DNA from: Amphirosellinia nigrospora
Lineage: Eukaryota; Ascomycota; Sordariomycetes; Xylariales; Xylariaceae
Direction of reading: 5' to 3'
DNA length: 64,000 nucleotides
Assembly (NCBI GenBank): GCA_004123355.1
Contig: SCHM01000005.1
Span: forward strand, 1,469,181 to 1,533,180
The notes below the pieces were generated by a model, which saw only the letters and a program-made list of their open reading frames with translations, did not search any database and was not told where the DNA came from. Shown one piece after another: positions 1-64,000 of the stretch; the stretch's first letter is position 1, and each line of letters opens with the position of its first letter. A program made the translations under genes and the position numbers.

Positions 1-326
1 GTTTGCTTTAAAACTTTTAAATTATAATATTTTAATATTATTTTAATTTTTAATTTTGTTGTTTAAATAAGCTATTTATTTATAAATAATAAACTATTAT
101 TATAAATAGTCTAGTTTTTATAGCTTTTTATATATTTTACTAAAATCTAGAAATAAATTTTTTATTTTAGTTAAAAATAATTTTTTTAGTATTTTTTAAT
201 TATATAATAATAATTATATTATAAATATAATATTTTATTTTTTGCTATATATTTTTTGTTATTAAATATAAATAAAGTACGTTTATTATTTAAATAAATA
301 TAAATTATTATTATATTATATATTAT
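1..326. repeat. RIP-mutated AT-rich relic, left flank
   Basis: Almost pure A/T with no open frame, no motif and no recognisable terminal repeat. CpA and TpG are nearly absent, as expected after repeat-induced point mutation (RIP). It continues beyond the solo repeat at 327-459, because both sides of that repeat carry the same 5-bp duplication. It probably belongs to the same relic as 465-1425. Nothing else is visible. Confidence 0.5.
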
Positions 327-459
327 AGATGGGCCGTCGGCCCGACGACAGCTGTTGGCAGCTGGCGGAGCCAGCTGCAGCCAGGCATATCTAAACAGGA
401 CAAACAGGTGCTACGCACCTTTAAATACAACGACTACTTCTCCCTCGCTCCTTCTTTCT
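327..459 (+). repeat. Family C solo terminal repeat, copy 1
   Basis: A 133-bp GC-rich island that begins AGATGGGCC and ends CTTCTTTCT, flanked on both sides by the 5-bp duplication ATTAT (322-326 and 460-464). Copies at 25421, 61114 and at both ends of the element 41304-47938 identify it as that element's terminal repeat, left alone. Three 3-nt-loop hairpins are visible: GGGCC/GGCCC (331-335/339-343), GCAGCTGGC/GCCAGCTGC (358-366/370-378) and AGGTGC/GCACCT (406-411/415-420). The 3' third is pyrimidine-rich (CTTCTCCCTCGCTCC). It keeps CpA and TpG dinucleotides, so RIP has hardly touched it although everything around it is saturated. Fungal RIP usually ignores repeats shorter than a few hundred bp, which would explain this. 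Read as a solo LTR; a MITE- or SINE-like unit is less likely because two copies bound a full element. Confidence 0.85.
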
Positions 460-464
460 ATTAT

Positions 465-1425
465 ATAATAAATTTATTATTGCTAAATTATTATAAAGTA
501 TTATTATTTAATATTTTAAATAAAACTAAAATAAAATCCATAGCAATAATTTATATTAATAGTAAATTTTTAAGTAAATAAAACAAAGATTTTTAACTAA
601 TAATTATTTATTTGTTTTATTAAGCTTATATACGCCGTAATACTTAAAATATTTTTTTACTTATTAAATTTTATTCGTAATTATATTAAGTTTAAATATT
701 TATATTATTTTTTATTATTTTTAATAATATTTTCTATTATATATAAATTTTAATATTTTTATTATTATTTATATAGTATATAAAACGTTATATTTGCGTA
801 TATATTATAAATTAATCCGTTAGTTATTAGGTTAAAAAAATAGCTAGGTTTAAAAAATTACTATATTGTTTTTGTTTATATATTTATTTATTTTTTATCG
901 CGTTTTTTATATTTTCGAAAATTCGTACGTATTTTATATTTTTAAATAAATTTATTTAAAATCGATAATATTACGTTACTTATAACTATTTTTAATATTA
1001 ATATAAAATATAACGTTATATTATTTTATATCGTATTTAAAATAGCTATATTTTTCATTTTTTTTAGGTTTTTTTTTAAGTTTTTTTATTAAATATTATT
1101 TATAATCGGCTAAATATATTAAATATATAATTTAAACGTTTTAATAAATAATATATTTATAATTTATATATATTATAAATATATAAAAAATTAATTAAAC
1201 GTTTATTTATACGGTTTATTATTAATATTATAAAAATAATTTAATCGATTATCTTTTTAATAGCTAAATAATTTATTAAAACTATAATTAAATAATTATT
1301 TAATTAAATTATAATATATACTTTTTTTAATATTTAAACTAAATAAATTATTTTTAATTTAAAAAAATTATATTATATTTTAGCTTTTTTTAAATATTTA
1401 TTTAAATATAATATTAAAAAAATCT
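465..1425 (-). mobile_element. Unclassified RIP relic (possibly reversed family E)
   Basis: T-rich plus strand, no intact frame, ending abruptly at the family B LTR at 1426. A stretch around 1090-1300 resembles 61860-62080 in the same orientation, with matching runs such as the AAATAATATATTTATAATTT segment. The reverse complement of the 61.9-62.2 kb version shows patchy similarity to family E near 24890-25100, for example around ATTATTTTACG. I therefore suggest a family E fragment on the minus strand, but the similarity is weak and lies in AT-rich sequence. No catalytic motif is readable. Confidence 0.35.
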
Positions 1426-1571
1426 TAATAGCGTATAGTTTATTAATTCTAAAGTTGTTAAATTATTAAGCTAAGTTTATATTAAATATTGTTTTAAAAA
1501 TAACGTTTTACGGATAATATTTAGTTTATTAAATATTATTTTTAAAACAATATTTTTAAAATAGCGTTATA
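1426..1571 (-). repeat. Family B LTR (3' LTR of B0)
   Basis: Starts TAATAGCGTATAG and ends AGCGTTATA on the plus strand. Comparison with the less mutated copies (ends TCACA at 21485 and 51884) gives canonical TG...CA ends before RIP. Length 146 bp, as in the other family B LTRs. On the inner side, 1572 onward (TTTATTTCTTTTTT) is the RIP-altered complement of the polypurine tract that is still visible in B1. Confidence 0.85.
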
Positions 1572-2142
1572 TTTATTTCTTTTTTAGAAAATAAAATAAC
1601 ATTTTTATTATTATTATTATTATATATTTTTTTCGATTAAATTATTATTTATATTATTTTTATTATTATTATAATCTTTATTTTTTTATATTATTTTTAT
1701 TTTTATATTTTTTATTATTATTATTATTTTTATTATTGTTTATATTTTTGTTAGCAATTTTTATCCGTTTTAATATATTATTATTATTTAAATCGGGGAT
1801 ATTAAACCGAACACGGCGTTTAATTTTATTTTTTTTATTTTTTTATTTTAAGCGTTTTACTGTTATTATTATTTTTTTGTTTTTTATTAGTTTGGCCGGG
1901 GAAAGTTCTAAGTTATATAGTAAAGCTTATTAAAAAGAAATAAAAATATTAATAAAATTATTATTATTTAAAACATTAGTTTATTTATTAAAACGCTTAT
2001 AAATTTAAAAAATATTTATAAACTTAAAAAATAATTAAAAATATTTATAACGTAATATTATATATTTTGCTTTAACAATATTGTTTATTTTTATTTTAAT
2101 GTATATATTTTTAGCGTAATTATTTTAAATAATAATAATAAT
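1572..2142. repeat. AT microsatellite-like 3' region of B0
   Basis: Long runs of TTATTATTATT occupy about 1600-1740, corresponding to the 3' untranslated part of family B (compare 35100-35400 and 10470-10640). The short open frame at 1736-1933 lies here and is antisense to the element; its Leu/Phe/Ile-rich product is what T-rich DNA gives by chance. A relatively GC-rich patch at about 1890-1925 (GTTTGGCCGGGGAAAG) is conserved in B2 near 10750. Confidence 0.7.
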
Positions 2143-2455
2143 TGTCAGCATATACGTCTAGTACTTAATTGGCCTAATAATAGATTATGTAATTACTAGT
2201 GCTTAGGTAGCTGTGTGGCATAATAGCACGTAGCTTTATATATGCGCCGGATATTACGTAGCACGCATAAAAAAAGCCTTTTTTACGCGGATAAAAAAAT
2301 ATTAAACTGCTATAGCTGCTTAAGCAGATTTTTAGTATTTAATAAAAAATAGCTTATTTAGTTTATAATTAAAAAACTAAAATATATAATAGTACGAATA
2401 TATTAATTAAGCTAACTAATTTAATATTGTTTTTAATATTAATATTATTTTTATA
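2143..2455 (+). repeat. Family A 5' LTR of A1
   Basis: 313 bp starting TGTCAGCATATACG. It is the best preserved family A LTR at its left end. It contains a TATA-like run, the segment AAAAAAAGCCTTTTTTACGC and the AGCTGCTTAAGCAG palindrome shared by all copies. It aligns end to end with 8986-9298. Confidence 0.93.
2235..2243 (+). promoter_or_regulatory. TATA-like box in family A LTR
   Basis: TTTATATAT followed by GCGCCGGATATT stands at the same place in every family A LTR (on the minus strand at about 33829-33837 in A2), about 90 bp into the LTR. Position and conservation fit the U3 promoter of the element. In sequence this AT-rich the motif alone is weak evidence. Confidence 0.35.
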
Positions 2456-2467
2456 TAATAACTAGCG
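2456..2467 (+). other. Putative primer binding site, A1
   Basis: TAATAACTAGCG directly abuts the 5' LTR. The less mutated A2 copy reads TAATAGCTAGCG at the same place (complement of 33609-33620), and Gypsy copy B1 has the same 12-mer 2 nt inside its 5' LTR. TAATAGC is what TGGTAGC would become under RIP, and TGG pairs with the CCA end of a tRNA, so a tRNA primer shared by both families is inferred. Confidence 0.5.
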
Positions 2468-2599
2468 TATTTTTATAATTAATCGATTTTTAAAACGTTT
2501 AATTATGTATTTTAGCTATTTTTAATTATTAATTTAAATTAATAAATATTAACTAAAAAAAATTAAAAAAATTATTATAAATTTAAAAATTAAAATAAT

Positions 2600-5500
2600 A
2601 AAATATTAATATATTTAATAAAATAACTAATTAATAAATTAATTTAATAATAATTAAAAATAATAATATATAATTTAAAATATATAAAAATAACTATATT
2701 AAAAAAAAAAAAATATAATAAAATTACTAAAATTTTAAAAAAAAATTAAAAAATAATTTATTAATTATAAATATAAAATAAAGCTTATAAAAAAAAGTTT
2801 AATAAAATTATTAATAACTTAAAAAAATTAAATAAATTAAATAAAAAGTTAGTTTTAATTAATTAATTAATTTAATTAATTAAATAATTTAGCTAATAAA
2901 AATATATTCGAAATATTTAATAATAAATAATATTATTAAAATAATTAAAAAATATTAAGCTTTTTAGATAAAACGGCAAAAAAAATAAATAAGTTTTTTA
3001 AAAAGTTTAAATCGATCGATTTTAAAAAAAAAAACCGAAGCGTAATTTTACTAAAAAAAGTTTAAAAGTAAAAAAAAAAAAAAATTACTTTTATTTAAAT
3101 TTAAACTTAAATTTATTAATTATTATTATTATCGTTAATTTAAAAAAATTAATAATATTTATATTAAATATAAATATTATTTATTATAAAAAAATTTAAA
3201 AAGCTTTTATTTATAAATAAAATTAATTAAAATAGCGTAAATTTAAACTAAAGTTAATAAAAAAACTATTTAAAAAAAGCTTAAAACTATTAATATATTA
3301 ATATAATTTATATTTTATTATAAAAACTATTAAATATAATTTTAAAATTTTATTAGTTTATAAAAATTATACTAATATAAGCAATTATTAATATTAAAAC
3401 TAGCTTTTTTAAATTATTAAAAATATTAAAAAAAATTATATATATTAAAAATTTTTAATAAAACTTATATATAATAAGCTAAATATATTAAAAAAATATA
3501 TAAAATAATATTATTAATTATAAATATAATAAAAAAATTTAATATTTTTTATATTTAAATTTTTTAAAAATATAAAATATAAAAAACTAAAAAAAAAATA
3601 AATATAAACTAATAAGTTATAATATTTATAGCTATAATAAAAATAAAAATAGTTTAATATAATATTATTATTAAAGTTATAAAGTATAAAAAATATTATA
3701 TTTAAAATTTAGTTAATAAATTTAATAATAATTTTAAAAATATATAAAAAAAACCTAAATTAAAAAACTATAAAAAAAAAAATCTAAATAATATTATTAA
3801 TAAAAATAAAAGTTATAGCAAAAATAATAGCAAAAGTAAAAATTATAAATTAAACTTTAAATTAATTTTAAAAAAAAAATTATAAAAAAAAAAAGCCTAA
3901 ATATTTTAATATAGCTAATAAATTATATTATTAAAAATTGCTTTAATAAAAATAGTAATAACTAAAATTAAAACTTTAAACGATTAAAAATTTATAATAT
4001 TTATAGCAAGCTTATTAAAAGTTAAAACTATTTATAAGCTTCGAAAATAATTTTATTATTTTGCTTATATAAATATAAATATTTTATAAATTTAATAAAT
4101 TTTTATAATTATAAAATTAATTTTTTTTTTTATTATATTTAGTTTATTTTTTTTTATTTTAAATAATTATAATATTATTAATTATAAATAAAACTATATT
4201 ATAAAATAACTTTAAGCTAAAAAGTTATTATAGCTTAAAAACTTTAACTTAACTAATTTAAAAATTTTAATTTAAAAAATTTTAACTTAAAAACTTTAAT
4301 TTAAAACTTTAATTTAAAAAATTTAATTTAAAAATAATTTAGCTTTAATAATTATATTAAGCTAAAAAAAAAAATAGATTTATTTATAAAAAAATTATTA
4401 TAAACTTTTTATAAAAAAAAAACAACTATAGATTTATTTATTATAGTAAGTTTATTTATTAATTAAAAATAACGGATTTTTTATTAAATAAAACTAGCTT
4501 TAATAATAATAAATCTAAATAATTCGAAATTAATTATTATTAATAATTTAAAACTAATTATCGAGCTAATTATTAATAAAAAAACTATAATAGTAATATT
4601 TTTAATTATATTTATTTTTATATTTTTTTTAAAGCAATTTTAAACAATTTAGTTAAAAAAATATATTAATATTAAATTATTAGTAATAATGGACTAAATA
4701 TTAAATTATTATATAAAAAATATAATATTTTTAAATATATTTATATTTTAAAGAATTATTATATTTTATATAAGCGTTATATTTTATTTAATATAAATTA
4801 AATATAAAAATATATAATAAACTAACTTTAAAAAAAATTAATAGTAAATTTAACTAAAAAAAAAAAAATATATAGTTTATATAAAAAATAAACTATATAA
4901 ATTAAAAAATTAATACTTATAAAAAACTTTAAAACTTTTAATAAAAATAAACGTAATATAAACGTAAAATATATTTTATTTATTTTATTATTTTTATTAA
5001 ATATATTTTTAAAAAAATAACTATATAAAATAAAAAGTTATTTAAATAAATATATTATAAAAAATAGCTATAAAATAGCTATTATAAATTTTAATATATA
5101 ATAGTATAGTTTTTTTTATAAATATATAAAAAAAAAAACTTTATATAATATATTAACTTTAAAAAAAGCTATAAAAATTCGCGCTAAATATAATAAATAA
5201 AATTAAAACGTTAAAAAAATTATTATTTAAATTATTATTAAAAAAAAAATAAAAATAACTTTTAAAATTTAAAATAAATTAATTTTTTAATACTATTAGC
5301 TATATTATTTTAGCACTAAAAAATTAATATAAATAATTAAATATATTATAAATATTAATATTAAACTTAAAAAAGTTAAATATTTTTTTGTTTTATTTAC
5401 GATTAAATTAAAGCTAAAAAATATATTTCGAAAAAAGCTATTAAAAAAGCTAATTATTTAAAAAAAATAACTTAAATAAACTTTAGCTAAATTAAACTAA

Positions 5501-8260
5501 TTTCGATCGAAAAATATAAATTTTTTATTTATATAAATAATAATAATAAATATTATATTTTTAAAATATAAAATAAAAATAAAATAAAAAATATTATTAA
5601 AATATATTTATAATAAATAAATAAAAAATTAATATTTTAAATATTTTAATTTAATAAAAACTATTAAAAAAATATTACGTTTATATATAAATAATAAAAA
5701 GTTCGGTATAAAAGATTTAAAATATTTTATAATAAAATAAAAATAATTATTATTATTTTATTATTTATAAATTAATATTAAAATAATATAATTAAAAAAT
5801 CGATAGATTTTATTTAAAATAAAACTAAAGCTTTATTTTTATAAACTAAATTATTAATTATATTTTAAATATATAAAGTTTTAATAATTATATATATTTT
5901 TAATAAAACTATTAATTTATAATAAAAAAAGTAACTTTTAAAAAATATTTTAATTATTTAAATTAAAAAAAAAATAATAAACTAACTTTATAATTTATAA
6001 ATAATAAATATATTATATAATATTTATTAAAATTTATATATATATTAGCTAAAAACTAAAAGTTAAAAAAATAATTATATTTTTAATTATAAAATATATT
6101 TAATTATATAGTTTAGTTTACTAAAAATAATAAAATATTATATATATTATATATAATTTTTTATAAAAATATTAAAAATATAAATAACGTTTATAATTTT
6201 AAAATATTATATATTTTATTTTTTAAAATATAGCGTAAATTTAAGCAGCGTTATTAAAAATTAAAAATTTTATTTAAATATAAAACTACGATTATAATAT
6301 TATCGAAAATAATATTATAAATAGTAAAAACGAACTAAAAAAACGTAGCTAACTAAAAATAATATAAAACTAATTTTATTATTAAACGTAATAAAAAAAA
6401 CAAAAAAATTAATTAAAAGTTTATATTTACTATATAAAATAAATAAAAATTATTTTAATATAATTTATATTTTAAATATAATATTAAGCTAAAAAAGCAA
6501 AATATATATATAAATAATTTTATAAGCGATTTAAAATATAAAGCTAAAATAAATAAATTTAAAACTTAAAAATTAATATAATATTTATAGCTTATAAAAA
6601 CTAAATTAAATAAACTAATTATTTTTATATTTTTAAAAAGTTATTTTTATATAAATTATTTATAAAATTATTAAAAAATTTATAGTAAAAATATTTACTT
6701 TTAATAAACTTATTTTAAAAAAATACTTATAAAAAAAAATAAAAAAAATAGCTTAAAGCTATATTTAAAAAAATATATAGTTTATTTAAATAATATTTTA
6801 AAATTCGAAAATATATAAAACTATTTATAGCTATTTTATTAATTTTATATAAATATTTAAAAAAAATATTTATTAATTAATAAACTAAATAAATATAAAG
6901 CTAAAATTTATATTTATAGTTTATTTAGCGTAAAAATATTAATTATAATAAAACTTTTATTTTTATAGCTTAAATATTATAAAAATTTTAATAGCTTTAA
7001 TAGCTGTTCGAAAATAATATATTATTTAAATCGATTTTATAGTAGTATATTTTAATAGAAGCTTTTTATAAAAAAATATTTATAAAATAGTTTAAAATAT
7101 TAAAAAAATTTTAAAACTTTTAAATTAAAATAAAAAAAATATAACTAGCTAGTTAAAAAAATTATTAAACTAATAAACTTTTATATAGTTTTAAATAATT
7201 AAAATATAAATAATAAATTAAAACTAAAAAAATATAAATAAAATTAAATTTAAGCTTATAATTTTTAATAACGCTATATATATTAACTATAAAATAAAAA
7301 AAGTTATAATATTTTATATAAATAATTTTTTAATTATAAAACTTAATTTAAATTATTTAAAAATATTGCTATAAAAATTAATAAAATAGTTTTAACGAGC
7401 AATTTAACTAAACTAATTAGTTTTTAAGCGTATAAATCGTAAAAAATAAAATTAATAATAATATAAGCTTTAATTAAAAATAATATATAATTAAAATATT
7501 TAATTTTATTAGTTTAAGTTTAATATATAAATATTTTATATTTATAATATTAAAAAATAATTTATACTATAAAATATAAAAAAAAGCTTATTTTTAAAAA
7601 TAAAATATTTAATTATATTTTTTTATTTAATAAATTAAGTTTTTTTGCTTAAATTATAAAGCTTAATATAACTTTATTATTTTTATTTAAATAAAATTTA
7701 TATAAATTTTTTAATAAATATATTAAAATATAAAATAATTAGTTAAATATATAAAAAATATTTTAAATATATAAATTAAATATAATAAGAAAAAAAGCTA
7801 TTTATATAAAATTTATAATAATATAAGTTTATTATTATTATTAATATTATTTTAATATTAAATTTATAAAATAATAAATTATTAATAAAATATATTATAT
7901 TTTTAAATAAGCGCGTAATATTATAATATTTTAAACTATAATTAATTATAGCGAAAAACTTTATTAAAAATAAATATATTATAATAAATAAAGCAATAAA
8001 TAATTAATATAAATAAAAAATTTTTAAATAAATTTAAAATATTATTAAATAGTTTTATTATTTTTTATATAATAATATAAAACTATAAATTAGTTTAAAT
8101 ATATAGCTATATTAAAATAAAAAAATATATAAAAATAATATATTATTATATTAATTAAAAAATATAAGCTAATTATATTAAACTAATATATATAAAATTA
8201 AAAAATAATCTAGTTAATAAGTTAACTAAACTATTAAAAAAAGCTAAATATTAAAAGTTT
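2600..8260 (+). pseudogene. Copia gag-pol relic of A1
   Basis: The reading frame is destroyed: nearly every Gln/Arg/Trp position is a stop and several small indels shift phase, for example in the zinc knuckle, which is 2 bp shorter than in A3. Motifs in order are gag CCHC knuckle, repeat linker, aspartic protease, RT (K-Y-K-A-R, L-Y-G-L-K-Q around 7170-7195, Y-V-D-D as TAT ATA AAT AAT) and RNase H end. The integrase lies between about 4900 and 6200 by spacing, but I could not read its HHCC or DDE residues with confidence. Confidence 0.8.
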
Positions 8261-8985
8261 TTATTTTTATTTAATTTATAATTAAAAAAATTAGCAAAAA
8301 AAAAAATAAAGCTAAGCTTTTTTAAAACTTTATATAAAATAATTAATAGTTTAAGCTTATTTATTATTATTAAAAAAAAAAATTATAATATATTAACTTT
8401 TTAAAAAATAATTAACTTAATATTTTAATATTTATAATTTAAAACTTATAATTTTATATATAACGATTTAATTATTTTATTAATAATTAATAAATTTATT
8501 AAATATTAAAAAAATAATATTTAGCTAAAATAATTAGCGTTATTTGTTTATTTTTTAGATCTAAAAAAGTTAAAGGTTTAAATTTAAAAAAATCTAAAGT
8601 TTTAAAAAAATAGCGCTATTTAATTATTTATTTAATAAATACTTAAATAAGTATAAAAAAACAATATTATTTTTTTTATATATTCCAAAAAATAAAATAT
8701 TTTAAAAGTTTTTTTTTTAAACTTTAAAATAAATAAAAATTATATTAAAATTATAGTATATAAAAGCGTTTATAAATAACGATTTTAAACTAAATAAAAA
8801 ATAAGTCCGTTTTAAAATAAAATATATAGCCTATATATATATAAATATTACGTTTAGTTTAATTAGTTAATTATATATTTTTAGTTATAAAAAAAAAGTT
8901 TAATTATAGTACTAAATTAATTTAAAGTTTTTTATTATTTTTTTTTCGAAGCTTATAATATTATAGTATTTATAGCTAAAAAAAA

Positions 8986-9298
8986 TATTAATATATACGT
9001 TTAATATTTAATTAGCCTAGTAATAAATTATATAATTATTAATGCTTAAATAGCTATATAGTATAATAGTACATAATTTTATATATACGCATACTACGCG
9101 GCACGTATAAAAAAAGCCCTTTTTACGTAGGATAAAAAGAATATTAAGCTACTATAGCTACTTAAGCAGATTTTTAATATTTATAAAAAAATAGCTTATT
9201 TAATTTATAATTAAAAAACTAAAAGTATATAATAATATAAATATACTAATTAAGCTAACTAACTTAGTATTGCCCCTAATATTAATACTATTTCTATA
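8986..9298 (+). repeat. Family A 3' LTR of A1
   Basis: 313 bp, aligned base for base with the 5' LTR. Its start is mutated to TATTAATATA, while its end (GTATTGCCCCTAATATTA) is better preserved than in the 5' LTR. An A-run just upstream (8978-8985, after AGCT) is the likely RIP-altered polypurine tract. Confidence 0.9.
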
Positions 9299-10053
9299 AT
9301 AATTTAATAATTTTTACTACTATTATAAATTATTATTATTAATCGTTTTTATTTAATAATTCGTAATAGCGTTTAATTATTATTTTAATAGTATATTTAT
9401 TTAACGTTATTATTATAAATAGCTTTTTTATTCGTTTTAATATTATTATTATTATTAGCTTTAATAAAAATAATATTTGCTTATTTAATATAACGTTAAT
9501 AATTAGTTAAGTTATAGCTTAAGTTATAATATTTATATTAATTAATCGTTTTAATTATATTATTAATTAATCGTTTTAATTATATTATTAATAAATTATT
9601 TCTAAATAATATTATTATTAATAAAAAACTAATAATATAATTATTTAGCGGTTTAAAATCCTAGTTATATTTATAAATAATTGTTTTAATTAATAGTTTT
9701 ATTATTTAAAAATCTTATTTTTATATTTTAATTATGTTTATTATTTTTTTTTAATTTAAAATTCTAGCTTTTATTATTTTTTAAATAGTTTTTATTATTA
9801 TTATTTTAATATTATTTTATAAAAAGTTTATTTTATTTAGTAAGTTTTTATTTTAGTAATATATTTATTAATTTTAATGTTTAATGTTTTATATTATTTT
9901 TTAATTTAATATTTTTAAGTTTATAGTTTCGATTTTTTTTTAAACTTTTTTATATTTTACTAAACGTTTATTATTTTAATATTTATTAAAAAATATTTTT
10001 TATTATTACTAAAAACTTTATATATAATATTATTTTAAATTTTTATAACGTTT

Positions 10054-10197
10054 TTAACGTATAGTTTATTAATTCTAAAGTTATTAAATTATTAAGCTAA
10101 GTTTATACTAAACGTTATTTTAAAAATAGTATTTTACGGATAATATTTAGTAAATTAAACACTGTTTTAAAAACAATGTTTTTAAAATAACGTTATA
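10054..10197 (-). repeat. Family B solo LTR inside B0
   Basis: A 144-bp family B LTR interrupts B0 where B2 (13405) and B1 (36558) run on uninterrupted (ATAACG then TTTTTTATATT). CGTTT before it (10049-10053) and TGTTT after it (10198-10202) fit a 5-bp duplication with one RIP change at a C. The first bases are shortened by 2-3 bp relative to the consensus TGATAGCG. It is a second, independent family B insertion into a B element, followed by LTR-LTR recombination. Confidence 0.75.
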
Positions 10198-10301
10198 TGT
10201 TTTTTATATTATTTAAACTAAGCAAAATATTATTTTTATTATTATTAAGCAAAAAATTAGTTAAATATAAAATAAAATATTTTTTTTTATATTATTATTA
10301 A

Positions 10302-10320
10302 CTAAAAGCCTTTTAATTTA
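10302..10320 (+). mobile_element. Family E left end (E2), first 19 bp
   Basis: CTAAAAGCCTTTTAATTTA matches the start of the shorter relative at 11541 (CTAGAGGCCTTTTAATTTA). The element resumes at 21486 with ATTTAAGGGCAAAAATGC after Gypsy copy B2; ATTTA is the duplication made by that insertion. This joins B0 to E2 at about 10301. Confidence 0.7.
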
Positions 10321-10466
10321 TAATAGCGTATAGTTTGTTGATTTTAATATTGTTAAATTATTAAGCTAAGTTTATACTAGATATTGTTTTAAAAATAACG
10401 TTTTGTAGACAATATTTAGTAAGCTAAATATTATTTTAAAAATAATATTTTTAAAATAACGTTATA
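10321..10466 (-). repeat. Family B LTR of B2 (3' LTR)
   Basis: 146 bp, TAATAGCGTATAG...AACGTTATA. It keeps TTGTTGA, where other copies have TTATTAA. On the minus strand it is the downstream LTR; the T-run at 10471-10480 is the decayed polypurine tract. Confidence 0.88.
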
Positions 10467-10839
10467 TTTGTTTTTTTTTTAAAAAATAAAATAACGTTTT
10501 TATTGTTATTATTGCTATATTTTTTTTCGATTAAACTATTATTTATATTATTTTTTTATTGCTATAATTTTTTTTTATATTATTTTTATTTTTATTTTTT
10601 TGTTATTATTTTATTTTTATTATTGTTTATATTTTTATCGGTAATTTTTATCCGTTTTAATATTATTATTGTTATTTAAATTAAAGATATTAAACTAAAT
10701 ATAGCGTTTAATTTTATATTTTTTTTTTGTTATTTTATTGTTATTTTTTTTTGTTAGTTTAGCCGGAGAAAGCTTTAAGTCATATAGTAAAGCTTGTTAG
10801 AAAAAAAGCTAGAATATAAATAAATATTATTATCGTTAT

Positions 10840-10912
10840 AAAAATATTATTATTATTATAAAATAATTATTATTATTATAAGAAATATTGTTATTATTGT
10901 AAAAATATTAGT
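10840..10912. repeat. Imperfect tandem repeat near B2 3' end
   Basis: Three to four imperfect units of about 22-27 bp, each an ATTATTATTAT run followed by AAAAATA or AAGAAATA. The corresponding place in B1 (about 35520-35640) has about five units and B0 has none, so unit number varies between copies. Confidence 0.55.
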
Positions 10913-12031
10913 TTAATAAGATTAGTTTAAAACGTTAATTAAAACGTTTGTAAATTTAAAAAATATTTATAAATTTAAAAAAAATAATTAAAAATATTTC
11001 GTAACGTAATATTATATATTTTTGTTTTAATAGTATTATTTATTTTTGTTTTAACGGTATTGTTTATTTTTGTTTTAACGTATATATTTTATAGCGTAGT
11101 TATTTTTAAATAAACGATAATAATTTAGTAGTTTTTGCTATTTTAATAAATTATTATTAATTAGCTTTTTTTTTATATTTTTTATTAGTTTTAATATTAT
11201 TATTATTAGCTTTAATAAAAATAATATTTTTATAGTTTGTTTATTTAATATAACGTTAATAATTAGTTAAGTTATAGCTTAAGTTATAGCGTTTATATTA
11301 ATTAGTTATTATAGTTATATTATTAATAAATTATTTTTAAATAATATTATTATTAATAAAAAACTAATAATATAATTGTTAAATAAATTAAAATTTTAGT
11401 TATATTTTTAAATAGTTATATTAATTAGTAGTTTTATTATTTAGAAATTCTATTTTTAGATTTTAATTATATTTATTATTTTTTAATTTAAAATTTTAGC
11501 GTTTATTTTTTTTAAATAGTTTTTTTTATATATTTTAATACTAGAGGCCTTTTAATTTAGGGGTAAAAATGCTTGAGTTTTTAAGAACTACGTATTTAGG
11601 TTAGTAAGTAAGTATAGTTACCGGTTATACTAGTTCGTTCTTTTTTAATAAATTATATGTAGTAAAATTTATTATTTTATTTTAATTTATTAACTATAAT
11701 ATTTTGTTTTTTTACGTAATTATATAACTACGTTATAAAAATATTCGGCCGTTTAATTAATAATAGCAATAAATTTATTTATAAATATAAATATTAGTAT
11801 ATAATATTTTTTATATATTTGTTTTATTAATAGTAATAATATATGCTAAAATTAATTTTGTTTTATAATTAAATTATAATTTCGAGCTATAAAATAAAAT
11901 TAAAAAATTAAATATTATAGCGAATAATTAGTTTTTATTTAAGTAAAAAAAACTTACTACGATATTAAAATCTTTAAAACGATTTTTAACCTAGATAAAA
12001 TTAAAAAAGTTTTCCGGTAAGCATAAATTGC

Positions 12032-12118
12032 TATTTTAAATCTTAAATATAACTACGAACTATTTTTAATTTTAAATATAATTATAAGCTATTTTTAATT
12101 TTAAGTATAATTACGAAC
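12032..12118. repeat. 29-bp minisatellite in E1
   Basis: About three units with a period of 29 bp, each containing CTATTTTTAATTTTAA and TAATTACGAA. The larger copy E2 has an unrelated-looking 34-bp minisatellite at the corresponding distance from its left end, so the repeat is a private expansion of this copy. Confidence 0.75.
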
Positions 12119-12184
12119 TTTATATTTTAAATAATAGCGCTATTATAAAATATATTAATTTTTATAATATATTAAACTTTTATT

Positions 12185-12425
12185 TTTTCGAAAAAAACTT
12201 AAATTTGCCGATAAGTTTAAAAAAAACTTTATAAATTAGCTAAAACGTTTAAAAAAAAAAACTTTTTAAAAAAAGCTTAAACTTATTAATAAGTTTAAAA
12301 AAAACTTTATAAGCTAGCTAAAACGTTTAAAAAAAAAAACTTTTCGAAAAAAACTTAAGTTTATTAATAAATTTAAAAAAACTTTATAAGCTAGCTAAAA
12401 CGTTTAAAAAAAAAAACTTAAAAAC
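12185..12425. repeat. 78-bp tandem triplication in E1
   Basis: Three units of 78 bp anchored by CTTAAA at 12198, 12276 and 12354. Each unit runs through AGTTTAAAAAAAACTTTATAA and GCTAAAACGTTTAAAA. E2 has a single equivalent unit near 22165-22245. Confidence 0.85.
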
Positions 12426-13016
12426 TTAAAAAACGCGTTTATTACAATCGATCTAAAGCCTTAAAGTTTTTAAAAACTTAAAAACTACGTTTAAAATATT
12501 ATAATAAAAATAAAAAAAATAATAAAAAAAATTATAAATAAATATTTTATAAAAAATGCCGTTATATTTATTACGCTAATATAATAACTAATTTTGTAGT
12601 AATTATAGTTTTTTTAAAAAATAGCTTAATAAAAGTTATATTTAAACAAAATTTATAATAGCAATACTAGTTTATAACCTAAAAATAATAAATATTTAAA
12701 TTAATATTAAATTAAAAAAATAAAAAATAAAATAACTATAAATATAATTATAAATAATATTAAATAATTATATTTAATATAACGTATAACTATTAAATAA
12801 TTAGGTTTAATAAAACATATAACTATTAAATAATTAAATTTAATATAAAATTAAATTTAATATAACTTATAATAAAAAAAAAATTAAAAATAAAACTTTA
12901 TAATTTATTTATATTATACTATTATTTTAATATAAATATTTAACTTTAAATTATTTTATTAAATTTATAATTATTTATATAATAAAAAATAAATACTAAA
13001 AACTAAATATATATAA

Positions 13017-13127
13017 TAGTAAGTAAAAAAAAAGGTTTTTAATTCGGGTAAAAGAATTTTTTATTTAAAATATAAAAATAAAAAAATTTTTTATCGATAA
13101 AAAAACCTTCTTTTTACTTAGTTATAC
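13017..13127. repeat. Long fold-back at right end of E1
   Basis: Left arm AGTAAGTAAAAAAAAAGG (from about 13020) pairs imperfectly with the right arm CCTTCTTTTTACTTAG (ending about 13121). The inner part also pairs (GAATTTTTTATTT with AAAAAAATTTTTTATC). The result is a hairpin of about 105 bp. It could be a separate small MITE nested at the right end of E1, since the matching part of E2 (59736-59760) shows no such arms. Confidence 0.6.
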
Positions 13128-13147
13128 CTCTTTTATAAAACTTAAGC

Positions 13148-16100
13148 ATTATTTTATAAAAAATTTATTTTATTTAATAAGTTTTTATTTTAATAATATA
13201 TTTATTAATTTTAGCGTTTAATATTTTATATTATATTTTTTAATTTAATATTTTTAAGTTTTATAACTTCGATTTTTTTTTAAATTTTTTTTATTATTTT
13301 ATTAAACGTTTATTATTTTAATATTTATTAAAAAATATTTTTTATTACTACTAAGAATTTTATATATAATATTATTTTAAACTTTTATAACGTTTTTTAT
13401 ATTATTTAAGCCGAATAAAATATTATTTTTATTATTAAAGCGGAAAATTAATTAAAATATAAAATAAAATATTTTTTTTATATTATTATTAAATAATTTA
13501 ATAAATTTATTATTATTTATAATTAAAAATTAATTTATTTTAATTATTAATTTTATAATTAGTTTATTGTTTATAGTTATTATTTTTAAATATTAAAACT
13601 AATATTTTAGTATTTTTATATATAGTTTTAAACTATAAACTATATAAAACCATTTTAATTAAAAAATATTTTATTATATTTAATAAAAATATTAAATTTA
13701 TAAATTATATTATTAAATATATATAAAGCTTTAATTTTTTTATGTATTAAAATGTTTAGTTTAATATTAATTATTTTAAAACATATATTTAAACAATAAG
13801 CTATAATATTTTTTAATTTTTTTTAAACTTTTAAATAAACTTTAAATTTTAAAAACTATTAGTTAAAAATAATTTATACTAAATTATTAATTATTTTTAA
13901 ATATTATTGCTTAATTAAATTAAATATTTTAAAAATTAGCTTTTAATAATTTTATAATATTATATATTTAGCAATAATATTTATATTTTTATATAATAAT
14001 AGTTTATTTTAACGATAAATTTAGTTTTTTGTTTAAAGTTTTTTATAAAGTTTTTAAAGTTTTTAATTTTATTAATAATAGCTATATAATTATTATATGT
14101 TTTTTTTAGCTTGTTTTTTTAACTTATTGTTTATATTTATATATATTAAATAGATTTTTTTGCTATAATTAAACGTTAGTTTTAGAATTTTTTTTATTTA
14201 ATTAAAAAATCGATTATATTATAATTAAAATATAGATTTATTTATATAACTTAATCCTAGTTAATAAATATTATTTTAAATATATTTATATAAAGTTATA
14301 ATTATAATATTTAATTATTATTAATATATAATAAAATAATAATATTTTTATTATACATTTGTTTATAAAATATATTATTTGTAATATTTAAATATAATAA
14401 TATTATTATAGTTATACGTTTATAATAATAGTATTAGTATATATATAATATAAATAGTATATAAATATAAAAGTGCTTATAGTACTATATAAATATAAAA
14501 GTGCGCAATATTATAAAATATAAAATAGTATTTTAATAAAATATAACGATAGTATTATTATAAATATTATTTTTAATAAAAAATAGTTTTATATTTTATT
14601 TAAATATATATTTATTTTTTACGCTAATAATATTTTTAGTAAGATTTATTAGTTATTTTTAATATTATTATATAGTTTTTTAATTTTTAATTTTTTTATA
14701 GTTATTTTATTATTTTTAGCTTTATTTTATTAAACTAATATTTTAATTTAAGCTTTTTAAACTTATTAGATATTTTTTATTATATTTATATATTAAATTA
14801 GCAACGTTTTTATTAATAATATTTTTAAATATTATTTATTATATTAAACTTTAAAGCTTTTTTATTTAATTAAATATTTTAGTAATAAATGTTTTTTAAA
14901 CAATTAATTTTTTTAGCGAAAATATTATCGATTTTATACGATATTTATTTATTATTGTTTTTTTCGATAAAAATATATTTTAATATTAGTTTTTGCTTTT
15001 AAAAAAAGTTAATTTTTTAGTACTAAATATAATTATACTATAAATATTATTTTATAAACTTTTTAATATTATAAAAAGTTTAGTATATGTTTGTTTATTT
15101 TTATTAATATAATAAATAGTCCGGTTTTTATATAAACTATTTATAAAAAAGTTTTTTAAATAAATAATATTTTTATAAAGTTATAAAAAAATTTTATTTT
15201 TAATATTAAATTATATAAAATTATATTTAATATTATATTATATTTTAATATTTATTACTATAAATTATATTATAATTTTTATATTTTATTAATATAATTT
15301 CTAATATAATTAAAAATTTATAATATTATTAAATATTTTTAAAATTAATAGCGCGTTTATATAGCTTAAAATTTAATATTAATTTATTTAATAATATTTT
15401 AATAACTATAAATTTAATATTATTTATATTATACTATAATATAAATATAATATTTAATTATATTAATTTTAAATTTATTACTATATAGTATTAAATAATA
15501 ATTTTAATATTTTAATTATATTATTTGTTTAATTATTAGTTTACGGATAATAGCTTATTAATATTATTAGTATTATTTTTATTTTTATTTATAATATTTA
15601 TTATAATTTTAATATAAATTTAAGATTTCGGTTTAAAATAAACTTATATAATATTTTTTAATTATATAATAATAATATTAATATTAATATAATTGTTTAT
15701 TTTTTATTATATATTTAATATTTTTTAGTATTATATAAAAATTTTTTGCTAAACTTATATATTTATTATTAATAAAATATTAAACATATTATATTTAAAT
15801 ATTTATTAGAACAATTTAATAAATAATATTTTAGTAGTTTTATAATAAAGTTTATTATAATTATATAAAATAAATCGATAGTTTTTAGATTAGTTTTAGT
15901 TTATTAAATATTTTTTGCTAATTTATTATATTATTTAAATATTATAAATAATATTATTAATATTTTTTTATTTATTTAGTTATATATATATTATAAATTT
16001 TTAAGTTTATAGTATATTTTTTTAGCTTAAAATAATATTTTCGTTATATATTATTTTTAAAATATTATTTTAATATATATTTAAAATATATAATTATTTT

Positions 16101-19100
16101 TATCCGTTTAAATATTAAAATATAAAAAGTTATTTATTATTATATATAAAAATATAATTAATAAGTAAAAACGGAGAATTATATTATTTTTTTTTTTTTT
16201 TTAGTAAATTTAAAATAGCTAATTTAATATTTTTAATTTTTGCGATTATTTTTCGCGAATTTTTAATTTATTATATTCTTACTATAGTTTTAATTTTAGT
16301 TTTTATTTATATATATTTTTATTTTTATAAAATATCTAATTTTATTAATTATATTTTTAAGCGAGCTATAGTTAATATTTTTTACTATTATATTATTATA
16401 TTACGTTTATAATTATTAATAAATATAAAAATATTTAAAACTAAATTTTTTTTTAAAAATATATTTAACGTCGAACTAAAACTATAATAAATATATTAAT
16501 GCTATTATTAGCTTTATATTAAGCTTAATAATATTTATTAATTATAAATTTATTTAGTTAATAATTTTTTTTATATTTAATAGTTAATAAATATTATTAT
16601 TAAAATTATATATAATTATATTTAGATTTTAAAATTATAATAATATTTATATTAAATAAAATATTTTTAGTTTTATTATATTATATTAATATTTATTTTT
16701 AAATAATATTTTGCTTAAAAATAAAATAAACTATATTAAATTAATAGCTAGTTATTATTTGTTTTAGTTTTTATTCGTATAAAAAACTATTATTTTATAT
16801 TTTTTTTTAAAGCGTTTAATTTAAAAAAATATAATTTAAATAAGTTTTAATATATAAAATAATTAATATTTATTAATTATTTTTGCAAATTAAAAAGCTT
16901 TATTTTTTTTTTCCGTAAACTTAAATATAATTTTGCTGTTTATTTTTTTCGGGCTATAATAATAAAAAAATAGTTTTTATTTAATATATATCGGCTAATA
17001 ATTTAGTTTTTTTTTTTAAAAAAAAAAAAAGCTTTTATTAATACTATAAATAAACTTTTTAAAAAATTAACTATACTAATATATATTTTAAAAATTACTA
17101 AATTTTAAAGCTATTTTAGTTTAGTTATTAATTTTATTCGATTATTATTATTAATTTATAATTATTTATTATAAATTTTAATAATTTTATTATTAAATAT
17201 ATTACGAAAATTTTATTAGCTTTTAGTTAAAATAATTTTATTATATATATTTAAAATAGTTTTTATATATTAGAAATTTTTTAGCTATTTTAAAATAAAT
17301 AATAATATTATTTATATAAGCTTTTATATAATATATATAAAATAAAAGCTTTTTATTTATAAATTATTATATATAGCTAAAGTTATTTTTAAATTTTATT
17401 AATATTATATATATATATTTTTAATTTTTTAAGCGATATAATAATTATTTAATTATAATAATTTAATTATATATTAAAACTAATAATAAAATTTTTTATA
17501 ATTTATAATTATTATATAATAATTTTTTAAATTTATATAATAATAACTTTTAAAATAAATAATAAATAATAATTTAAGATTATTATTTTATTAATAATTA
17601 TAATATCGATTATTATTTATTTTTTACGTTTGTTATTTATTATTTGTTATATTATTAATATTAAATTTAAATAGCGTTAGTTCGTTTTATATACTATTTT
17701 ACTTTTATAATATATTTTATTTAAAACTTTATTTATTAATTTTTAGTTTTTAATTTTTAAGGTATATAGCTAGGCTATAATAATAATTTAATTTTATTAA
17801 CTTTTAATTAGTTTTATTTATATTATATTTTTTTTTTTTATTTTTATAATATTTTATATATTTTATATTTTATATTTTTTAATATTATTTTTAGTTGTTT
17901 TATATATATAAAGTTAATTATATATATATAAATATTATTTTAGTCCGAATAAAAAAAGATTTTTAAGACGTTAAGCGCTAAAAAAAAATAATTTTTTCGG
18001 TATATTATATTTAGGTTTATTTTTTATTATTATTGTTTAAACGTTTTTTTAGTAATTTTTTTAAAGCTAATATAGTTATAATATTATTTATTAAGTTAAA
18101 TTTTATATAAGCTATAAATCTATATTATTTTTTTAATAATAATATTTTTATTTTTATTAGTTATAATAGCAGTTATAACTATATTAGCTTTATTTTATAT
18201 TATTAATAAATATTTATTTTATTCGTAGTTTTTAATAATATTTATTTTTATTTTATGTTTAACTTAAATTAGCTTATTTATATAGTTAATAAAAAAAATA
18301 ACTTTTAAGCTTTGTTTAAATAGTATTAATTAAAATTATATATTTTAGGTTAAATATATAGTTTTATATAAAACTTTTAATATTTAAATTAAAAAATCTA
18401 TATATTATATTAATTTATTATTATTATATATAATAAAACTATTATTATTATTACTATAATAGCTTTTTATTATATTTGATTTTTTTTTGCTTAATTATAA
18501 ATAAAATTATTAAATTATTATATAATTTTATTATAATAATTTAGCTTAAAAAATTAATATTAATATTATATTTCGCTTAAAACTTTATTTTAAATAGTAT
18601 ATTTAATTAAAATTTATTTATAGTTTTTTTTAAAGTTAACGTTAAAATAATATTTTATTAAGCTAACTATTTTACTAATATTATATATATTTAAAGTTTG
18701 TTTAGTTTAAATTTATATTTTTAGTATAAATTTTACGATTTATTTATAGTTCGCTAATATTATCGAATAGCTTATATTAAAATATATTATTATATTTTTT
18801 ATTTTTTATTTTATTTATATATTTACGTTTATATATAATATAAAATAAATATTTAAAATATATTAAAAGTTATTATTTATAATTATATAATAATAATATT
18901 AAATATTTTGTCCGATATAAAGCGTTTATTTTAAAAAGTTTTGTTTAATATAGTTTATTATTTTTAGCTTTATTTATTAATTTATTTTAAAAATATATAT
19001 TTTAATAATATTATTATATAATATAATAAATAAAAATATTTATATTATTAATTAATTAGTTTTAAATAATTATATTAGTTTTACTTAAATAAGAAAAAAT

Positions 19101-21339
19101 AATAATTAGTTTATTTTTTTATTAAAATATTTTATAAAAATTTTTTTTTCGCTTTTTTTTTCGATTTTATTTATTATAATATAGCTTTATTTTTTTAATT
19201 TTTATTTTTAAAACTAAATATTTTAATTGTTTAATATTAATATTATTTTATTTTTTATTAGTATATATATTATTTAGTATTTATTAGGGCTTAATTTACT
19301 AATAATTATTTGTTAAAACGGGCAATAAATATAATAAAAATATTTATTTTATTGCTACGTTTATAACAGCTTTTATTATTTTTATAATTTTGTTTATTAT
19401 AAAGTTTTTATAATTACTATATAAACTTTATTATTTTTTATAGCTACTATATAAACTTTATTATTTTCGGCTATATTTGCCGCGTTATTAATAGTTTATA
19501 AAAAATCTTCGGCTGTTTTATATACGTTTAATATTATATTTTTAACTATAAAAATAATATTTATTATTTTTACTATAAAAATAATATTTATTTTAATTAT
19601 TTACGCTTTAATTATATATTTTATTATATTAATATTAATTGTTTAATTAATTAAAAATTAACTATAAATATTAAATTAATAATTAAAATTTTAAAAAATA
19701 TAAAAATATTTATTATTTATAGAATTAAATAATACGTTAAAATAAAAATAAATTATATTTATTATACCTTAATTTATATTTTATAAGCTATAAATATTAT
19801 AAATAATTTTTATTTGCTTTTTAAATACGTTAAAAAAACGTTTAAACTTATAATTATTATTAGTTTATTATAAATTTATTAAAAATTTAAGTATAATATA
19901 TTTTATATATACGCTATAAACTAAAACTTTATATTTATATTATAATTATAATAATTTTAAATTATTTTTATTATTTATATAAAATAAATACGTTTTTTAA
20001 GATTTTCGTTTTTATATATAAATTTTTTAATATATTTTAAAAAACGTTTATAATATTTTAATAATATTTAAAATTAATTTTACGTAGTATAAATTTAAAA
20101 CTTTATTTTATAGCTGCTTTTATAACTTTATTAAATATTTTAATATATTATATTTAAGCTTTTTTTAAAAAAATTAAAAAAAATTATTTTATAAAATTTT
20201 CTATTTAATAAGATTTAAATATACTATTTTTAAACGTTATAAATAAATAAATATTTTATTAATATATATTATTGCTAAATATATATATTTTTTAGTTTTA
20301 TAAAACTTTAAAAAATTAAAATTAAAATAGCTTACTAATTATATTTTTAGTTATTTTTAAATGCTATTTTTATTATTAAACGTTTAGCTACTATTTTAAC
20401 CGCGTTTAAAATATTTTTATTAATATTTTAATAAAATTTTTAGCTATTATTGTTTTTATAGCTAAAATAATTTTTATAGCTTTTTATTATATTTTTTTAT
20501 TTAGTAGTATTATTATTTTATTTATTAAAGTAAAAAAATATAAAAATAAAATAAAATATTTTAATAAATTTAAAATTAAATTAAAATTAAAAATTAGTTT
20601 AAATAATTTAAAAACTATAAATAGTATTTTAATTAAATATAAAATATTTTAAATAAAAAAAATAAAAAAGAAATATTTAAAAAATATAAAAATTAGTAAT
20701 ATAACTAGGCGAATTATATATAAATTATATATAAATACTATATATAACTAAGCAATTATATATAAATTATATATAAATATTATTAAATTTAAAAATTAAC
20801 GTTTTTAGATTTAAAAATATATTATTATTTATACTAAGTTTAAATCCGAATTTAAATTTTAAATAAATTATAATGTTTATAAATAACGTTTTAATTAATT
20901 AATAATATTATTATTTGCTAGATTAATAACGTATTTAATATTTTTATAATGTAAAAAAGTTGTCCGAAAAATAAAAAAAATAGAAATTATTTTTAGTATT
21001 ATAATATTAATAATACGTTCGAATATAGATTAAATAATCGAAAAAAAAAAAAAGAAAAATGGAAAATGAATATATTAAAGTATAAATTAAGTAAAAATAT
21101 TAATTTATTAATTAATAGTATATAATAAGGTTAAAGCGTTAATAGTCCAGATAATAGTATTATTATTATTATCGTTATAATAATAATTAGGTTTTTAAAA
21201 CTAGTTAAATAAATCGAACTTTTGTTTATTTAATTAATTAAAGCAAATTGTTTAAAAATAATATTTTTGCCGAATAAACTAAAAATTTTATAATTAAAAA
21301 AAAAAAAAAGTTAATAACTATTAGTTATTAGCTATTAAA
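13148..21339 (-). pseudogene. Gypsy gag-pol relic of B2
   Basis: Read on the minus strand from 21339 down. The RT block is the only firmly recognised domain: around 17340-17250 the translation gives an N-K-x-L-x-x-Y-I-L-x-A-Y-I-D-D-I-I-I type sequence, with Asp codons turned to Asn. The stretch upstream (18.5-20.5 kb) should be gag and protease, and the stretch downstream (16.9-14 kb) RNase H and integrase, by family order; I could not read their catalytic residues. The 13.2-14 kb part is non-coding 3' sequence. No frame longer than a few dozen codons survives. Confidence 0.7.
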
Positions 21340-21485
21340 TAATAACATATAATTTATTAATTTTAACGTTATTAAATTATTAAGCTAAATTTATATTAAA
21401 CGTTATTTTAAAAATAATATTTTATAAATAATATTTAATAAGCTAAATATTATTTTAAAAACAGTATTTTTAAGATAATATCACA
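21340..21485 (-). repeat. Family B LTR of B2 (5' LTR)
   Basis: 146 bp, ending ATATCACA, which keeps the CA end lost in the other LTR of this copy. Just inside it on the minus strand, the complement of 21326-21337 is TAATAGCTAATA, 9 of 12 identical to the primer-site 12-mer of A2 and B1. Confidence 0.88.
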
Positions 21486-21846
21486 ATTTAAGGGCAAAAA
21501 TGCTTAAGTTTTTAAAATTTACATGTTTATTTTAGTAAGTATATAATAAATAAGTTATAGTTACTAGTTATATTAGCTTGGTTTTTCTAAATAATTTATA
21601 TATAGTTAAACTTATTATTTTGTTTTAATTTATTATTAATTATAGTAGCTTTTTCTATTATATAATTAAGTTAAAAATACGAAGTATATTTACGTACTAT
21701 AATTTAATTATTATAATTAACTTTATATTTATATTTTTTGCTGTATTAATAAACTATATAAAATAAAGTTATAATATTATTATAATTAAACTATAACTTC
21801 GAGCTAAAAAAAAATTATAATTTTTTATTAGCTATAATAAAATAAA

Positions 21847-22053
21847 GCGCGAAAATACACCTTTTTTAAATACTAGTTAGTAATAAAAGTACGCCCCTTT
21901 TAAATATTAATTAGTAGCAAAAATACACTTTTTTTAAGTATTAGTTAATAATAAAAGTATACTTTTTTTAAGTACTAGTTAGTAGTAAAAGTACGCTTTT
22001 TTTAAATATTAATTAGTAGCGAAAGTACGCTTTTTTAAATATTAGTTAATAGC
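21847..22053. repeat. 34-bp minisatellite in E2, six units
   Basis: Six units with an exact period of 34 bp; the TACGC (or TACAC, TATAC) anchors are at 21856, 21890, 21924, 21958, 21992 and 22026. Each unit contains GTACGCTTTTTTTAAATA and TTAGTTAGTA. It retains more ACGC and CCCC than the surroundings and lies about 0.4 kb from the left end of the family E sequence. Confidence 0.92.
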
Positions 22054-25000
22054 GCTATTATATTTTTGTTAATTATTTATTTTTATTTAAAAAAAAAATA
22101 AAAACTTTTCATAAAAAAATCTATAAGCTTTTTTATAAAATATATTAATTTTTATAATATTTTAAACTTTTTTCGACAAAAGTTTAATTTTATTAATATG
22201 TTTAAATAAAATTTTAAAATAGCTTAAACGTTTAAAAAAAAACTTTATAAACTTAAAAACTACGTTTATTATAATTAATTTAAAACTATTATATATTTAT
22301 TTTCGATTATTTAATAAACCTAGCTATATAATATTAGTAATATTAATATTATAGCTTAGTTTATTAAAAAAAAGTTATTTTAAAAAATAGTTTAATAAAT
22401 ATTAAAAATTTAAACGAGCTATTATTATTATATAAAAAAAAACTTTAATATTTAAACTTTTAAAATATAATAAACTAAATATTATTAAACTAAGCTTTAG
22501 TAAAATAAGCAATTTTTAAACTATTAAATAATAAGCTTAAAAATAGTTTTTAAAATAAAATTATTTATACAAGCTTTTTTAAAACTAGCTAATATTTTAT
22601 TTAATTATAAATTTAAATAATATAAACTTAAATAAAATATTATAGCATTATAATAGCTTTAAAATAAATATATAGCTATTAATTTACGCTATAAGCGTTT
22701 TTTATAATTTTAATAGAGTAATTTCTAGTTTAAACTTGCTTATAATATAAATTATATAGCTAATAAATTTTTTTATAAAAACTTTTTAGAAATAAATTTA
22801 AAAAAAATAAATATTTTTTGCTTAATTAAAAATTTTGGGCTTTAATTAGCTATTTTAATAATATATATTAGTTTTTATTTAATAAATATATTTATTTAAA
22901 TATATATACGTTAAAAAAATAATAAAACTATTATAATTATAGTATTATTTACGTATAAAATTAATATATTAGTATTAATTACGTATAATAGCTAATTATT
23001 AACTATAGTATTAGTTATTTATATAATAAAATCGGGCTAATATTTCGCTTGATTTGGTTATATAATATATTATAGTAAAATTCTTTTCGTATAAAAAATT
23101 CTTTGCATAAAAACCTAGCTTTTATATAAATAATTATAGTATAATAAATATTACTAATATTTATTTTATTTATTATTATATTAATATTGTACTTTTTAGC
23201 TATTTAATATTAATTAATATTTTTAGCTAAAAAATATAAATTAGTAAAAATAAAAAAAATCTTAATTTAATTATATAAACTACGTTTTTTATATCGTACT
23301 TTAGTTTTTTTAATATTATATTAATAAATAAAAAAAATTAATTATTTTAATATATTTAGTATTACGTTTTATATAAAAGTTTAATTAATAGCGCGTAATT
23401 ATACTATTTTTAATTATTATTATATAAACTATATAAAGTTCGTAATATAACTTAATAACTTTTTCGTCCGAAATATTTTTCGAATATAATAAACAATAAT
23501 AATTAATCGTATAATAGCTAATATAAATAAACGTATAAAATACTATACTTTTTAAAAATAACTAAAGCAGCTAAAATAACTTTTTTTTTTTCGGCTAATA
23601 TTTTATATAAATTATATCTAAAAAATCGCTTAAAAATTAATATACTTTAAGCTTTATATAAAAACTATTAACCTTTATACGTATAAAAATACTTTATAAA
23701 GTTTTTAAATAATTACTATAAAAAAAATTAATATATAAGCAATATATTTATATATAAAATATAGTTAATTATTATATAATTTAAAAGATTTTTAAAAAAA
23801 TATTAATAAAAATTTTAAGTTAATAAAATTTAAAATATTTAATAAAATTAAATTAAATTATTAAAAAGATTTATAGCGCTTTTTATATAATAAACGTTTT
23901 AAATTAAAAACTTATAAAATAACTAAAAAAAAACTATATATATAACTTATAAAAAATAAATATACTTTAATATATAAATTTTAAATTTTATATAATTATT
24001 TTAAATAATGTTTATGTTTTTTATGCTAAATTAATAATTTTAAAGTTAATAAAGTTTTTTTATAATAAAACAACTTTACGATTTTTTTTTTTAAACAAAA
24101 AACAAATAAAAAAAAACAAAAAAACAAATAAAAAAATAACTATAAAATAACTTATATATATAACTAAAAGCTAGCTTTTTAACTTTAAATAATAAAATAT
24201 TATATAAAAAAAATATTAAAAATAAAATTCTAAGAATTTTTTATAACTATTAAACGTTATTTATTATTATTTTAATTAATAATTTATTTTTATATAAGCA
24301 AAAAATATACTATATTTTTAACGTATAATAAAATATTTAGTTTTTTAAAAAAATTTTTAAACTTTAAAATAATTATTTATTATATAATATTAAATATAAA
24401 AATACTTTTATTTAAGATCTAAATTTTTTTTATATAATATTTAAAATAAAGTTATTTTATTTATAAAATATTAAATTTTTTTAAAAACTTAGCAAAAAAA
24501 AAAATTATTTTAAAGAACTATATAATTTACTTTTATATAAAATAATATAGTTCGTTAATTATTATTAAAAACTTAAAATTATAAAAATTAGTTTTATATT
24601 ATATTTTTTATAATATTAACTAATTATATAAAAATTATTATATTATTATATTAGCTTTAATTATACGTAAAAAAAACGTATAATATTATAAATATATATT
24701 TTAATATAATTATAAACTATAACTAATATTAAACTAACTAAACTAATATTATTTTCGTATAAATATATAAATAAAAAAAAAACCTATTTTTATATAAAAT
24801 ATTAAAGTTATAATTAATAAGCTATTTAAAGCTTAAAAAATATTTAAAATAAAATATTTAAAAAAAATTTATTTAAATATAATTATTATATATACGTATA
24901 AAATATCCCGGAATTCGAAATAGTATTTATTTTTTAAAAACTTACGTATAAAAATTTTTTTTTAAACTTTCGTTTATTTAAGTTAAAAAAACCTAAAAAC

Positions 25001-25420
25001 TAAATATTTCGTATAAAAAATAAAAAATTCTTATTATATAATTAATAATATAACTAAATTAACTATTATTTTACGCAATATAAAAATATATATAATATTT
25101 TAAAAATTTTTAAAAAAATATTAGCTAAAATTATATAAATAATTATTTTTAAAAAATTACGTATAAATAAAAAATATTTTATTTATTAAAAAAAAAAGTA
25201 CTAATTAATTAATTATATTTTTAAAAAAAATCTCGCGTAAAAAATTAATATTTTAATACGTACGAAATAATATTCGAAAATAAACTAACCTCCGAAAAAT
25301 TTTTAACTTATTTAACTAAATATAAAAGCTACTTAAATATATATATAAAAAAAAAAAAATTCGAACATATAAAACAAAAACGTTATATAATTTATTATAA
25401 ATAATATATTTATATATTAT

Positions 25421-25552
25421 AGATAGGCCGTCGGCCCGACGACAGCTGTTGACAGCTGGCGGAGTCAGCTGCAGCCAAACATATCTAGACAGGACAAACA
25501 AGTGCTACGCACCTTTAATACAACAACTACTTCTCCCTCGCTCTTTCTTTCT
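25421..25552 (+). repeat. Family C solo terminal repeat, copy 2
   Basis: 132 bp, AGATAGGCC...CTTTCTTTCT, with the duplication ATTAT on both sides (25416-25420, 25553-25557), inserted in family E. A handful of G-to-A and C-to-T changes relative to copy 1, including two in the stem of the central hairpin, but GC-rich overall. The 61-codon minus-strand open frame at 25316-25501 exists only because this island crosses the RIP-mutated DNA. Confidence 0.88.
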
Positions 25553-26703
25553 ATTATATAATAAAAAAAACATTTAATTAATAATTATAAACTAATTATT
25601 TAACTTATTTATATTTAATAATTAATATTATATAAAGTATTAAAAAATTATTTAAAATATAAAAGCTTCGAAATTTTTATTATAAAAAAAATAATATAAA
25701 GCTTATATATAAAAAACCTAAAAGCTAAAATTATTTTAAATTTTTAAAACAGCTAAAAAAGCTTTAATAAAAGCTTATATAATAACTTTAGTTAATATAA
25801 TAAAAATTAATAACTAAATTAACCGCATATATTTTATATTTTAAATACTTTTATTTTATTTTATTTTTTTTTAAAAAATATAAACTATTTAAAAATATTT
25901 TAATAATATAAAAATATTATCGTACGAAAAATAAAAATAATATTTTTATTATATATAAATAAAGCTACTTGTTTTTTAATATTAGTTTATATAAAATAGC
26001 TAATTATTTTACAAAATTAAATTATGCTATTTATATAAATAATTTAAATATTTTTATATAAAAAAATTATATAAAATATTATTTTATATAAAATATAAAA
26101 TTAAATAACTTATTCTAAAAAATCTAGAAATTTTATTATTATTATTAAACGTATAATAAAACTCCGCGGCAATTTAAATTTATAATTAAAAATAACTATA
26201 AATTTAACTATAAAATAATTATAAATATTATATAAATAAACAACTAAAATATACTATATATTATTAACGCTATTATATTATTTTAAATAGTAATTTTTTA
26301 AATTAATATTTATATAAAACGTATAAAATATTATATAAATATTAGATTAATATTTACTAAAAACTTTTTAATAATATTATATATAATTTTAAAATAAATT
26401 TTTATCGGATAAATTTAAAAATATATAAAAATAACTAGCGTATAATATTATAAAATATTTATTAAAGTATATTAAATAATAAACAAAATAAAACAATATA
26501 TAAACTATTTAAATATATATATAATATTTTTAAAAAGAAATTAATATACGTATAATAATAAATTAATTTTATAAATAATATAAAAATATTAAATAATATT
26601 ATTAAATTTAATAGTTTTATACTAATTTTTTTTATTTTCGGAGCTTATTTTATATTAATAAAAAATCCTTTCTATTTTTTTTTATCGTATAAAAAATAAT
26701 AGC

Positions 26704-27018
26704 TGTGGAAATGTTGATATTAGGGGCAATACTAGGTTGGTTGGCTTAATTGGTGTATTTGTACTATTATATACTTTTAGTTTTTTAGTTATAAACTAAA
26801 TAGGCTATTTTTTATTAAATATTAAAGAATTTGCTTAAGTAACTATAGCAGCCTAATATTTTTTTTATCCTACATAAAAAGGGCTTTTTTTACGCGTACT
26901 ATATAATATTTAGCGTATATATAAAACCACGTACTATTATACTATATAGCTACTTAAGTATTAATAATTATATAAATTTATTATTAGGCTAATTAGGTAT
27001 TAAACGTATATACTAATA
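26704..27018 (-). repeat. Family A 3' LTR of A2
   Basis: 315 bp on the minus strand. It retains TGTGGAAATG at its outer edge and AGGGGCAATACTAGG, sequences decayed in most copies, so this is one of the least mutated LTR ends. Confidence 0.92.
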
Positions 27019-27779
27019 TTTTTTTGGCTATAAATATTATAATATTATAAGCTTCGAAAGAAAAATAATAAAAAACTTTAAATTAATTTAGTACTATAAT
27101 TAAACTTTTTTTTTTATAACTAAAAATATATAGTTAACTAATTAAACTAAACGTAATATTTATATATATATATAAGCTATATACCCTGTTTTAAAACAGA
27201 CTTACTTTTTTATTTAGTTTAAAATCGTTATTTATAAACGTTTTTATTGCTACTATAATTTTAATATAATTTTTATTTATTCTAAAGTTTAAAAAAAAAA
27301 CTTTTAAAATATTTTATTTTTTACGGGGTATATAAAACAAAATAGTACTATTTTTTATATTTATCCGGGTACTTATTAAATAAGCAACTAAATAGCGCTA
27401 TTTTTTTAAAACTTTAAATTTTTCCTTAAATTTAGACCTTTAGGACCTTTTTAAATCTAAAAAATATAAATAATACTAATTATTCTAGCTAAATATTATT
27501 CTTTTAATACTTAATAAGTTTATTAATCGTATAATAAAATAAATCGAATTAATTATATATAAAATCTATAAGTTCTAAAGCATTATAAGTATTAAAGCAC
27601 TAAGTTAATTTTTTTTAAAAAATTAATATATTAGTAATCTTTTTTTTTAATAGTAATAAACAAGCTTAAACTATTAACCACTTGCTATATAAAGTTTTAA
27701 AAAAGCTTAGTTTTGTTTTTTTTTTTGCTAATTTTTTAATTTATAAATTAAATAAAAATAAAAACTTTTAATATTTAGC

Positions 27780-30700
27780 TTTTTTTAATAATTTAATTAA
27801 CCCGTTAGCTAGATTATTTTTTAACTTTATATATATTAGCTTAATATAATTAGTTTATATTTTTAATTAATAAATACGCTACTTTTATATACTTTTTTTG
27901 CTTTAATATAATTAATATTTAAACTAATTTATAGCTTTTATATTATTATATAAAAAAGTAATAAAACTATTTAATAATACTTTAAATTTATTTAAAAAGT
28001 TTTTTACTTACGTTAGATTATTTGCTATTTTGCTTATATAATATATTTATTTTTAATAAAGTTTTTTACTATAACTAACTATAGTTTAAAATATTATAAT
28101 ATTAATATATTATTTAAAAATATAATATATTTTATTAATAATTTGCTATTTTATAAGTTTAATATTAAATAATATTAATAGCAAATAAACTTATATTATT
28201 ATAAATTTTATATAAATAGCCTTTTTTAGTTTATTATATTTAATTTATATATTTAGAATATTTTTATATATTTAGCTAATCGTTTTATACTTTTAATATA
28301 TTTATTAAAAAAATTTATTATAAATTTTATTTAAATAAAAATAATAAAGCTTATATTAAGCTTTATAATTTAAATAAAAAAACTTAACTTATTAAATAAA
28401 AAAATATAATTAAATATTTTTATTTTTAAAAGCAGGCTTTTTTTATATTTTATAATATAAATTATTTTTTAATATTTATAAATATAAAATATTTATATAT
28501 TAAACTTAAACTAATAAAATTAAATATTTTAATTATATATTATTTTAATTAAAGCTTATATTATTATTAATTTTATTTTTTATAATTTATATATTTAAAA
28601 ACTAATTAGTTTGCTTAAATTGTTCGTTAAAACTATTTATTAATTTTTATAGCGATATTTTTTAAATAATTTAAATTAAATCTTATAATTAAAAAATTAT
28701 TTATATAAAATATTATAACTTTTTTTATTTTATAGTTAATATATAGCGTTATTAAAATTATAAGCTTAAATTTAACTTTATTTATAATTTTTTTAGCTTT
28801 AATTTATTATTTATATTTTAATTATTTAAAATATATAAAAGTTTTATTAGTTTAATAATTTTTTAATTAGCTAGTTTATTTTTTTTATTTTTTTAAAAGT
28901 TTTAAAGTATTTTTTTAATATTTTAAACTATTTTATAAATATTTTTTAAAATGCTTTATTAAATATACTATTATAAAATTAATTTAAATAATATACTATT
29001 TTTAAGCAGCTATTAAAGCTATTAAAATTTTTTATAATGTTATTTAGGCCGTAAAAACAAAGTTTTATATTAATATTTTTATGCTAAATAAACTTATAAT
29101 ATAAATTTTAGCTTTATATTTTTTAGTTTATTAATTAATAAATATTTTTTTTAAATATTTATATAAAATTAATAAAATAGCTATAAATAGTTTTTATACG
29201 TTTTATAAATTTTAAAATATTATATTTAAATAAATATATATTTTTTTAAATATAGTTTAAGCTATTTTTTTTTATTTTTTTTATAATATTTTTTTTAAAA
29301 TAAATTTATTAAAAGTAAATATTTTTATTATAAATTTTTTTAATAATTTTTATAAATAATTTATATAAAAACAACTTTTTAAAAAATAAAAATAGTTTAG
29401 TTTATTTAATCTAGCTTTTTATAAACTATAAATATTATATTAACTTTTTAAGTTTTAAATTTATTTATTTTAGCTTTATTTTTAAATCGTTTAAAAATTA
29501 TTTATATATATTTTATTTTTTTTAGTTTAATATTATATTTAAAGTATAAAATTATATTAAATAATTTTTGTTTATTTTAATAATAAATATAATTTTAATT
29601 AAATTTTTTTAAAGTTTTTTTTGTTATGCTTAATAATAAAGGTTAGTTTTATTATTTATTTCTGCGGTTAGCTACGTTTTTTTAGTTCGTTTTTATTATT
29701 TATAATATTATTTTCGATAATATTATAATCGCGGTTCCGTATTTAAGTAAAATTTTTAATTTTTTAGTAACGCTGCTTAAATTTACGCTATATTTTAAAA
29801 AATAATAAACGTATAATATTTTAAAATTGTAAGCGTTATTTATATTTTTAATATTTTTATAAAAATTATATATAATATATAATATTTTTATTACTTTTAA
29901 TAAGCTAAATTATAATAAATATATTTTTATAATTTAAAATATAGTATTAGTTTTTTTAACTTTTAGTTTTTTAGCTAATATATATATAGATTTATTAATA
30001 AATACTATATAATATATATTTATTATTTGTAAATTATTAAAGTTAGGTTTATTATTTTTTTTTTAATTTAAATAATTAAAATATTTTTTAGTTAAAATTA
30101 CTTTTTTTATTATAAATTAATTAGTTTTATTAAAAATATATATAATTATTAAACGCTGTATGTTTAAAATATAGTTAGTAATTTAGTTTATAAAAATAAA
30201 GCTTTAGTTTTATTTTAAATAAAATTTATCGATTTTTTAACTATATTATTTTAGTATTAATTTATAAATAATAAAATAATAATAATTATTTTTATTTTAT
30301 TATAAAATATTTCTAAATTTTTATACCGAACTTTTACTACTATTTATATATAAAACGTAGTATTTTTTTTAATAGTTTTTATTAAATTAAAATATTTAAA
30401 ATATTAATTTTTTATTTATTTATTATAAATATATTTTAATAGTATTTTTTGTTTTATTTTTATTTTATATATTTAAAAATAATATTTATTATTATTATTT
30501 ATTATAAATAAAAAATATTTATATTTTTTAATCGAAATTAGTTTAATTTAGTTAAAGTTTATTTAAATTATTTTTTTTAAATAATCGGTTTTTTTAATAG
30601 TTTTTTTCGAAATATATTTTTTAGCTTTAGCTTAATTATAAATAAAACAAAAAAAATATTTAATTTTTTTAAGTTTAATATTAATATTTATAGTATATTT

Positions 30701-33560
30701 AATTATTTATATTAATTTTTTAGTATTAAATAATATAGCTAATAGTATTAAAAAATTAGCTTATTTTAAATTTTAAAAGTTATTTTTATTTTTTTTTTTA
30801 ATAATAATTTAAACAATAATTCTTTTTAACGTTTTAATTTCGTTTGTTATATTTAGCGCGAATTTTTATAGCTTTTTTAAAATTAATATATTATATAAAG
30901 CTTTTTTTTTTTATATTTTATAAAAAAAATTACGCTATTATATATTAAAATTTATAATAGCTATTTTGCGGTTATTTTTTATAATATATTATATTAAATA
31001 ACTTTTTATTTTATATAGTTATTTTTTTAAAAATATATTTTAAAAAAAAATAAATAAATAAAAATATTTTTACGTTTATATTACGTTTATTTTATTAAAA
31101 GTTTTAAAGTTTTTATAATAGTGCCGATTTTTTTTTTTTATATAAGTTTATTTTTTATATAAACTATATATTTTTCGTTTTTTTAATTAAATTTATTATT
31201 AACTTTTTTTTAAAATTAGCTTTATTTATATATTTTTATATTTAATTTTATATTAAATAAAATATAACGTTTATATATTAAAATATAATAATTTTTTAAA
31301 ATATAAATATGCTTAAAAGCATTATTATTTTTTATATAATAACTTTAATATTTAGTTCGCTACTACTAATAACTTTAATATTTAATACGTTTTTTTTAAC
31401 TTAAGTTATTTAAAATTATTATTAAAAGTAAAAATATAAAAATAAATATAATTAAAAATATTATTATATTTTTTTGCTTAATAATTAGCTTAATAATTAG
31501 CTTTAAATTATTAGTAATAATTAGCTTTAAATTATCTTTAAATTTATTATTACTAAAGTTAGCTTTTATTTAATAAAAAGTTTATTATTTTTTAATTAAT
31601 AAATAAGCTTATTATAATAAATAAATCTACGGTTTTTTTTTTTTCTATATAAAAGTTTACAGTAATTTTCTTTATAAAGGTCCGCCGTTATTTTTTTTTA
31701 GCCTAATATAATTATCGAAGCTAAAGCTATTTTTTAAGTTAAAATTTTTTAATTAAAATTTTTAAGTTAAAATTTTTTAAATTAAAGTTTTTAAATTAAA
31801 GTTTTTTAAGCTATAATAATTTTTAGCTTAAAATTACTTTATATAACGTAGTTTTATTTATAATTAATAATATTATAGTTATTTAAAATAAAAAAAATAA
31901 ACTAAATATATAAAAAAGAAAAAATAATATTTATAGTTATAAAAATTTATTAATTTTATAAAATATTTATATTTATATAAGTAAAATAACTAAAATTATT
32001 TTCGAAGCTTATAAGTAGCCCTTAATTTTTAATAAATTTATTATAAATATTATAAGTTTTTAATCGTTTAAAGTTTTAATTTTAGTTATTACTACTTTTT
32101 TAGGGTAATTTTAGCAATATAATTTTATTAGCCGCACTTAAAGCATTTAAGCCTTTTTTTTTTATATAATTCTTTTTTTTAAAATTAAATTTAAAGTTTA
32201 ATTTATAATTCTTGCTTTTGTTATTGCTTTTATTATAACTTTTATTCTTATTAATAATATTATTATTAGATTTTTTTTTTTATAGTTTTTCGATTCGGGC
32301 TTTTTTTTATATAGTTTTTAAAATTATTATTAAATTTATTAACTAAATTTTAAATATAATATTTTTTATATTTTATAACTTTAATAGTAATATTATATTA
32401 AGCTATTATTTTATTTTTTATTATAGTTATAAATATATAACCTATTAGTTTATGTTTATTTTTTTTTTTTAGTTTTTTATATTTATTTATATTTTTAAAA
32501 ATTTAAATATAAAAAGTATTAGATTTTTTTTATCGTATTTATAATTAATAATATTATTTTATATATTTTTTTAGTATATTAGCTTATATTTATAAGTTTT
32601 GCTAAAAATTTTTAATATATATAACTTTTTTTTAATATTTTTAACTAGGTTTAAAAAATTAGTTTTAATATATTAATAATTGTTTATATTAGTATTAGTT
32701 TTTTATACGAACTAATAAAGTTTTTAAAATTATATTTAATAGTTTTTATAATAAAGTATAATTATGTTAATATTAATTAGTTTTAGGTTTTTTTAAATAA
32801 TTTTTTTATTAAGTTTTAGTTTAAATTTATATTATTTTAGTTAATTTTATTTAAAATAAAAGTTTTTTAAGTTTTTTTATAATAAATAATATTTATATTT
32901 AATATAAATATTATTAAATTTTTTTAAATCTAATAATAATAATAACGAATTTAACGAATTTAAGTTTAAATTTAGAATAAAAATAATTTTTTTTTTTTTT
33001 TTGCTTTTAAACTTTTTTTTAGTAAAATTACGCTTCGGTTTTTTTTTTAAAATCGATCGATTTAAACTTTTTAAAAAACTTATTTTTTTTTTGCTGTTTT
33101 ATCTAAAAAGCTTAATATTTTTTAATTATTTTTTAATAATACTATTTATTATTAAATATTTTAAATATATTTTTATTAGCTAGATTAATTTAATTAATTA
33201 AATTAATTTAATTAAAACTAATTTTTTATTTAATTATTTAATTTTTTTAAATTATTAATAATTTCGTTAAATTTATTTTTTATAAGCTTTATTTTATATT
33301 TATAATTAATAGATTATTTTTCGATTTTTTTTTTAAAGTTTTTAATAATTTTATTATTTTTTTTTTTCTAGTATAGTTTGCTTTTATATATTTTAAAGTT
33401 ATATATTTATTTTTAGTTATTATTAGGCGTTAATTTATTAATTAATTATTTTATCGAATAAGTGCTAATATTTTATTATTTTAATTTTTAAATTTGCGAT
33501 AACTTTTTTTAATTTTTTTTAGTTAATATTTATTAATTTAAATTAATAACCAAAATAGTT
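27780..33560 (-). pseudogene. Copia gag-pol relic of A2
   Basis: Minus-strand relic. The zinc knuckle reads C-F-K-C-G-stop-stop-N-Y, equivalent to C-F-K-C-G-Q-Q-G-H before RIP, but a 1-bp loss shifts the last Cys. The protease D-S-G region lies near 31365-31380 with a changed Asp codon. The end motif L-A-D-G-L-T-K is clearer than in A1 or A3. Stops in every frame; not functional. Confidence 0.8.
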
Positions 33561-33608
33561 AAAAATACGCTAATTAAACGTTTTAAAAGTCGATTAGTCG
33601 TAAAAATA

Positions 33609-33620
33609 CGCTAGCTATTA
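33609..33620 (-). other. Putative primer binding site, A2
   Basis: The complement reads TAATAGCTAGCG, directly abutting the 5' LTR on the minus strand. Identical to the 12-mer beside the 5' LTR of Gypsy copy B1 (51725-51736). Probably TGGTAGCTAGCG before RIP. Confidence 0.55.
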
Positions 33621-33929
33621 TATAAAAATATATTAATACTAAAAAGTAATACTAAATTATTAATTTAATTAATATATTTATATTTTATATTTTTTAGTTT
33701 TTTAGTTATAAATTAAATAGGCTTTTTTATTAAATATTAAAGAATTTGCTTAGCAGCTATAATAGTTTAATATTTTTTTATCCGCGTAAAAAGGGCTTTT
33801 TTTACGCGTGCTGCGTAATATCTAGCGCATATATAAAGCCACGTGCTACTATGCCACACAGCTACCTAAGCATTAGTAATTATATAATCCATTACTGGGC
33901 TAATTAGGTACTAGACGTATATATTAACA
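33621..33929 (-). repeat. Family A 5' LTR of A2
   Basis: 309 bp; the outer part (about 33770-33929) is well preserved, with ACGTGCTACTATGCCACACA, CATTACTGGGC and the TATA-like ATATAAA at 33831-33837 on the complement. The inner edge is followed at 33609-33620 by the primer-site complement CGCTAGCTATTA. Confidence 0.92.
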
Positions 33930-34948
33930 ATAGCTATTTAAAAAATAATAAAAATACTATATAAAAACTATATAAAAGTTAAAATTAATCGTACGATTAA
34001 TAAATAAAATAAACTATTTTTATATAACGTATTTATATTTTTTTTTAAAATGAAATCTTAATATAAAAAAAAAAAAATTATAAAAAAAACCGTATAAAAT
34101 TAAAACAATCGAAAAATTAAATATAATCGTAGCTTCGATTAATAAACTAATATATTTTTAATATATATAAATTAAGCTATACTACTATATAAAAAATATT
34201 TAAATAAATAATTTAAACTAAAACAATATATAATTTATATAGCTAATAATTACTAAAAAAAACATAATTAGCTAAAAAAAAAAAACTTAGCTTTATTATC
34301 ATATAACGCTGAAATATATTTATTATATAATATTTAAATACTATAAACTTTTTTAATAAAAAAATAAGCTTATAAATTAATAACTAAACTATATATAAAT
34401 AAAATTATTATAACTTTCAATAAACCGTTTAAAAAATCGGATAATAAAAATTAATAAACTTATTATATAAAATATTTTCGAATTTATTATATATAACTTA
34501 AATATTTATAAAAAAAAACATATTTTTAAATCTTGCTTTATATAAAAATTAAAAAAAAAACTATAAAATTATATAAAAAGTTCAAACTTATTATATAAAA
34601 ATATAATAATATTAAAAAAATATTATTTTAATTTAATCGTTAATAATTTAATAAATAAACTAATAGCTAATCCTAATATTTAATTTTACTTTTATATAAA
34701 ACTTTAGAACTTTATATAAGCTTAAAAATATTATTTAAACTTATATTTAATTAAAAAATAAACTATCGCGCAATATTTATATTTGTTTACTTTTAAAATT
34801 AAAAAAAAATACTTTTTAAAAACTATTCTATATATCGTATAATTTTTATATAGCTTAGCTAAATTTAAGCTATATTAGTTTAAAATATACTATTAATATT
34901 ATTAAAAAAAACTTAAAATATAAATATTTATATATAACTTATATTTAT
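33930..34948 (+). mobile_element. Family E body (E2), part 3
   Basis: About 1.0 kb of A-rich sequence between A2 (ATAGC duplication) and B1 (TTTAT duplication), so it is the continuation of 26703 and continues again at 51885. Short runs give readable peptides if TAA is tolerated, for example around 34400 (TFNKPFKKSDN), but I recognise no domain. A few patches such as ATTATCATATAACGCTG near 34300 keep CpA. Confidence 0.6.
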
Positions 34949-35095
34949 TAATAGCGTATAGTTTATTAATTTTAAAGTTGTTGAATTACTAAGCTAAGTT
35001 TTATATAAAACGTTATTTTGAAAATAATGTTCTACGGATAGTATTTAATAAACTAAATACTATTTTAAAAATAATATTTTTAAAATAGCATTATA
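34949..35095 (-). repeat. Family B LTR of B1 (3' LTR)
   Basis: 147 bp, TAATAGCGTATAG...TAGCATTATA. On the minus strand it lies directly downstream of the purine tract at 35096-35109. Confidence 0.9.
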
Positions 35096-35099
35096 TTTA

Positions 35100-35109
35100 C
35101 TCCCCCTTA
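35100..35109 (-). other. Polypurine tract of B1
   Basis: The plus strand reads CTCCCCCTTA, that is AAGGGGGAG on the minus strand, 4 nt from the 3' LTR. It sets the element's orientation. In B0 and B2 the same position has decayed to an A-run, as G-to-A mutation predicts. Confidence 0.65.
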
Positions 35110-35519
35110 AAAAACAAAACAACGTCTTTATTATTACTATTGCTATATTTTTCTTCGATTAAACTATTACTTATATTATCTTCTTATTATTATAATCCTT
35201 ATTTTTTCTATATTTTTATTTTATATTTTTTATTGTTATTATTATTTTTATTATTGTCTATATTTCTATTAGCAATCTTTATTTATTTTAGTATTATTAT
35301 TATTATTTAAATCAAAAATATTAAACTAAATATAACGTTTAATTTTATATTTTTTTTTTTCGTATCCGAGTATTTTGCTGTTATTATTATCTTTTTTATT
35401 TTTTTATTAGTTTAGCTAAAAAAAGCTTTAAATTATATAATAAAGTTTATTAGAAAAAAAGCAAAAATATTAATAAAAATCGTTATTATTAAAATATATT
35501 TCGTTTATAAAATAAAAAC

Positions 35520-35640
35520 AAAAATATAAAAAATATCGTTATTATAAAAAATATCGCTATTATTATAAAAAATATTATTATTGTTATAAAAAACATTATT
35601 ATTATTATAAAAAGTATTATTATTATTATAAAAAATATTA
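35520..35640. repeat. About 24-bp tandem repeat in B1 3' region
   Basis: Roughly five imperfect units of TATTATTATAAAAAATAT type. The preceding 35100-35400 stretch is TTATTATTATT-rich, as in B0 and B2. This is 3' untranslated sequence of the Gypsy element. Confidence 0.6.
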
Positions 35641-36599
35641 GTCTAAAACTAGTTTAAACGTTAATTAAAACGTCCGCAAACTTAGGAAATATTTATAAAC
35701 CTAAGAAATAATTAAAAATATTTTATAATATAATATTATATACTTTTGCTTCAATAATATTGCTTATTTTTGCTTTAATATACGTATTTTATAGCGTAGT
35801 TATTTTTAAATAAATAATAATAATTTAGCAGTTCTTACTACTATTAATAAATTATTATTATTATTGTTGTTTTTATTTAATAATTTATAATAGCGCTTAG
35901 CTATTTTTTAGTAATACGTTTATTTAGCGTTATTATTATCGATAGTTTTTTATTTTTTATAGTTTTTATTAGCTTTAATATTATTATTATTAGCTTTAAT
36001 AAAATAATATTTTTATAGTTTGCTTATTTAATATAACGTTAATAATCGGTTAAGTTATAATTTAGGTTATAATATTTATATTAACTAGTTATTATAGTTA
36101 TATTATTAACGGATTATTTCTAAATAATATTATTATTAATAAAAAACTAGTAATATAATTATTAAATAGATTAAAATCTTAATATTTTTAAATAGTTATA
36201 TTAATTAGCGGTTTTATTATTTAAAAATCCTATTTTTAGATTTTAATTACGTTTATTATTTTTTAATTTAAAATTTTAGCTTTTATTTTTTTTTAAATAG
36301 TTTTTTATTATTGTTTTAATATTATTTTATAAAAAGTTTATTTTATTTAATAAATTTTTATTTAATAATATATTTATTAATTTTAGCGTATAATGTTTTA
36401 TATTATACTTTTTAATTTAATATTTTTAAGCTTTATAGCTTTGATTTTTTTTAAACTTTTTTATATTATTTTATTAAACGTTTATTGTTTTAATATTTAT
36501 TAAAAAATATTTTTATTACTGCTAGGAACTTTATATATAATATTATTTTAAATTTTATAACGTTTTTTATATTATTTAAACCGAATAAAATATTATTTT

Positions 36600-39500
36600 T
36601 ACTATTATTAAGCAAAAAATTAATTAAAATATAAATAAAATATTTTTTTTATATTATTATTAAATAGTTTATAAATTTATTATTATTTATAGTTAAAAGT
36701 TAATTTATTCCGGTTATTAATTTTTATAACTAGTTTATTATTATAATTATTATTTTTAAATATTAAAACTAATATTCTAATATTTTTATATATAGCTTTA
36801 GAACTATAAGCTATATAAAACCGGTTTTAATTAAAAAATATTTTATTATATTCGGTAAAATATTAAATTTATAAGTTATGCTATTAAATATATATAAAGC
36901 TTTGATTTTTTCGCGTATTAAAACGTTTAGTTTAATATTAACTATTTTAAAACGCGTGTTTAAATAATAGGCTATAATATTTTTAATTTTTTTTTAATTT
37001 TTAAATAAATTTTAAACTTTAAAAGCTATCGGTTAAAAGCGATTTATGCTAAATTATTAATTATTTTTCGGATATTATTGCTTAATTAAATTAAATATTT
37101 TAAAAATATTAATTTTAGTAGTCCTATAATATTATATATTTAATAATAATATCTATATTTTTATATAATAATAATTTATTTTAATAATAAATTCGGCTTT
37201 TGTTTTAAAGTTTTTTACGAAATTTTTAAAATTTTCGACCTTATTAATAGCAGCTATATAATATTGTATGCTTTTTTTAGCTTGCTTTTTTAATTTATTA
37301 TTTATTTATATTATAAGCGGATTTTTTACTATAGTTAAACATTAGTTTTAAAATTCTTTTTTATTAAAAAACTAACTATATTATAGTTAAAATATAAATT
37401 TATTTATATAACCTAGTTTAATTAATAAATATTATTTTAAACATATTTATATAAAAATTATAATTATAATACTTAATTATTATTAATATATAATAATAAT
37501 AATATGCTTACTTATTATACGCCCGCTTGTAAAATATGTTGTTTAATATTTAAACGTAATAATATTGTTGTAATTATGCGTTTATAATAATAATATTATA
37601 TATATAGTATGTATAATATATAAATATAAAAATACTTATAATACTATATAAGTATAAATACATAATATTATAAAAATATAAAATAATATTTTAATAAAGT
37701 ATAATAATAGCATTATTATAAATATTATTTTCTAATAAAAAATAGTTTTATATTCTACTTAAATATATATTTATTTTTTACGCTAATAGTGTTTTAATAA
37801 GATTTATATAATTATTTTTAATATTATATTTATAGTTTTTTAATTTTTAATTTTTTTATAGCTATTTTATTATTTTTAGTTTTATTTTATTAAATTAATA
37901 TTTTAATTTAAACTTTTTAAGCTTTATTAAATATTTTTTATTATATTTATATATTAAATTAGCAACGTTTTTTATTAATAATACTTTTAAATATTATTTA
38001 TTATATTAAGCTTTAAAGCTTTTTTATTTAATTAAATATTTTAATAATAAACGTTTTTTTAAACAATTAATCTTTTTAGTAAAAATATTATCGATTTTAT
38101 ATAATATTTATTTATTATTATTTTTTTAATAAAAATACGTCTTAATATTAGTTTTTGCTTTTAAAAAAAGTTAACTTTTTTAATACTAAATATAACTATA
38201 TTATAAATATATATTTTATAAATTTTTTAATATTATAAAAAGTTTAGTTTATATGCTAATTTATTTATTTTTATTAATATAATAAACGGTCCGGTTTTTT
38301 ATATAAACTATTTATAAAAAATTTCTTAAGTAAATAATATTTTTTATAAAGTTATAAAAAACTTTATTTTTAATATTAAATTATATAAAATTATATTTAT
38401 ATTATATTATATTTAACGTTTGCTATTATAAATTATATTATAATTTTTATATTTTATTAATATAATTTCTAATATAATTAAAAATTTATAATATTATTAA
38501 ATATTTTTAAAATTAATAGTACGCTTTATAGTTTAAAGCTTAATATTAATTTATTTAATATATTTTAATAACTATAAATTTAATATTATTTATATTATAT
38601 TATAATATAAATATAATATTTAACTATATTAATTTTATTATTATATAATATTAAATAATAATTTTAATATTTTAATTACGTTGTTTATTTTAACTATTAG
38701 TTTATAAATAATAGCTTATTAATATTGTTAATATTATTCTTATTTTTATTTATTATACTATAGCTTTAATATAAACTTAAAATTTTAATTTAAAATAAAC
38801 TTATATAATATTTTTAGTTATATAATAATAATATTAATTTAATATAATTGTTTATTTTATTATATTTAATATTCTTTAGTATTAATAAAGTTTTTTTATT
38901 AAACTTATATATTATTATTAATAAAATATTAAATATATTATATTTAAATATTGCTAAAACAATTTAATAAATAATATTTTTAATAATTTTATAATAAAAT
39001 TTATTATAATTATATAAATAATATTAATAGCTTTTAAATTAGTTTTAGTTTATTAAATATTTTTGCTAATTTATTATATTATTTAAATATTATAAAATAT
39101 TATTAATATTTTTTATTTATTTAGCTATATTATATATTATAAATTTTTAAAATTTATAATATATTTTTTTAGCCCGAAATAATATTTTTTATCGTACGCT
39201 ATTTTTAAAATATTTTTTAGTATATATTTAAAATATATAATTATTTTTATTTATTTAAATATTAAAAATATAAAAAGCTATTTATTATTATATATAAAAT
39301 ATAATTAACAAGTAAAAATAAAAAACTATATTATTATTTTTTTTTTTGCTGAATTTAAAATAGCTAATTTACGTTTTTTAATTTTTGCGATTATTTTCGC
39401 GAATTTCCGATTTATATTATCCTTATTATAATTTTAATTTTTAATTTTTATTTATATATATTTCTATTTTATAAAATATCCGATTTTATTAATAATATTT

Positions 39501-41303
39501 TTAAACAAGCTATAGTTAATATTTTTTACTATTATATTATTTATTATGTTTATAATTATTAATAAATATAAAAAATATTTAAAACTAGATTTATTTTTTT
39601 AAAAATATATTTAATATTAAACTAAAACTATAATAAATATATTAACGCTATTATTAGCTTTATATTAAACTTAATAATATTTATTAATTATAGATTTATT
39701 TAATTAATAATTTTTTTCGTTATTTAATAATTAATAAATATTATTATTAAAATTATATATAATTATATTTAAACTTTAAAATATAGTATTTATATTAAAT
39801 AAAATATTTCTAGTTTTATTATACTATATTAATATTATTTTTAAATAATGTTTTATTTAAAAATAAAATAAGCTATATCGAATTAATAGCTAGTTATTAT
39901 TTGTTTTAGTTTTTATTTATATAAAAAACTATTATTTTATATTTTTTTTTTTAAAACGTTTAGCTTAATAAAATATAATTTAAATAAGTTTTAATATATG
40001 AAGTAATTAATATTTATTAATTATTTTTACAAAATTAAAAAGTTTTGTTTTTTTTTTTCCGTAAGCTTAAATATAATTTTTGCTGCTTATTTTTTTCGGG
40101 CTATAATAATAAAAAAATAGTTTTCGCTTTATATAATTAGCTAATAATTTAATTTTTTTTTAAAAAAAAAAAGCTTTTATTAATATTATAAAATAAACTT
40201 TTTTAAAAACTAATTATATTAATATATTTTAAAAGTTATTAGATTTTAAAGCTGCTTTAATTTAGCTATTATTTTTTTAATTATTTATTATTGTTAATTT
40301 ATAACTATTTATTATAAATTTTAATAATTTTATTGCTAAATATACTACGAATAATTTACTAGCTTTTAGTTTAAGATTAATTTTATTATATATATTTAGG
40401 ATAGCTTTTATATACTAGAAATATTTTTTAGCTATTTTAAAATAAATAATAATATTATTTATATAAGCATATAATATATATAATAAAAGCTTTTTATTTA
40501 TAAATTATTATATATAGCTAAAGCTATTTTTAAATTTTATTAATATTACGTATAATATTTTTAATTTTTAAACGATATAATAATTATTTAGTTATAATAA
40601 TTTAGTTGTACCGGAAACTAATAATAAAATTTTTTACAATTTATAATTATTATATATAATATTTTTAAATTTATATAATAATAGCTTTTAAAATAAATAA
40701 CAAATAATAGTTTAAAACTATTATTTATTTAATAATTATAAATCGATTATTATTTATTTTTATTTACTATTTATTGTTTGCTATATTATAAATATTAAAT
40801 ATTTAAACAATATTAGTTTATTTATATATATTATTTTATTTTTGCAATATATTTTATTTAAAACTTTATTTATTAGCTTTTAGTTTTTAATTTTTAAATA
40901 TATAGCCGGGCTATAATAATAATTTAATTCTACTAACCTTTAATTAGTTTTATTTATATTATATATTTTTTTTTATTTTTATAATATTTTACGTATATTA
41001 TATTTTATATTTTTTAATATTATTTTTAGTCGTTCTTATATATAAGGTTAGTTATATATATATAAATACTATTTTTAGTCCGAATAAAAAAAAGATTTTT
41101 AAAACGTTAACGCTAAAAAAAAATAATTTTTCCGGTATATTATATTTAAGTTTATTTTTTATTATTACTGCTTAAACGTTTTTTTAATAGCTTTTTTAAA
41201 ACTAATACGGTTATAATTATTTATTAAGTTAAATTTTTATAAACTATAAATTTACGTTATTTCTTTAGTAGTAATATTTTTATTTTTACTAGTAATAGCG
41301 GTT
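36600..41303 (-). pseudogene. Gypsy pol relic of B1 (part downstream of C insertion)
   Basis: Minus-strand pol remains. The RT signature is clear: A-Y-I-D-D-I-I-I at about 40468-40445, preceded by F-I-N-K-K-L-L-L-Y and followed by a K-A-x-L-N-I-Y-N-K-I-N-L-K-L-K-A-S-K type stretch that matches the Ty3/Gypsy RT layout. RNase H and integrase are expected between about 40 and 37 kb, but their catalytic residues are not legible to me. Stops in all frames. Confidence 0.75.
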
Positions 41304-41433
41304 AGATGGGCCGTTAGCCCGTTTATAGCTATTAGCAGCTAGCGGAGCCAGCTATAGCTAGATATATCTAGATAGAACAAATAGGTGCTACGTACCTTAA
41401 TATAACGACCACTTTTCCCTCGTTTTTTTTTCT
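41304..41433 (+). repeat. Family C left terminal repeat
   Basis: 130 bp, AGATGGGCCGTTAGCCC...TTTTTTTTTCT. RIP-type changes are frequent (GCTGGC to GCTAGC, CAGCTG to TAGCTA) and disrupt parts of the first and central stems, unlike in the solo copies. AGTATAAAAATAGGACACT follows at once; I could not match it to a tRNA. Confidence 0.9.
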
Positions 41434-44400
41434 AGTATAAAAATAGGACACTAAAAAAAAAAGTCTTTTATAAACAGTAAATACACCTAAGAATTAAATC
41501 CTAATAGCTTTATAGAAAGCATTTTATATAATATTAATATTATTATACTTGCTTTATTTATTAATTATTTGTTTAATTAAAATAAATAAAGCCTAAAGCA
41601 GTTATTTATAAGCGTTTTATTTAAAAACGCCTTTTAAAACTTAACTTTTAAAAATATTATTTAAATTTAAATAGTTTATTAATAAAGCTTTTAATTTTTA
41701 CTTAAAAACGATTATTTAATAATTAGTTAATTGTTTAATTTTTATAAATATAATAAAACTAGCGCAAGTAATATTAATTTTAATTTATACGAACATTTTA
41801 ATAATATTAAATTATTATTTAAATAGTTTTTAATAATTTATTTAATAATTTAAAAAATTAAGTATATTTAAAAAATATTATTTTTATTTAAAGTTATTTA
41901 TATTATTAATATTTTATATTAAAAAAACTATTATTTTTATAGATTTAAATATTAAGCTATAAAAAATTATAGAAAAAAATACTAATAATACTATTATAGT
42001 AAAAAATTTATTAAAACTATAATAATTTTTTAAAAATTAATATTTAAGCCGCTTAATAAATAATAAATTTATAAAACTAAAAATTTAATATATATTAATT
42101 AAAAAAAACAAGTTTTTTATTTAATATTATAATTATATTTAAAAAGCTATAAATAAATAAAAATCCGAAATATATTTAGGACTAGTACTATATTAAATAG
42201 TAAGGCTATAGCCGGATTTTTAATAAAAAATATTTTTTTATAAATAATTATTTTTAGATTTATTAATAGTTTTAAAAACTATAATTTATATTAAAAAGCT
42301 TTATTATAAAAAGCTATTAAATTAAAACATTAAAAAAATATTTTAAAGTTATTTAAAACGCTTTAAAAATAATTACTAATAAAATTAAAATAAAGAATAT
42401 ATAAAATAATAAAAAATAAAAACGATTCGTAAATTTTATATAAAACTTTAAATATTTTTATTAAATAAGCTGTTAAAAGTATTAATAACTTTTTTATATC
42501 GAAACAAATAATTTAACCGCTTTTATTAATTATTAGACCTTTATTTTTAACTGTTTTTAATTTATTTTGTTTAAAATCGCTTTTTTAGTTAATTTATTAT
42601 AATATAGTATATTTTACATAAAAGCAAATATACTAAAAAGATCGAGCAAACTAATTAGCTATTAAATATTATAATTATTATTAAACAGGGTATATATCGA
42701 AAGATGTTTTTATATATATTAATTAAAATTAAATAGAAATTAGTAAAATAACTTATATAATATAATAATAATAATAATAATAATATAGCTATAATAATAG
42801 CTATATAAATAAAAAAAAAATAAAAGCTATAGCTTATATAACTAAAAAAGTTATTAAAAATATAATAAACTATTTTTAAAATAATTTTTATTTATAAAGT
42901 ATTAATTATTTTTTAGTTAATAGTTTTAAAACTTTAAAAAAAAATAAAAAAGTTTATTTTTGCTATAATAAAAAAAGATATATATAGCTATAATATATAT
43001 TAAAACAAAATAAATAACTATAATAATAAAATAAACTTATTTAAAAGTAAAATATTATTAATATATAAATTTATATTTATAAAGCTTTATTTTTAAAAAG
43101 TTTAATTTAAGTTAGCTTAATTATATTATAATACGTTTATTAAAAAGTAAAAAAAAATATTTATTTTATAAATAAACATTTAATATATATAAAACGTTTA
43201 TATTTATATAATTTAGTTATAATAAAAATCTTTTTAAAATATTAAGCTATTTATTATATAAAATAATAAATAATAATATAACTTTAAAATAAAATTTATA
43301 AAACTTTATAGCTATACTTTAAACTATTTAATATTATAATAAACTAGCTATTAAAAATATAAAACTTTAAATAGCGTTTTAGTTATAGATTTAATAAATA
43401 ATAAAATAACCGAACATATATTTAAACCGCGCAAAATATATAACTTAAACATATTATTATAATTACTAAAAAAAATTAAAAGCAAAAAAAAAAAAACATA
43501 ATAAACTATAAAACTTTTTTATAATAAATTAAAATATTTATATTTTTTATAAACTTTTTTTAATTAAGCCTAAATTTTATTTATAATTTTAAATATTTAT
43601 TAACGCGAATTAAAAAAAAGCTAAAAATATAGCTAAAAAATATACTAAAATAAAAATTATAATTTTAATAATAAAAATATTAATTTATTACTATTAAACA
43701 TATTAAAATAACTTTAGTTATTAAATTTACTATTAAAAAAAATTATAATAAATATTATAAAAAAAAACTTTAATTAAATAAATTAAAAAATAATATTAAC
43801 TTTATTTATTTTAATATTATTAAAACTTTAATATTTAATCCGTTAATTATTTATTATAAAATAAAGTTTGCTATTTTATTAAATTTAAATAAAAAACTAT
43901 AAAAATTAATAAATTTATAATATTAATATAATAATTATAAATATTATTTGCTTTATATAAATAATAATATAACTATTAAAATAAAAAAAATATTTTTTTG
44001 CTATTAAAATTACTATAGCTTAAAATATTATAATATTATTTAATATTTAAAGTTTTTTTTATTATAAAAAACCCTAGCGCTAAAAAAAAACTAATAACGT
44101 TAAAAAAGCTAATAATATTATTAAAAATATTTATAAATTAACTTTTTATATAAAAAAATACTAATATTATAAAAAAATATATAAAAATATATTAAAATTT
44201 AATATAAAAAATAATAATAATAAAAATTATATAAATAAAAATATTTGAAACATAAATTATTAAACTAAACTATTAGCTTTAATTTAGCTAAGTTATTAAA
44301 TTAGCTAATATAAAATACTATTTATTTTTTCGGATTATATTTAATTAAAATATATATCTACGTTTTAAATATAATATATTTAAAAAAATAAATATATAAA

Positions 44401-47400
44401 TAATTTTATAGTTATTAATTATATTAGCTTTTAATATATTATATTTAGATTAGTTTATTATATTAAAAAAAAGCAAATTATATAATACGTAAAAAAAAAC
44501 TAAAAGTTAAATTTTTTACCGATCGAAAATAACGCGTTAATTAATTATATTAAAAAAAAAATACCTAACGAAATAATACGCAAATAATAATTTTTTATAA
44601 AATTATAGTTTAGCTTTTTAATATTAAAATAAATAATAAACACTTATATATATATTAATATATATATAAAAATTATAGCGTAATAAATATTAAAAATATA
44701 ATAAAACTTATTAATTTTTTTATATATAAAAAAAGCTAAAAAAAATAAAACTATAAAATAAATTAATTAAACGTTTTAATTATATTTAAACTTATATTAG
44801 CTAAATATTTTAATTAAATAATATATAACATAAATATATTTAAATTATTATAGCTAATAAAAGTTTTTTTAAACTAAATAGCTATATTAGTTTTAGTTAG
44901 TAAAATAAAAATTATAATATAAAAACTATAAAAAAAGCCCTAACTTATATTAAACTATAATAAAAAAAAAAAAACTTTTTAAATATTAGCTTTTTTTTGT
45001 TTATAAATATATAAAAAACTAAATATTTTATAATTAGCTTATATTATAAGTTTAATTTAAAATATAAAATATATTATATATAATATTAATAATATATTAT
45101 ATATATATTTATATTTAAAATAATTAGGTTTTTTTAACTATAATTATAAAATACTAAAACATAAATTTAATTAGCTATATATTTTATATTAAAATAATAA
45201 AAAATTATATTTAGATTTATATTAACTTTTAACCCGAACTATTTTATTATTATTAAAACTTCGGATATTTTTTTTTACGTATATAAAATATATTAATAAT
45301 ATATTTAGTTTATAAAAACAATTAAAAAATAACTAAAATAAATCGAACATATATTTTTGCTAAAAATATTATAGTTAAAATTAAAATTATTATTTAAAAA
45401 ATATTAATTAGATATAATAAAATAAAAGCTTTAAAAATAGTTTATAAAATTTATAATAAAATAATAATTAAAAAAAGCAAAACTAAACGCTTTAAAAACT
45501 AGCTAGTATTAAAAACTAAATAAAATAAAAAGTTTATAAAAACTATAAACTTTACTTACAAATAAATAAAAAATTGTTTTAAAATAGTTTAATTTTTAAT
45601 ACGTTTTTAAAAAAACATACTATAATAATAAAACTTAGCAAAATATTCGTTTTTAAATTATTAAGCTTATTAATAGCTACTACTATAAAAATATATAATT
45701 ATATTATAAATTAATTTATTAAAATATATTTTAATACGTTTGTTTATAAAAAAAAATATTATATTTTATACTACTAAAAAAAATACTTAAGCTTATACTA
45801 TATAATAATTTTTTATTTATTTTAATATAAAAAAATTATAATATTTATAAAAAAAAATTATACGCTATTATAAAATTCTACTAAAAATATAAAAAATACT
45901 TTAAGTTTAAAAATATATTTATTATTTATATAAATATAAACTATTTTTTTTTTTTTAATATCGCTAAATTGAAAATATTTATATAAAATAAATAAATAAA
46001 CTATAGTTTTTTAACGTTTGTATTATTTATATTATAAGCTTAAAAAATATAATAATAAACGTATTATTATATATTATATTTTTTTTAAATAACTATTTAA
46101 ATAATTTATTATATTATAAAAATTAATAAAAATTTAAAAAAATAAATTTAAAAAAATAAAATAAATAAATATTAACGAATATTATTAATATATAACTTAT
46201 AGAAAAAAAATATTTATTAATAAACTATACAAAAATATATTATAGCGTTTAAACTAATAAAACTATAAAATTAGTTAGATAACTTTAAAAAAAATATAAA
46301 GCTTAATATAATATATATTTAATAATATTAATAAATTAATTTTACTTTAGATTTATTATTATATTATTTTAATAATAATTTAATATTAAATAATATATTA
46401 AAAAATAAGTTTATTTATTTTTTTAGTATTTAAATATATAAAAATATTTATATAAGTTAAAAACTTAATAATTAAAAAAAAGCTAAAATATATAGCACTA
46501 GTATATAAAACTAAAAACTTTAAAATATAAAGCGGTTAGCTAAAATATTATTTTAAAAACTACTAAAAATAATATTTATATAAAAAAAAATATTAAATAT
46601 ATTATAATAAGCATATAACCTATTAAGTTATTATTATTTTAATTATTTTAAAAAAATAAACTAATTAATATATTAGCTTATAATAACTATAAATATATAT
46701 TAAATACGTATTAAAATATTATAATATATTCGCTTTAACTTTAGAAAAATAATAGCGCCCGATTTATTTATTACTATTTATACTATATTTTAAATTATAT
46801 AATAAATTCTATTAAACTTTTTTTAATATTTATATAAAAAATTAATATATTTATTATATAATAAACTATTTTAGTTAATATAGCTAATATTATTTACGAT
46901 TGATTATATAAATATAAAATAATACTAAAATAAAACGTTAAATTAATAAACGGGCATTTTATTGCTAATATTATATACTAATTTAAAAAGCGTTTTTATT
47001 TTATAAAACTTCTAAAATTATATAAAAAACAAAAAAATAAAAATAATTAACGTTTTATTAGCTTATATTAAAACGTTAAACTAGTAAAAATATTTAATAA
47101 AATAGCGCAAATAATATTTAATAAAATAATAATTTATTTTATAGTTTAAATAAATAACTTAAAATATAAAAATAATAAGTTATAAAATATAAAATTTTAC
47201 TATTAATAAAATATTTAAACTTTAAATATATAAAAACTATTAAATATAGTTTAGCTAAATTATTATATAAATATTATTTAAAAAATATTTAAATAAATAT
47301 ACTTATTATTTAATATTATTAAGCTAAAAATAGTTTTAACTATAAATAAATTTAAATTATTAAATAAAAGTTATAAATAAACTTAACTATATAATATATC

Positions 47401-47694
47401 GAATAATTTTAATATTAATTAAAAAAAATTAAATAAATATATAAAAAGTTTAAACAAAAAGTAAGCTTTTTATAACTATAAATTATAACTTAAGGTCGAA
47501 AACCTAGTTTTATTTATTAAAACAAAAAATAACTAAAATTAGGACCTAAATAAAAAAAGCTATTTAAGTTTATATTAAAATAAAAAAAATTACGTATTAA
47601 AAATTTAAATAGATTAAAAGTTATAAAAAACTAAATTTTTATAAAATTTATTAAAATTATTTATACTAAAAGTTACTTATAAACGAAAAAAATA
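41434..47694 (+). pseudogene. Unidentified coding relic inside element C
   Basis: A-rich, RIP-saturated interior of 6.3 kb without an intact frame. Reading TAA as mutated Gln/Arg gives protein-like local runs, notably LPIENNALINYIKKKIPNE around 44515-44580 and an acidic or basic helical stretch near 45430-45600, but none matches a family I can name with confidence. There is no CX2CX4HX4C knuckle, Y-x-D-D or protease D-S-G that I can defend. De-RIPping with several genomic copies would be needed to classify it. Confidence 0.45.
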
Positions 47695-47772
47695 AGGAAT
47701 ATATATTACTTTTAAAATAGTTTATATATAGACCTAAATAGATCTAGATTTGATATTTAGATATTTAGAGGA

Positions 47773-47788
47773 AGCGCGGGGGCGCGCT
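47773..47788. other. GC-rich hairpin before C right repeat
   Basis: AGCGCG and CGCGCT form a perfect 6-bp stem with a GGGG loop, 18 nt upstream of the right terminal repeat. The surrounding 47755-47806 keeps TG and CC/GG dinucleotides (GTGTTTTGCTCCGG), in contrast to the interior just upstream. Confidence 0.7.
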
Positions 47789-47806
47789 AGTGTTTTGCTC
47801 CGGACT

Positions 47807-47938
47807 AGATAGGCCGTCGGCCCGTCTATAGCTGTTAGCAGCTGGCGGAGCTAGCTGCAGCTAGATATATTTAAACAAGATAAATAAGTGCTACGCACCT
47901 TTAATATAACGACTATTTCTTTTTCGTTCCTTTTTTCT
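47807..47938 (+). repeat. Family C right terminal repeat
   Basis: 132 bp, AGATAGGCC...CTTTTTTCT; less mutated than the left repeat. The central stem retains AGCTGGC/GCTAGCT, and the third hairpin GTGC/GCAC is intact. Followed by the duplication CGGTT and the resumption of Gypsy copy B1. Confidence 0.9.
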
Positions 47939-50900
47939 CGGTTATAATTATACTAGCCTTATTTTATATTATTAACAAATATTTATTTTATTTATAATTT
48001 TTAATAATATTTATTTTATTTTATATTTAACCTAAATTAGCTTATTTATATAATTAATAAAAAAAACAACTTTAAATTTTATTTAAATAGATTTACTATT
48101 AATATTAATATATTCTAGTTCGAATATATAGTCCTATATAAAACTTTAATATTTAAATTAAAAAAATTTATATATTTATTAATATGCTACTATTATATAT
48201 AATAAAACTATTATTAATTATTACAATAGTTTTTTTTATATTCGATTTTTTTTTTATTTAATCGTAAATAAATTATTAAATTATTATATAATTTTATTAT
48301 AATAATTTAGCTTAAAAAATTAATATTAATATTATATTTCGCTTTAAACTTTATTTTAAGCAATATATTTAGTCGAAATTTATTTATTAGCTATATTATT
48401 ATTTTAATTAAACCGTTTTTATTTATATTATTTATAGTTTTTTTAAAGTTAACGTTAAAATAATACGTTTTATTAAGCTAATTATTCCGCTAATATTACG
48501 TATATTTAAAGTTTATTTAGTTTAAATTTATATTTCTAGTATAAATTTTACGATTTATTTATAATCCGCTAATATTATTAAATAATTTATATTAAAATAT
48601 ATTATTATATTTTATATTTTTTACTTTATTTATATATTTACGTTTATATATTAATATAAAACAAACATTTAAAATATATTAAAGGCTATTATTTATAGTT
48701 ATATAATAATAATATCGAATATTTTATCCGATATAAAAGCGTTTATTTTAAAAAGCTTCGCTTAATATAGTTTATTATTTTAGCTTTATTTATTAGTTTA
48801 TTTTAAAAATATATATTTTAACGATATTATTATATAATATAATAAACTAAAAATTTTATTTTATTTAAAAATTCTTGCTTATAATTATAATAAATAAAAA
48901 TATTTATATCGCTTATTAATTAATTTTAAATAATTATATTAGTTTTAATTAAATAAGAAAAAATAATAGTTAGTTTATTTTTTTATTAAAATATTTTATA
49001 AAAAATTTTTTTTTGTTTTTTTTTTCGATTTATTTACTATAATATAATTTTATTTTTTTAATTTTTATTTTTAGGACTAAATATTTTAATTATTTAATAT
49101 TAATATTATTTTATTTTTTATACTAATATATACGCCGTTTAATATTTATTAAAGTTTAATTTATTAATAATATATTTGCTAGAACAAGCAATAAATATAA
49201 TAAAAACGTTTATTTTGTCCGCTATATTTATAATAGCTTTATTATTTTATAATTTTATTTACTATAAAAGTTTTTATAACTATTATATAAACTTTATTAT
49301 TTTTTAAAACTATTATATAAACTTTATTATTTTCGGCTATATTTATTATCGCTAATAATTTATAAAAAATTTTTAGCTGCTTTATATATATTTAGTATTA
49401 TATTTTCGATTATAAAATAATATTTATTATTTTTATTATAAAATAATATTTACTCCGATTATTTATGCTTTAATTATATATTTTATTATATTAATATTAA
49501 TTATTTAATTAATTAAAAAATTAACTATAAATATTAAATTAATAATTAAAGTTTTAAAAAGCATAAAAATATTTATTATTTAGAATTAAATAATACGCTA
49601 AACAAAAATAAGCTATATTTATTATAGCTTAATTTAATATTTATAGCTATAATATTATATATAATAACTTTTTATTTATTTTTTTTAAATATATTAAAAA
49701 ATATTTAAATTTATAATCGTTATTAGTTTATTATAAATTTACTAAAAGTTTAAATATAATATATTTTATATATATATTATAAATTAAAACTTTATATTTA
49801 TATTATAATTATAATAGTTCTAGATTATTTTTATTGCTTATATACAGATAAATATATTTTTTAGGATTTTTGCTTTATATATAAATTTTTTAATATATTT
49901 TAAAAAACGTTTATAATATTCTAATAATATTTAAAATTAATTTTTCGTAGTATAAATTTAAAACTTTGTTTTATAGCTATTTTTATAATTTTATTGAATA
50001 TTTTAATATATTATATTTAAGCTTTTTTTCGAAAAAATTAAAAAAATTATTTTATAAAATTTTTTACTTAATAAGTTTAAAGCATACTATTTTATAAACG
50101 CTATAAATAAATAAACATTCTATTAATATATATTGCTGCTAAATATAATATATTTTTTAATTTTATAAAATTTTAAAAAATTTATATTAAAATAACTTAT
50201 TAATTATATTTTTAGTTATTTTTAAACGTTATTTTTATTATTAACGTTTAGCTATTATTTTAACTATATTCGAAATATTTTTTATTAATATTTTAATAAA
50301 ATTTTAGCTATTATTATTTTTATAGCTAAAATAATTTTTATAGCTTTTTGCTATATTTTTTTATTTAGTAGCGTTATTATTTTATTTACTAGAATAAAAA
50401 ATATAAAAATAAAATAAAATATTTTAATAAATTTAAAACTAAATTAAAATTAAAAATTAGTTAAATAATTTAAAAACTATATATAGTTTAAATCGAAGTA
50501 TAATTTTAATTTTAAATATATATAGCTTAAACTATAATAAATATACGTTATTTTTATTTTTTTATTATTTTTATTAATTAAACTATATATTAGGCTATTT
50601 TACGTTAAGCTTTTTTAAAAAAATATTAAAATAAATAAAAAAAAATATTTATTAAAACTTTTAAATTAATATTAAATATTATTTATATTCGATAATATTA
50701 ATTTAGTAATTATAAATAAAAATTATTATAATAATTTAATTAAATATATAATTATTTATTTAAATTATAATATTATAAGCAGTATAATTGTTTAAAATTT
50801 AGTTTATAAAATAATTCGCTTTTTATAGCTATAATTTAATTGCCCGTTAATAAAGTTAATTAAAAAAAAGTTATAAAAACTTTAATATATATCGAAATAT

Positions 50901-51738
50901 AAACTTATTAAACTTTTAAACTTAAAATAAATAGCTATTTTTTATAAAATATAAATATTTAATAATAAAAATAAACTTAAAAATAATTTTATAAATAAAA
51001 ATAAATAAAATAATAAAACTATAAATAATATTTAACTAAATATAAATAATATTTTAAATAAAAACAAAAAAAAATATTCGAAAAATATAAAGTCAATAAT
51101 ATAACCGGGCAAATTATATATAAATTATATATAACGCTATATATAACTAGGCGAATTATATATAATTATATATAAATACTATCGGATTTAAAAAATTAAC
51201 GTTTTTAGATCCGAAAACTATACTATTGCCGTTTATGCTAAGTTTAAGTTCGAATTTAAGTTTTAAACAAGTTATAACGTTTATAAATAATATCTTAACT
51301 AGTTAATAATGTTATTATCCGCCGGATTAATAACGTAAATATTTTTATAACGCAAAAAATTATCCGAAAAACAAAAAAAATAAAAATCGTTTCCTAATAT
51401 TATAATATTAATAATACGTTCGATATATTAAATCGAATAATCGAAAAAAAAACAAAAGAAAATAAAAGTATATTAAAATATAAACCGGGCAAAAATATTA
51501 ACTTATCGGTTAATAATATAAATCGGGTTAAAGCGTTAATAGTCCGAACAATAGTATCGTTATTATTATTATTATAATAATAGTTAAGTTTTTAAAACTA
51601 GCTAAAATAAATCGGACTTTTGCTTGTTTAATTAATTAAAGTAAGTTATTTAAAAAATAATATTTCTACCAAATAAGCTAAAAGTTTTCGTAATTAAAAA
51701 AAAAAAAAGTTAACAACTATTAATCGCTAGCTATTAAA
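47939..51738 (-). pseudogene. Gypsy gag-protease relic of B1 (part upstream of C insertion)
   Basis: Resumes B1 after C. The minus-strand translation between about 48700 and 48400 gives helical, charged, gag-like peptides (for example LIKR and TLTLKKTI) with stops at presumed Gln/Arg codons. About 430 bp around 50500-51000 are absent from B2. No zinc knuckle is visible on the minus strand; some Gypsy gags lack one. Confidence 0.5.
51725..51736 (-). other. Putative primer binding site, B1
   Basis: The complement is TAATAGCTAGCG, 2 nt inside the 5' LTR on the minus strand. It is identical to the site beside the Copia A2 5' LTR, suggesting both families prime from the same tRNA. Confidence 0.5.
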
Positions 51739-51884
51739 TAATAACGTATAATCTATTAATTCTAAATTATTAAATTATTAAGCTAAATTTTATATAAAAC
51801 ATTGTTTTAAAAACAACGTCCTACGGATAATATCTAATAAACTAAACACTATCTTAAAAACAATGTCTTTAAAATAGCGTCACA
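51739..51884 (-). repeat. Family B LTR of B1 (5' LTR)
   Basis: 146 bp ending AGCGTCACA, the clearest CA end of the family. It retains ACAACGTCCTACGG and ACAATGTC, which are mutated elsewhere. Confidence 0.92.
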
Positions 51885-52280
51885 TTTATTAATTATATAT
51901 AATAATCTAAATATTTTTAGAATAATTAAAATATAAATAAATAATATATTAAGCTTTATTACGCTAAATTTTTTATCGTATAAAAAAAAAAACTTAAACA
52001 AATAAAACTTCGCGTAAAACTTAAAAAACTTTATTTTTTAAATATTTATTTAAGTTTAATAGCAAAAAATCTTTTCGTATAAATAAATATATAATAATTT
52101 AAAAAAACTAAGCTAAAAATTTAACTAAAATTAACCCTTATATAAAAAAATTCGCTTAAACCTATATTTTTTAACAAACTAAAAAATATATATTAATAAT
52201 ATATATTAACTTAAAACTACGTATAATTTTACTATTATAGCTTAAATTATTAAACTATAATTATATAATATTAAAATATT
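51885..52280 (+). mobile_element. Family E body (E2), part 4
   Basis: About 0.4 kb between B1 and Copia copy A3. The TTTAT duplication ties it to 34948. It is A-rich with a few readable codon runs around 51950-52090 but no domain. Its right edge (ATATT before A3) does not match the base run after A3, so direct continuity with 59430 is unproven. Confidence 0.5.
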
Positions 52281-52583
52281 TGTTAGTATATAATCTAGTA
52301 CTTAATTAGCCTAGTAATAATTACGTAATCACTAGTACTAAGTAGTATATAGCATAGTAGTATATGGCTTTATATATACGCTAGATATTGCGCAGTATAC
52401 GTAAAAAAACCTTTTTACGCAGGATAAAAAAATATTAGGCTACTATAGCTACTTAAGCAAATTTTAGTATTTAAAAAAGAATAGCTTATTTAGTTTATAA
52501 CTATAAACTAAAAATATATAATAATATAAATATACTAATTAAGCTAACTAATTTAATATTGTTTTTAGTAATATATTTTTATA
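52281..52583 (+). repeat. Family A 5' LTR of A3
   Basis: 303 bp, TGTTAGTATATAATC...TTTTTATA; about 10 bp shorter than the A1 LTR through small deletions. The primer-site candidate TAATAATTAGCG follows immediately. Confidence 0.9.
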
Positions 52584-52699
52584 TAATAATTAGCGTATTT
52601 TACGATTAATTAACTTTTAAAAAGTTTAATTAGCGTATTTTAGCTATTTTTAATTATTAATTAAATTAATAAATACTAACTAAAAAAAATTAAAAAAAT

Positions 52700-55600
52700 T
52701 ATTATAAATCTAAAAATTAAAATAATAAAATATTAGCATTTATTTAATAAATAACTATTAATAAATTAATATTTAGTAATAACTAAAGTAGTAATATATA
52801 ACTTTAAAATATACGAAAATAAATTATACTAAAAAAAAAAAAATATAATAAAATTATTAAAAACTTTAAAAAAAAATCGAAAAATAATTTATTAATTATA
52901 AATATAAATAAAGCTTATAAAAAATAAATTTAACGAAATTATTAATAATTTAAAAAATTAAATAAATTAAATAAAAAGTTAGTTTTAATTAATTTAATTA
53001 ATTTAATTAATTAATTAATCTAGCTAATAAAAATATATTTAAAATGTTTAATAATAAATAATATTATTAAAAAATAATTAGGAAATATTAAGCTTTTCGG
53101 ATAAAACGGCAAAAAAATAAATAAGTTTTTTAAAAATTTAAATCGATTAATTTTAAAAAAAAAAACCAAAGCGTAATTTTACTAAAAAAAGTTTAAAAGC
53201 AAAAAAAAAAAAAATTACTTTTATTTTAAATTTAAACTTAGATTTATTATTATTATTATTATTAAATTTAAAAAAATCTAATAATATTTATATTAAATAT
53301 AAATATTATTTATTATAAAAAACTTAAAAACTTTTATTTATAAATAAAACTAAGCTAAAATAGTATAAATTTAAATTAAAGCTTAATAAAAAAAACTATT
53401 TAAAAAAGCTTAAAACTAATTAATATATTAATATAATTTATATTTTATTATAAAAATTATTAAATATAATTTTAAAACTTTATTAGTTTATATAAAAAAC
53501 TAGTATTAATATAACAATTATTAGTATATTAAAACTAGCTTTTTAAACTTAATTAAAAATATCGAAAAAAATTATATATATTAAAAATTTTTAATAAAAC
53601 TTATAATATAATAAGCTAAATATACTAAAAAATATATAAAACGATATTATTAATTATAAATATAATAAAAAAATTCCGTACTTTTTATATTTAAATTTTT
53701 TAAAAATATAAAATAGTATAAAAAACTAAAAAAAAAAAAATATAAACTAATAAGTTATAATATTTATAGCTATAATAAAAAATAAAAATAGCTTAATATA
53801 ATATTATTATTAAAATTATAAAATATAAAAATATTATATTTAAAATTTAGTCGATAAATTTAATAATAATTTTAAAAACTATATAAAAAAAAGCCCAAAA
53901 AAAACTATAAAAAAAAAGGTTTAATAATAACGTTATTAATAAAAAAAAGTTATAATAAAAGTATAATAAAAGCAAAAATTATAAGTTAAACTTTAAATCT
54001 AATTTTAAAAAAAAAAATTATAATAAAAAAAAGCCTAAATGCTTTAAGTGCAGCTAATAAAGTTATATTATTAAAAATTGCCTTAATAAAAATAATAATA
54101 ACTAGAATTAAAACTTTAAACGATTAAAAACTTATAATATTTATATAAACTTATTAAAAATTAAAAGCTATTTACGGGCTTCGAAAATAATTTTAGTTAT
54201 TTTGCTTATATAAATATAAATACTTTATAAAGTCAAATCTTTATAACTATAAAATATATTTTTTTTTTATTATATTTAATTTATCTTTTTTTATTTTAAA
54301 TAACTATAGTACTATTAATTATAGATAAAACTACGTTATACAGGGTAGCTTTAAGCTAAAAGGTTATTACGGCTTAAAAAACTTTAACTTAGGAAACTCT
54401 AACTTAAAAACCTTAACTTAAGGGACCTTAACATAGGAAATCTTAACTTAAAAGATAGCTTTAGCTTCGATAATTATACTAAGCTAAAAAAAAATAACTG
54501 CGGACCTATCTACTATAGTAAGCTTGTTTATTAATTAAAAATAACGAATTTTTTATTAAACGAAAGTTAGCTTTAATAATAATAAATCTAAAAATAATTC
54601 GAAGCTAATTATTATTAATAATTTGAAACCGATTATTAAGCTAATTAGTAAGTAGAAAACTATAGTAGCAGTACTTTTAACTATATTTACTTTTATATTC
54701 TCGCTTTTAACGGTAATTTTAAATAACCTAGGTTAAAAGGACGTACTAAGTATTAAAATTACTAGATAGCGGATTAAATATTAAAATTATTATATAAAAA
54801 TAATAATATTTTTAAACATATTTATATCTTAGGAAATTATTATATTTTAGTATATAAGCGCTATTTTTATTTAATATAGGGTCGAATATAAAAATATATA
54901 ATAATAAAACTAACTTCGAAAAAAAGTTAATAGTAGATCTAACTAAAAAAACGAAAAATATACGGTTTATATAAAAATAAACTTATATAAATTAAAAAAG
55001 ATCGGTATTATTATAAAGAACTTTAAACTTTTAATAAAAATAAACATAATATAAATATAAAATATATTTTATTTATTTTATTATTTTTATTAAATATATT
55101 TTTAAAAAAATAATTATATAAAATAAAAGTTATTTAAATAAGTATATTATAAAAATAGCTATAAAATAGCTATTATAAATTTTAATATTTAATAGCGTAA
55201 TTTTTTTATAAATATATAAAAAAAAAACTTTATATAATATATTAACTTTAAAAAAACCGTAAAAATTCGCGCTAAATATAGCAAATAAAATCGAAACGTT
55301 AAAAAATTATTGTTTAAATTATTATTAAAAAAAAAGTAAAAATAACCTTTAAAATTTAAAATAAGCTAATTTTTTAATACTATTAGTTTATTATTTTAAT
55401 ATTAAAAATTAATATAAATAATTAAATATACTATAAATATTAATATTAAACTTAAAAAAGTTAAATATTTTTTTATTTTATTTACGATCGGGCTAAAATT
55501 AAAAATATATTTTAAAAAAAACTATTAAAAAAGCTAATTATTTAAAAAAATAATTTAAATAAATTTTAGCTAAATTAAATTAATTTTAATCGAAAAATAT

Positions 55601-58370
55601 AAATATTTTTTATTTATAATAAATAATAATAATATTATATTTTTAAAATATATAAAACGAAAAATAAAATAAAAATATTATTAAAATATATTTATAATAA
55701 ATAAATAAAAATTAATATTTTAAATATTTTAATTTAATAAAAACTACTAAAAAAAATATTACGTTTATATATAAATAGTAATAAAAAGTTCGGTATAAAA
55801 GATTTAAAAATATTTTATAACGAAATAAAATAACCGTTATTATTTTATTATTTATAAATTAATATTAAAATATATAGTTAAAAAATCGATAAATTTTATT
55901 TAAAGTAAAACTAAAGCTTTATTTTTATAAACTAAATTATTAATTATATTTTAAATATATAAAATCTTAATAATATATATATTTTTAATAAAACTAATTA
56001 ATTTATAATAAAAAAATAACTTTAGCTAAAAAATATTTTAATTATTTAAATTAAAAAAAAAATAATAAACCTAACTTTAATAATTTATAAATAATAAATA
56101 TACGCTATATAATATTTATTAATAAATTTATACGTATATTAGCTAAAAAACTAAAAGCTAAAAAAACTAATATTATATTTTTAAATTATAAAAGCACGTT
56201 TAACTATATAGTTTAGTTTATTAAAATAATAAAATATTATATATATTATATATAATTTTCTATAAAAATATTAAAAATATAAATAACGTTTATAACTTTA
56301 AAATATCGTACGTTTATTATTTCTTAAAATATAACGCAAATTTAAATAATATTACTAAAAAATTAAAAATTTTATTTAAATATAAAACTATAATTATAAT
56401 ATTAAAAATAATATTATAAATAGTAAAAACAAACTAAAAAAATATAGCGACCGTAAAAATAAGTAATAAAACTAACTTTTATTATTAAATATAATAAAAA
56501 AAAACCTCGAAAAAATTTAATTAAAAGCTTATATTAACTATATAAAATAAATAAAAATTATTTTAATATAATTTATGCTTTAAATATAATATTAAGCTAA
56601 AAAAATAAAATATATATATAAATAATTTTATAAACAATTTAAATATAAACTAAAATAAATAAATTTAAAACTTAAAAAGTTAATATAATATTTATAGCTT
56701 ATAAAAAACTAAATTAAATAAATTAAACTATTTTTATATTTTTAAAAAGTTATTTTTATATAAATTATTTATAAAAATTATTAAAAAGTTTATAGTAAAA
56801 ATATTTACTTTTAATAAACTTATTTTAAAAAAACATTCGTAAAAAAAATAAAAAAAAATAATTTAAAGCTATATTAAAAAAAATACGCAGTTTATTTAAA
56901 TATAATATTTTAAAATTCGTAAAATATATAAAGTTATTTATAGCTATTTTATTAATTTTATATAAATATTTAAAAAAAATATTTATTAATTAATAAACTA
57001 AATAAATATAAAGCTAAAATTTATATTTATAGGTTTATTTAGCGTAAAATATTAATTATAATAAAATTTTTATTTTTATAGCTTAAATATTATAAAAAAT
57101 TTTAATAATTTTAATAGCCGCTTAAAATAATATATTATTTAAATCGATTTTATAGTAGTATATTTTAATAAAACGTTTTATAAAAAATATTTATAAAATA
57201 ATTTAAAATATTAAAAAAATATTTTAAAACTTTTAAATTAAACAAAAAAATATAACTAGCTAGTTAAAAAAATTATTAAACTAATAAAGCTTTTATATAG
57301 TTTTAAATAATTAAAATATAAATAATAAATTAAAACTAAAAAATCGTAAATAAAATTAAATTTAAGCTTATAATTTTTAATAACGTTATATATATTAATT
57401 ACGAAATAAAAAAATTATAATATTTTATATAAATAATTTTTTAATTATAGGACTTAATTTAAATTATTTAAAAAATATTATTATAAAAATTAATAAAATA
57501 GTTTTAACGAACGATTTAAATTAAATTAATTAGTTTTTAAATATAAATCGTAAAAAATAAAATTAATAATAAATAAACTTTAATTAAAAACATATATAAC
57601 TAAAATATTTAATTTTATTAGTTTAAATTTAATACGAAAATATTTTATATTTATAAATGTTAAAAAATAATTTATATTATAAAACGTAAAAAAAAGCTTA
57701 TTTTTAAAAATAAAATATTTAGCTATACTTTTTTATTTAATAAATTAAATTTTTTTATTTAAATTATAAAGTTTAATAAAGTTTTATTATTTTTATTTAA
57801 GCAAAATTTATAATAAATCTTTTTAATAAATATATTAAAAATATAAAATAATTAATTAAATATATAAAAATATTTTAAATATATATTAAATATAATAAGT
57901 TAAAAAAAAGCTATTTATATAAAATCTATAATAATATAAGTTTATTTACTATTATTAATATTATTTTAATATTAAATTTATAAAATAATAAATTATTAAT
58001 AAAATATATTATATTTTTAAATAGCGCGCTAATATTATAATATTTTAAACTATAATTAATTATAGCAAAAAATTTTACTAAAAATAAATATATTGTAATA
58101 AATAAAGTAGCAAATAATCTAGCGTAAATAAAGAACTTTTTAAATAAACTTAAAATATTATTAAATAGTTTTATTATTTTTTTATATAATAATATAAAAG
58201 CTATAAGTTAGTTTGAATATATAGCTATATTAAAGCAAAAAAAATATATAAAAGTAGTATATTATTATATTAATTAAAAAATATAAGCTAATTATATTAA
58301 GCTAGTATATATAAAATTAAAAAATAATTTAGTTAATAAGTTAACTAAACTATTAAAAAAACTAAATATT
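52700..58370 (+). pseudogene. Copia gag-pol relic of A3
   Basis: Gag runs to the zinc knuckle at 54040-54081, followed by a linker of five 15-bp repeats (54381-54455) and the protease D-S-G at 54765-54773; integrase should lie between about 55.0 and 56.3 kb; RT between about 56.9 and 57.6 kb, ending in a Copia-type RNase H. Spacing of the readable motifs fits one Copia polyprotein frame. Inactivated by RIP stops. Confidence 0.82.
54381..54455 (+). repeat. 15-bp coding minisatellite in Copia linker (A3)
   Basis: Five units of about 15 bp of the form CTTAACTTAGGAAAC. In the gag-pol phase the last three read L-N-L-R-D, L-N-I-G-N, L-N-L-K-D, so the repeat encoded a pentapeptide array between zinc knuckle and protease. 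A1 has about seven units (about 4245-4335) and A2 five to six (about 31737-31815, minus strand). Confidence 0.8.
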
Positions 58371-59115
58371 AAAAGTTTTTATTTTTATTTAATTTATAAA
58401 TTAAAAAAATTAATAAAAAAAAAAAATAAAGCTAAGCTTTTTTAAAACTTTATATAATAAGTAATTAATAGTTTAAGCTTATTTATTATTATTAAAAAAA
58501 AAGGATTATTAATATATTAACTTTTTAAAAAATAATTAATTTAATACTTTAATATTTATAATATTTTAAAACTTATAATTATATATAACTAATTTAATTT
58601 ATTTTATTATACGATTAATAAATTTATTAAATAAAAATAATATTTAGTTAAAAATAACTAGTATTATTTAATTATTTTTTAAATCTAAAAAGGTCCTAAA
58701 AGTTTAAATCTAAAAAAAGTTTAAAGTTTTAAAAAATAGCGCTATTTAATTATTTATTTAATAAGTATTTAGATAAATATAAAAAATAGTGCTATTTTAT
58801 TTTATATATTTTATAAAAAATAAAATATTTTAAAAGTTTTTTTTAAACTTTAAAATAAGTAAAAATTATACTAAAATTATAATAATAATAAAAGCGTTTA
58901 TAAATAGTAATTTTAAACTAAATAAAAAAATAGGTCCGTTTTAAAACAAATATATAGTTTATACGTATATATAAATATTATATTTAGTTTAATTAGTTAA
59001 TTATATATTTTTAGTTATAAAAAAAAAAGTTTAATTATAATATTAAATTAATTTAAAGTTTTTTATTATTTTTTTTCGAAGTTTATAATATTATAATATT
59101 TATAGCTAAAAAAAA

Positions 59116-59429
59116 TATTAATATATAAATTTAATACTTAATTAGTTTAATAATAAATTATATAATTATTAATATTTAGGTAATTATAATATAATAGTAT
59201 ATAGTTTTATATATACGCTAAATATTACATAGCACGCGTAAAAAAAGCCTTTTTTACGCAAGCTAAAAAGAATATTAAGCTGCTATAGCTACTTAAGCAA
59301 ATTCTTTAGTATTTAATAAAAAATAACTTATTTAGTTTATAACTATAAAATTAAAATATATAATAGTATAAATATACTAATTAAGCTAACTAACTTAGTA
59401 TTACCTTTAATATCGATACTATTTCTATA
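59116..59429 (+). repeat. Family A 3' LTR of A3
   Basis: 314 bp; the start is mutated to TATTAATATA and the end is TATTTCTATA, as in A1. The two LTRs of this copy differ at many RIP-type sites. Confidence 0.9.
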
Positions 59430-59760
59430 ATAACTATAGTTTTTTTAAAAAATAATTTAATAAAAATTATATTTAAATAAAGTTTATAATAATAATATTA
59501 GTTTATATATAAAAATAATAAATATTTTAATTAATATTAAATAATTAGGTCTAATATAATATATAACTATTAAATAATTAATTTAATAAAAATTAAATTT
59601 ACTATAAAATTAAATTTAATATAAAATTAAATTTAATATAAAATTAAATTTAATATAATTTTAATAAAAAAAAATTAAAATAAAACTTTTAATAAGCTTA
59701 ACTAAAAATAATATAATATTAAGTTTATATTATATAATAAAAAAAGAAATAAGTACTAGG
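59430..59760 (+). mobile_element. Family E right part (E2), part 5
   Basis: Matches E1 from 12597 onward (GTTTTTTTAAAAAATA, then AATTAAATTTAATATAAAAT repeats) to about ATACTA near 12985. It is therefore the right-end region of family E. Several short direct repeats of TTAAATTTAATATAAAA lie at about 59590-59655. Confidence 0.65.
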
Positions 59761-59914
59761 TAAAGCTTTATTAAAAGCAAAAGATTTATTTAGTTTTTAG
59801 TTTTTTGATTTAATTTATAAAACTAAACTTTATTTATTAGTAAAGTAAGCTTTACTTTATAGTGGGGACTTTTTATAAGGGTTACTTTTTTTATTAAAAT
59901 ATAATAAGTACTAG
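59748..59914. repeat. Direct-repeat-bounded segment with weak RIP
   Basis: AATAAGTACTAG occurs at 59748-59759 and again at 59903-59914, bracketing about 143 bp that contain TAGTGGGGACTTTTTATAAG and a GTAAAGC/GCTTTAC self-complementary pair. It keeps TG and GGG runs, unlike its surroundings. The 12-bp repeat could be a target duplication of a small insertion, but no terminal inverted repeat is evident. Confidence 0.45.
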
Positions 59915-61113
59915 CTTTAAAAAAACCATTATTACTTTTAATAACTTTACCATTATATTTAAGCTAATATATAATATTAAAGTGGTTATTAATATAAATT
60001 ATTTTAATTTAACTTTTTTATAGCAAAGTTTATTTTTAAGAATAATTATAAGGTTATTTACTAGGCTAAGCTATAATAGTTATAGCTTTTTTTTTCGATT
60101 TTAGGTTTATTATTTGCTTAAAACTAGTATTTTTTAATTAAATTTTTAAAGTTTTTTAATTATTATTCCGATTTTTACTAGTTATTTTTATAATTATAGC
60201 TTTTTTATTTTATTAAATATTAAAAGCTAATATAATTACGGTTTAATTAATATTAAAATAGTTTTATTTTAAAAGAATTATTATTTTTTTTAAAATTAGG
60301 TTAATTATTAAAAATTAAATTAAAAAAAAGGATTTATTAATAAAAAAATCTTTATTATTTTATTTAAAAAATAAATAAGCAATAAAAATAATAAAATATA
60401 TTTTAAAGGTTTTAAAAAAATTTAGTTTATAAATAAACTATTTAATTTAATTTTTAATTTTTTAAAAATTAGTATATTATTAAAAGAACTTTTTAGAAAA
60501 TTTATTTAAAAAATAATAATTATAATATAGCTATAAATATATTTTATTTTATTTCTTAAATTTTATTAACTTATATTTTTAATTATAATATTATTTAGCT
60601 TTTAATAAAGCAAAATTTATAGTTAATTTAGTATTTTTACGTAAATGTTTATATATAAAACGTAGGTTTTATATTTAATAGTATTAACTTTTATTAATAC
60701 GTCGTTAAGTTTAAAAACTTAGAAATTAAATAATTATTTATAAAGCAAAAATTTAATAAAATTTAAATAAATATTATTAAAATTTTATTATAAAATAAAA
60801 ATAAATTAATTTAATTATTTTTAAAATGTTTAAAATTATAATACTAAATAATAATTTTTATAGTTTAGTTTTTTATTTAAAAAGATTATTTTTTTAAAAG
60901 TAATAAGTAGTAATTATAAAAAGCTTAGTTTTTTATACTTTTTATAAACTTTTTTAAAAATCCGAAATAAATTTACGATTTTAATTTAAAATAATATTAA
61001 TAAATAATTTTTAATCCTTTAATAATAACTATATAATTAATATAGTTCTTTAATTTTTATAATATATTTTTTATTATTTAAATAAATAAAGTTTTTTTTA
61101 AAGTAAATATATT
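59915..61113. repeat. Unclassified AT-rich relic
   Basis: T-rich plus strand with somewhat more AGG, ACC and GGTT than the retroelement relics (for example AACTTTACCATTATA near 59945), so RIP is milder at the left. It does not align by eye with family B, although B0 should have continued after family E. No open frame, no motif. Confidence 0.4.
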
Positions 61114-61245
61114 AGATGGGCCGTCGGCCCGACGACAGCTGTTAACAGCTGGCGGAGCCAGCTGCAGCCAGGCATTTCTAGACAGGACAAACAGGTGCTA
61201 CGCACCTTCAATACAACAACCACTTCTCCCTCGCTCCTTCTTTCT
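61114..61245 (+). repeat. Family C solo terminal repeat, copy 3
   Basis: 132 bp, AGATGGGCC...CTTCTTTCT, with the perfect duplication ATATT (61109-61113, 61246-61250). The best preserved copy with copy 1: all three hairpins are intact, including the 9-bp central stem. Essentially free of RIP. Confidence 0.9.
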
Positions 61246-62384
61246 ATATTATAAATATTAATATATTATAATAATTATAACTTTTAATTTATTAAAATAT
61301 ATTTATAAAAAATTTTTTAAATAAACTAATAATAAAATTAAATAAAATAGTTTTTATAAGCTTAATATTTTTAAAATAAATAAACTAATAATTATTATAA
61401 AGTTTTTTATAATTAATAGCGCACGTTTTATAATTATATAATATTTAATATAAACTATTTTTATACGTTTTTAAATAAATAATATAAAGTTTTAACCTTT
61501 TTAATATATATTATACGCCGAAATAATATTTATTATTATAAGCTATTTATATAAACTTATATATTTGGTTATTAAAAATATATAATTTATATTTACTTTT
61601 TTATTTATATTATAAAGTAAATCTTTAATAATTATAAATAAATAACTAAAGCGCGAAAATATTTTATTAATAACTTTATTATTTTTATAAATAATATATA
61701 TAATATAGTAATATTTAAAGTTTTTATTATAATTAGCAATAATTTTAGCTTTTATTGTTTTATTAAATAGTTTTAAAAATTATTTTATAGTAAATTTAGC
61801 TAATTAAATTTAGTTTAAAATCAGTTTTTTATCCGATCGTTTAATTTAATTATTTATTATTTAATTAAATATAATATAAAATCGATTTAATCTATTAAAA
61901 ACGAAATTTAACTTATTAAATAAATAATATATTTATAATTTATATTAAAATAAATAAAAAAATATTAATAAAACGTTTATTAGCCCGATTAATAAATATT
62001 ATATTAAGCTTAGTTTAATTTAAGATATTTTAATCGTAAAATAATCGGTTAATATTATAATAAAGTTTTATATAGTTTTAATTATAATATATAGCTTTTT
62101 ATATTTATATTATATATATAATTTTTGATTTAAAAAGTTTATAGCGTAATTTAATATTTATAAAATAATAATTTAAAAATATAATTAATATATTTAAATA
62201 TTCGGAATATATACGTGAAATTTTATTAATAGTTTTTATTTAAATAGAAAACTATAATATTAAGTTTTTTTTAAAGATTATTTATTATATAAATAATTAT
62301 TAAGCTAAATTATAATAATAATAAAAAATATAATTATAAATTAAATTTTATATAGCTTTAAATAAAAAAATTTTTTTTCGGTCG
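61246..62384 (-). mobile_element. Unclassified RIP relic (possibly reversed family E)
   Basis: T-rich. It shares an extended, patchy match with 1090-1300 in the same orientation (AATAATATATTTATAATTTA and flanks). The complement of about 62040-62230 resembles 24890-25100 of family E. It ends at the 3' LTR of A4. No frame or motif. Confidence 0.4.
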
Positions 62385-62696
62385 TATAAAAATAATGTTA
62401 ATATTAAAGGGTAATACTAGGTTAATTAGCTTTATTAATATATTCGTACTATTATATACTCTTAGTCTTTTAATTATAAACTAAATAAATTATTTTTTAT
62501 TAAATATTAAAAATTTGCTTAAGCAGTTATAATAGTTTAATATTCTTTTTTTTATGTAAAAAAGGTTTTTTTACGTATGCCGCGTAATATCTAGCGTATA
62601 TAAAACTACGTACTATTATACTATATAGCTATTTAAATATTAATAATTATATAATTTATTATTAAACTAATTAAATATTAAATTTATATATTAATA
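62385..62696 (-). repeat. Family A 3' LTR of A4
   Basis: 312 bp aligned with 26704-27018. The AGGGTAATACTAGGTTAATT region and the ACGTATGCCGCGTAATATCTAGCG region are recognisable. Confidence 0.9.
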
Positions 62697-63399
62697 TTTT
62701 TTTTAGCTATAAATATTATAATATTATAAGCTTTAAAAAAAAAAAAATAAAAAAACTTTAAATTAATTTAGTACTATAATTAAACTTTTTTTTTATAACT
62801 AAAAATATATATTTAATTAATTAAACTAAATATAATATTTATATATATATACGGGCTATATATTTTATTTTAAAACGGACTTATTTTTTTATTTAGTTTA
62901 AAATTATTATTTATAAACGCTTTTATTACTATTATAATTTTAATATAATTTTTATTTATTTTAAAGTTTAAAAAAAAAAACCTTTAAAATATGTTATTTT
63001 TATAAAATATATAAAATAAAATAGTACCGTTTTTTATACTTATTTAAATACTTATTAAATAAACAATTAAATAGCGCTATTTTTTTAAAACTTTAAACTT
63101 TTTTTAAATTTAAACTTTTAAAACCTTTTTAAATTTTAAAAATAGCTAAATAACGCTAGTTATTTTTAGCTAAATATTATTTTTTATTATTTAGCAAATT
63201 TATTAATTATATAATAAAATAAATTAAATCGGTTATATATAAAATCTATAAGTTTTAAAATATTATAAATATTAAAACATTAAATTAATTATTTTTTAAA
63301 AAATTAATATATCGGTAAATTTTTTTTTTAATAATAATAAATAAACTTAAACTATTAACTACTTATTATATAAAATCCTAAAAAAGCTTAGCTTTATTT

Positions 63400-64000
63400 T
63401 TTTTTTTTTAATTTTTTTAATTTATAAATTAAATAAAAATAAAAACCTTTAATATTTAGCTTTTTTTAATAGTTTAATTAACCCGTTAGCTAGATTATTT
63501 TTTAATTTTATATATATTAGCTTAATATAATTAGTTTATATTTTTTAGTTAGTATAATATATATATTTTTATATTTTATTTTATTTTATTATAACTATAT
63601 ATTTAAACTAACTTATAGCTTTTATATTATTATATAAAAAAATAATAAAACTATTTAATAATATTTTAAGTTTATTTAAAAAATTTTTTATTTATATTAA
63701 ATTATTTACTATTTTATTTATTATAATATATCTATTTTTAATAAAAATTTTTATTATAATTAATTATAATTTAAATATTATAATATTAGCGTATTATTTA
63801 AAAATATAATATATTTTATTAATAATATTATTTTATAAATTTAATATTAAAATAATATTAATAGTAATAAATAATTTAGATTATTATAAATTTATATAAA
63901 CAGCTTTTTTTAGTTTATTATATTTAAATATATATTTAAAATATTTTTTATATATTTAGCTAATTATTTTATATTTTTAATATATTTATTAAAAAAATTT
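63400..64000 (-). pseudogene. Copia RNase H relic of A4 (partial)
   Basis: Minus-strand C-terminal end of the Copia polyprotein. L-A-D-G-L-I-K (63473-63493) is the conserved LADxLTK end of Copia RNase H. Stops and a truncated upstream part; continues outside the window. Confidence 0.7.

Follow-up and report, generated by a model that had tools for sequence, protein, structure and literature searches.

Gypsy-type solo LTRs have been tabulated in AT-rich, RIPped DNA of Aspergillus flavus (PMC9910759; this and the other sources on elements and RIP are cited from excerpts). In the excerpt of PMC5445492, the fungal GalEa Copia elements are described as 5428 to 7018 bp long, with 5-bp target-site duplications (TSDs) and LTRs from 138 bp upward. 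No primer-binding site (PBS) is found for them there, the polypurine tract (PPT) is variable, and a Conserved Hairpin Site lies at the LTR junction. Their LTRs end in TGT...CA, and the motif CHSeq1, CTGATCAGT or CTAATTAGT, occurs in 85% of the families (PMC5445492). In the Zam clade of animal Metaviridae, the LTRs start with AG, with the ends AGTTA...TAATT or TAACT (excerpt of PMC3601003). In Neurospora crassa, RIP has a minimum repeat length of 400 bp (excerpt of PMC10294615).

The DNA analyzed here, referred to as the window, is a stretch of 64,000 nucleotides at the end of a contig (C7:1469181-1533180). At positions 327 to 459 it carries a GC-rich unit, which we read, with a probability of about 0.87, as the roughly 132-bp LTR of a retrotransposon of about 6.6 kb, whose solo copies are spared because they are too short for RIP. 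Like the Gypsy elements excerpted from A. flavus, it occurs as solo LTRs in AT-rich, RIP-mutated DNA (PMC9910759), and in two of eight distinct loci a purine/pyrimidine-coded search with a Ty3-ordered Pol from this genome gave a weak match, at one element position. It differs from those elements, compared by description, in its AG...CT ends, in the lack of a recognized PBS and an adjacent PPT, and in a Pol that ordinary searches missed.

With the GalEa Copia elements, as excerpted, it shares the 5-bp TSD, the element size, the short LTR, the lack of a recognized PBS, and, in the copy L027, a possible hairpin at the junction; the variable PPT of GalEa was also counted as a likeness. However, the ends are AG...CT and not TGT...CA, and the sequence after the LTR in L027 is GGTAACAAG and not CHSeq1; by these two marks the unit does not qualify as GalEa Copia. 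A Copia query scored as the null did. The AG start in place of TG is also found in the excerpted Zam-clade LTRs, but the unit has the ends AGATG...TTTCT, the comparison being one of end motifs alone.

Copies of a GC-rich terminal repeat

The unit at 327-459 (forward strand, 133 bp, ends AG...CT) is flanked by ATTAT on both sides, at 322-326 and 460-464, and was identified as a solo LTR by genome search, alignment, and TSD comparison. The first-pass annotation had described three stems with 3-nt loops inside 90 bp, and these are exact and perfect here: GGGCC(GTC)GGCCC at 331-343 (arms 331-335 and 339-343), GCAGCTGGC(GGA)GCCAGCTGC at 358-378 (arms 358-366 and 370-378), which is based on two palindromic CAGCTG words, and AGGTGC(TAC)GCACCT at 406-420 (arms 406-411 and 415-420). 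The pyrimidine-rich tail said to follow them is present at 437-459 and would correspond to the U5-like part of the LTR. Conserved solo copies had also been named at 25421 and 61114. Both exist on the forward strand (25421-25552, TSD ATTAT/ATTAT; 61114-61245, TSD ATATT/ATATT), and the flank GC of 0.08 to 0.12 at all three solo copies agrees with the A/T-rich surroundings described for them. The stems, however, are imperfect in these two copies, with one pair broken per stem at 25421 and one broken pair, in stem 2, at 61114. In addition to the copies named earlier, the unit is found at 41304 and 47807, flanking 6.4 kb of internal DNA.

The three 3-nt-loop stems at 327-459 exceed chance. Under a post hoc counting rule (3-nt loop, stem of at least 5), adopted from the first-pass annotation, which was made with the sequence in view, the unit has four hairpins, two of which overlap. 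At least three such hairpins arose in 5 of 20,000 dinucleotide shuffles and a stem of at least 9 in 7 of 20,000, and the summed stem length of the unit was matched by none of 20,000.

A search of the genome (48 Mb, 11 contigs) with the unit found the LTR on C1, C2, C6, C7, C9, C10, and C11, at 30 places and one fragment (C9:1119565-1119612, part of the copy L021). Because this search missed the LTR at 41304, the copy numbers are lower bounds. After this copy was added, and with L001 to L008 and L012 excluded as duplicates of other loci, the alignment set comprised 31 copies, 19 solo and 12 attached to internal DNA. "Solo" means that no internal DNA adjoins the unit within the roughly 60 bp inspected; element remnants occur near L021 and L025. 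Similarity ends abruptly, at AG on the left side and at CT on the right side, with some blurring in RIPped T runs, and solo and attached units have the same ends.

Perfect 5-bp TSDs flank 12 of the 19 solos, and every one of the 12 starts with A. When the pairing was permuted (20,000 re-pairings), the number of perfect TSDs averaged 1.4 and never exceeded 8, compared to the 12 observed. Among the remaining seven solos, one shows agreement at four of five positions and six at three or fewer. An AT-rich flank is present on at least one side of 30 of the 31 copies, the exception being L018, with a surrounding GC of 0.44 to 0.48. Since both TSD copies are AT-rich and matching in most of the 12, we infer that most TSD-bearing insertions entered DNA that was already AT-rich. 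In the copy at C6:7328939-7329051, the loop of stem 2 is TCC where most copies have its reverse complement, GGA; this hairpin may have been inverted.

The full-length element of the window lies on the forward strand and consists of a RIP-mutated 5′ LTR (41304-41433), a heavily RIP-mutated internal region (41434-47806), and a RIP-mutated 3′ LTR (47807-47938), enclosed by the TSD CGGTT at 41299-41303 and 47939-47943. Direct terminal repeats around the internal region are also found in L027 and in the pair L034/L033, which has AGCGT on both outer sides. The TSD of the L027 pair agrees at three of five bases in the fixed frame and matches only with one end set two bases earlier; perfect TSDs are thus present in two of the three LTR pairs tested, which comprise six of the 12 attached LTRs. 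Six of the 12 attached LTRs are followed by a common sequence, which starts with GGTAACAAG in L027, the least mutated copy, and six are preceded by a common sequence ending in GGACT (five of six) or AAACT (one of six). The internal region itself recurs in the genome, with 25 matches in one search and at least 263 pieces in another. In their anatomy, the paired copies correspond to an LTR retrotransposon and the single units to solo LTRs. The earlier reading of the unit as a terminal repeat that also occurs alone therefore stands, with 19 of 31 copies solo and a pair that brackets 6.4 kb with CGGTT.

RIP in solo and attached copies

Solo and attached LTRs differ in base composition. The median GC is 0.54 in the solos versus 0.39 in the attached LTRs (P = 0.0004), and a GC of at least 0.50 is found in 13 of 19 solos versus 1 of 12 attached LTRs (P = 0.002). 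Exceptions exist on both sides: among the attached LTRs, the 5′ LTR of L027 is unmutated, and among the 19 solos, 6 are RIPped. Transitions are commonest at CpA (221 of 580, or 0.38, compared to 0.14 to 0.20 in other contexts), which is the pattern of RIP. The unit is largely spared by RIP, as had been noticed from the window, and the sparing tracks the solo state and not the hairpins. A solo LTR of about 132 bp is below the RIP length known from N. crassa, a threshold taken over from that species. Short length, rather than structure, best fits the sparing and is probably the reason that RIP has left the unit recognizable.

We propose that the element inserted with 5-bp TSDs, mostly into DNA that was AT-rich beforehand. 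Solo LTRs would have arisen through recombination between the two LTRs of an insertion, with loss of the internal part. Copies that kept the internal part would be long repeats and would have been RIP-mutated, LTRs included; the solo units of about 132 bp, below the length that RIP needs, would have stayed GC-rich. The unit is a real but ordinary element end, made conspicuous by its escape from RIP. It provides an internal control for the length dependence of RIP: most solo units escape mutation, and most units of the same sequence joined to a 6.4-kb repeat do not.

The palindromes, three CAGCTG words followed by the pyrimidine-rich tail, would be cis signals of the LTR. Their most likely role, which we put forward tentatively and at somewhat under even odds, is that of protein-binding sites of the LTR promoter. 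A further scenario is a long shot: in an LTR below the RIP threshold, the palindromes might favor LTR-LTR recombination and use GC-type words that are rarely RIPped, so that the element leaves unmutated promoter islands in RIPped heterochromatin, possibly centromeric, which could drive local transcription.

Outside the five LTR copies, the residual C and G of the window (1-64000) lie mostly in the contexts ACT (28%), GCT (21%), and ACG (11%), and CCA and TCA are almost absent from its AT-rich DNA. A second short GC-rich repeat lies in AT-rich DNA at 2188-2275 (forward strand) and 33779-33885 (reverse complement). This repeat has at least 40 genome matches (40 scored of 87 candidates), on C2, C4, C5, C6, C7, C8, and C11, and is probably the end of another element.

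Stem changes and alternative readings

The first-pass annotation had raised the possibility of a conserved structure acting in RNA or DNA, to be checked through compensatory changes in the stems. Two-sided changes that keep the pair were found in 38 cells (31 copies, 20 pairs), and in all 38 both arms carry C>T or G>A. The expectation without structure, from site and copy rates (18 copies, 16 pairs), is 35.7. Such two-sided changes arise without any selected structure wherever an inverted repeat has CA in one of its arms and TG opposite, as RIP mutates both strands. The four stem changes that are not of RIP type each break a pair; across the 31 copies, no pair-keeping two-sided change other than the RIP type was seen. 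Conserved structure is unsupported by these counts, and structure by covariation was rejected. Likewise, the paired CpA/TpG columns are not specially correlated, with phi values of 0.50, 0.61, and 0.29 versus a mean of 0.38 (standard deviation, 0.22) over 190 column pairs. L021 and L025 were omitted from the phi and context counts and partly from the substitution counts. These two copies have a common 23-bp deletion and are without the left arm of stem 2, while their flanks differ: L025 has AAAAA on both sides, a weak match in AT-rich DNA, and the flanks of L021 agree at one of five positions.

RIPped inverted repeats are therefore a trap, in that they show apparent compensatory pair changes without selected structure, and covariation tests on fungal repeats should exclude C>T/G>A pairs. 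A literature search on covariation with RIP and inverted repeats returned nothing on point by title, which leaves absence from print unproven.

Stem evolution is not entirely as neutrality predicts, since columns with a transversion make up 3 of the 32 G/C columns in stems but 13 of the 39 elsewhere (P = 0.022). The A/T columns give 1 of 8 in stems and 14 of 44 elsewhere (P = 0.41). Non-RIP changes affect 15 of 272 loop cells and 4 of 1,216 stem cells. Mild sequence constraint on the stems is possible, of the kind that protein-binding palindromes would give. Rfam 15, ribozymes included, gave no match at gathering score in the window, L027, L059, L060, or L061, and the six matches within 250-520 all fall far below the gathering scores; membership in an Rfam or ribozyme family was rejected.

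A selected structure, in RNA or DNA, is an unlikely reading of the hairpins, whether for dimerization or packaging of the genomic RNA, as a 3′-end signal, or for integrase recognition. Such a role would agree with the excess of 3-nt-loop hairpins over shuffles, with the scarcity of transversions in the G/C stem columns next to variable loops, and with the somewhat unusual single-stranded DNA folding of 327-459 (z = -2.35; 4 of 200 shuffles equally good). A palindrome near the 5′ end of the yeast Ty3 RNA, moreover, mediates dimerization in vitro (excerpt of PMC11381356). However, RNA folding is unexceptional (z = -0.99 for 327-459, -0.87 for the copy at 61114, 0.03 for that at 25421, and -1.25 for the 5′ LTR of L027). 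The compensatory changes are all of RIP type and close in number to the expectation, the other stem changes break pairs, and L021 and L025 lack the left arm of stem 2.

Far less probable is protection of the unit from RIP by the hairpin structure or by a protein bound there, an idea suggested by a GC-rich unit within AT-rich DNA and by the smaller loss of C/G letters from the stems of the 12 attached LTRs (103 of 384 mutated, versus 221 of 522 in the rest). C after G is seldom RIPped here (GCT, 13 of 180; GCC, 21 of 161), and the lower stem figure arises because the stems are rich in such C. At CpA/TpG cells, stems and other positions are mutated alike, both in the 12 attached LTRs (59 of 96 versus 94 of 141; P = 0.49) and in the six RIPped solos (23 of 48 versus 31 of 72; P = 0.71). 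When the 18 RIPped or attached copies are stratified by both neighboring bases, 144 stem cells are mutated versus 148.8 expected (z = -0.91), and shielding was rejected because stem mutation is close to the context expectation. We give just as little credence to a tiny MITE- or SINE-like mobile element whose pairs around 6.4 kb are chance neighbors. Although the 19 solos and the TSDs that 12 of them have to themselves would suit it, CGGTT in the window and AGCGT at L034/L033 span the pair and not each unit, the attached units adjoin common internal sequence, six per side, and the terminal inverted repeat is no longer than AGA/TCT. An independent MITE or SINE was rejected on account of the TSDs common to whole pairs.

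Internal region and possible superfamily of the proposed retrotransposon

Within the retrotransposon of which we take the unit to be the LTR, the internal region of the window copy (41434-47806) has a single stop-to-stop frame of at least 60 amino acids (78 amino acids, antisense). L027 (1075-7632, reverse strand) displays a sharp RIP gradient within one element: its internal GC is 0.45 to 0.51 over the first 1.5 kb or so and 0.10 to 0.23 past 2.4 kb, and its last 300 bases, LTR included, have a GC of 0.29. Read by eye, the unmutated part resembles an interrupted gag region and shows two CCHC-like stretches, the first of which spans a frame break; Pfam, run on six pieces, gave no match that would confirm it. 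For reverse transcriptase (RT) and integrase, Pfam gave no match in read-through frames. Among the matches listed for RVT_1, RVT_2, and rve across the genome, none lies at the places of this element, by inspection, and tblastn with 23 open reading frames of at least 180 amino acids from six retroelement loci (none from L057 or L058) reached a best E value of 0.16. Pol would be too RIP-mutated for such ordinary searches.

A purine/pyrimidine-coded protein search is insensitive to transitions and suited to RIPped DNA, and its positive controls scored 702.0 and 482.6 versus null means of 53.1 and 72.6. The query L054 is a Pol from the same genome, called Ty3-ordered because RVT_1 precedes rve, and the segment used was picked after an earlier run had been seen. 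It scored 82.6 in L046, 81.3 in L047, and 79.0 in L061, with the alignments ending at element position 5074-5084, versus null means of 49 to 51 and null maxima of 59.5 to 74.2; a known RIPped Ty3-ordered control gave 82.7. Because L047 and L061 represent a single locus, the copies have a common descent, and the query segment was not fixed in advance, this Ty3-like match counts as one observation. At six of the eight distinct loci, the window copy included, scores with the L054 query did not exceed the null maximum.

In L046 and L061, further Ty3-ordered queries scored as high as 77.4, at different positions, and two unclassified RT proteins (L052 and L053) scored 63.6 and 62.6 in L027 in one run, versus five-null maxima of 55.9 and 51.3. 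A Ty3-ordered query scored 164.2 on the antisense strand of the control L064, which also inflates one null of the L054-segment run. The Copia query was indistinguishable from the null (mean, 53.7 versus 54.0). From these coded comparisons, a Ty3-like superfamily would be a little favored over the alternatives.

The LTR ends are AG...CT and not the canonical TG...CA. No tRNA PBS was recognized after the LTR in a partial comparison with tRNAs. The 13-base complement of the post-LTR stretch has four exact occurrences in the genome, one of them inside the element itself, and ARAGORN found no tRNA at the other three. A PPT adjoining the 3′ LTR is absent in six of six copies; the window copy has a G-rich stretch, GAAGCGCGGGGGCGCGC, about 20 nt upstream of the 3′ LTR, the adjoining bases not being purine-rich. 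At the place expected for the PBS, L027 has a possible stem over the junction of 5′ LTR and leader (7425-7545, reverse strand; CUCCCUC with GAGGGA). The whole folded sequence has a z of -0.96, and L027 is the only copy unmutated at this point; the stem could hint at hairpin priming.

The RVT_1 genome search also returned five RT matches of equal score (99.2 bits), without stops and in open frames of 757 to 1,075 amino acids, at C1:5499608, C1:12638343, C4:2326918, C4:7647740, and C4:7655988. They perhaps represent a recently spread family, in which case RIP would now be weak or rare in this lineage.
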